This document shows positions 1 to 35,362 of a DNA stretch of 35,362 nucleotides, in pieces. Below the pieces are notes generated by a model that saw nothing but the letters and a program-made list of their open reading frames with translations, ran no database searches and was not told where the DNA came from. This DNA comes from a virus: positions 1 through 35,362 of the IMG/VR virus record IMGVR_UViG_3300031886_000016; one strand, written 5' to 3'. Every line of letters starts with the position of its first letter. Within the stretch, counting starts at the first letter, position 1. A program made the translations under genes and the position numbers.

Positions 1-267
1 TGTTACCGCAGGATGTGGATTAAACCGACCTCCAAAAATTTCACGAACGTACATTTTCGCAACACGTTTTGCTGTATCACGAGTGTTATGATCATTCTCT
101 GTATCTATTACAAGTGCATCTAGAACAGTTTGAAATGCTTCTCGAACTTCTTGTTCTAGTTGTTCTTTCTCGTTTTCATAGATATGTTTGCTAATATTAT
201 CATTAGCATGAAATCTAATTCCTGCGTCCTTTAGTCTTTTTCGAATTTGTGTACTTACTTTTCCCAA
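1..267 (-). CDS. folE: GTP cyclohydrolase I (FolE), N-terminal part, gene cut by window edge
   Basis: Only the first 89 codons are present; the C-terminal catalytic half lies beyond base 1. The segment DTENDHNTRDTAKRVAKMY followed by EIFGGRF matches the conserved N-terminal part of FolE (family pattern D.DNT..TA.RVAKMY). FolE converts GTP to dihydroneopterin triphosphate, the first step of folate and 7-deazaguanine (queuosine-type) synthesis. I chose the TTG at 267-265 because GGAG lies a few bases upstream and no ATG fits; codon 1 is therefore unusual. A near-consensus sigma-70 promoter lies 50-75 bases upstream. With the QueD-like gene near 5.4 kb and the DpdA-like gene near 7-8.5 kb it most likely feeds DNA modification. 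The zinc and catalytic residues cannot be checked here. Confidence 0.8.
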   Translation of the reverse strand, partial: MGKVSTQIRKRLKDAGIRFHANDNISKHIYENEKEQLEQEVREAFQTVLDALVIDTENDHNTRDTAKRVAKMYVREIFGGRFNPHPAVT

Positions 268-315
268 TATATTTCTCCGATGTTAAGGCAGGGGATTGCC
301 ATACTTTAATATACT

Positions 316-344
316 ATAATACAGTATATTTAGGTTCTTGTCAA
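316..344 (-). promoter_or_regulatory. Sigma-70-type promoter for folE
   Basis: On the minus strand there is TTGACA (344-339), a 17-base spacer and TATTAT (321-316). The predicted start near 309 gives a leader of about 40 bases before the TTG start of folE. The site lies in the only non-coding gap of the region (268-349), which supports it as a host-polymerase early promoter. Confidence 0.75.
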
Positions 345-349
345 GTATT

Positions 350-547
350 TTAGAAATGTTTATTAGCCATTTCAAGCATATCATTATACTTGGCAATCAA
401 TTCTATTTCCGTGCCTAGAGTAGCAATCATATCCGGATGGTCTGCCACGCCAACAGTATTATTGAGTAATACCTCAACATTAGCTACTGACTTTGCAATC
501 TGTCCTTCCATGTGTGCCTTAAAGGCGGTTAATAGTTTTTCTCGCAT
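350..547 (-). CDS. Small conserved phage protein, 65 aa
   Basis: No function recognised. The protein is short, mostly helical in character and soluble. It starts MREKLLTAFKAHMEG and ends in a helix-like segment (LIAKYNDMLEMANKHF). I recall similar short proteins as conserved hypotheticals in marine T4-like phages, but that is from memory. The ATG at 547 is chosen over an in-frame upstream start at 604 because AAGGAG sits 6-7 bases before it and the longer version would run into the upstream SGNH-hydrolase gene. That gene ends ten bases away, so the two are probably cotranscribed. Confidence 0.75.
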   Translation of the reverse strand: MREKLLTAFKAHMEGQIAKSVANVEVLLNNTVGVADHPDMIATLGTEIELIAKYNDMLEMANKHF

Positions 548-557
548 TGTTTTCTCC

Positions 558-1433
558 TTATAAGTTGTTGTTACTAAATTGAGACGGAAGATACTCCAAA
601 GCAATCATGCGATGAATCTCTTTCGAGTAGTGCTCATCATCAACAGTATGTTTTTGAATATCAATCCGTTTATTCTGTGAAAACCATTCTTCAACAGAAT
701 CCTTTGCTACTTGAATACTGTCAAAATTGAAATAGTCATTCATTTTGTCAGGGATCCAAGTATGTTTGTTTAAGCCAAATAGTTTTAATTCGGCTCCATA
801 TTCCTTACAGAGTGTTTGTAAAATATATATTTCTTTTAACCATTCTCGCTGTGATTTCAGGCTCATGATTTCTAACCATGTTTTACCTTCCATATAAGTG
901 ATTTGGCGTAAATTAGGTTCAAGCCATTGAAAGCGAGGGTGGTGAGTTATGTTAATGTTAACTGTATTTACATAATCTTTGGCTCTAATTTGATGTGGAG
1001 CATCAATCACTCTGAAGTTAGGATTATCACTATCTCTTACTTCTACGTGCTTTGTCCAACAATCAATTTTTCCTTTAGTTGTTTCGTGCTTATATAATGC
1101 CTCTAAAGGAATCATATGTTCGTAATCTGATGGATTAATAGCTGTTACACGAAAACGATTCCAATAAGTATTTTGTACTATAACTTCTTTAATATCATTA
1201 TATTTTTTAAAAAGAAAAGATAGCCACTCGCTGTATTCATACCAACCGATTCCTATTCTTGCAAAGATTACACCGTCAGCATTCTTACTATTAATATATT
1301 CTTCTGCCCAGTTATTCTTCTGCCATCTTCCGGCAAAAGGCCAGTTCTCTTGTGTTAACGGAACATCGTCACCTGGAGCATTCTTAATATTATATCCTGC
1401 TGTATGACTACAACCTAAAGCGGCAATTCTCAT
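558..1433 (-). CDS. SGNH/GDSL-hydrolase-like protein
   Basis: This 291-aa protein opens with MRIAALGCSHTAGY. The GCSHT segment at residues 7-11 fits block I of SGNH hydrolases, where the Ser is the nucleophile. Near the C-terminus DDEHYSKEIH provides the Asp and His expected of the last catalytic block. QNTYWNRFR in the middle could supply the block III Asn. Such proteins are esterases or acyl-hydrolases acting on carbohydrate or lipid esters. In phages related genes often sit with glycan-modifying genes, as here (glycosyltransferase, epimerase). No signal peptide or membrane segment is seen. The start overlaps the stop of the HIT gene (ATGA). The substrate is unknown. Confidence 0.6.
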   Translation of the reverse strand: MRIAALGCSHTAGYNIKNAPGDDVPLTQENWPFAGRWQKNNWAEEYINSKNADGVIFARIGIGWYEYSEWLSFLFKKYNDIKEVIVQNTYWNRFRVTAINPSDYEHMIPLEALYKHETTKGKIDCWTKHVEVRDSDNPNFRVIDAPHQIRAKDYVNTVNINITHHPRFQWLEPNLRQITYMEGKTWLEIMSLKSQREWLKEIYILQTLCKEYGAELKLFGLNKHTWIPDKMNDYFNFDSIQVAKDSVEEWFSQNKRIDIQKHTVDDEHYSKEIHRMIALEYLPSQFSNNNL

Positions 1434-1846
1434 TCAAATAATCTCATTTGTTTAGAGTCGTCGTCTTTTGGATCTCCAAACTCTTTCCAGTCTTTTTTAT
1501 AGTTCCCCTTGTCAGGAATAGCATGACGTACTCCGCCTGTAGGATCAGATACATCAGCTTTACGTCTAGGAATTAAATGTACATGAGCATACATTATAGA
1601 TTGTCCTGCTTCACGACCAACGTTTTGCCCAATGTTATAAGCATCACAATATCCTTTTTGTACCCAATCATAACCCCATTGGTAGGCGGCTTTATAGCAT
1701 TTTGCTAAATGTTCCCAATCTTCTACTTTAGGAACAAATAATAAATGTCCTTCAGTTACTGGATACTTGTCTTTATATACAACAAAGTCTTTAGTATCGA
1801 CGAAAGGTTTACTATTTAAAGCCCAAACGGTTTCTTCAAGTTTCAT
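1430..1846 (-). CDS. HIT-family nucleotide-binding protein
   Basis: This 138-aa protein has the C-terminal histidine-triad motif GQSIMYAHVHLIPRR (about residues 81-95). The central, catalytic-position His (H88) and the last His (H90) are present, but the first His of the usual HxHxH is Tyr (Y86). HIT proteins hydrolyse or transfer nucleotidyl groups from dinucleotides or nucleoside phosphoramidates. The N-terminal strand GHLLFVPK (33-40) is also typical. I chose the ATG at 1846 rather than 1879: GGGAG lies before it, and the longer form would overlap the upstream gene much more. The start lies inside the last codons of the 64-aa upstream gene, so they are translationally linked. Confidence 0.8.
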   Translation of the reverse strand: MKLEETVWALNSKPFVDTKDFVVYKDKYPVTEGHLLFVPKVEDWEHLAKCYKAAYQWGYDWVQKGYCDAYNIGQNVGREAGQSIMYAHVHLIPRRKADVSDPTGGVRHAIPDKGNYKKDWKEFGDPKDDDSKQMRLFE

Positions 1847-2030
1847 TTGCATCTCCCTTTTCAACTTCAAGAACTTCACCTAGTCTTACGGCGAAATTCG
1901 ACCAGCCACCGTACCTAACGGTTGGTTGAGGTGTGTCCATCCAGAAGCCGTTGACCTTACGCCAAACAGCCCCGCAATTCCATCTAGTCGCGGCCTTAAA
2001 TTTAATACGGTCTCCAACTTCTAGTTTCAT
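1836..2030 (-). CDS. Hypothetical protein, 64 aa
   Basis: No family recognised. The sequence starts MKLEVGDRIKFKA and looks like a small beta-barrel domain (VGDRIKFKAATRW at the N-terminus, VRLGEVLEVEKGD at the C-terminus), with several Trp residues. Such folds often bind nucleic acid or mediate contacts, but nothing specific can be claimed. Its stop overlaps the HIT start and its start overlaps the stop of the gene upstream (ATGA), so it is part of a tight operon. Confidence 0.65.
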   Translation of the reverse strand: MKLEVGDRIKFKAATRWNCGAVWRKVNGFWMDTPQPTVRYGGWSNFAVRLGEVLEVEKGDANET

Positions 2031-2254
2031 TTATCATGCTCCTCTACCCATTCAAGTATGTTCATCATTGTATGTAATCTCTTACGGGCATCGTTAAGGT
2101 TAAGTGCTGGTACCCACGCGGTACCTTTATTTTGTTGCATTTCTAACATAATATCCTTATGCTCGTCACGTTTTGAAAATTGAATAACGTCTGCTGTTTT
2201 AAATTTTAAAACGAAAACTTCTTTTTTCTTTTTAAACGGTATAACATTAGTCAT
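2027..2254 (-). CDS. Hypothetical protein, 75 aa
   Basis: No function recognised. The N-terminus MTNVIPFKKKKEV resembles the short leader of many small phage proteins. The rest is charged, with a C-terminal amphipathic helix (ARKRLHTMMNILEWVEEHDK). I chose the ATG at 2254 instead of the TTG at 2269: the ATG lies in the overlap ATGACTAA with the phosphoribosyltransferase stop, with an AGAG just upstream. The gene is sandwiched between the phosphoribosyltransferase and the 64-aa gene in one operon. Confidence 0.65.
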   Translation of the reverse strand: MTNVIPFKKKKEVFVLKFKTADVIQFSKRDEHKDIMLEMQQNKGTAWVPALNLNDARKRLHTMMNILEWVEEHDK

Positions 2255-2729
2255 CTCTATATGCACCAACGTTTTCCCAAGGATATACTAACCATACATC
2301 TTCTTCAGCTTTGTTTACTTCGTGACACCAATAATTAACACCTTGAAATTCACTTGATAAGTTTTCAGTTAAAACTGCAAAGCGAACATTAGTACATTGA
2401 TCATTAAGACACCAATCATGACTAATCCATTTAAAAGTAGCACCTGAATCATTAATATCATCTACTACTAAAATATTTTTTCTTTTTGCGACAGCATCTT
2501 CAGCCATCCATGTATTAGATTCATTTTTTCTAGCATGATCACGTAAAGCAACCTTTAATGATTCACATCTAATATCTAGCATATTGCTTAATATCGCCGC
2601 TGGTATATTACCCCCTCTTGTAATTCCAACTATGTAATCGGGAACCCACATATCTTTATACATACCAAGTACAATTTGTTTGCACATATTTTCTATGTTA
2701 GTCCAACTATAATAATGTTTTTTAACCAT
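2247..2729 (-). CDS. Phosphoribosyltransferase (purine PRTase-like)
   Basis: This 160-aa protein has the hallmark PRPP-binding loop VVDDINDSGATF (residues 88-99) and an upstream YIVGITRGGNIPAA segment (about 32-45) typical of type I phosphoribosyltransferases. The family transfers a ribose-5-phosphate group from PRPP to a base, often hypoxanthine, guanine or xanthine. The length matches xanthine/hypoxanthine PRTases. AAGGAT precedes the ATG. Base specificity cannot be read from the sequence. It could salvage purines for phage DNA synthesis. Given the 7-deazaguanine genes nearby, a role with a modified base is possible but speculative. Confidence 0.8.
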   Translation of the reverse strand: MVKKHYYSWTNIENMCKQIVLGMYKDMWVPDYIVGITRGGNIPAAILSNMLDIRCESLKVALRDHARKNESNTWMAEDAVAKRKNILVVDDINDSGATFKWISHDWCLNDQCTNVRFAVLTENLSSEFQGVNYWCHEVNKAEEDVWLVYPWENVGAYRDD

Positions 2730-3348
2730 TTATAATCCTTATTTTATTTTGTTGTAATCCTTCTCCACTATCATGTGGACCCAGGCCTTCTTCTTTAATG
2801 TTCGTTTGTCTTCTTTTTAATGTTTCTTCTGTAACAAACTTTAAAGCAGGTGTAAACCGTTGCTTATGTCTAAATCCTGTTGCAGTATGTAACATAGTGC
2901 TTGGAAACGTAATAATACGCCCAGGTATAGGTGCTACTGCATAAATCATTTTTTTAGCATCTGTAAAAAGTTTTGTTTCACCACCATCGTTAATATCCCA
3001 AAATTTATTTGCATAATATATTAATGTTATTGCTTCAGGAGTATCATCATCGTTATGATACAAAGCATTTTCATTTGGTGCAAAGAAATTACAAGAAGAT
3101 TTCCAAAGTGCTAACTTGTTAACTTCAGGACAATTCTTTTCACAAAATTCCCATAAAAATTTAAAAGTTGCAGTATTTGTTATTCCTTCACAAGCCATTC
3201 CTGTTGGAACAGGGTTCTCTACATTATCATAAGCCCCAAAAGTAAATTTTAAATTTGCACATTCTGTTTCAAGTTCTTTTATTCTTTCACTTGAAAAAGC
3301 CTCGTCATAAATTTTAAGTCTGCCATCAATGTGACTACCTACTATCAT
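2722..3348 (-). CDS. 2-oxoglutarate/Fe(II)-dependent oxygenase (prolyl-4-hydroxylase type)
   Basis: This 208-aa protein has the iron triad of the double-stranded beta-helix oxygenases: H98 and D100 in LYHNDDD, and H154 in PSTMLHTATGF. R164 (HKQRFTPALKF) is placed to bind 2-oxoglutarate. GRIITFPS (143-150) is the conserved strand before the distal His. The family hydroxylates amino-acid side chains, nucleic acids or small molecules using O2 and 2-oxoglutarate. Its start overlaps the stop of the cupin-like gene (ATGA). Marine T4-like phages often carry several such genes, and this window has four. The substrate is unknown. Confidence 0.85.
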   Translation of the reverse strand: MIVGSHIDGRLKIYDEAFSSERIKELETECANLKFTFGAYDNVENPVPTGMACEGITNTATFKFLWEFCEKNCPEVNKLALWKSSCNFFAPNENALYHNDDDTPEAITLIYYANKFWDINDGGETKLFTDAKKMIYAVAPIPGRIITFPSTMLHTATGFRHKQRFTPALKFVTEETLKRRQTNIKEEGLGPHDSGEGLQQNKIRIING

Positions 3349-3773
3349 ACTCCGTATTTTTCCTTTAAATACTGTTCGTTATTAATCCATTCACCGTTTC
3401 TTATAAATCCCCAGTCTTGTTGTTTTTGTCCCATAAAGAACAAACTCCAACACGGTATTTCGTTACCGTCTGTATCTTTTTTAAGTTCTAGTCTATGTAA
3501 AGATTGTGCTTTACAAAAACGAAAATGTCCTGGGCCACGCCAAAATTTACCTTCAGGTGTGTGTTCGTAATATCCACCTTTTAAAATAATCGTAAAATAA
3601 TCCCATGGATGATCATGTAAGTCATCTAAGTCGCTAACTAAAATTTTATGTAACGTGAGGTTAAACGGAAACCTTTTTCTATCTTTTAAAAACAAATAAT
3701 ACCTAACCAAATACGGAATTTTATTATACCGATCATATATAACTCGTTTTCTATTTTTAAACAGACCCATCAT
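3345..3773 (-). CDS. Cupin-like protein
   Basis: This 142-aa protein carries LHDHPWDYFTIILKGGYYE. That is the cupin motif I layout: two His two residues apart, then a Gly-rich strand. The segment from CKAQSLHRLEL supplies a further His for a metal site. Cupins are small beta-barrels with varied enzymatic or binding roles. I chose the ATG at 3773 over 3800 because GAGGAA precedes it and the ORF then overlaps the upstream gene only at its end. The neighbouring 2OG oxygenase also has a cupin-type fold, so the pair may act on related substrates. Exact activity unknown. Confidence 0.6.
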   Translation of the reverse strand: MMGLFKNRKRVIYDRYNKIPYLVRYYLFLKDRKRFPFNLTLHKILVSDLDDLHDHPWDYFTIILKGGYYEHTPEGKFWRGPGHFRFCKAQSLHRLELKKDTDGNEIPCWSLFFMGQKQQDWGFIRNGEWINNEQYLKEKYGV

Positions 3774-4110
3774 TTTGAGGTTCCTCGTATGTATAATCAT
3801 CTTTAACTAGATCATAGACAGTTTTAAATTTTTCATATTGGATCTTGAGACCAGGATATTTTTTAATCATATCTTCAATAATTACTTCTGATGGCCAATT
3901 GTCAAATGTCTGTCTCTGCCATTCAGTTCCTAAAGCATTATTATCTATGTTTATATTAATAGGTGTACTAGGTGCTGTTACAGTACCATAGTTTGTACTA
4001 GCATCAAATGATACAGTATAACTAGAATCAGATTCTCCTGCTATAGCCGGAGTAGTATCATATGATATTTTAAACGGCTGGTTTGGTAATGTTTTTGTAT
4101 CAATTGTCAT
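3757..4110 (-). CDS. Hypothetical protein, 117 aa, possibly structural
   Basis: No function recognised. The N-terminal half is rich in Ser/Thr/Asp and beta-strand-like (SYTVSFDASTNYGTVTAPS). The C-terminal half is helical (VIIEDMIKKYPGLKIQYEKF, then KTVYDLVKDDY). I recall related helical segments in short marine phage proteins, but cannot name one. The ATG at 4110 overlaps the glycosyltransferase stop (AAATGA) and has AAGGA upstream, so the six extra upstream residues were dropped. Confidence 0.6.
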   Translation of the reverse strand: MTIDTKTLPNQPFKISYDTTPAIAGESDSSYTVSFDASTNYGTVTAPSTPININIDNNALGTEWQRQTFDNWPSEVIIEDMIKKYPGLKIQYEKFKTVYDLVKDDYTYEEPQNDGSV

Positions 4111-5159
4111 TTGCAATTCCTTAAGCACACATATAGTTTCTGACCGCTAAAGAAGTCTGCTTTTAATTTAGCAACCTGTTTTTGCACTAAAGGAATGTAG
4201 TCGTCATAGTTTTCTATATAATCTCTAATTCTTTCTGTGATTTTTTCTTTATGATGTGTGTATGCTTTAAATGAAGCTGTCCATTCAGATGGATATTTGA
4301 ATTCGTCTAAACCCATTTCTTGGTAGCTTAATCTATCTGGTACCATTGGTATAGTATCAACTAACGCACCTTCGTACCAACTTATACCTAATGTTTCTTG
4401 TAAGTTAGCACTAAACACAATTTTAGCACGACCTAACAAATTATGATATTCATTTTTTGTTAATTCTTGGTCTTGACATACTATAAATTCATAGTCTGGC
4501 AATTGTGTTCTTAGGTCTCTAAATATGTCTGGTTGTTTTTCTGGTGCAATTCTATGTGGGAAAAGAATTAAATTTTCTTTTGGCATATTTCTATAAGAGT
4601 CTAAACTGTTAGCTAGATACTCCATAGGCCAGCCTGTACGAATTATTTTACTTGGAGATGCATTTTTAAAACTTTCAAGAAACATATCAATATGGAATTT
4701 TGTTGCATAAAAGTTTTGATCATATGTTTCAAACATAGATTGTTCTGCAAATCTACACCAAGGTGCATCGCCGATTAATCTACCTAAAAAGTCTGCTGGA
4801 TCATAACTACCGGCGTGCCACATACCACCAATTTTAATTTTTATACCTAGCAACTCTGCCATATACTTTAATTGTATAACAGTAGGATTCCATGCGTCTG
4901 TATATAAGAAGTAGTCACCATCTTTAACTTCTCCTTTACAAAACATTTCACCTATTTGTTCTAGTTGTTTACTTTTGTAAACATTGGTACCACCAAAGTT
5001 AAGAAAAGCCCCAGGCGTTGTAGCCTGAGGAGTTTCTCCTCCACTAATTACAACAACTTCTTCTCTTGTAGCTTTCCGTAGTTGTACGGGTAGATACTCC
5101 TTCCATTGCTTGGTGTATCTAGTATCAACTGCTTCTATGTCTACAATATAAATTGTCAT
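4107..5159 (-). CDS. Glycosyltransferase, GT-B fold (GT4-like)
   Basis: This 350-aa protein has the C-terminal nucleotide-sugar site of GT4-type enzymes: an EX7E motif in QETLGISWYEGA (E255 and E263), preceded by RAKIVFSANLQ. The central strand NLILFPHRIAPEKQPDIF (about 196-213) is the inter-domain segment typical of GT-B enzymes. Cytoplasmic, no membrane segments. It would add a sugar to a phage or host acceptor: phage DNA, a virion protein or a surface glycan. The nearby epimerase, cytidylyltransferase and SGNH hydrolase support glycan work. As phage DNA appears to carry 7-deazaguanine, glycosylation of a modified base cannot be excluded. Confidence 0.8.
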   Translation of the reverse strand: MTIYIVDIEAVDTRYTKQWKEYLPVQLRKATREEVVVISGGETPQATTPGAFLNFGGTNVYKSKQLEQIGEMFCKGEVKDGDYFLYTDAWNPTVIQLKYMAELLGIKIKIGGMWHAGSYDPADFLGRLIGDAPWCRFAEQSMFETYDQNFYATKFHIDMFLESFKNASPSKIIRTGWPMEYLANSLDSYRNMPKENLILFPHRIAPEKQPDIFRDLRTQLPDYEFIVCQDQELTKNEYHNLLGRAKIVFSANLQETLGISWYEGALVDTIPMVPDRLSYQEMGLDEFKYPSEWTASFKAYTHHKEKITERIRDYIENYDDYIPLVQKQVAKLKADFFSGQKLYVCLRNCK

Positions 5160-5368
5160 TGTTTTCGTTTATTCCTTCTAAAGCGACTTCTCGCTTGGCG
5201 TTCTTTTCTAGCCTTCTCAGGATCTAAAAATGCCTGCCAAACTTTAGACTTTTTATTATACAAGTCTCGCTCATCGAACTTGTATCCTTCAAAGCGACAA
5301 AAGTCGCGTAACTTATCAAGATCATCAAAGATCTGCACTACGTCGGGTCGTTCCGCAAAGTAGCCCAC
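5156..5368 (-). CDS. Small conserved phage protein, 70 aa
   Basis: No known function. It starts with GTG (AAGGAG upstream) and encodes an acidic N-terminal half (MGYFAERPDVVQIFDDLDKL) and a strongly basic C-terminus (KARKERQARSRFRRNKRKQ) that could touch nucleic acid. I recall a similar MGYF-type small protein in cyanophages of the T4 group. Its stop overlaps the start of the glycosyltransferase gene. Confidence 0.7.
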   Translation of the reverse strand: MGYFAERPDVVQIFDDLDKLRDFCRFEGYKFDERDLYNKKSKVWQAFLDPEKARKERQARSRFRRNKRKQ

Positions 5369-5385
5369 GATGTTTTCTCCTTCAT

Positions 5386-5835
5386 CTAGCTATGTGCATA
5401 TTGAATATGGCAACCGTTTTCGCCATCTTCAGAAATGTCAATGTGTACTGTTCTACCTGGATAACGGCTATTAACTTTTTCATATAAGTCATCGGCCATC
5501 ATCTCACAAGATTTGTAGTCTACATTTAGTTCCCCTTCATATAGTTCCTCCAACCATCGTTTAAATTGTATAAATTCGATATCCCTATCATCATGGAATA
5601 CATCGATCGCTACTTTAAAATGAAATGTATGTCTGTGTGGGTATCCTAAAAAGGATACATCAAACTTATCTCCAGTAGCTAATTTTGGGTCATCAAGTGC
5701 CGCAGGATACTTATGTATCCCTTCTTTGCGGAACGTAACCCATATCATACGTTTTGCGTTTCGTATGCGTTTCTCGTCTGCTTCTTTTTTCATATTTTCT
5801 AATACCATTCGGTCCATTGTCATTATTGCTACCAT
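5386..5835 (-). CDS. QueD/6-pyruvoyl-tetrahydropterin-synthase-like protein
   Basis: This 149-aa protein shows the zinc-ligand layout of the PTPS/QueD family: H41 in KEGIHKYP, then H67 and H69 in GYPHRHTFHFKV, matching the family's HGH strand. It continues with IEFIQFKRW, equivalent to the DFGDLK helix, and KSCEMMADDLYEKV, equivalent to PTAENLA. A Glu-rich SEDGENG lies near the end. QueD converts the FolE product to carboxytetrahydropterin, a precursor of 7-deazaguanine. Identity across the family is low, so function is inferred from motifs plus folE and the DpdA-like gene nearby. Start: GGAAGG lies 10 bases before ATG 5835, but a strong promoter overlaps this site (TSS about 5830), so ATG 5823 or 5817 may also be used. 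Confidence 0.55.
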   Translation of the reverse strand: MVAIMTMDRMVLENMKKEADEKRIRNAKRMIWVTFRKEGIHKYPAALDDPKLATGDKFDVSFLGYPHRHTFHFKVAIDVFHDDRDIEFIQFKRWLEELYEGELNVDYKSCEMMADDLYEKVNSRYPGRTVHIDISEDGENGCHIQYAHS

Positions 5836-5836
5836 T

Positions 5837-5865
5837 AGTATAGTACCTTCCGTGCTATTTGTCAA
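5837..5865 (-). promoter_or_regulatory. Sigma-70-type promoter abutting the QueD-like start
   Basis: The minus strand has TTGACA (5865-5860), exactly 17 bases, then TATACT (5842-5837). The -35 box lies in the last codons of the upstream 179-aa gene. The -10 box ends one base before ATG 5835, so a transcript from here would start inside the annotated CDS and be near-leaderless. Confidence 0.55.
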
Positions 5866-6394
5866 CCTCTATTGGTTCGTCTTTTGAATAATCATCCCAT
5901 CTTGTAAACTTGTTTCGATCCATCAAGTCGTGTACTTGATGTATCCAAACTCCAGGATTAGTTGCATCAAAATTCTCGTCATCAAGTTTAATACAAGCAT
6001 TATAGTTTAACTGATCAATGTTTGGTAATTTAACACTAATCTGTGAAATAAATTTTTCATAATCATTATATTCTTGTTGTATTACCCAATTGTGGTACTT
6101 GATATCATAATCAAGAGTTACCCAAAAGCCTTTGTCGAGTAATCCTAAGATACTCTCCGACCATAATTTAATTTCACCTGTATGATTTTGTATTAAGTCT
6201 ACGTGGAAACTTTGGTTAGCACCAAGATAGATATGTTGGCTACCTTGATGTTCGGCGTGTTTAAGAATATCATCTAATGGTTGTGGTCCAACAACAAACA
6301 ATGTGTCCATATCAAATGCAGGTGTATGTTCAACTTCGAACCCAGTAAAAAATTTTACTCCGGATTCTACACCATCATTATAAACACGTTTCAT
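5855..6394 (-). CDS. Conserved marine T4-like phage protein, 179 aa
   Basis: The function is unknown. The N-terminus MKRVYNDGVESGVKFFTGFE, the core LFVVGPQPLDDILKHAEHQ and the segment ATNPGVWIHQVHDLM match, as I recall, a protein common in cyanophages of the T4 group. The alternating strand-helix pattern suggests a compact alpha/beta (perhaps TIM-barrel-like) domain, with no membrane segment. GGAG lies eight bases before the ATG. It sits between a secreted small protein and the QueD-like gene, so a role in the deazaguanine pathway is possible but not shown. Confidence 0.75.
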   Translation of the reverse strand: MKRVYNDGVESGVKFFTGFEVEHTPAFDMDTLFVVGPQPLDDILKHAEHQGSQHIYLGANQSFHVDLIQNHTGEIKLWSESILGLLDKGFWVTLDYDIKYHNWVIQQEYNDYEKFISQISVKLPNIDQLNYNACIKLDDENFDATNPGVWIHQVHDLMDRNKFTRWDDYSKDEPIEVDK

Positions 6395-6397
6395 TTG

Positions 6398-6697
6398 TTA
6401 TTCTCCACCTTCATCTCTTTCAAAAGGTGCGTCGCCTTCGTCGTTTTTAGAAATTACTTCTAAAATAGGCTTTTCTGTACACCCAACATGGACTAGTTCA
6501 ACAGTCCAATCGTCTTTTAACATTCCTTGTACAGCTTCAAGTCCACGTGATCTAATAGTACCTTCCCAATCTTGTACAAATTCAACACATTCAGTTTTAG
6601 TATCAAAATGCCTAGAAAGAACGTTTACGATCTCGTCCCTTTGAAAACCGTTCGGCTCAGTTAATGTAAAAGCCAGTAACAGCATAAAAGTTTTCAT
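6398..6697 (-). CDS. Small secreted or periplasmic protein, 99 aa
   Basis: No family recognised. The first residues MKTFMLLLAFTLTEPNG look like a short signal peptide (basic residue, hydrophobic core). The mature part carries two Cys (in TECVEFV and HVGCTEKP) that could form a disulphide, with an acidic tail. GAGGT lies before the ATG, and a sigma-70-type promoter lies 40-70 bases upstream, so this begins an early transcription unit. Confidence 0.65.
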   Translation of the reverse strand: MKTFMLLLAFTLTEPNGFQRDEIVNVLSRHFDTKTECVEFVQDWEGTIRSRGLEAVQGMLKDDWTVELVHVGCTEKPILEVISKNDEGDAPFERDEGGE

Positions 6698-6737
6698 TGT
6701 CTTACCTCTTGTTTGCCTAAAATACGATTATTGTCTT

Positions 6738-6765
6738 ATTATAACACAATATACTAATAAGTCAA
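6738..6765 (-). promoter_or_regulatory. Sigma-70-type promoter
   Basis: The minus strand has TTGACT (6765-6760), a 16-base spacer and perfect TATAAT (6743-6738), in the non-coding gap before the 99-aa secreted protein. The leader would be about 35 bases with a ribosome binding site at its end. Confidence 0.75.
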
Positions 6766-6950
6766 TGATCTAATTCTTCCAATTGCTCCAATTTATCTTT
6801 TATTCGGAGTTTCATTTTTTTGTGCCTTTTTATAATTGCCTTTGATTCCCAAGACCTATCTCCATCTCGGTCTTTTTCCATTTCTTCTACTTTGTTATGT
6901 AGATAACGGAATTCTTTCTTAAGTCGCCTCTGTCGTTTGTTCTTGCTCAT
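6762..6950 (-). CDS. Small coiled-coil protein, YdcH/DUF465-like
   Basis: This 62-aa protein is highly charged and helical. The pattern RYLHNKVEEMEKD followed by KKMKLRIKDKLEQLEEL resembles the short DUF465/YdcH helical hairpins (LxxxHxxLDxxI...LKKxKLxLKDxI). No activity is known for that family. The start overlaps the end of the DpdA-like gene, with GGAG just before the ATG. Family assignment is by pattern only. Confidence 0.55.
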   Translation of the reverse strand: MSKNKRQRRLKKEFRYLHNKVEEMEKDRDGDRSWESKAIIKRHKKMKLRIKDKLEQLEELDH

Positions 6951-8478
6951 TCTCCAGTTCCTCTAGTTTATGCTCATGCTCTTCAGTGAACTCATCATCT
7001 TCAACTAGTGGCGTTGTACCATCGGACACATCAAATAGTGAATTAAACTGAGCACTTGCATTCACAGTTCGTTTACCTGTCATACCTCTAGTTCCTATCA
7101 CCGAAATCCAAAATTTATTAAATTCTTCTATTACTGCCATTGCAGTATCTTTATTATCTGTTGCAAATATAGCCTCTATAATATCTCTAAAGTAAACTCT
7201 ATCAAATCGTTCATCAACTAGCATTTTAGGAATTACATTATTATCATATTGTCTGTTTGCTTCTTGTACTGCATTAATATGATGCCAAACATTATGTCCC
7301 ATTTGAATTGCATAACTAAATGAATCCCAACTAGTTCTACCTTCTTTACCTATCTTATTTAGGTCGCCTGGCTTATAACAACATACTTCTGAAACTTTTA
7401 ATCCGTCCGTTATAGGTGAATTTTCAAAGTTTTTAAATATACCGTCTTGTAATACTGCATCTTTAAATAAACGAGAATCTGTAGCATACTTCTTATCATC
7501 TATACTCGGTACCATTCGGTACACCCATTTAGCTCTATCTTGTGTTTCTGTTTGAATATAAACTTGTCCATTTGCAGTTGCTAAGAAAGGACTTGCACAA
7601 TCAAATGTAACTGTAAAGTTTGGATTGTGATATTTACGAACTGCTCGTTGTACGTCAGTTAGTAAGGCCGCCCATTCAAGTTTAGATGTACCTAAGAAGT
7701 GCATAAAGTCATGTTTACCTGTTTCCAATAGTCCATCAAAACGTAATGCTACCAGTCTTTTTAATACTAGATGTATGTCACACATATTCTGACCACCCAT
7801 TGACCAACCCCTAAAATGATCGCTATATTTTTTAGGATCACAATAGTCTTTCATTTGCTGATACCAATCTTCTGCATCAGTATGATTTTCACCTTGTAAA
7901 ACATTTAAGAATTTACAATTACCATTTTGATTCTTCATAAAGTAATCGTTGTTAATGCGTGTTGCATTAACGGCATCTTGATAATTATCAATTCCTGTTG
8001 CTTTTGCTCCTGCTGGTGAACGAGATACCCAAGCTGGAATATCTAATATCATTCCATAATCCATATATGAATCCATCCAAGTAAGAACTTGTTCACGTTT
8101 CTTTTTAGCTTTAGGACAACTAGGATCTTTCCAATCGCCTTCCCAGACACCTTTACCAATTTGGAAACCACCTGAGTCACCAAGTAGCCAACTGTTATTA
8201 CGATCCCTGTTACGAATCATATCTTCTTTAGGTGAATGTTTGTTTACGTCTAACTCGGCATGGCCTGCACTATATAGACTCCAATGGTATTTGAATAAAC
8301 CCTTTTGTGGGTTTAACCAGTTCATACTTTCTACATCATTTGGGAAGTTTGATGGCACTCTAGTTTTTTCAACATACTCTGCGTGTCGTTGTTTTCCTAT
8401 ATAAGTTGCAAAGAAGCCACTTATTGCTGGAAGGAATATTGCATAATCTTTTTGTGCAGTTGTTAAGTCTGTATTCAT
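6919..8478 (-). CDS. dpdA: DpdA-like tRNA-guanine-transglycosylase family protein (DNA 7-deazaguanine insertion)
   Basis: This 519-aa protein contains DSGGFQ at 101-106, the hallmark substrate-binding segment of TGT-type enzymes, whose Asp is catalytic. A second Asp lies in YGMILDIPAW, and GWSMGGQ and MHFLGTSKLEW fit the barrel loops of the superfamily. Known phage members (DpdA) exchange guanine in DNA for a 7-deazaguanine (preQ0, preQ1 or derivatives), protecting it from host restriction. The protein lacks an obvious C-terminal zinc site of tRNA TGT. FolE and a QueD-like protein are encoded nearby, but QueC and QueE are not in this window. A GGGGT ribosome site precedes the ATG. A role on tRNA rather than DNA is the main alternative. 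Confidence 0.75.
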   Translation of the reverse strand: MNTDLTTAQKDYAIFLPAISGFFATYIGKQRHAEYVEKTRVPSNFPNDVESMNWLNPQKGLFKYHWSLYSAGHAELDVNKHSPKEDMIRNRDRNNSWLLGDSGGFQIGKGVWEGDWKDPSCPKAKKKREQVLTWMDSYMDYGMILDIPAWVSRSPAGAKATGIDNYQDAVNATRINNDYFMKNQNGNCKFLNVLQGENHTDAEDWYQQMKDYCDPKKYSDHFRGWSMGGQNMCDIHLVLKRLVALRFDGLLETGKHDFMHFLGTSKLEWAALLTDVQRAVRKYHNPNFTVTFDCASPFLATANGQVYIQTETQDRAKWVYRMVPSIDDKKYATDSRLFKDAVLQDGIFKNFENSPITDGLKVSEVCCYKPGDLNKIGKEGRTSWDSFSYAIQMGHNVWHHINAVQEANRQYDNNVIPKMLVDERFDRVYFRDIIEAIFATDNKDTAMAVIEEFNKFWISVIGTRGMTGKRTVNASAQFNSLFDVSDGTTPLVEDDEFTEEHEHKLEELENEQEQTTEAT

Positions 8479-8481
8479 TTG

Positions 8482-9024
8482 TTACCCCAAATGTTCAATT
8501 GCCTCATAACCAAACCATAAAGCAAATATAAGAAACGTATATCTTGTAATTGAAAATAGTGTTTGTGTTTTAATGTGTTTTCTTATTAACGGAAAAGCAC
8601 CAAATACTAATGCAATGGCAAGTCCTGCCCCTAACCATCCATCGTTTGTATTGTTTACTGCTTGAAACATAAAAATAAATATTTCCATAAATTCTCTAGC
8701 AAAAATAAAGAATATTGTAAACATTCCTACAAACAAACCTGTTTGTCCACTTTTAATATAGCTGACGTGTTGTTTAATATGCGCCGCCATATTCTTACTA
8801 TTAAAGAACAAATAAAACATTAATAAAGAAAGTAATGCATACATACCTACTTCGTATGCCTCTAATGCTTCACCTAAAAAGATTCCAGATGCTAATCCTG
8901 TTAGTAATCCTATAAAAGCTGGTACATATACTTTCCAATTTAAACCTATAGCTGTAGAAACCATGACAGTTAAAAACATCATTTCTAAAGCCTCACGCCC
9001 TACATAAACAAAACTTGCTAACAT
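8482..9024 (-). CDS. FTR1-type iron permease-like membrane protein
   Basis: This 180-aa polytopic membrane protein has the two iron-binding signatures of FTR1/EfeU permeases, each in a membrane helix: REALE at 10-14 (canonical REGLE/REALE) and REFME at 110-114. About six hydrophobic segments are visible, so it is shorter than the usual 270-280 aa. FTR1/EfeU transports iron across the inner membrane, normally with a ferroxidase or EfeO/B partner, none of which is seen here. Its stop is four bases from the DpdA start and its start abuts the clamp gene, so it is embedded in a phage operon. Transport activity is inferred from the motifs alone. Confidence 0.7.
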   Translation of the reverse strand: MLASFVYVGREALEMMFLTVMVSTAIGLNWKVYVPAFIGLLTGLASGIFLGEALEAYEVGMYALLSLLMFYLFFNSKNMAAHIKQHVSYIKSGQTGLFVGMFTIFFIFAREFMEIFIFMFQAVNNTNDGWLGAGLAIALVFGAFPLIRKHIKTQTLFSITRYTFLIFALWFGYEAIEHLG

Positions 9025-9758
9025 TATTTGCTCTGTGCGGGTAAGATATAGTTGTATTCAGATAATCCTGAATCAACGCTAATTTGCATAGCACCTTGAT
9101 CAGAAAGTTTCATAGTTTGCTTCCCGTCAAGACTTAAAATAGCTTGTACTTGTGCTACTGGCCAACTCCAAGAATGTTTTAATTCTTTTTCAATTCCTGT
9201 ATGTTGAAATACAAAAGAGCCTGCGTGTGTTGAATGATCACCAAAGTAGAATACTAAAGTGTTGTTTTCTGTTTTAACTGTAAAAACAGTTTCTTCTGCG
9301 TGTGCGGCACTTTGTAATTTCATTCTGTTAATTGCCGCTATGCTTGGTTCAAATTCTACTTCCCAAGTTGCACCTTTAAATTTAACAGACTTTAATTTCT
9401 CATTAATAATTTCGCTATTCATAAAACGATAATCATTTTGGAAATCACCTGCTTCGTTTTCAAAGTGAATATGTGTCGGAATAGTTACTCCGTTTCTATC
9501 TGCTTTTTCTACAGATAGTTTTGCATTTTTCTGATATTCCGGATTCTTTAAATGCAAGGCTAACTTATCTAAGTTTGGCATACCAAATGTTTCTTTAAAT
9601 TCAGAAACTGGATTTTTAGTTGTTGCTGATAAAATTACAGAACGATCCTCAGCCATACTCTCGATAGTAGTACTTTGGTCGTCGCCTGTAACCTTAACTA
9701 GATTAAGAAAGCCTAGTGAATGTGTATGGGCAACGATATCTTGTAAGATGTCTTTCAT
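9024..9758 (-). CDS. 45: Sliding clamp, gp45-like
   Basis: This 244-aa protein has the length and overall pattern of T4-like gp45: repeated beta-alpha units without enzymatic motifs, a central FGMPNLDKLALHL segment, and a C-terminal LSEYNYILPAQ tail. gp45 forms a trimeric ring that tethers DNA polymerase and, in T4, activates late transcription. The identity is by length, composition and recollection of marine T4-like clamps, and by context, with gp43 in the same half. TGGAG precedes the ATG, and a consensus promoter lies in the upstream gap. It overlaps the FTR1-like gene by one base. Confidence 0.7.
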   Translation of the reverse strand: MKDILQDIVAHTHSLGFLNLVKVTGDDQSTTIESMAEDRSVILSATTKNPVSEFKETFGMPNLDKLALHLKNPEYQKNAKLSVEKADRNGVTIPTHIHFENEAGDFQNDYRFMNSEIINEKLKSVKFKGATWEVEFEPSIAAINRMKLQSAAHAEETVFTVKTENNTLVFYFGDHSTHAGSFVFQHTGIEKELKHSWSWPVAQVQAILSLDGKQTMKLSDQGAMQISVDSGLSEYNYILPAQSK

Positions 9759-9781
9759 ACGATTTTCTCCATTAAGTGTTT

Positions 9782-9810
9782 ATTATACGTGTCTTTTATT
9801 ATAAAGTCAA
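9782..9810 (-). promoter_or_regulatory. Sigma-70-type promoter for the sliding clamp gene
   Basis: The minus strand has TTGACT (9810-9805), a 17-base spacer and TATAAT (9787-9782). The predicted start near 9775 gives a short leader with TGGAG before the clamp ATG at 9758. The -35 overlaps the last codons of the epimerase gene. Confidence 0.8.
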
Positions 9811-10568
9811 GCATTTTTTTGTAGTCCTCGCTCATTAAAATACTCAAATATATCGAGCGTAGGTTTCCAGCCAGACTTTTTTAATATTGAAATGTCTGCT
9901 TGATTATCAGTTCGTTCGTGTTTATCTCCGATTTTTAATTTAGGATATAAACCCAAATGGTCTGTAATATCTTTTAGTTTGTGTGATTTTCCTGTGCCCA
10001 AATCGATTACACCTGTTAATCGTTTGTCCATTAAATGAATTAGTGCGTCACAAATATCGCTAACGTGGATAAAATCTCGTTTATGGTTGTTGTTTATAAA
10101 ATCAATTTCTCGTCTTAGAAGTTTTGGTATAAACATATCTGGCCTAGGTTCTTGGTCTCCATTGTATATAGTCGTAAATCGCAGGCCTAAAGCTCTTCGT
10201 GGTGCAACACGTTCAATTGTATGTTTTGATAACGCATATGGATTTCTCCAAGGTTCTTTTGCAGTACTTGAACTTGCATATATAATTCTTGCTTTTGGAA
10301 ATGCTTTAAATAATCTCTTTGATGCTAGTACATTATGTTCCCAATATTCTTTTGGGTGTGTAAGACTTCTTCTGACACCGCTCTTTCCTGCTAAATGAAA
10401 TATTACATCTACATCATAATCTAAATCACAATCTCTAAGATCTTGACCATCTAAAATATCAAGCGTATGAATTTCATGATCATATAACAATCTTATTCTT
10501 AATTCTGAGCCAACCATTCCTTGGCTACCAGTTATTAATATTTTTTTTGAATGACGATCACGCACCAT
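9807..10568 (-). CDS. NAD-dependent sugar epimerase/dehydratase (extended SDR)
   Basis: This 253-aa protein has the Rossmann nucleotide loop GSQGMVGS (14-21), an ASSST strand near residue 98 and the catalytic YALSK (Tyr111, Lys115). RDFIHVSDICDAL is the typical C-terminal substrate-domain segment. The family interconverts nucleotide sugars. The product could feed the glycosyltransferase at 4.1-5.2 kb. ATG 10568 was chosen among several in-frame starts because it overlaps the upstream gene only slightly. The true start is uncertain, as there is no strong ribosome site (GTG 10565 is also possible). Confidence 0.8.
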   Translation of the reverse strand: MVRDRHSKKILITGSQGMVGSELRIRLLYDHEIHTLDILDGQDLRDCDLDYDVDVIFHLAGKSGVRRSLTHPKEYWEHNVLASKRLFKAFPKARIIYASSSTAKEPWRNPYALSKHTIERVAPRRALGLRFTTIYNGDQEPRPDMFIPKLLRREIDFINNNHKRDFIHVSDICDALIHLMDKRLTGVIDLGTGKSHKLKDITDHLGLYPKLKIGDKHERTDNQADISILKKSGWKPTLDIFEYFNERGLQKNA

Positions 10569-11517
10569 ATTCTGCATCAAGTTCGTCAATATTTGTACTG
10601 TATTCAATTACTTTATGAGCTCGCCAGTAATCGCCAACCTTAGTCCATTCAACTCTAATATCAAACACTATATCATTATCTTGGACTTGTTTAAAATTTT
10701 TAGTGTCAATTAAACCGGGATTAATATATACTTCTGTATTAGTATTTTGCATTAAGTTTACAATACCTAATTTACGTTTGTGAATACATTCACCCCAGGC
10801 CTGACCTGCTACAAGCCATTTTCCATAATTCAAACCTTTATTATGAAATTCGTCTATTGTAGTAATATGTGAAGTTGTTGGGTTTGTAAATGCTTTCATC
10901 TCATTAAATATCTCAGCAACAGGTCTGTCTTCACCATGGTCACCATATGTTGCAAAAACAATATGTTCAACTGGACGTTCATCAAGAAATGTTATTAGGC
11001 GTTTATATAAATTAACAGAATCAGGATTTGTTTTAACCCATTCTCCGCCCCAACAATCTATTAAGATTATACCAGCAAATGCTAAAGTTATATTTTTATT
11101 GTATACGTTATTAGCAATAACTCGTTTTCGTAGATCAGTACTAGAAAATCTATGATTGCGTTTATTATAATAGTGTTCTATTCCTAACTGTTCACCAGTT
11201 TGTTTACCACTAAAGTCTTTCCCTTCATATTCAACACCTAGTATACGTACATTAATATTATTGTATAATAAAAGAATATCATCTATATCTTTTTCTCTAA
11301 TATATGGAATAATTTCATTAACATAACCTACACCTTTTAGTTGTGTATATCTTTCAACTATAGTTTGAACTGGTTTATTTTTTTCAGGTCGATCAATTGT
11401 CGGATCAATTTGTAATCCACAGATAAGGTAATCACATTGTTCCTTTGCTTCACGTAACATAGCAATATGTCCTGCGTGTAATAAGTCAAATGTACTAAAT
11501 GTTATACCAACCCGCAT
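10558..11517 (-). CDS. Cytidylyltransferase-like protein with an extra C-terminal domain
   Basis: This 319-aa protein has an N-terminal nucleotidyltransferase domain (about 1-140) with HAGH at 14-17, in the TFDLLHAGHIAML context of glycerol-3-phosphate and related cytidylyltransferases, and RFSSTDLRKRV near residue 130 as the second nucleotide-binding motif. The C-terminal 180 residues are a separate domain (LAFAGIILIDCWGG ... LVAGQAWGECIHKR). Its strand order recalls a Rossmann-like cysteine-hydrolase (isochorismatase) layout, but I do not recognise it firmly. GGAGCAAGGA precedes the ATG. It lies between HemB and a sugar epimerase, suggesting nucleotide-activated precursor synthesis. Confidence 0.65.
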   Translation of the reverse strand: MRVGITFSTFDLLHAGHIAMLREAKEQCDYLICGLQIDPTIDRPEKNKPVQTIVERYTQLKGVGYVNEIIPYIREKDIDDILLLYNNINVRILGVEYEGKDFSGKQTGEQLGIEHYYNKRNHRFSSTDLRKRVIANNVYNKNITLAFAGIILIDCWGGEWVKTNPDSVNLYKRLITFLDERPVEHIVFATYGDHGEDRPVAEIFNEMKAFTNPTTSHITTIDEFHNKGLNYGKWLVAGQAWGECIHKRKLGIVNLMQNTNTEVYINPGLIDTKNFKQVQDNDIVFDIRVEWTKVGDYWRAHKVIEYSTNIDELDAEYGA

Positions 11518-12305
11518 AGTTTCCTTGCTCCATAAGATATCATATAATCTGCATCAGCTCTTTCAAAAACATGGTACGTTTCTAATAATTGTTCAGGTGT
11601 AGTAATTGATAACCATTCACCTGATACTTGAAATGCTCCACAAGGTTTACCTGTGATTTGTTTTATAGGCCCTATTAAATCTATACTAGTCATGCCTGGT
11701 TTAACCATTAATTCATCAGCACCATCGTCTGCATATTTTACTGATTTGATAATAGCTTTATCTCTATCTGAAACATCTAATTGATAAGGTCTTACTATAC
11801 CTTTTTCTATTCCCATTACATTACGCCAACCACTATAAAAACTAGATCTAAATTTTGTACTGTAACTCATTACAGGAATTTTACTATTAGCATTTTTAAT
11901 ATTCTTAACAGTATTAGGCTGGCAATCACTAGGTGCAACTGTGGCACCTGACATTTCGTAAATTGTTACTGCTTGTTCTGTTAATAGTTCTTCTGTTTTT
12001 TCGTCATCACCTGTAATACAACAATGTCCATCTTCTGTATAAGCACATAAACAAACATCTACGTTTAATTTAATATTAAGTTTAGCAAGTTGTTGTGCTA
12101 CTCTAGATACTTTAAGAAAATTATGTTTATCGTTTAGTAGTTTATTTTCAGGAATATAAAATAGTAAAAATTCATTAACTCCTAAATCTATATCTTTTTT
12201 AACACGGTCAACAATACCGTTTCCAGAGTCGTAAATACCGTTTTCGGCTCCTAGTCCGGATGACGAAGAATTTGTACTAGCAAATATTGGTTGTATTAAT
12301 CTCAT
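11502..12305 (-). CDS. hemB: Delta-aminolevulinate dehydratase (porphobilinogen synthase), short form
   Basis: HemB condenses two 5-aminolevulinate molecules to porphobilinogen in haem and tetrapyrrole synthesis. Signatures seen: DVCLCAYTEDGHC with zinc-type Cys at 85, 87 and 95; ATVAPSD (121-127); YSTKF with Lys151; and LMVKPGM with Lys202. The last two are the expected Schiff-base lysines. QVSGEW and a Tyr-containing C-terminal segment also fit. At 267 aa it is about 55-60 residues shorter than bacterial HemB and starts directly at LIQPIF, lacking most of the N-terminal arm used in oligomer assembly. Good ribosome site (AGGTAGG). Function could be altered by the missing arm. Confidence 0.82.
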   Translation of the reverse strand: MRLIQPIFASTNSSSSGLGAENGIYDSGNGIVDRVKKDIDLGVNEFLLFYIPENKLLNDKHNFLKVSRVAQQLAKLNIKLNVDVCLCAYTEDGHCCITGDDEKTEELLTEQAVTIYEMSGATVAPSDCQPNTVKNIKNANSKIPVMSYSTKFRSSFYSGWRNVMGIEKGIVRPYQLDVSDRDKAIIKSVKYADDGADELMVKPGMTSIDLIGPIKQITGKPCGAFQVSGEWLSITTPEQLLETYHVFERADADYMISYGARKLCGLV

Positions 12306-12312
12306 TCTTTAC

Positions 12313-12843
12313 CTACCTTGTTATCTTAAAATGTTTATATGTTTGTTGTACGCACTTGGCTTGATAGTAAGAGTCTGCTAAGGCGTTGTGTGCGTCGCTC
12401 TGTATTGCTTTACGAGGGTCTTTAGGCATCATTGCAAACAATGTACGACTATCTCTTATTTGCCAGAAGTTCCAAGGCACTGGCTTACCTAACATTTCAT
12501 ATAAGTTTTCTAACATACCAAAATCAAACATAGGACCTTGAGCCCATAAGTAATCTAAACCAACACACCATTTATTTAGGCGTTTAGTTAATTCATCCAG
12601 GTCAACTCTGTCTTCATCGCTTAAAGCCTCGTCTTTAATACTTGCTTTTTGTTTAGCCCACCAGTTTAATGTATCTTCGTCAATTGTACGACCTATTTCA
12701 GTTTGATCATCTACATTAATGCGTAGGTATAACCCATCGTGGGGTTCATCATCAGTAAAAGGATTAAATTTAATTGCGCCAAGTGTTAGTATAGCAGAAT
12801 TAGGTTTAACTCCTAGTGTTTCTAAGTCTATCATTCCATGCAT
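12313..12843 (-). CDS. DnaQ-like 3'-5' exonuclease (DexA-like)
   Basis: This 176-aa protein has the DEDD-type exonuclease residues: D6 and E8 in MIDLETLG, D107 in GPMFDFGML, and H152/D157 in AHNALADSYYQ (DEDDh type). It is shorter than T4 DexA (about 227 aa) but matches the compact DexA-like exonucleases of other T4-like phages. It would degrade single-stranded DNA or RNA 3' ends. The ATG overlaps the stop of the DNA polymerase gene (TAATG) with GAGG-type sequence upstream, so it is probably translated with the polymerase. Confidence 0.8.
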   Translation of the reverse strand: MHGMIDLETLGVKPNSAILTLGAIKFNPFTDDEPHDGLYLRINVDDQTEIGRTIDEDTLNWWAKQKASIKDEALSDEDRVDLDELTKRLNKWCVGLDYLWAQGPMFDFGMLENLYEMLGKPVPWNFWQIRDSRTLFAMMPKDPRKAIQSDAHNALADSYYQAKCVQQTYKHFKITR

Positions 12844-15518
12844 TAGTCTTCTTCGCCTCCAAAATCAAATAGTGTTTGAAAAGTATTATGTTGAAGTGTA
12901 CTTTGTACATCCCAGTTTAACACGCCAATTAAATTACCTAATTTATTATCAATAATAGTTTCTTCCATAGCTTCGTTATCAAATGGAAGTTCCTTAAACC
13001 AATCTGGTAAACGTAATTCGTCTGTTGGATAGGCAACACTTGTATAACCTAATGGATTTTGTTTTAGTTTACAAACAATAACTTTCATTCCATCTACAAT
13101 TGTTTGACTATACTTGTCACCGTTCATACGTTTTAATGTATTCCAGTTAATACTTGCTCGAACGTGTCCAGGCATATTTGCCTTACCTGCTTTTTCTTCT
13201 TTTTTTCTATACTCTGTAACTTTATTAGCACGTTTAGGAGATCCTTTTTCATATCCAGGACGTAACTTAAAGTCTTTTCTAAATGCTGTAATACGTTCTA
13301 ATACTTCAGCTTCTGGTTTGTCAGTTAATACCATAAGCAATAACTCACTTAAAAAGTTTTGCATAAACTCTGGTGTATCAGAACGTTTTAAATCAAGACC
13401 CATAGCTTTTACTTTACCTGGGCCATCAATATCTTTGCGTGTACCTTCGTCATCATATATTAATGTCGCATAACGTTTCTTTGTAATATACAATCCGTTT
13501 TCTGCAACCATTTCTCTACCTGCTTGAATTACATCTGCACGAGATTTAGGACAATGAAATGCTTTACCCATAAATTCAATAAATGTTTTATTAACTTCTT
13601 CTGCTACCTGGTCATATAATTTAATAACACTTTCTTTAGTCCAAGGTATTTCTCCAGATTCTATTTCTTTTTTCAAAATTGGAAATGCTGAAAAGTATAC
13701 AGAATCTGTATCACCATAAATTACAGAGTCACCAAGATGATCATATGTGCCTGTAATAACTTTATTAGATTCTGCCGCCATATGTTTTGCAATTTGTCTA
13801 CCTGTTAATGTAGTTGATTGTCCAAGACGTTTATCAAAGAACCTGCAACCGGGATTTAAAAGTGCTCCATATAAACTGTTTAAATTAATTTTTTTAACAA
13901 GTTGACGTTTATCCCAATATTCGATTTCAATTTTATTGCTGGCATCAATTGCTTTTTGTTTCATTTCTTGCAGTTCTTTACGTTCTGCATACCAACGTTT
14001 TAATAATCCAGGTATAACACCATCAAACTCGTTTGTTAAAATAGTTCCGTTTGCTGTTAACATCCAAGGTTTACGACTATCAAATATTATTTTATAAACT
14101 TCTGCCGCACTCATTATTTCTGGATCACCACCTTCCCAATCAATTGTAATGTCAAAGTCTTTACGTCTTTCCATTACAGCTTCATATTCAAGTGTTCCAA
14201 AATGACCTTCCCAAGCACCTGCAAAAGATTTTTTCTTTAATGTCATTGCTTCTTCAACCATTGCATCTGTATCAATAGGACGTAATTGTCCTACAATAGT
14301 TGCTGGGTCCATATTCAATGCTCTAATAACACTTGGATATAGAGAATTTAAATCCATTGACCCAATCCATTTATGTAAACCTTTCTTAGGAAATGCAACA
14401 TAAGCCCCAGCCGCGGTTGCGTGTTCTCTATCATGCTTACTTCTATTAGGTACTTGTAATCCTCTACCATGTGCTTCGTTAATAATTGCTTGTTCTGTAA
14501 CTGCTACTGCACCCATTGTAGTTTGCAGTAATACAGTATTTGCGTGTGCTAGTTCATTACTAAGGTCAATAAACTTTAATTTTTGATCTAGTTTATCTAA
14601 TAATGCAACGTCTTGTCTATTATATTCAATAAAGGTTTTAAAGTCGTTTTTATAAAGTTCATCTAATGTACCTTCATAAACAGTTTTCTTTTCACCTATC
14701 TCAGCTTCACCAATAGCATCTAATCTATAAGAATGTGTTTCAGAATATGTATATTTTCTATACAGTTCTAAACTATCTAAATGTACACGACCTACTAAAT
14801 CATATGTTTCAAGTTTACGCCCATATTTTTCATATTCACGTTTCTTTGGAAGTTGTTGCCAAAGACAAAAGCGTCTTGTGTCGTCTTTGCTTAATATTTT
14901 GCTTACTCTATTAACTGTATAAGGAATATCATAACCTTCTGAGTTCCAACCACTTAATATATCAGCGTCTTCAATTAAGTCAAGAAATGTTTTTAACATC
15001 TCTTCTTCTTTTTCAAATAAATGTGTATTCGGGAAGTCTTTAGTTTGCTCTTTAGCTTCTTCCATTGTAATTGTTTTCGGCGGAACTGCTAAAGTAACAA
15101 GTGTATCCATCCATTGTAAATGTACACTAATTGCAGTTATTGGCATAAACGGATCTGAAGGATCAGCAAAGCCACGTTCGGGATCAAAGTCTGTTTCTAT
15201 ATCCCAAAATGCTACATTAAGTTTTGGTGCTTCTACATTAAGATAGTTTTCACTTAGACATTGAAAGATAGGATTAACATCACTTTCAAATAATTGCTTT
15301 GTATTATTAATGGCTAGTTCTTTACGGAAGTCTTTAGTTGACTTAGATACTATTCTATTTAAAGGATCACCGTAAATGCTTTTATGTTTACCGCGAGGGT
15401 CTTTATAATAAAATGTATATTTTATAGGATATTCTGTGAAGTGTCGCTTTCCTTCTCTGCGTTCTACAACACGGATTAGATCTGCGTTACGATCAAATAA
15501 TGCGTCTACATAACTCAT
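12843..15518 (-). CDS. 43: DNA polymerase, family B, gp43-like
   Basis: This 891-aa replicative polymerase carries a complete set of motifs. The 3'-5' exonuclease has Exo I WDIET (105-109), Exo II NSEGYD (192-197) and Exo III YNRQD (299-303). The polymerase has motif A MDLNSLYPS (388-396), motif B KKINLNSLYG (542-551) and motif C YGDTDS (601-606), plus a downstream KKRYATLIYDD. All catalytic aspartates are present. The length is close to T4 gp43 (898 aa). It works with the gp45-like clamp. GAGG lies upstream of the ATG at 15518. It is a complete gene with no sign of an intron, intein or split as seen in some relatives. Confidence 0.97.
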   Translation of the reverse strand: MSYVDALFDRNADLIRVVERREGKRHFTEYPIKYTFYYKDPRGKHKSIYGDPLNRIVSKSTKDFRKELAINNTKQLFESDVNPIFQCLSENYLNVEAPKLNVAFWDIETDFDPERGFADPSDPFMPITAISVHLQWMDTLVTLAVPPKTITMEEAKEQTKDFPNTHLFEKEEEMLKTFLDLIEDADILSGWNSEGYDIPYTVNRVSKILSKDDTRRFCLWQQLPKKREYEKYGRKLETYDLVGRVHLDSLELYRKYTYSETHSYRLDAIGEAEIGEKKTVYEGTLDELYKNDFKTFIEYNRQDVALLDKLDQKLKFIDLSNELAHANTVLLQTTMGAVAVTEQAIINEAHGRGLQVPNRSKHDREHATAAGAYVAFPKKGLHKWIGSMDLNSLYPSVIRALNMDPATIVGQLRPIDTDAMVEEAMTLKKKSFAGAWEGHFGTLEYEAVMERRKDFDITIDWEGGDPEIMSAAEVYKIIFDSRKPWMLTANGTILTNEFDGVIPGLLKRWYAERKELQEMKQKAIDASNKIEIEYWDKRQLVKKINLNSLYGALLNPGCRFFDKRLGQSTTLTGRQIAKHMAAESNKVITGTYDHLGDSVIYGDTDSVYFSAFPILKKEIESGEIPWTKESVIKLYDQVAEEVNKTFIEFMGKAFHCPKSRADVIQAGREMVAENGLYITKKRYATLIYDDEGTRKDIDGPGKVKAMGLDLKRSDTPEFMQNFLSELLLMVLTDKPEAEVLERITAFRKDFKLRPGYEKGSPKRANKVTEYRKKEEKAGKANMPGHVRASINWNTLKRMNGDKYSQTIVDGMKVIVCKLKQNPLGYTSVAYPTDELRLPDWFKELPFDNEAMEETIIDNKLGNLIGVLNWDVQSTLQHNTFQTLFDFGGEED

Positions 15519-15533
15519 AGTGACGCCTCATTG

Positions 15534-15854
15534 TTATTTCGTTCGTAGCCCTTTAGGACCGTACCAAAAGTATTCTTTATCATTTATTGCCTTATCATCT
15601 ATCCAAATATCATAATGGGGCTTTCCCACTTTAACTGATGTTGCTTTAACTCCCCAGCCTTTTAATTGTGCCTTAGTAAACTCTTTATAATCTTTGCCAG
15701 AATTTGCACCTCTGGCTGTCCAATAATGTATTTCGTTTCCTTCATCAAAGAGTTTATTTAAAATTTCTATCCGTTCATTAATTGGTTTGCTTTCTTTATA
15801 ATTACTACCATCAGTATAACATATTGTTCCGTCTATGTCTACCACATATATCAT
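15534..15854 (-). CDS. HAD-family phosphatase-like protein, short
   Basis: This 106-aa protein has HAD motif I VVDIDGT (4-10), a motif II Thr in HYWTARG, and a Lys plus acidic pair in KPHYDIWIDDKAIND (motifs III and IV). It is a capless HAD, like small phosphatases of sugar or capsule precursor synthesis; the substrate is unknown. ATG 15854 lies in an ATGA overlap with the upstream membrane gene. The longer in-frame extension to 15905 has no ribosome site and would overlap that gene. Confidence 0.75.
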   Translation of the reverse strand: MIYVVDIDGTICYTDGSNYKESKPINERIEILNKLFDEGNEIHYWTARGANSGKDYKEFTKAQLKGWGVKATSVKVGKPHYDIWIDDKAINDKEYFWYGPKGLRTK

Positions 15855-16135
15855 AAAAATAGTCGCCAAATTGCAATACCATTCATTATTGAAAACCACG
15901 AACATAAGAGTATTACAAATGCCGCCTTTCGAATAACTGCACTAACCACACCCAACATAGATCCAACAAAATACATTGGAATAAAAATTTTAGTTGCAGG
16001 GTCTAGTACAGTATAGGTTAATATTGCACTTGCTGAAATCAAAAAAGTTGCCTCAACCATTTCACAATAAAATGCTGTAGGACTTAATCGATGACTTTCT
16101 TTAAGGAAATTTTTTACTTTACTTAAAATTATCAC
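15851..16135 (-). CDS. Small integral membrane protein, 94 aa
   Basis: No family recognised. Three hydrophobic segments are visible, roughly residues 28-45, 50-66 and 70-91, after a short basic N-terminus (VKNFLKESHR). It starts with GTG overlapping the stop of the DsbA-like gene (GTGA). Inner-membrane location is likely. Possible roles include lysis control or host-envelope modification, but nothing in the sequence decides this. Confidence 0.65.
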   Translation of the reverse strand: MIILSKVKNFLKESHRLSPTAFYCEMVEATFLISASAILTYTVLDPATKIFIPMYFVGSMLGVVSAVIRKAAFVILLCSWFSIMNGIAIWRLFL

Positions 16136-16392
16136 TTATCTTTGCCGAGGGTAACAACCAATGTCTCCAAATCATCAAATGCTTCAGCGTGAACAGTCCA
16201 ATCTCTTTTATAAGCAACTTTAATTGCTTTATTAATCAAAGCAGGTTTCATATCTAATTCTTCTGCTATTGCTTTTACTGTATCTTTAAGTCCAGCTTGA
16301 AGATCTTCAACTTCTTGAAGGACGTTACTACCTTCGTTTACCAATCTTGTTAATTTGTCCTTCTCGTCAGGACCGTATACTCGATCACTCAT
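16132..16392 (-). CDS. DsbA-like small DNA-binding regulator
   Basis: This 86-aa protein is helical and acidic at the N-terminus, with a helix-turn-helix-like segment AEELDMKPALINKAIKVAYK (about 44-63). The pattern EGSNVLQEVEDLQAGLKDTV and the length match, as I recall, the T4 DsbA family of double-stranded-DNA-binding late-transcription proteins. It would bind phage DNA and modulate transcription. TGGAGG is an excellent ribosome site, and a perfect sigma-70 promoter lies just upstream, so it heads the early/middle unit that continues into the polymerase. Confidence 0.6.
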   Translation of the reverse strand: MSDRVYGPDEKDKLTRLVNEGSNVLQEVEDLQAGLKDTVKAIAEELDMKPALINKAIKVAYKRDWTVHAEAFDDLETLVVTLGKDK

Positions 16393-16415
16393 ATGATTCC
16401 TCCAGTTAAGTGTAT

Positions 16416-16444
16416 ATTATAGTATGTTTTTCTCACTTTGTCAA
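16416..16444 (-). promoter_or_regulatory. Consensus sigma-70 promoter for the DsbA-like gene
   Basis: The minus strand has TTGACA (16444-16439), a 17-base spacer and TATAAT (16421-16416), a full consensus match. The leader is about 17 bases and contains TGGAGG before the ATG at 16392. It lies in a 57-base non-coding gap, right after the end of the late-type oxygenase operon. Confidence 0.88.
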
Positions 16445-16449
16445 GTCTT

Positions 16450-16989
16450 TTATCGTGCTTGTTCCAATTTAATTGTTATATTTCCTGATATAATTACTCG
16501 ATTATGTTCACATCCTTGTTTTGGAACATAATGAGAAACATCTCCAGGAAATATAATTATTAAACCAGTATTTGGTTTAATGGCTTTACCTGCTCCAGGA
16601 AATACTAAAGGAGAACACTTCGGACAAGCGTCTACACAATACACAAATGACCAAAGTGATGGCCAATGAGCGTGTGGATCAGTGTTTTCTCCAGTTTTAT
16701 AAATTGCACCCCAGGCGTCTGTACAATATGTTTCTCCAGTAGGGTACGGATCAATTTCTTTTTTAAGGGTTTCTATTGCAAATTCAATTATTAATTTAAA
16801 GTACTCATTTTTATACATATCCCAAGTAGTCATATGAGCTTTAACATTCGTTTCGTACTTTTGTTGATCACCTTGCTCTTGTATAATACTTGTTAGTATT
16901 GGTTTCATACTTTCAGCATTAGGATATACGTTTGTATGTACAAACATTGGTTCTGTAAATAAAATGCGTTCTGTATTTAGGTCACTCAT
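16450..16989 (-). CDS. 2OG-Fe(II) oxygenase-like protein, copy 3 of a tandem family
   Basis: This 179-aa protein is the shortest of three adjacent paralogues. It keeps the shared elements: DAWGAIYK, a His-rich THGxHW-like segment (DPHAHWPSLWSFVYCVDAC), CPKCSPLVFPGAG, and FPGDVSHYVPKQGCEHNRV with the distal His and Arg. The pattern fits the phage and bacterial 2OG oxygenases of TIGR02466 type. It is translationally coupled (ATGA) to the middle copy. Substrate unknown. The N-terminal part is shortened relative to its neighbours. Confidence 0.65.
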   Translation of the reverse strand: MSDLNTERILFTEPMFVHTNVYPNAESMKPILTSIIQEQGDQQKYETNVKAHMTTWDMYKNEYFKLIIEFAIETLKKEIDPYPTGETYCTDAWGAIYKTGENTDPHAHWPSLWSFVYCVDACPKCSPLVFPGAGKAIKPNTGLIIIFPGDVSHYVPKQGCEHNRVIISGNITIKLEQAR

Positions 16990-17594
16990 AAGTTTACTGC
17001 TATATTACCTGCTATTGATATTCTATTATGCTTACATTTATGTGGTGGAACAGCATGAGCTACCCATCCCGGAAAAATAATTAATAATCCTGTTTTAGGA
17101 GTATGAATATTTGCGTCTTTACAATTAGGAAATACTATTGGTGAACATTCATTACAAGCATCTACATAATAAGTAAAGGCCCATGTTGCTGGCCAATGAT
17201 AATGTGGTTCTAATCCTAATGTCCAAGTTTCTTTAGAAGCATTCGGCTTATATAGTACACCCCAACAGTCAAGTATAAAAGGATCGTTATTAATTTTATC
17301 CATATTAGGAAATAAAGGTACAGCTTCTTTTATTGTTTTAAGAACAAAGTCAGTTATTGCTTTAAAGTGTTCATTTTCTTCAAATAATCTACGAAATAAA
17401 TTAGGCATTGGTCCTGTATGTTTTGCTGAATTTATAAAAGTAGTTTGATTAGGATCTTTATGATATTGTTGTTCTGCTTCATCATACTCTAAGACAATTT
17501 TACTTATTGCTGGCTTTATTAATTCAGCATCAGGATATGTAGTTGTAAAAACTTCCCCACCTTCTTGAAATTGTTTTGTAATAGTTTCAATCAT
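16986..17594 (-). CDS. 2OG-Fe(II) oxygenase-like protein, copy 2 of a tandem family
   Basis: This 202-aa protein is a clear paralogue of its neighbours, with LDCWGVLYK, PHYHWPATWAFTYYVDAC, NECSPIVFPNC and FPGWVAHAVPPHKCKHNRI. The His-x-His segment and the distal His...Arg are the metal and 2-oxoglutarate positions expected of the fold. The two Cys in the DACNEC turn are conserved in all three copies and could bind a metal or form a disulphide. It overlaps both neighbours by ATGA. Substrate unknown. Confidence 0.7.
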   Translation of the reverse strand: MIETITKQFQEGGEVFTTTYPDAELIKPAISKIVLEYDEAEQQYHKDPNQTTFINSAKHTGPMPNLFRRLFEENEHFKAITDFVLKTIKEAVPLFPNMDKINNDPFILDCWGVLYKPNASKETWTLGLEPHYHWPATWAFTYYVDACNECSPIVFPNCKDANIHTPKTGLLIIFPGWVAHAVPPHKCKHNRISIAGNIAVNL

Positions 17595-18196
17595 AATTCT
17601 ATTGCTACGTTTCCTGCTATTGATATTCGATCATGTTCGCAATTATGCGGAGCAACGCTATGTGTTACCCAACCTGGAAATATAATTAGGTTCCCTGTTT
17701 TTGATTTAATAGCATTTTCTCCATTACAATTAGAAAATATTAATGGCGAACAATTTTCACAAGCATCTATATAATATGTAAAAGTCCACGTTGCAGGTAT
17801 ATGTCTATGTGGATGTAATCTTGGTGTATTAGTTACCATTGGACCTCTAGATAAAAAAGATTTATTTAATATACCCCAAGCATTTATTACATAAGGTTTA
17901 ACAGGCCATGTTGTAATTTCATCATCATTATGTTTATATGTTTCTATATCTGGGAATGATGGTGTTAATTCTTTAATAGTTTCTATTACAAAGTCGGTAA
18001 TATATTCGAAATATGGATCTTTAAGCATTACTTCTATTGAGTCCAAGGGTACTAACGGTGCCCAAGAACCTGTTTCACGCTTACTATAATCCTTTATTAA
18101 TTGTGATAAAGGGCCTTTTACTTTCTCAGAGTCATGATATGTATTCTGGTAGACTTCGCCGATTTCGTTAAATTCTTTTTTAGTTAATGCTGGCAT
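17591..18196 (-). CDS. 2OG-Fe(II) oxygenase-like protein, copy 1 of a tandem family
   Basis: This 201-aa protein has INAWG (104-108), HPHRHIPATWTF (128-139), YYIDACENCSPLIF (141-154) and FPGWVTHSVAPHNCEHDR, with H179 as distal ligand and R190 as cosubstrate Arg. The family (TIGR02466-like) belongs to the double-stranded beta-helix oxygenases. It is the first of three coupled copies and shares the late promoter upstream of the 218-aa gene. Sequence differences between copies suggest different substrates. Confidence 0.7.
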   Translation of the reverse strand: MPALTKKEFNEIGEVYQNTYHDSEKVKGPLSQLIKDYSKRETGSWAPLVPLDSIEVMLKDPYFEYITDFVIETIKELTPSFPDIETYKHNDDEITTWPVKPYVINAWGILNKSFLSRGPMVTNTPRLHPHRHIPATWTFTYYIDACENCSPLIFSNCNGENAIKSKTGNLIIFPGWVTHSVAPHNCEHDRISIAGNVAIEL

Positions 18197-18205
18197 TAAC
18201 AGTAC

Positions 18206-18862
18206 TTATGTACTGCTATTGTCCTTAGATTCGTCTTCCGACTTATATTGCCATTCGTCAGTATGTCCTACTGTCCATTTATCAGTATTTTCAACTTTAT
18301 AATTTTGAGTACAAACTTTAAAGTCAACTGGAAGAGTTTTTCCAGGGACTAAACTTGCGTCTTTCCAAATTATTCTATTATTCGGTTGTGCCGCAAACTG
18401 TCCATTCTCAAGTTTAATAATATTAAATGATTTATGTTCAGCATCATATTCGGAAAAGTTTATATCTGTAGAATTTTTATCAGCATGACAATTATCTATA
18501 GTAAACATATATTCGCCTGGATGCATTTTACGATCTTTACCATAGAACGAACAAGCGCCTAGCATTTGTTTTTCTACTACTGTAAAGTCGTAGTCAAAGC
18601 AATCCCATAGTTGTAAGATATGTAAAGGAAGCTGTTCTCCAAATAATTGTTCTTTCCAAACGAAAGCTGATAGTGGGAGTTTATCGTATAGAGCACCGTA
18701 TTCAGTTAATAATGTTTCAAAGTATAATGCTTTTCCTAATACACTTTTTACGCTTATCCAAACGCCCGGAGTTAATTCTCCATGACCTTTCTCCAGGTCA
18801 TATAAGTATTCTTTTTTTACAAGTACGTGTATTGGGGGTATAACCCCAACAAGAAAAGCCAT
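18206..18862 (-). CDS. Conserved marine T4-like phage protein, 218 aa
   Basis: Function unknown. MAFLVGVIPPIHVLVKKEYL, LTEYGALYDKLPLSAFVW, HKSFNIIKLENGQFAAQPNN and DFKVCTQNYKVE match a protein I recall from many cyanophage genomes, always unannotated. It is soluble and likely beta-rich. A GGAG lies five bases before the ATG, and a perfect TATAAATA late promoter 23-30 bases upstream, so it is a late protein, perhaps virion-associated. The C-terminal tail is acidic and Ser-rich. Confidence 0.8.
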   Translation of the reverse strand: MAFLVGVIPPIHVLVKKEYLYDLEKGHGELTPGVWISVKSVLGKALYFETLLTEYGALYDKLPLSAFVWKEQLFGEQLPLHILQLWDCFDYDFTVVEKQMLGACSFYGKDRKMHPGEYMFTIDNCHADKNSTDINFSEYDAEHKSFNIIKLENGQFAAQPNNRIIWKDASLVPGKTLPVDFKVCTQNYKVENTDKWTVGHTDEWQYKSEDESKDNSST

Positions 18863-18884
18863 GCGGTCTCCATTCAGATATATT

Positions 18885-18892
18885 TATTTATA
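18885..18892 (-). promoter_or_regulatory. T4-type late promoter TATAAATA
   Basis: The exact T4 late consensus TATAAATA lies on the minus strand in the 38-base gap before the 218-aa late gene. The predicted start falls near 18878, leaving a short leader that contains GGAG. It probably serves the 218-aa gene and the three oxygenase genes. Confidence 0.85.
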
Positions 18893-18900
18893 ATTTGAAA

Positions 18901-19746
18901 TTATGCGTGGGCTTTTTGTTGACTCGCATCAGCTTGTTTCATCAACATTTTAAATTTTGTAAACAACTGTGGGTCGTTCATAATGACTTGAAGTTTTTTG
19001 GTATAAGGTGCTACTGCTTTAATTAATTGTGGAGACATAGTTGATCCTGCTGAAACTTTATCTAAACCTTTAGCTACTTGTCCGCCACTTGCTTTACCGC
19101 CTGAAATACCTTTTAATGCTGTGGCTCTTTGTGCAATTTTAGATTGGTCTTTAGGATCTGTTTGATGTCCGTGTCCTTGATGTTTAGCTGTGTCTGTTGC
19201 TCCTGCTGGAACATTGTGTTGAGGTTGTCCTGTTGGAGATGGAGTCATATCTGCTCCAGGTGGAACTTCTTGTGCTGGTGCTTGTGCTTGTTGTTGTTGG
19301 AAACCTTGTGCCGCTTGTTGTCCAACTGCTTTAACTTTATCAACGCCTCGTCCAACTGCCGCGCCTGTCTTTTGTGCAATACCACCAACGCCGCCTGCTT
19401 GGTCAACAGCTTTTCCAACTGCTTTAGCACCTTTGGCAACTTGTTGGCCTGCCGCTTTGGCACCTTTAGCAATTTGTTGTCCTGCGGCTTTACCTGTTGC
19501 TACTGCGGCTTTTTTTACGTGTGGTGCCGCCGCCTTAGCTCCTTTATAAGCTAACTTGCCTCCTGCTTTGGCTAATTTGCCTGCGCCTTTAGCCGCCATC
19601 CCGACACCTTTAGCACCCATTCTAGCCGCCGCCGCTACTGCTGGTAAAATTTCATTAATCTCTTCGTCGGACATACCTTCAGTAATGTAGCCGTGCTTTT
19701 TACCGTAGCTAATTAGTGCGTCGTTTTCGAATTGTTCAAATCTCAT
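18901..19746 (-). CDS. Gly-Ala-Lys-repeat protein, putative packaged virion protein
   Basis: This 281-aa protein begins MRFEQFENDALISYGKKHGY and then ITEGMSDEEINEIL, followed by about 100 residues of KGAKAAG-type near-repeats. A Gln/Pro-rich linker (around 145-185) and a helical C-terminus follow. The repeats resemble histone-H1-like or membrane-active amphipathic segments. No enzyme motif is present. The ITE near residue 23 fits a T4 prohead-protease cleavage site, so an internal capsid protein is a reasonable guess. It follows directly (TAA/ATG) a 38-aa membrane peptide gene. An alternative-frame reading of the repeat region is a shadow. Confidence 0.65.
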   Translation of the reverse strand: MRFEQFENDALISYGKKHGYITEGMSDEEINEILPAVAAAARMGAKGVGMAAKGAGKLAKAGGKLAYKGAKAAAPHVKKAAVATGKAAGQQIAKGAKAAGQQVAKGAKAVGKAVDQAGGVGGIAQKTGAAVGRGVDKVKAVGQQAAQGFQQQQAQAPAQEVPPGADMTPSPTGQPQHNVPAGATDTAKHQGHGHQTDPKDQSKIAQRATALKGISGGKASGGQVAKGLDKVSAGSTMSPQLIKAVAPYTKKLQVIMNDPQLFTKFKMLMKQADASQQKAHA

Positions 19747-19863
19747 TTATTTCTTCTTTTTAAACCAGTTTATAGGATTGAGTTTTCCAGCTAAATCTTC
19801 AACTTTTTCGTTAACCCACCATCCAACAACAAAACCGATTATAAATCCTATTGTTAAAAACAT
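19747..19863 (-). CDS. Single-span membrane peptide, 38 aa
   Basis: This small gene was found by direct reading. AAAGGAG lies six bases before its ATG (19863), and its TAA touches the start of the next gene. The product begins with a hydrophobic segment (MFLTIGFIIGFVVGWWV) and ends in a charged tail with four Lys (NPINWFKKKK). It looks like a type I or N-in single-span peptide, such as a phage holin-like or assembly-membrane peptide. No homologue recognised. Good ribosome site and tight packing support it as real. Confidence 0.65.
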   Translation of the reverse strand: MFLTIGFIIGFVVGWWVNEKVEDLAGKLNPINWFKKKK

Positions 19864-19872
19864 ATTGCTCCT

Positions 19873-20745
19873 TTAAGTAATTTTCTCTAAACTAGATCTA
19901 TCAAAATATACTTTAGTAAAAGTGCCTGGGAATTCTACACCGTAAGTATTGCCATCTTGATCTTTTACTTTTCCCATTTTACCAATGTATTTTGGATTAT
20001 TAGTATCACTAGTGTTTCCTTTAATTTTTACTTTCGCACCAATAAGAGGATCTATTTTACCTTTTGTCTTATGCCAAGAACCTATCTCAGCTGGTTTAGT
20101 TGAAGGTCCGCCAAGTCCTTTTCCAAATGCTTGAATAAAATTTGCACCTGATTTACCTATTGCTCCCATATTAGCTTTAGATGGCTTTTCACCCCATCTT
20201 CGCATCTTGGTTGTAATTGCAAACTCATCGCTGTTTGGAGCTTCTCCAAGTTTTTCAGCTAATTGATTCTGTAATCCTGTTTTATATGATTCTTTGTTTA
20301 CTAAATCAGTTAAAAATTTATTAACTTCTTCTATAGTTTCAAACTCAGCTACTTGTTTATTATGTTGGAATACTTTAAAAGGTTCACCTTTGAATTTTGT
20401 AGTATGAAGACCATACTTATTCATGCCTGGACCGTAAGGATCAGCAGGTTTAACTTCGTTAACTTTTCCTTCAAACTTATCATCATTAAATTTTGTTGAA
20501 TAATCAAGATGATGATATACAGTACTTAGATAGTCAGATGCTTTTGTAATTTTAGCTGAAACCCAACCTTCTAACCCTTCTTCTTCAGACATAGTTTTCA
20601 TCATGTCATGAAGTTTAATAGAATACTTTGCGGCTTTATATAATTCAGCTCTAGCAAGTTGTATTTCGTGATCTTGCTCAACTTTGTGAGCCAAATCAGC
20701 TAAATCTTCTTTAACTTCTTGTTTTTTAATTTCTTTTTCTCGCAT
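19873..20745 (-). CDS. Hypothetical late protein, 290 aa
   Basis: No family recognised. The N-terminal 120 residues are highly charged and helical (EKEIKKQEVKEDLADLAHKV...). A middle segment with KPADPYGPGMNKYGLHTTKF suggests a beta domain. The C-terminal 90 residues include IDPLIGAKVKIKGN and GKVKDQDGNTYGVEFPGTF, a KOW/SH3-like strand pattern. Such architecture occurs in uncharacterised virion proteins. AAGGAT precedes the ATG. It lies between the large 732-aa protein and the 38-aa peptide within the putative packaged-protein block. Confidence 0.6.
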   Translation of the reverse strand: MREKEIKKQEVKEDLADLAHKVEQDHEIQLARAELYKAAKYSIKLHDMMKTMSEEEGLEGWVSAKITKASDYLSTVYHHLDYSTKFNDDKFEGKVNEVKPADPYGPGMNKYGLHTTKFKGEPFKVFQHNKQVAEFETIEEVNKFLTDLVNKESYKTGLQNQLAEKLGEAPNSDEFAITTKMRRWGEKPSKANMGAIGKSGANFIQAFGKGLGGPSTKPAEIGSWHKTKGKIDPLIGAKVKIKGNTSDTNNPKYIGKMGKVKDQDGNTYGVEFPGTFTKVYFDRSSLEKIT

Positions 20746-20764
20746 TATAGTATCCTTGTAGTAT

Positions 20765-22963
20765 TTACCGCTTTACAGCCGCGCCACCCATTAAGTTGTT
20801 ACCCATATCTAAAGCATTAACGGCTGTTCCGTCAGCTTTTTTCTTTTGTGGTGCCTTAGGTAATCCTTTTTTATCCTTTGGTCTGTGTCCGTATGCTTGT
20901 TTAGGATTAACTACTGTAGCAATACTTCCGGCACTTGTAGCACCAGCTGTAGCTGTTTCTTTTATGCCATCATATATTTGTTGTTCGTAATTTTCTTCAT
21001 TTGACTTGTCATAATCAATTTTCCATTTAGCTAATTGTCTATATCTACGTTTTACTTCTTGAGCAAGTTCAGGGTCGCTATGCATATAGCGTTCTAACCC
21101 ATAAAGAGTTTTAATTTTTTCTCTATAATCTTCTAAATCTTTAACTTCAAAATCACCTTCTAATATTTTAGCAATTTCTTCGTTGGTTAATGATTCTTTT
21201 TCATCTTTTGTTTGGTCTTTTGCTTCTTTATCATCATCAGCATCATATTCACGTCCTGGAACATTTGTCTGATTACGTGCGGCAGTACCAAATTCTTTTT
21301 CATCTTCATCTGACCAATCGTCATCATCTTCACGATCCGGATCATCATCTGGCCAATTCATTGTATCATTTTCTGGTGCAATACGTCCCCAATATTGATG
21401 ATCACTTGCATAGTCTTTAGTTGAATCATAAAATTCGTGGTCTTGAACTCTATCACTATTTTTGCCATCTAGCCATTTATCAAATGCTTCGTCATAATCT
21501 TTTGCAGGCACTTTATAAAAATGTAATTCAGTTGGGTTGTCCATAATAATATGTGTGCCACGTGCATCAGAATCATAATCATCTGGGTCCATAAAATTAC
21601 GTCCTATTGGATTTGATTTATGCCAAATTGATGATTGTGCTTTATGTGCCGGAGAATCAAGATCCTCGTTAGCTGTTTTTAAAGCCTTACCAACATCTTT
21701 ATCTTGTGATAAACCTTTCTTTAATTTTTCAATTTGATTAACAGCGCCTGTCATATTGCCACCCATCTTCTTAGCAATATCAATAGCTTTCTTTTTATTA
21801 TCGTCTTTGTCTTCACCTATATCCCACGGATGTTTCCAGTCACGTGGTTTAGTTTCTTTACCTAATGCATCTGTAGGAACTTCAAGATCAAGTTCATCAC
21901 GACTCATATATACTTCAACACCGCTTTGAAATTCTACTTTGTATAGTCCTTGTTTAGGATCAGCTTGTAATATTTTTACTCTTTTACCTTGAGATGTTTT
22001 TACAACAGTTCCAACACGATCGTCAATAAATTCGTTAATATCTTCACCGTTTGATTTTCTTATTTTATATACGTTTTGTATTTTGTCAATTGCGTCTGGC
22101 CAACCATCTACAATAACTCTTGCCATGCTTTCAGCTTTGAACTTATCTCCATCTAATACGTGTTGAGCCATTTCTAACCCATAGCCTAAATGAGCTTGGG
22201 CGACTCCTAAAAGTCTTGCTGGAGCATTTTCATCACTTTCGTCTTGTATATCTTCTTGTGGTTGTGCTTCGGGGTCGTCTTCATCTTGTATATAGTCATA
22301 AAGTTTTTTACCACCGTATAAGATTGCAATAATTGCCGTTGCCGGTAACGCCCATTTTACTGCCACTTGTGCAAGTGCTTTGATAGTTTCATTATCAAGC
22401 ATATCACCTACAAGTTCTTTGATGTGATCAAATAATTCATCTACTTCAGTATAAATTTTTGCACCTACGCCTAATATTGTAGCTTTAATAGGATGTTTAA
22501 GAATTTGTTTTCCTACGCCTTTTGCTACACTTCCAGCACCTTTGGCAATCTTTGGTGCTACTTTTATTGCACCTTTACCTGCCGCTTCTGCACCTTTTTG
22601 AATAAGTGGTTTGGCATTTTTTGCTATATTAGCCGCCGCACCTGCTCCGCTCTGAGCTCCTTTTTTAATTATTTCTTTTGCACCCTTTTTTCCAAGGAAT
22701 CTAAGCACATGAGGAGCACCTATTCTAACAGCGGTTGCTAATGCTGGTATTAATAATGGTAAGAAAGCAAGTTCAGTTAAGTGCTGAACATCTTCATTTG
22801 TGAATTCGTCTTTGTATTTTGCTTTGCGTGGAATTTCTTTAGTTTTATCACCATGAGATCCAGCGGCACCACTCTTTTTAAGATCTTGCATTTGTTTCCA
22901 GTTAGGATCGCGGGGTTTTACTACTCTGCCATCCTTGTATTTTTTAAGCTCGTCAAATTTCAT
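20765..22963 (-). CDS. Large late protein with Gly-Ala-Lys-rich hydrophobic domain, 732 aa
   Basis: Function unknown. Residues 60-80 are hydrophobic (ELAFLPLLIPALATAVRIG). Residues 90-155 form a GKKGAK/KGAxxA repeat like that of the 281-aa protein downstream. Residues about 200-218 form a second hydrophobic segment, followed by a strongly acidic stretch. The rest alternates charged helical and KOW-like beta segments (GVEVYMSRDELDLEV near residue 340). The two membrane-type segments plus amphipathic repeats suggest a protein that interacts with the host membrane, perhaps during DNA entry. It begins MKFDELKKY and follows a GATAAATA late promoter with AAGGA before the ATG. Confidence 0.7.
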   Translation of the reverse strand: MKFDELKKYKDGRVVKPRDPNWKQMQDLKKSGAAGSHGDKTKEIPRKAKYKDEFTNEDVQHLTELAFLPLLIPALATAVRIGAPHVLRFLGKKGAKEIIKKGAQSGAGAAANIAKNAKPLIQKGAEAAGKGAIKVAPKIAKGAGSVAKGVGKQILKHPIKATILGVGAKIYTEVDELFDHIKELVGDMLDNETIKALAQVAVKWALPATAIIAILYGGKKLYDYIQDEDDPEAQPQEDIQDESDENAPARLLGVAQAHLGYGLEMAQHVLDGDKFKAESMARVIVDGWPDAIDKIQNVYKIRKSNGEDINEFIDDRVGTVVKTSQGKRVKILQADPKQGLYKVEFQSGVEVYMSRDELDLEVPTDALGKETKPRDWKHPWDIGEDKDDNKKKAIDIAKKMGGNMTGAVNQIEKLKKGLSQDKDVGKALKTANEDLDSPAHKAQSSIWHKSNPIGRNFMDPDDYDSDARGTHIIMDNPTELHFYKVPAKDYDEAFDKWLDGKNSDRVQDHEFYDSTKDYASDHQYWGRIAPENDTMNWPDDDPDREDDDDWSDEDEKEFGTAARNQTNVPGREYDADDDKEAKDQTKDEKESLTNEEIAKILEGDFEVKDLEDYREKIKTLYGLERYMHSDPELAQEVKRRYRQLAKWKIDYDKSNEENYEQQIYDGIKETATAGATSAGSIATVVNPKQAYGHRPKDKKGLPKAPQKKKADGTAVNALDMGNNLMGGAAVKR

Positions 22964-22982
22964 AGTTTTTCCTTGCTTTATG

Positions 22983-22990
22983 TATTTATC
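22983..22990 (-). promoter_or_regulatory. T4-type late promoter GATAAATA
   Basis: GATAAATA on the minus strand lies 20 bases upstream of the 732-aa gene's ATG, with an AAGGA ribosome site between them. The first bases overlap the stop codon of the upstream gene. This is close to the T4 late consensus, differing only at position 1. Confidence 0.7.
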
Positions 22991-24485
22991 TTTTAGCTAG
23001 TTTAGTAGCTGTAGCATACATAACTGCTTTAGCATCATCACCATAGCGGTTTGCGAAGCCTTTTTTGTCTTTTTTCATGCCCTTAACAATACGTTCTTTG
23101 CTTTTTTCTTCACCTTTAGATAGTGAGCGTTCTGTAGCTGGATTTCTTCCTTTTCTAGCGTGTGCTCTAGGTGAATGCTCGTCATCATGTATGGTATAGT
23201 TTTTACCATCCCACGTTACATCGTGCCCTGAAAGAAGTTCGTATATTTTCTTTAATAATCTTGGATCATATTCTGTTTTGCCATATCCTTTTTGTGGCTG
23301 TCTAACTTTATCAGCAACAAAGTCTTTAAAATCGCTGTATTTCATTTTTAAAGGACCTTCAGCAACAACTATAGTTTCTTTAATAAAATGTTGTTTTAAT
23401 GTTTTTGCAGTTCTTTCAAATTTATGGTCTTTATGTTTAAATCCTATACCTCCAGCCGCTTCCCATTTTGCAATATTTTGTCCAAAGTCATCTATTAAGA
23501 TGTTTGGTGTTCCATCTGGTTGTGTAGCATACTGTTTCTTGTTAGTTGTAATAATAACATCATCAGGTGGGAAACTTTTTAAGTTTTTTTCAGCCCATTC
23601 TTTTTTACTTGGCTCAACTCTATGATCGTCTGCCATAGGTGCAGAAAGAATATTATAGTTTCCTTTAACTTCTTTAATAATGCCTAATAAGTTAAACGCA
23701 TTAGGGGCCGGTTTTAAATTAATCCAAAAATCTGGAGTACTTCTAATTTTATCTAAGCCTAAGTTTACATTTTTAATTTCTCTCCAGTCTTTAACGCCCA
23801 TTAATTTAGTCCAAGCACCAAAGAAGTCAACAAGTACTCCATCCATGTCAACATAAATTTCAGATTGTTTGCTTACATCTTTTATATCTGCTTCTTGTAA
23901 GTTATCTGGAACATCAAATTGCCATACTTTACCCTGACCAGTTGTTCTTATTGCCGCAGTAAGTCTTGTATTACCGCCTACAAGCTCTAACCATCCATCA
24001 CTATAACTTGCAACAATAGGTAATTCAATTGTGCCTGTTTTTAATTGTTTTTCAACTCTTTTTTTCCTTACAGGATCTATTTTGTCCCAGTCTTTTACAT
24101 CACCAGCTTCAGTATTTTTAATCTTTTTAACTGTTTCAGTATCATAGTCTACTACGCTACCTTGTTTAGCAAGATCAATCCATTTGTCTTTACCTATATT
24201 TCTAAATTCCTTGTAACGTTTTGCTTCGCCCCATTCAGTATCAAAGTTAGGGTTAGTATATGTAATAGAGTTTTCTGATTCTGTCATGCCCAAGTTAAAG
24301 AGCGTGTTAGGTTTAGTATTTTTGTGAGCTTTTTGGTGCATGAAATATGCAGGCTTACCATCTTTGTCAACTTTATTTCCGAATTTAGCGGCTTGTATTT
24401 TTGTTTCGTCAGGTCCAACGTCAGCAGTCGTATTAACTCCCGGAACAATTCTGCCAACACCTTCGTATAACTGACGTAATTTCAT
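22986..24485 (-). CDS. ParB-like domain fused to a HAD-type nucleotidase, putative packaged protein
   Basis: This 499-aa protein has three visible parts. Residues 135-185 contain IELPIVASYSDGWLELV and GGNTRLTAAIR, the signature of the ParB/sulfiredoxin fold. Residues 209-375 are a HAD domain with motif I YVDMDGVLVDFF (D213, D215), NILSAPMADD and ILIDDFGQNIAKWE, like 5'(3')-nucleotidases. The C-terminus (RYGDDAKAVMYATATKLAKR) matches a tail I recall in other T4-like phage proteins. The N-terminus MKLRQLYEG fits the capsid-targeting/prohead-protease pattern (LYE). The ATG at 24485 was chosen over the in-frame TTG at 24497; it overlaps the upstream stop. Substrate unknown. Confidence 0.75.
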   Translation of the reverse strand: MKLRQLYEGVGRIVPGVNTTADVGPDETKIQAAKFGNKVDKDGKPAYFMHQKAHKNTKPNTLFNLGMTESENSITYTNPNFDTEWGEAKRYKEFRNIGKDKWIDLAKQGSVVDYDTETVKKIKNTEAGDVKDWDKIDPVRKKRVEKQLKTGTIELPIVASYSDGWLELVGGNTRLTAAIRTTGQGKVWQFDVPDNLQEADIKDVSKQSEIYVDMDGVLVDFFGAWTKLMGVKDWREIKNVNLGLDKIRSTPDFWINLKPAPNAFNLLGIIKEVKGNYNILSAPMADDHRVEPSKKEWAEKNLKSFPPDDVIITTNKKQYATQPDGTPNILIDDFGQNIAKWEAAGGIGFKHKDHKFERTAKTLKQHFIKETIVVAEGPLKMKYSDFKDFVADKVRQPQKGYGKTEYDPRLLKKIYELLSGHDVTWDGKNYTIHDDEHSPRAHARKGRNPATERSLSKGEEKSKERIVKGMKKDKKGFANRYGDDAKAVMYATATKLAKR

Positions 24486-24985
24486 TAGGCCGCCCAAACA
24501 TGAGTTGCACCACGTTCCTTACCAGTACGTGCAATTTGATTCATCATCATTATTACTTCATTGAAGTAACCTTCACGTTTGCCACCACCAATCATTGTAG
24601 CACCGCCACCACTTTTATCTACTGTAGTAGGTTCTTCTGCTGAACGTTTGTTTATATGTCGTTTTAACCATTGAGTACTGAATGCAATAAACTCGTCGAT
24701 AGGGACATTAGAGTCTGGATCACCAAATCCAAGCTCATCAAACACTTCACGCATATTTGAATTAGACAAATTTAAATCTAAGTCTGGATTGTAATCAGGA
24801 TTTTCAGGTGGTTCTTCATCACCATACATATACTTGTCTGAATTTTTATAAAAGTCATCACCATAACGACTTCCTGAATCAGTATCACTAGTCCAGTAAC
24901 CTTTTTCTTTGTCCTTATGACCTGCGGCAAAGCTCATACTTTCGATGATACCTTCTACTACTGCGCCTAAGTCTTTTATTTTCAT
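24485..24985 (-). CDS. Hypothetical packaged-type protein, 166 aa
   Basis: No family recognised. It begins MKIKDLGAVVEGIIESMSF, similar to the start of neighbouring genes, with VVE as a possible protease site. The middle is rich in Asp, Asn, Pro and Tyr and looks flexible. A helical segment around 85-115 and a Gly-rich stretch (SGGGATMIGGGKREG) follow. The start overlaps the stop of the 68-aa gene, with GGGGA before the ATG. A late, possibly virion-internal protein. Confidence 0.6.
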   Translation of the reverse strand: MKIKDLGAVVEGIIESMSFAAGHKDKEKGYWTSDTDSGSRYGDDFYKNSDKYMYGDEEPPENPDYNPDLDLNLSNSNMREVFDELGFGDPDSNVPIDEFIAFSTQWLKRHINKRSAEEPTTVDKSGGGATMIGGGKREGYFNEVIMMMNQIARTGKERGATHVWAA

Positions 24986-25191
24986 TATTTGCGTCCCCTA
25001 AAGCCATTACTGCCCATAAAAGGTCTACTAAACCAAAGTTTGAACCAATCCTGATCTCCAGGCTTAAGACCTAGATCTCTTTCTTTCTTTTTAAGAGCAT
25101 CAGCAGTTAAACTAGGATTTTCTGGAATATATTCGTAAGGTCCTTTATATTCGTTTATACCTGCTAACTTTTTTAACCTATCTAGATCCAT
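24985..25191 (-). CDS. Small late protein, 68 aa, packaged-type N-terminus
   Basis: The protein begins MDLDRLKKLAGINEYKGP, with INE as a possible prohead-protease site, and continues with a basic, Trp/Phe-containing C-terminus (FKLWFSRPFMGSNGF). I recall the LAGI-type opening in other T4-like phage proteins. No function known. Its start lies inside the last codons of the upstream 55-aa gene; ribosome site weak (AGAAAAAG). Confidence 0.65.
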   Translation of the reverse strand: MDLDRLKKLAGINEYKGPYEYIPENPSLTADALKKKERDLGLKPGDQDWFKLWFSRPFMGSNGFRGRK

Positions 25192-25345
25192 CTTTTTCTA
25201 AACCAACGTGTTTTACTGCTTTATCAACTGCTACCATACTTACTTTATGAAAATCACGCATAATGTTTTTATGTCTTACATTATTTGGACAAGAACATTG
25301 CCATGAATATAATGCTTGACATCGTACACAATATCGAGACTTCAT
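25178..25345 (-). CDS. Small Cys-containing (zinc-ribbon-like) protein, 55 aa
   Basis: This small gene was found by direct reading in the 177-base gap between annotated neighbours. It encodes MKSRYCVRCQALYSWQCSC followed by a basic helical tail (NIMRDFHKVSMVAVDKAVKH). Cys6 and Cys9 (CVRC) plus Cys17 and Cys19 (CSC) could bind one zinc ion. The ribosome site is weak, but the ORF fills the gap exactly and its end overlaps the next ATG. The frame is open without interruption. Role unknown. Confidence 0.55.
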   Translation of the reverse strand: MKSRYCVRCQALYSWQCSCPNNVRHKNIMRDFHKVSMVAVDKAVKHVGLEKDGSR

Positions 25346-25368
25346 TCTATTTGAATGATCCGAAGTAT

Positions 25369-26583
25369 CTACGATTGGCTGTCTCCTTCTACTTTAGTTA
25401 CGTTTTGAGCGTCAAAGATTAATAAACCTTCAACAGCTTTATCACTAATTACTCCATCATACCCTGCTTCTTTTAGGTCCATTGTTAGTATTGCTGAGTA
25501 CATTTTGTCTCCAGTATATTCCCAGGGTTTAAGTCCCATCTTTGCTTTGATTTCTGCTACTTCATTACTTTGATAATCAGCTATTTTTAGCCCTGGCTTT
25601 ACTTTATACTTAACAATTTCGCCGTCAGCACCATGATGTACTGAAAATGCATTCGCGGCAGACTCTGTCCATGTAAGATAAATTCCTCTACCTAATGCAC
25701 CAAGTCCTAAACCTTTGCCACCTTTGCCTTCTCCACGAAAAAATTCGCCTTTGCCTTCGTCATATAAATGTTGATAAAAATCTGCTTCGGATTCGCTTAC
25801 GTTACCTTCAAATTTACTTCTTAATCTATCAACTTCCATTTCAAAGTCTTCTGAATTCATAAAATCTTGCCAAGTTTTATATTGTGCTTGATATTGTTTT
25901 GCACTAAACCCTTTAAAATAAATTTCTTTAGCTAATTCTTCTGGTGTGCCTGGATCTGTAAAATCTGATAAACTAGGTTCATCGTCTTCTACGTGTACAG
26001 CTTCTGTTTCGTCAGTAACTCCTAGTCCAGCACGAACTTTATTGAATAACATTCTTGCTATTTTAGGATCTGGACTACAAACTCCACCTTTAAATGTTTG
26101 AAGGTCATTGTCAACCGCGGCCGCTTTCATTTTACTTGCACTCATGCCTTCAGCACCTGCGGCATCTGGGTCACGTTGTCCTGCACTTATAACATTTATA
26201 GAATTAAATTGGTAATCATCACCACCGTTGTATTTGTTTAGTAATGTATCAAAATCTTTTACACGATCTTCACCAGCAACATAGATAAGATCAGTATATT
26301 TTCTGCTGTAAAGAAATTTACAGCAATCAATAATAGTCTTAACAGTATCGCTACCTATAGTGATACCATCACCAAAGCATTTACGAGCGAAAAAAACTTT
26401 TTCTGCAAATGATAAAGGGTCTGTTTTAGGTTTTTGTGTGTGGGATAAAAATAAAAAAGGATCGCCTGGTTGGCTTTTTACTACGTCAACTAATTTGGAA
26501 TGACCTATAGTGGGAGGGTTCATTCTCCCAAAGGCGAATACAGCAGTTTTTCCATCCTGTTCAGTTATTTGACGAATTCGCAT
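25369..26583 (-). CDS. Nucleotidyltransferase fused to an ADP-ribosyltransferase-like domain, putative packaged protein
   Basis: This 404-aa protein has an N-terminal nucleotidyltransferase domain with FGRMNPPTIGH (18-28) and GMSASKMKAAA (146-156), the HxGH-type and ISxTxxR-type motifs of NMN adenylyltransferase/cytidylyltransferase enzymes. Residues 275-400 resemble an ADP-ribosyltransferase: FFRGEGKGGKG (Arg283), GRGIYLTWTESAANAF (299-313) and GYDGVI (374-379), then IFDAQNV. The N-terminus MRIRQITEQ fits a T4 capsid-targeting peptide ending in ITE. T4 itself packages the ART Alt, so an injected analogue is a reasonable inference. Weak points: the catalytic Glu of the ART is not certain. Confidence 0.72.
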   Translation of the reverse strand: MRIRQITEQDGKTAVFAFGRMNPPTIGHSKLVDVVKSQPGDPFLFLSHTQKPKTDPLSFAEKVFFARKCFGDGITIGSDTVKTIIDCCKFLYSRKYTDLIYVAGEDRVKDFDTLLNKYNGGDDYQFNSINVISAGQRDPDAAGAEGMSASKMKAAAVDNDLQTFKGGVCSPDPKIARMLFNKVRAGLGVTDETEAVHVEDDEPSLSDFTDPGTPEELAKEIYFKGFSAKQYQAQYKTWQDFMNSEDFEMEVDRLRSKFEGNVSESEADFYQHLYDEGKGEFFRGEGKGGKGLGLGALGRGIYLTWTESAANAFSVHHGADGEIVKYKVKPGLKIADYQSNEVAEIKAKMGLKPWEYTGDKMYSAILTMDLKEAGYDGVISDKAVEGLLIFDAQNVTKVEGDSQS

Positions 26584-26993
26584 TAATAATCACCTTCACG
26601 AAAGAGCTCCATTTCTTCCCCGTAGATTTTTTCTACTAATGCATCAACTTCTTCATCATAAAGTAAGTCTTCAGGCCGTTTTGAAAGATTATATTTTGCA
26701 CAATAATGGTCTTTTGCTTTTTCTATCATTGGCAACATTTCTTTTCTAACGTCTATAGGATTACCTTGTTTAAGTTGATCTTGAAGCCTAGACATACAAG
26801 GATAGTATTGCTTACGATAAAACATCGGATCATTCTTCATATGAATATGAAGATCTTCAGCAACATTCCATCCAAGTTCGTGCTTTTCATCTTCGTGCTC
26901 TTCTAATGATTTTCCACTAGGGCCTGTGCCGCATGAAGCAGTAGACCAACAACCTGAACTGACCCAGTTTTCTTCTAAATCTTTTATTTTCAT
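26583..26993 (-). CDS. Hypothetical packaged-type protein, 136 aa
   Basis: The protein starts MKIKDLEENW and has a possible LEE protease site. A Cys-containing N-terminal stretch (SSGCWSTASCGTGPSG) precedes helical acidic segments (RKEMLPMIEKAKDHYCAKY, then a Glu-rich C-terminus). No family recognised. The ATG at 26993 is preferred to the in-frame 27107 start because GGAAGA lies before it, it shares the MKIKDL start with a downstream gene, and the longer version would run through the 34-aa Cys-rich gene in another frame. Confidence 0.65.
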   Translation of the reverse strand: MKIKDLEENWVSSGCWSTASCGTGPSGKSLEEHEDEKHELGWNVAEDLHIHMKNDPMFYRKQYYPCMSRLQDQLKQGNPIDVRKEMLPMIEKAKDHYCAKYNLSKRPEDLLYDEEVDALVEKIYGEEMELFREGDY

Positions 26994-26997
26994 AGTA

Positions 26998-27102
26998 TTA
27001 TTCTTCCGTTCTAGTACAACACTCGCAACGCATCTCTGCTGTGCAGTCGCATGGATCACACGTACATAGATCGCTAGTACATAAGTCGTTATTACAAGCC
27101 AT
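26998..27102 (-). CDS. Cysteine-rich mini-protein, 34 aa
   Basis: This gene was found by direct reading. The product is MACNNDLCTSDLCTCDPCDC followed by TAEMRCECCTRTEE: nine Cys in 34 residues, in CxC, CxxC and CC clusters, and acidic overall. A very strong ribosome site (AGGAGG, about eight bases before the ATG) and a GATAAATA late promoter 22-29 bases upstream support expression. Cys spacing resembles small metal-binding (metallothionein-like) or disulphide-rich peptides, but no family is recognised. Its stop is five bases from the next gene. Confidence 0.7.
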   Translation of the reverse strand: MACNNDLCTSDLCTCDPCDCTAEMRCECCTRTEE

Positions 27103-27123
27103 GACAAATCCTCCTATATAGAG

Positions 27124-27131
27124 TATTTATC
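27124..27131 (-). promoter_or_regulatory. T4-type late promoter GATAAATA
   Basis: GATAAATA on the minus strand in a 40-base non-coding gap, with the ribosome site AGGAGG and the Cys-rich mini-gene start downstream at 27102. The spacing allows a leader of about 15 bases. It likely drives the packaged-protein block below. Confidence 0.8.
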
Positions 27132-27142
27132 AGTATTTAATA

Positions 27143-27412
27143 CTATATTGAAATATTGACGTCAAAGGATTGGTAGCCCATGTCGAATAATTTGTTGGCA
27201 ATTCGCTCGGCTACGATAGTAGATTCTGAATCTTTAAGTGCTTTATGGGTCTCTACAGTAAGGATAAGTCCGCCTTCTTCAGTTTCACCTATTTCATAAC
27301 TTGTTTCGTCTTCAAGTAAAGCTTCATCGGCACATTCAAGAACTGCATCAACAACTATATCGTCGACATCTTCGTCTTTCTTTTCCCAAACTATGCTTAT
27401 AAAGTGTTTCAT
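27143..27412 (-). CDS. Hypothetical acidic protein, 89 aa
   Basis: No function recognised. An acidic alpha/beta protein with a repeated strand-helix pattern (KHFISIVWEKK, VVDAVLECADEALLED, LILTVETHKAL, IANKLFDMGYQSFDVNISI), perhaps a small ferredoxin-like fold. The strand content and acidity suggest protein binding. AGGAT precedes the ATG. It ends just before the late promoter at 27124, so it closes the upstream transcription unit. Confidence 0.65.
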   Translation of the reverse strand: MKHFISIVWEKKDEDVDDIVVDAVLECADEALLEDETSYEIGETEEGGLILTVETHKALKDSESTIVAERIANKLFDMGYQSFDVNISI

Positions 27413-27420
27413 GGTGTATC

Positions 27421-27762
27421 CTAGTGGTTTAATAGTATAGACTGTACTGTACCAGATGTATATGTAACTACAGCTCTAACCCATACAAAGTTACCAGTAA
27501 AATTTTTGAAGAAACCGCCATCTGTACTAGTTTCTTCAGTACCAGCGATATCAAAATAGTCAGTATCAACAGGAGAAACTGCTAATGTACCCTGCATTTT
27601 TAAAGTACCGTTAAATCCGGCAACATTGTATTGAACTGTATGAAACCCGTCAGCTCTTCCATAAAATCCGTCGCCTTTATACTTCTCTCCTGTGACTGTA
27701 ACTGTAGTACTGTCACCAGGATGTACTGTATTTGTTAAAATTGTTTCGCTTATACTGGACAT
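27421..27762 (-). CDS. Putative virion structural protein, 113 aa
   Basis: A Thr/Gly/Val-rich, beta-strand protein without charged clusters (TVTVTGEKYKGDGFYGRADG, FHTVQYNVAGFNG, FKNFTGNFVWVRAVVTYTSG). This composition is typical of phage decoration or fibre-associated domains, and I recall close relatives in marine T4-like phages. No ribosome site is obvious. The start lies five bases after a GATAAATA element that overlaps the upstream stop. Structural role inferred from composition. Confidence 0.65.
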   Translation of the reverse strand: MSSISETILTNTVHPGDSTTVTVTGEKYKGDGFYGRADGFHTVQYNVAGFNGTLKMQGTLAVSPVDTDYFDIAGTEETSTDGGFFKNFTGNFVWVRAVVTYTSGTVQSILLNH

Positions 27763-27766
27763 AATG

Positions 27767-28441
27767 TTATTTATCTACATCTTCCTTTAGAACTATTGTA
27801 TCTATCCTGCCTATATTGCCACTTAAAAAAAGCATGGCTAAAGTTAGGACTTTTTGATCACGAAAATATAGATATTTGCCCTTCACATAGCCTTTTTCGT
27901 TAATAGTTCTAAGAAGTCCAGGACTTACTCGTATTTTATCAGGGTTATTTTTTGCCCAATTATAAAAGTTATGATCAATTGGTTTATCTCCAAGAGTAAC
28001 TTTAAACTCGTAGCCAAATGGTGCTTTTTTAATTAGTACATTTTTGTTATTTAAGAGTAAGTCTACTGTTGAGCTTGAAGGCTCATAAAAATCACAAACA
28101 CAATCAAGTTTTTTACTTACCTTTTTTAACCAGCTATCGTTATTTGAAAAAATACCCATCTTATTTTGTTCACAACGAACCATAAAATCTGTTTGGTCCT
28201 GGAACTGATGAAGTAAGTATTTTAAATCATGTAATTCATCTACTGTAAGATCAATATGCCGCAAAGCATCTGCACACGTTTTATATTGGATAGGTTCTTC
28301 TTGGTGTAATTGTAAATCGTCGATGATTGATCTAGCGTGACTTAAATTTTTATTGCGAAAGATGAAGGCAACAGGATTATATATTCCAAGTTTGAATAAG
28401 TATCTGTCGTAAAATAGTTTAGTAGTTTCATATTTAATCAT
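27767..28441 (-). CDS. Hypothetical protein, 224 aa
   Basis: No family recognised. The N-terminal half is helical with several His and Cys (QEEPIQYKTCADALRHIDL, VRCEQNKMGIF). The C-terminal half is strand-rich and basic (YEFKVTLGDKPIDHNFYNW, NEKGYVKGKYLYFRDQKV). No signal peptide or clear membrane segment. GGAGA precedes the ATG. It sits between the ClpA-like gene and a structural gene. Confidence 0.65.
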   Translation of the reverse strand: MIKYETTKLFYDRYLFKLGIYNPVAFIFRNKNLSHARSIIDDLQLHQEEPIQYKTCADALRHIDLTVDELHDLKYLLHQFQDQTDFMVRCEQNKMGIFSNNDSWLKKVSKKLDCVCDFYEPSSSTVDLLLNNKNVLIKKAPFGYEFKVTLGDKPIDHNFYNWAKNNPDKIRVSPGLLRTINEKGYVKGKYLYFRDQKVLTLAMLFLSGNIGRIDTIVLKEDVDK

Positions 28442-28452
28442 GCATACGTCTC

Positions 28453-30693
28453 CTAGTGGACAGTATGTTTAGTTTCCTCTTTTTCTAAAATAAATTCATT
28501 ATCTTTAACATTTATTTTAACTTTTCCACCAGTTTTTAATGAACCAAATAGTAATAGTTTTGATAACGGACGTTTAATCTCTTTATCAATCACACGTTGT
28601 AATGGTCTTGCACCCATTTTTTGATTAAACCCTTTATCAACTAATACGTCGATTGCTTCATCAGTTATACTTATGTCAACTTCTTTGTCTTTTAACATTT
28701 CTTTTAATTGTACTAAGAATTTACCAACAATTTTAATCATTGTATTCTTATCTAGTTTACTAAATGTAATAACCCCGTCAAGCCTATTGCGAAACTCCGG
28801 AGGAAAAAACTTTTTAAGTTCGACGTCTTCAAATTCAGCTTCTTCATTACCAAATCCTATTAGTGTTTTTTCTGCTTGTTCGGCGCCTAAGTTAGTTGTT
28901 AGTATCAAAATAATATTTCTACAATCTGCGGTTTTACCATTACTACCTGTAATAAATCCGTTGTCCATAATTTGTAATAATAATGAACTAACATCAGGAT
29001 GTGATTTTTCAATTTCATCTAATAATAAAACACAATTCGGTGCTTCTTGTAATGCAGTTATAAGTTGTCCTGCATTTTCTTCAAATCCTACGTACCCTGG
29101 AGGTGAACCAATTAGTTTAGCAACAGAATGTTTCTCTTGAAATTCACTCATGTCAAATCTAACAAGTTTTACACCAAGTTGTGTAGCAAGTTGTCTAGCT
29201 GTTTCGGTTTTACCTATACCAGTTGGTCCCATAAACACAAAAGATCCAATTGGTTTACGTTCTTCTTTTAGTCCTGCTTGGGCAACTAGGATTTTATCAA
29301 CAATATCTGTAACAGCATTGTCTTGTCCGTAAATTTCACCCTTAATATTTTTCTCTAAGTTAGCAAGATTTTGTGTTTCTTTTTCTTTAACTTGTTCTTC
29401 AGGAAGATTAACGGCTTTTGCTAGTTCATATTGTATCTCTTCTTCAGTTACAATTCTTTCTTCAACTTTTTTAAGATTAAATCTTGAACAAGCACAATCA
29501 AGTAAGTCAATTGCTTTGTCAGGTAGCTTCTTATCTGCCTGATATTTTACACTTAACTTAATTGAGGCATCAACAGCTTCTTCTGTAATATTAGTATTAT
29601 GAAATTCTTCATAATATTTTTTAATTCCAAGTAAAATTTCTTTTGTAACTGCTTTACTAGGCTCATCAATAGTAACTCTTGCAAATCTACGCATTAAAGC
29701 TCTATCATTTTCAAAAAACTTGCGATATTCTTCCCAAGTAGTAGATGCAACTACTTTAATATTGCCTCTAGTTAATACAGGCTTTAACATATTTGCAAGA
29801 TCGTTTGAACTGCTACTACCTGCCGCTCCTGCTCCACTAATCATATGTGCTTCGTCAATAAACACAATAGTTTTACCACGTTTCTTTAATGCCGCAATTA
29901 CTAACTTAAAACGTTCTTCAAAATCACCTCTATACTTACTACCTGCTAACATAGATCCAATATCTAAATTATAAACATTATAATCTTGTAAAAATTCTGG
30001 ACATTCTTTCTTTACAATTTTCCAAGCAAGTCCTTCTGCAATAGCAGTTTTACCTACACCAGGATCACCAACAAGTAAACAGTTATTTTTAGTTCTACGC
30101 CCTAGTGCTAATGCAATGGTGTCTAATTCTTCTGTTCGTCCTACAACCGGGTCAATTTTTCCAGCATCAACTTCTAGGTTTAAATTAGTTGTAAAAGAAC
30201 GTAATGCTCTAGTAGCCATTCCTTGTGTTTCTTCATCTTCGTAGTTGGCTTCTAGTTCGTTGTTTAAGTAATCTGCAAATTTAGTTTTATCAACATTCGC
30301 TTTTGCGATATTATAGTATGCCCATGATTTTTGTTCGTTCATCATACTAAGAAATACATCAGATATTTCAATACTTTGACGTCCACTGAATAATACTTGT
30401 GTAAATGCTCTATTAAGAACACGTTCTACAGCGTGTGTTTTCTTTGGTTTACCTTTTTTCTTATCAGGGTCAACAACTATAATCTGATCGCAATTTGATT
30501 TTAGATAATGCTCAAGATTCTTTTTAATAAATTCAAAGTCAGCACCAAAGCCTTCCATAATTTTAGCAAAACTTTCTTCACATAGCATAGCAAAAAGTAA
30601 ATGCTCAATTGTCACGTATTCGTGATTTAGTTTTTTAGCAACATCTACTGCTTTATCAAATACTAGTTGTAATTGTTTACTTGGTTCAACCAT
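28453..30693 (-). CDS. clpA: ClpA-like AAA+ protein unfoldase
   Basis: This 746-aa protein has a Clp N-domain (1-145; ITIEHLL-type motif near 27-33) and two AAA+ modules. Walker A1 is GDPGVGKT (209-216) with Walker B1 IVFIDEAH (276-283); Walker A2 is GPTGIGKT (489-496) with Walker B2 VLLLDEIEK (554-562). There is no coiled-coil middle domain, so it is ClpA- rather than ClpB-like. LIGFGNE (611-617) is in the position of the ClpP-docking IGL/IGF loop, so it should pair with a host ClpP. ClpA unfolds selected proteins for degradation. No clpP is seen in the window. The start overlaps the PDF stop region. Confidence 0.9.
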   Translation of the reverse strand: MVEPSKQLQLVFDKAVDVAKKLNHEYVTIEHLLFAMLCEESFAKIMEGFGADFEFIKKNLEHYLKSNCDQIIVVDPDKKKGKPKKTHAVERVLNRAFTQVLFSGRQSIEISDVFLSMMNEQKSWAYYNIAKANVDKTKFADYLNNELEANYEDEETQGMATRALRSFTTNLNLEVDAGKIDPVVGRTEELDTIALALGRRTKNNCLLVGDPGVGKTAIAEGLAWKIVKKECPEFLQDYNVYNLDIGSMLAGSKYRGDFEERFKLVIAALKKRGKTIVFIDEAHMISGAGAAGSSSSNDLANMLKPVLTRGNIKVVASTTWEEYRKFFENDRALMRRFARVTIDEPSKAVTKEILLGIKKYYEEFHNTNITEEAVDASIKLSVKYQADKKLPDKAIDLLDCACSRFNLKKVEERIVTEEEIQYELAKAVNLPEEQVKEKETQNLANLEKNIKGEIYGQDNAVTDIVDKILVAQAGLKEERKPIGSFVFMGPTGIGKTETARQLATQLGVKLVRFDMSEFQEKHSVAKLIGSPPGYVGFEENAGQLITALQEAPNCVLLLDEIEKSHPDVSSLLLQIMDNGFITGSNGKTADCRNIILILTTNLGAEQAEKTLIGFGNEEAEFEDVELKKFFPPEFRNRLDGVITFSKLDKNTMIKIVGKFLVQLKEMLKDKEVDISITDEAIDVLVDKGFNQKMGARPLQRVIDKEIKRPLSKLLLFGSLKTGGKVKINVKDNEFILEKEETKHTVH

Positions 30694-31213
30694 GCGGATA
30701 TTCCCTTTTATATTTTTTTAATAGTTTAGTACGCTTCTTTCTCGCCATATCTAACTTTAATTTACTTACTCGATCGATGTAATTAACACCGTATAAGTGG
30801 TCGTATTCGTGTCCAAATATTCTTGCGTTCCAGCCTGTTAATTCTATAGTTTGTTCTTGCTGTTTACTGTCAAAACATTCTATTACTAGTCCTGCAGGGC
30901 GTTTTATTTTAATATATAAGAAAGGAAAACTTAAACAACCTTCTTCACCTATGATTGTATCCTCAGTTACATGAGTTATTTTGGGATTAATAATAGCAAA
31001 CGGTACATCGTTTTCGTAGCCTTTTAAATCGACTGGAGCCATAACAAAAATTTGTGCATCTAGTTCAACTTGATTAGCCGCTAATCCAACGCCTCTATGT
31101 TTAGTCATTAAAGCTGACATTTCTTTTTCAAGTTCTACAGCATCGTTTGTTTTAAAGTCAAACGGTGCTACTGTTTTTTCTAACCAACTATTAGGAGCTT
31201 CTATTAATTTCAT
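30686..31213 (-). CDS. def: Peptide deformylase
   Basis: This 175-aa protein has all three deformylase motifs: GVGLAANQ (41-48), EGCLS (91-95, metal Cys93) and HEYDH (135-139, metal His135/139 and catalytic Glu136). It removes the N-formyl group from nascent proteins. The length is near bacterial Def (about 170 aa), and it keeps a basic C-terminus unlike the shortest phage versions. Phage deformylases are known in marine T4-like phages and probably help translate phage proteins. It lies between clpA-like and dnaJ-like genes and overlaps both closely. Confidence 0.93.
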   Translation of the reverse strand: MKLIEAPNSWLEKTVAPFDFKTNDAVELEKEMSALMTKHRGVGLAANQVELDAQIFVMAPVDLKGYENDVPFAIINPKITHVTEDTIIGEEGCLSFPFLYIKIKRPAGLVIECFDSKQQEQTIELTGWNARIFGHEYDHLYGVNYIDRVSKLKLDMARKKRTKLLKKYKREYPHG

Positions 31214-32063
31214 TTTGTATTTTTCTTAATCGTTCTCTGATTTTTTCGTTATCAATTTTGGGTGTAAGACCATTTACTTTAATATATAATTTTCCAATCG
31301 TTCTACTTCTCTGATCTGGTAAGCCTTGTTCGTGTATACTAAATGTTGTTCCTGAGTTTGACCCTGCTGGAACTGACACATTTAGTTTTTTACCATGCAA
31401 CGTATCTACTTTAATATTTGTACCTAGTATAAGATCTATTAAATCTACATTTTTATTTACATATAGATCTAGTCCATCCACTTCGTATATAGGATGTCTC
31501 TTTATTCTTATTTTAACATGAAGATCCCCTGCTTGTCTACCTGGAAAGTACTCATTTCCTCCCATACCTCTAAAATTCATTACATCTCCATTTCTAACAC
31601 CAGGAGGAATGTCAATATTAACAGTATGTTCTTGTCCGTTAGGAAGTCTAAATGATGCAATTAGTTTTTTACCTGTGATTACATCTTCTAAATCAATATT
31701 TGCGGCAATTGTTATGTTTTGGTTTCTTTGTTGTTGAAACCCACGTCCAAAGAATGGATTACCTTGTTCTCCACCAAAGAATTCGTTAAAGATATCTTCT
31801 ACGTTTATATTATGTCTAGTATGGAAATGAGTATGTTGTTGACGAGCTTGATGTTGTTGCGGATCAGCAGTACCAAATTGATCATACATTGATTTCTTTT
31901 GAGGATCTTTTAGTACGTCATATGCTTCATTAATTTCTTTAAATTGTTCTTCGTTTCCGCCTCTATCAGGATGATATTGCATAGCTTTCTTTTTAAAAGC
32001 ATTCTTTACATCTTTTCCTGAAGCATTACGGGGAACTCCTAGTATGTCATAGTAGTTGGCCAT
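31191..32063 (-). CDS. dnaJ: DnaJ-like co-chaperone (class B, CbpA-like)
   Basis: This 290-aa protein has an N-terminal J-domain with YYDILGVPRNAS and the essential HPD (31-33), which stimulates Hsp70/DnaK ATPase. A Gln/His-rich linker (70-120) is followed by two beta C-terminal substrate domains (DLEDVITGKKL, IPPGVRNGDVMNFRGMG, LHVKIRIKRHPIY, LYIKVNGLTP). No CxxCxGxG zinc-finger repeats are present, so it is class B. It probably works with host DnaK, since no dnaK is in the window. No clear ribosome site; GATAAGTA lies five bases before the ATG. Confidence 0.92.
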   Translation of the reverse strand: MANYYDILGVPRNASGKDVKNAFKKKAMQYHPDRGGNEEQFKEINEAYDVLKDPQKKSMYDQFGTADPQQHQARQQHTHFHTRHNINVEDIFNEFFGGEQGNPFFGRGFQQQRNQNITIAANIDLEDVITGKKLIASFRLPNGQEHTVNIDIPPGVRNGDVMNFRGMGGNEYFPGRQAGDLHVKIRIKRHPIYEVDGLDLYVNKNVDLIDLILGTNIKVDTLHGKKLNVSVPAGSNSGTTFSIHEQGLPDQRSRTIGKLYIKVNGLTPKIDNEKIRERLRKIQNEINRSS

Positions 32064-32109
32064 ACTAGTACTTATCTTAATTTTTAATGACAGTTAAAAT
32101 TGCTGAATG

Positions 32110-32427
32110 TTATCGTTTTCTTGGTATTGATGCACCAGGCTTACCAACATACAATCCAAAGAATGCCGCACCAGCACCAACTATAGTTGAGATAAACATA
32201 GCTTGGGCGTTCGTTGGATCTGATAATCCCATAAACCAAGATACTGATGTATAAAAAGCATAGATGTATGCCAACATAATAAGTCTAGGTATTAATCTAA
32301 ACTTATCCATGATACCAGCTGTTTGGTTATACCAAGTATTATCTTCACCACCACTAGCTGGAACTAAATCTGCTTTATCTAGCTCATATTCTTTACTTGT
32401 TTCTTTTACTTGGATCTTGTCACTCAC
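32110..32427 (-). CDS. Two-span membrane protein, 105 aa
   Basis: Hydrophobic segments near residues 47-66 (LIPRLIMLAYIYAFYTSVSW) and 77-96 (MFISTIVGAGAAFFGLYVG) follow an acidic soluble N-terminus and a short basic tail. I recall similar small proteins in marine T4-like phages. It could be holin-like or part of the membrane cluster upstream. Starts at GTG 32427, overlapping the MscS-like stop, with CGGAGA upstream. No functional motif. Confidence 0.65.
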   Translation of the reverse strand: MSDKIQVKETSKEYELDKADLVPASGGEDNTWYNQTAGIMDKFRLIPRLIMLAYIYAFYTSVSWFMGLSDPTNAQAMFISTIVGAGAAFFGLYVGKPGASIPRKR

Positions 32428-32831
32428 TTCTTATCTCCGTTCTTAATTTTTTTAATCTCTTCACTATTATTATGAATTGCTGATCTATTATTATGTGGAG
32501 TATGATCGAAGACAACTTTTTCTAATTTTAAAAATGGTATTCTATCATTAGGTACATAACGCCATATATAGTCGCCATCCCATTCACCACCTGTTTTAGT
32601 AATACCGAATACAGTTTCAGTCATTCCTATTTTAACAATTAAAGCTCTTTCACCATCAAGTATAACTTTATCACCTTCTTTAAATTGCGGGTTTAATTTA
32701 AATGCTATTCCTTTGGCAAGTTTAGTAGCCCAATCTTTAAACCAGATAGCAATCATTATGGATATTAATACTGCTATCCACGGCATTAATACGTCTGTCA
32801 TTTGTAAAGACAGGTCGCTTAATTCATTCAT
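32424..32831 (-). CDS. MscS-like mini-protein: one membrane span plus beta domain
   Basis: This 135-aa protein has one N-terminal membrane helix (MPWIAVLISIMIAIWFKDW, about 16-34), then KLNPQFKEGDKVILDGERA and VPNDRIPFLKLEKVVFD. That order (helix, LxxxxPFxxGDxVxxxG, strands, xxPNxxI) matches the pore-helix and beta domain of mechanosensitive channel MscS. It lacks the first two membrane helices and the C-terminal cage of full MscS. Location: inner membrane. It could act as a small channel or as a soluble-domain adaptor. GGAGAG lies before the ATG, and it follows the 82-aa gene. Function inferred from pattern only. Confidence 0.55.
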   Translation of the reverse strand: MNELSDLSLQMTDVLMPWIAVLISIMIAIWFKDWATKLAKGIAFKLNPQFKEGDKVILDGERALIVKIGMTETVFGITKTGGEWDGDYIWRYVPNDRIPFLKLEKVVFDHTPHNNRSAIHNNSEEIKKIKNGDKK

Positions 32832-33076
32832 TTTTTGCTCTCCAGCTTTTTAATGCGTTTATCCATAGCCTCTAATTTTTCTTTAAGGATAGGAAATTTT
32901 CGCATCTGTTTTTCTTCGTCTGTTATCAGTTTAATGTGGTAACGTTTAGCCGCCCAAGTGTATAATTCGTCTACTTTATTGTAGAACCATACACCTAGCT
33001 TTGTGCCACGGAACCATTTTTCAGTTGCGCCGCCTAAAATACTGCCAGCTATTGCTTTTACAAGAAAAAACCACAT
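32828..33076 (-). CDS. Small membrane-anchored coiled-coil protein, 82 aa
   Basis: No family recognised. A hydrophobic N-terminus (MWFFLVKAIAGSILGGATEKW) could anchor it in a membrane or be a signal. The C-terminal half is basic and helical (KFPILKEKLEAMDKRIKKLE). AAGGAG precedes the ATG, and a GATAAATA promoter lies upstream. Its overlap with the MscS-like gene (ATGA) suggests coordinated production. Confidence 0.65.
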   Translation of the reverse strand: MWFFLVKAIAGSILGGATEKWFRGTKLGVWFYNKVDELYTWAAKRYHIKLITDEEKQMRKFPILKEKLEAMDKRIKKLESKK

Positions 33077-33100
33077 TTTTACTCCTTAATAATATAGTAG

Positions 33101-33108
33101 TATTTATC
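33101..33108 (-). promoter_or_regulatory. T4-type late promoter GATAAATA
   Basis: GATAAATA on the minus strand in the 42-base gap before the 82-aa membrane gene, with AAGGAG downstream. The leader would be about 17 bases. It likely drives the membrane-protein genes and perhaps the dnaJ-def-clpA block. Confidence 0.85.
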
Positions 33109-33118
33109 AGGATGTGGT

Positions 33119-33931
33119 TTATGGAATGACGTTGGTACTTCCGCCTCGATCGGTAGGTAATTGCTGTTCTTGTGTGTTATTATTAGTATCTGGCGTACCA
33201 TCTGACGATACTCCTGTTCCTATACCTATATCAACTTGTTCGTCTGGTGTTCCGTTAGAAGTATTAGCATTTTGCTCAGCAATAGCGTCAGCTTCAGTGT
33301 GGCCGAAAAAACTTGAAGATTGTTCAGGTACTACAGGTCCACTTTTATCCTTTATATCTCCAAGATCAATTATAGTATAATCCTTATTAATTTTATGGTC
33401 TTCGGGTAAAATATATGGAACGTATTTTTGACGGTCTTCATTATCATCACCTCTATGTGACTTACCTTTTTTCTTAGGTGCAATTTTTACTGCAACTGGT
33501 TGACCACCGCGACTACTTTCAATGCCCATTAACATCTTATGTAATTTTCTATCATAAGGCATGATATAAGCACGTGGCTGACCCTTATTAGCTGTTAAGC
33601 CTAGTTGCACTAACCAACTCATTTTGTGTTCTTGGCTTTTCTTTGGTATTAACCATACGTAAATACTACCTTTTATATTTCTTTTTGGATTTGGTTCTAC
33701 AATATACGAGCCAACAAGATAATAACTTTTATTATTAGGGTGGTCTGCATACGGAAATCCATAGATTGCTTTTAAGCCTATCCATGAACTTGCTATAGAT
33801 AATAATAATGCTATAGTTATTATAGCTTTAACAAACCATCTAGTTTTAGATGAAGTAATAAAGATCCATAGTATTAGCGAACTAATTAATAGTAATACAA
33901 GTACTAAAAATACGTGACCTTGAATAACCAT
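33119..33931 (-). CDS. Membrane-anchored protein next to the ExbB/ExbD-like pair, 270 aa
   Basis: No family recognised. Two hydrophobic segments (about 6-25 and 34-54) open the protein. A middle domain (55-150) is beta-rich (YLVGSYIVEPNPKRNIKGS, IYVWLIPKKSQ, AYIMPYDRKLHKML). The last 70 residues are Asn/Gln/Thr/Asp-rich and probably disordered. GGGAGA precedes the ATG and it follows the ExbD-like gene by one base. It is probably a partner of the channel pair, with most of it in the periplasm or cytoplasm depending on orientation (not resolved). Confidence 0.65.
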   Translation of the reverse strand: MVIQGHVFLVLVLLLISSLILWIFITSSKTRWFVKAIITIALLLSIASSWIGLKAIYGFPYADHPNNKSYYLVGSYIVEPNPKRNIKGSIYVWLIPKKSQEHKMSWLVQLGLTANKGQPRAYIMPYDRKLHKMLMGIESSRGGQPVAVKIAPKKKGKSHRGDDNEDRQKYVPYILPEDHKINKDYTIIDLGDIKDKSGPVVPEQSSSFFGHTEADAIAEQNANTSNGTPDEQVDIGIGTGVSSDGTPDTNNNTQEQQLPTDRGGSTNVIP

Positions 33932-34596
33932 TAATTGTCTCCCTGGGAATCTAAGCCACCCATAGATTGAACTATTTGGAATGGAAGTTCATTAAGTTCT
34001 GTAATCTCACCGTCTTCATCTACAGTAAATCGTACAACTGTTTTTTCTTCACCCTTGCGAATTAAAAATACTTTTTTAAGATATACCAAACCATAAGGGT
34101 TTAGTTTTTCTATATTAATTATTATAGGTATTTGATCAAAGTAGTCTGTCTCAAGTACTTCGCTTCGTGGCACTCGTCTATATAAATGTACATTTACAAT
34201 ATATTCTCCTGGAATAATACCTCTAATTGTTACGTGTTCTACATTACGTCTAACAGTAACTTTTTTACCAGTTGTAAGTTGTACGGTATCATTAGACCTT
34301 CCTAGATCATCTCTATCTAGGTTCATTAACCCTCTATCTTTTTGTTTAAAGCCAACGACATTTCCAGCTGGATCTTTAACCCAAGTATCAATGTCATCTT
34401 CACTATTATCGGGCCATTGTGTAGTAATAATAAACTCTGCAATTACTTCTACATTAGATTTTTTAGCAACAGGATTTATTAATATAAAAGCTAAAACAAA
34501 AAGGAAAACGAAACCCACTAAGGTATTAAAAAGCAAATCAATGAATGCTATTTGAGAACCGTATGTTCTAATTCGATCAAGTCGAAGAAATCTCAT
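33931..34596 (-). CDS. ExbD/MotB-like membrane protein with periplasmic domain
   Basis: This 221-aa protein has one membrane helix (AFIDLLFNTLVGFVFLFVLA, about 17-36) with an Asp (D20) at its start, the position of the essential proton-carrying Asp of ExbD, TolR and MotB. There is no OmpA-type peptidoglycan-binding domain. The rest (40-221) is a beta-rich domain with DDIDTWVKDPAGNVVGF, LMNLDRDDLGRSND and IPGEYIVNVHLYRR, a pattern reminiscent of DUF2135/YfaP-type sequences. Start ATG 34596 chosen over TTG 34611 because of AGGTACAGG just before. It overlaps the MotA/ExbB-like gene by 20 bases, as such pairs usually do. Confidence 0.68.
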   Translation of the reverse strand: MRFLRLDRIRTYGSQIAFIDLLFNTLVGFVFLFVLAFILINPVAKKSNVEVIAEFIITTQWPDNSEDDIDTWVKDPAGNVVGFKQKDRGLMNLDRDDLGRSNDTVQLTTGKKVTVRRNVEHVTIRGIIPGEYIVNVHLYRRVPRSEVLETDYFDQIPIIINIEKLNPYGLVYLKKVFLIRKGEEKTVVRFTVDEDGEITELNELPFQIVQSMGGLDSQGDN

Positions 34597-35107
34597 TCCT
34601 GTACCTTTCAAGGTCTTGCTGGAGTCTAAAGTACTGGAATTTTAATAGTGTGCTTGTTATTAAACCTGTAAGTGTTGTGTACAACGCAGTAGACATTCCA
34701 ACTGCCATATTTGCTAGTGCTTGTTGAACAGATGAAACGTCGGATATATTAATACCTTTAAACGCACCTGTTAACATTAATATAAAACCAGCAACCGTAC
34801 CAATTAGCCCCATAGTTAATAATACATCTGAAGCGAACCATCCCGTCTCGTGACGTATATCAACGTTTTTAATTTCGTCTAATTCCTTATTTGCTAGTTT
34901 GCTTAATAACCAGGATTCATAACCGCAATGAACTGTCATGCCGTAGAAGATGGACAGGATGAAAAACGATAATTTCGTTTTATCATTTATCCAAAGGGTA
35001 GTGTGTACATCAAATAAAAGTAGGCCGATAGTCGCAACTATCAATAAACTGAAGAACCACCACCACTTCAAGAAGATAGTGTGTTTCCTTATAGCCGGTA
35101 TGTCCAT
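34577..35107 (-). CDS. MotA/TolQ/ExbB-like proton-channel protein
   Basis: This 176-aa protein has four hydrophobic segments (about 14-33, 47-66, 94-115, 130-155). The last two carry the family signatures: LTMGLIGTVAGFILML (canonical GLxGTVxG) and MSTALYTTLTGLITSTLL (canonical ALxTTxxGL). It forms the ion channel with an ExbD/MotB-like partner, here the overlapping downstream gene. Such complexes use proton motive force to do work across the envelope. It is short relative to MotA (about 290 aa) and without MotA's large cytoplasmic loop. The ribosome site is not visible, and a degenerate late-promoter-like ACTAAATA lies upstream. Why a phage carries it is unknown. Confidence 0.75.
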   Translation of the reverse strand: MDIPAIRKHTIFLKWWWFFSLLIVATIGLLLFDVHTTLWINDKTKLSFFILSIFYGMTVHCGYESWLLSKLANKELDEIKNVDIRHETGWFASDVLLTMGLIGTVAGFILMLTGAFKGINISDVSSVQQALANMAVGMSTALYTTLTGLITSTLLKFQYFRLQQDLERYRNEISST

Positions 35108-35115
35108 GACAATAG

Positions 35116-35123
35116 TATTTAGT
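35116..35123 (-). promoter_or_regulatory. Possible late-promoter-like element ACTAAATA
   Basis: ACTAAATA on the minus strand ends eight bases before the ATG of the MotA/ExbB-like gene. It matches six of eight bases of the T4 late consensus. The surrounding 35108-35192 gap has no gene, but a terminator-like hairpin lies immediately upstream, so a promoter here would be logical. Weak evidence. Confidence 0.35.
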
Positions 35124-35148
35124 TTTTTTTATTCCGGGGGGTATTTTT

Positions 35149-35178
35149 TAGAAAAAATAGGTATAGGATATACCTATT
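35149..35178 (-). terminator. Rho-independent terminator-like hairpin
   Basis: AATAGGTATA and TATACCTATT form a perfect 10-base stem with a three-base loop (35156-35178), followed on the minus strand by a run of T (TTTTTTC). It lies 15 bases after the stop of the partial gene at 35193 and before the MotA/ExbB-like gene. The stem has only three G-C pairs and is mostly A-T, so strength is uncertain. Confidence 0.6.
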
Positions 35179-35192
35179 AAGTGTATAGATAA

Positions 35193-35362
35193 TTATTTTT
35201 TATTTTTATCGTCTTCACCTTCGTAATATTCTTTATACTGATTAATTATTTCTCTTTGTTTAATAATATATGCTCTTATTTGTGCAAAATTTATACTAAG
35301 AGTTTCATAACCTTCATCTGTGAGTCCAAAAAGAACGGGATCGTGACCTGATTGTTTAACTT
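35193..35362 (-). CDS. Partial gene, C-terminal 55 residues, function unknown
   Basis: An open frame enters from the right edge and ends with TAA at 35195-35193. The sequence VKQSGHDPVLFGLTDEGYET followed by LSINFAQIRAYIIKQREIIN and an acidic tail (EYYEGEDDKNKK) looks like a helical C-terminus. The N-terminus is outside the window and no family is recognised. A terminator-like hairpin follows directly. Confidence 0.6.
   Translation of the reverse strand, partial: VKQSGHDPVLFGLTDEGYETLSINFAQIRAYIIKQREIINQYKEYYEGEDDKNKK

Follow-up and report, generated by a model that had tools for sequence, protein, structure and literature searches.

A conserved three-gene unit of tailed phages predicted to encode a MotA/ExbB-type ion-channel pair and a third membrane protein

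What could a phage gain from genes that resemble those of the ion-powered motors of the bacterial envelope? The question is raised by a 35-kb virus record, IMGVR_UViG_3300031886_000016 (35,362 nt; this whole stretch was analysed and is referred to as the window), at the right end of which three genes form an operon on the minus strand. A first-pass annotation had described them as a phage-encoded MotA/ExbB-type channel pair with a third membrane protein. The window is T4-like, as its DNA polymerase matches the profile phrog_262 with an E-value of 5e-198, and its source is a T4-like virus of marine bacteria. Contamination with host DNA or a misclassified bacterial operon was ruled out by this T4-type polymerase, by the presence of Gp23 in eight of the ten large viral carrier records, and by the bacterial carriers, which are rare and nested among phage sequences. 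The minus strand of the window also encodes a delta-aminolevulinic acid dehydratase (11502-12305; PF00490, E 2.5e-44), an enzyme of haem/tetrapyrrole biosynthesis, and a proteostasis set in which the genes for a ClpB/ClpC-type AAA+ protein, a peptide deformylase and DnaJ adjoin each other (28453-32063).

Gene 1 (34577..35107, minus strand) encodes an ExbB/MotA/TolQ-like channel subunit of 176 aa. The motifs GLIGTVAGF and ALYTTLTGL, from which this assignment had been drawn, are present, the protein matches PF01618 with 37.7 bits (cut-off 22.9; E 2.1e-9), and all 41 gene-1 homologs match the same family at E <= 0.01, confirming the assignment. The best PDB profile matches were MotA, TolQ and ExbB (E 0.05-1), with the GT and ATAIGL motifs aligned, while no confident PHROG match was obtained for gene 1 of the window and none in the phage collection. 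The protein has four apparent membrane segments, two of which were called by a simple hydropathy scan, with a cytoplasmic loop of about 22 aa and almost no cytoplasmic domain; with that topology, it would be smaller than the known ring proteins. Among relatives, the length ranges from about 140 to 230 aa and mostly falls between 145 and 190 aa. In ExbBD, the residues Asp25, Thr148 and Thr181 are essential (review PMC12905483). The equivalents of both threonines are retained in gene 1, T104 (Thr148) in 63 of 64 sequences and T145 (Thr181) also in 63 of 64, the remaining one carrying a serine, with the register to ExbB taken from a profile alignment of weak E-values and from motif comparison. 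In addition, an aspartate ahead of the second helix, D42, is invariant (64/64) and looks like a signature of this gene-1 group; to our knowledge, an aspartate at this position is not among the essential residues of ExbB or MotA.

Gene 2 (33931..34596, minus strand), which shares 20 bases with gene 1 as had been stated and as the coordinates confirm, encodes a putative ExbD/MotB-like axle subunit of 221 aa counted from the ATG. The AlphaFold2 model (mean pLDDT 86.2) consists of one helix at residues 13-40 and a beta-sandwich at 55-202. The proposed Asp20 at the start of the membrane helix is real: it lies inside the predicted helix and is kept in all 69 distinct gene-2 proteins, including the very divergent ones of Rhizobium phages. 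Across the whole 41-sequence alignment of gene 2, 19 positions are invariant, the majority of them in the beta-sandwich domain, and the invariant acidic and Asn residues of this domain (D68, D70, D96, D97, N102, D103, N118 and E120) suggest a putative metal or glycan site. A fold search with the beta-sandwich returned 2qng, a structure of unknown function, as the best PDB match (E 1.7e-4), and ExbD, TolR or OmpA folds were not among the 50 PDB matches listed for gene 2. A search of viral structures gave weak beta-sandwich matches only, e.g., to an uncharacterised Cellulophaga phage protein. That the partner has no OmpA-like peptidoglycan-binding domain was borne out, as none was recognised by Pfam, by PADLOC or among the fold matches listed. 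The identification of the beta domain as DUF2135-like (PF09906) was rejected, since it amounted to a sub-threshold hint in 2 of 41 members with a best E-value of 0.043. For genes 2 and 3, no confident family assignment was obtained from Pfam, PHROG or NCBIfam.

No match to PF02472 (ExbD/TolR) was found in an hmmscan of 41 gene-2 members, hhalign of the gene-2 profile against 29 bacterial ExbD-family sequences was not significant, and the PF02472 hits that exist in the Desulfobacterales-related class do not include the trio gene of G002; a canonical ExbD is not supported by these results. A comparison of the N-terminal profiles placed both aspartates in register, FIDLLFNTLVGF over LVDVMLVLLIIF, with an E-value of 0.08. 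Gene 2 is thus best described as ExbD-like by layout and residue but not by family, a putative functional analogue; of the ExbD/MotB-like partner proposed initially, the layout and the aspartate stood, while membership of the ExbD family could not be recognised. The aspartate and the two threonines persist while the rest of the proteins diverges, a pattern that speaks for a working ion path and against a decoy.

Gene 3 (33119..33931, minus strand) overlaps gene 2 by one base and encodes a two-helix membrane protein of 270 aa. AlphaFold2 predicted helices at 3-26 and 32-57 and a small alpha/beta domain at about 60-150, with a pLDDT of 66 overall and higher values within 60-150, and the fold had no PDB match. 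The earlier description as a membrane-anchored protein of 270 aa was right as to the membrane and the length but too narrow, as two helices and an alpha/beta domain are more than an anchor. Judging by its basic residues, the short loop is probably cytoplasmic, which would put both termini in the periplasm. A low-complexity tail rich in Ser, Thr, Asn and Gln is confined to the rows of the window clade in the alignment.

The three genes, referred to as the trio, are no curiosity of the window, a possibility ruled out by more than 100 distinct loci. Scans with growing alignments identified 12, 13, 135 and then at least 250 gene-2 relatives in viral contigs, and carriers of the trio comprise hundreds of related virus fragments as well as some cultured Rhizobium phages. 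Conservation and synteny, put forward early on as a check of the pair, were found to be pronounced: a set of 126 distinct gene-2 homologs had gene 1 directly upstream in 116 of the 120 cases with room for it and gene 3 directly downstream in 120 of 124, which is well beyond chance. Across loci, the start and stop codons within the trio mostly overlap or abut. The neighbours differ by locus and include capsid gp23 and tail tube, UvsW, DNA polymerase, Hsp20/ClpS/SbmA, or a lysis cassette, and no constant fourth gene was present among the neighbourhoods examined. Together with the PF01618 matches and the invariant aspartate, the retained order supports a widespread conserved unit with a predicted phage-encoded MotA/ExbB-type ion-channel pair and a third membrane protein, and the central claim of the first-pass annotation is thereby upheld. 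In related phages, genes for Hsp20, ClpS, ClpX-like and ClpP-like proteins occur near the trio. A phage SbmA/BacA peptide transporter is encoded in 25 of 83 neighbourhoods, e.g., at L006:4721-5692 (PF05992, E 9e-133; NF009036 above cut-off); the literature searched contained no description of such a transporter being encoded by a phage.

T4-like carrier contigs span about 200-527 kb, with the largest records at 328, 343 and 527 kb, and gene 2 was single-copy in all ten carrier records searched. Among annotated phages, gene-2 matches occurred solely in 27 cultured Rhizobium/Sinorhizobium records, including P10VF and 16-3, with E-values of 1e-41 to 1e-50 for the phages of 68-171 kb and of 1e-18 to 1e-20 for the 16-3 type. 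All 27 are annotated as 'hypothetical protein' or by locus name only, with no function assigned. The same order of the trio was seen in all five records examined for gene order, i.e., P10VF (P10VF_191-193), RHph_I1_18 (genes 122-124), RHph_N3_13 (genes 063-065), 16-3 (p038/p040/p042) and AP-16-3. One small extra gene lies between genes 2 and 3 in the 16-3 type, and a further one between genes 1 and 2 in 16-3 itself; the ring protein of Rhizobium phages is shorter, with 138-147 aa. Trio-bearing Rhizobium phages also encode a trypsin-like, possibly periplasmic protease close by (L097:5148-6047, L100:8480-9172). In bacteria, a single scan of 84,980 species genomes yielded three MAG loci only, labelled Deltaproteobacteria or Desulfobacterales, and a sample of 291 genomes of the same class gave two strong gene-2 matches, both already known, and none further. 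The two complete bacterial sequences, L031 and L014, are placed among phage rows with good support in the gene-2 tree; the tree is unrooted and gives no direction of transfer between phages and bacteria.

Based on these features, we consider it quite likely that the trio is a motor. In the proposed 5:2 arrangement, a pentameric ring of the ExbB-like protein would sit in the inner membrane of the host and enclose a dimer of the one-helix protein. Protons (or Na+) would pass D20 and the ring threonines T104 and T145, and this flow may turn or tilt the axle. The C-terminal domains of the axle and of the third protein would be placed in the periplasm, where the beta-sandwich, partnered or anchored by the third protein, could perform mechanical work on the envelope. 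The likeness to ExbBD/TolQR lies in the PF01618 ring protein, in the equivalents of the essential threonines, in the adjacent genes and in a one-helix partner whose Asp, close to the helix start, is aligned in the comparison of N-terminal profiles (FIDLL vs PFVDVM). However, the ring protein of the trio, at about 140-230 aa, has almost no cytoplasmic domain, its partner has a beta-sandwich where ExbD and TolR have their small domain, with no significant PF02472 match, a two-helix third protein takes the place of TonB/TolA, and the genes are carried by phages. With MotAB/PomAB, the trio shares an apparent four-helix ring protein, as judged from the sequence, and a MotB-type Asp, and MotA and PomA were among the top weak PDB matches, but it lacks the torque-generating cytoplasmic domain and no OmpA-like domain for binding peptidoglycan was recognised. 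Comparable in layout is GldLM of gliding and type IX secretion, a 5:2 motor whose inner partner has periplasmic domains of its own and is not a peptidoglycan-binding MotB (PMC9389320). GldM, in turn, is much longer and has four periplasmic domains (PMC9389320), and an obvious homology to MotAB is missing from GldLM, while gene 1 does match PF01618.

When the trio is expressed is suggested by a T4-type late-promoter-like box, CTAAATA, at 35116..35122 (minus strand), the first base of which is 15 nt upstream of the gene-1 start codon. No other CTAAATA on the window's coding strand is placed just ahead of a gene. The late promoter is TATAAATA in T4, and the consensus in cyanophage S-PM2 is NATAAATA (PMC2984593). 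Upstream of gene 1, NTAAATA was found in 40 of 61 loci as compared to 13 expected from mononucleotide shuffles; with relatives collapsed, it occurred in 10 of 28 gene-1 clusters (a count that may be off by one, the window row having entered on the wrong strand) vs 47 of 339 other gene starts (p 0.005), and it was rare before genes 2 and 3 (2 of 46 starts). The box makes late expression of the trio likely, and the motor would probably be made late in infection. A phage-borne 5:2-type ion motor acting late on the envelope in a broad sense is, on balance, the reading we favour. A more specific role, the late remodelling or weakening of peptidoglycan or the outer membrane that would help to finish the lytic cycle, is proposed only tentatively.

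Which late step might be served depends in part on genomic position. The genes that immediately precede the trio in the window clade encode an endolysin of the GH108 family (PF05838) and two spanins, an Rz-like inner one (phrog_739) and an outer one (phrog_812). The window itself holds the C-terminal part of the latter, an Rz1-like lipoprotein cut by the contig end (35193..35360, minus strand), which is near-identical to the C-terminus of L005:7528-7914, a match to the Rz-like spanin profile phrog_812 with an E-value of 1.2e-10. Inside the lysis cassette of the same locus, an acyl-carrier-protein-like gene (L005:6880-7107; PF00550) is situated between endolysin and spanins. Downstream of the trio, three small genes of 82, 135 and 105 aa (32110..33076, minus strand) accompany it in the window clade only. 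The 105-aa protein, which matches phrog_10198 (unknown) and has apparent helices, could be a candidate holin. The 135-aa protein (32424-32831, minus strand) has one helix and a soluble part that by eye resembles the MscS beta domain, with no Pfam match. In the five records with an identifiable outer spanin outside this clade (G005, G007, G013, G014 and G018), the distance between spanin and trio is about 20-250 kb. The trio is thus linked to lysis genes in the window clade only, and a lysis module as a general rule found no support outside that clade; the role in lysis timing that had been suggested at first fits the position in the window's own clade but not that in other genomes. In phage 16-3, a stretch has been described as genetically silent (PMC10460002), and the trio homologs appear to be positioned within it, a few kb from the immunity locus immX. 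This placement argues against an essential lysis function and suggests an accessory one.

Next after late envelope work we rank superinfection exclusion, which we regard as unlikely. A phage-owned, Zorya-like motor or channel would act on the envelope of the infected cell so that competitors could not adsorb, inject their DNA or be taken up through Ton/Tol, as could be expected of a self-contained accessory module of three genes with changing neighbours, located in the temperate phage 16-3 close to immX and in a silent region. Like ZorAB, the trio has a MotA/ExbB-type ring protein, and ZorA profiles were among the better matches of gene-1 homologs (E 1e-5 to 2e-7). However, these matches cover the channel segment only of a 176-aa protein, and the similarity is at the level of the family, as it likewise is to TolQ and PomA. 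The trio has neither the long ZorA tail nor the OmpA domain of ZorB, a phage carries it rather than being its target, and no ZorC/D or ZorE effectors were recognised among the neighbours examined; a Zorya identity was rejected on these grounds. Exclusion proteins are usually made early, whereas many T4-like carriers have a late-type promoter before the trio.

Still less probable, in our view, is that the channel simply leaks and so dissipates the host proton motive force, setting off or timing lysis in the manner of a holin, with the periplasmic domains acting only as its gate. Collapse of the proton motive force is the trigger in known holin systems, and both the endolysin and spanins next to the trio in the window clade and the late-promoter-like box would agree with such a leak. 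However, the strongly conserved beta-sandwich of about 150 aa and the conserved third protein would be needless for it, the trio lies away from lysis genes elsewhere, and the 105-aa neighbour is the better holin candidate.

Two further explanations appear very improbable. In one, the subunits would be decoys that enter mixed complexes with the ExbBD, TolQR or ZorAB motors of the host and poison them. The trio shares a fold family with those motors, and hosts encode a canonical ExbD, as seen for the Desulfobacterales-related class, but a decoy has no need for the proton-carrying Asp (69/69), both ring threonines, a private axle and a third protein. An auxiliary gene set of host type that powers nutrient or peptide uptake during infection would be in line with the SbmA/BacA gene, which at most of the 25 loci having one is found 2-5 genes downstream, but that gene is near the trio in just part of the carriers, no TonB-like or receptor gene was recognised beside the trio, and few canonical relatives occur in bacteria, with 2 strong matches among 291 genomes.

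A phage-borne motor for late envelope action would extend what is described of this family. The reviews consulted on 5:2 motors name flagellar, Ton, Tol, gliding and Zorya members only, and no publication on a phage-encoded ExbB/ExbD-type motor was found in the open-licence literature; as far as we found, the family has been described in bacteria and apparently not in viruses. We know of no model of phage infection in which the membrane energy of the host is spent on mechanical work at the envelope, which is what viruses would be doing if the proposed function is true. The conserved trio sits among phage hypothetical proteins that have no assigned function, and since cultured Rhizobium phages, the classic temperate phage 16-3 among them, carry homologs, the question can be addressed directly in the laboratory. 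Tailed phages, both T4-like large ones and unrelated phages of Rhizobium, would then, more probably than not, own a class of ion-driven envelope motor with a minimal ring, an axle whose periplasmic beta-sandwich head is new and a dedicated third subunit, which would spend the proton motive force of the host on an as yet undescribed step of infection.
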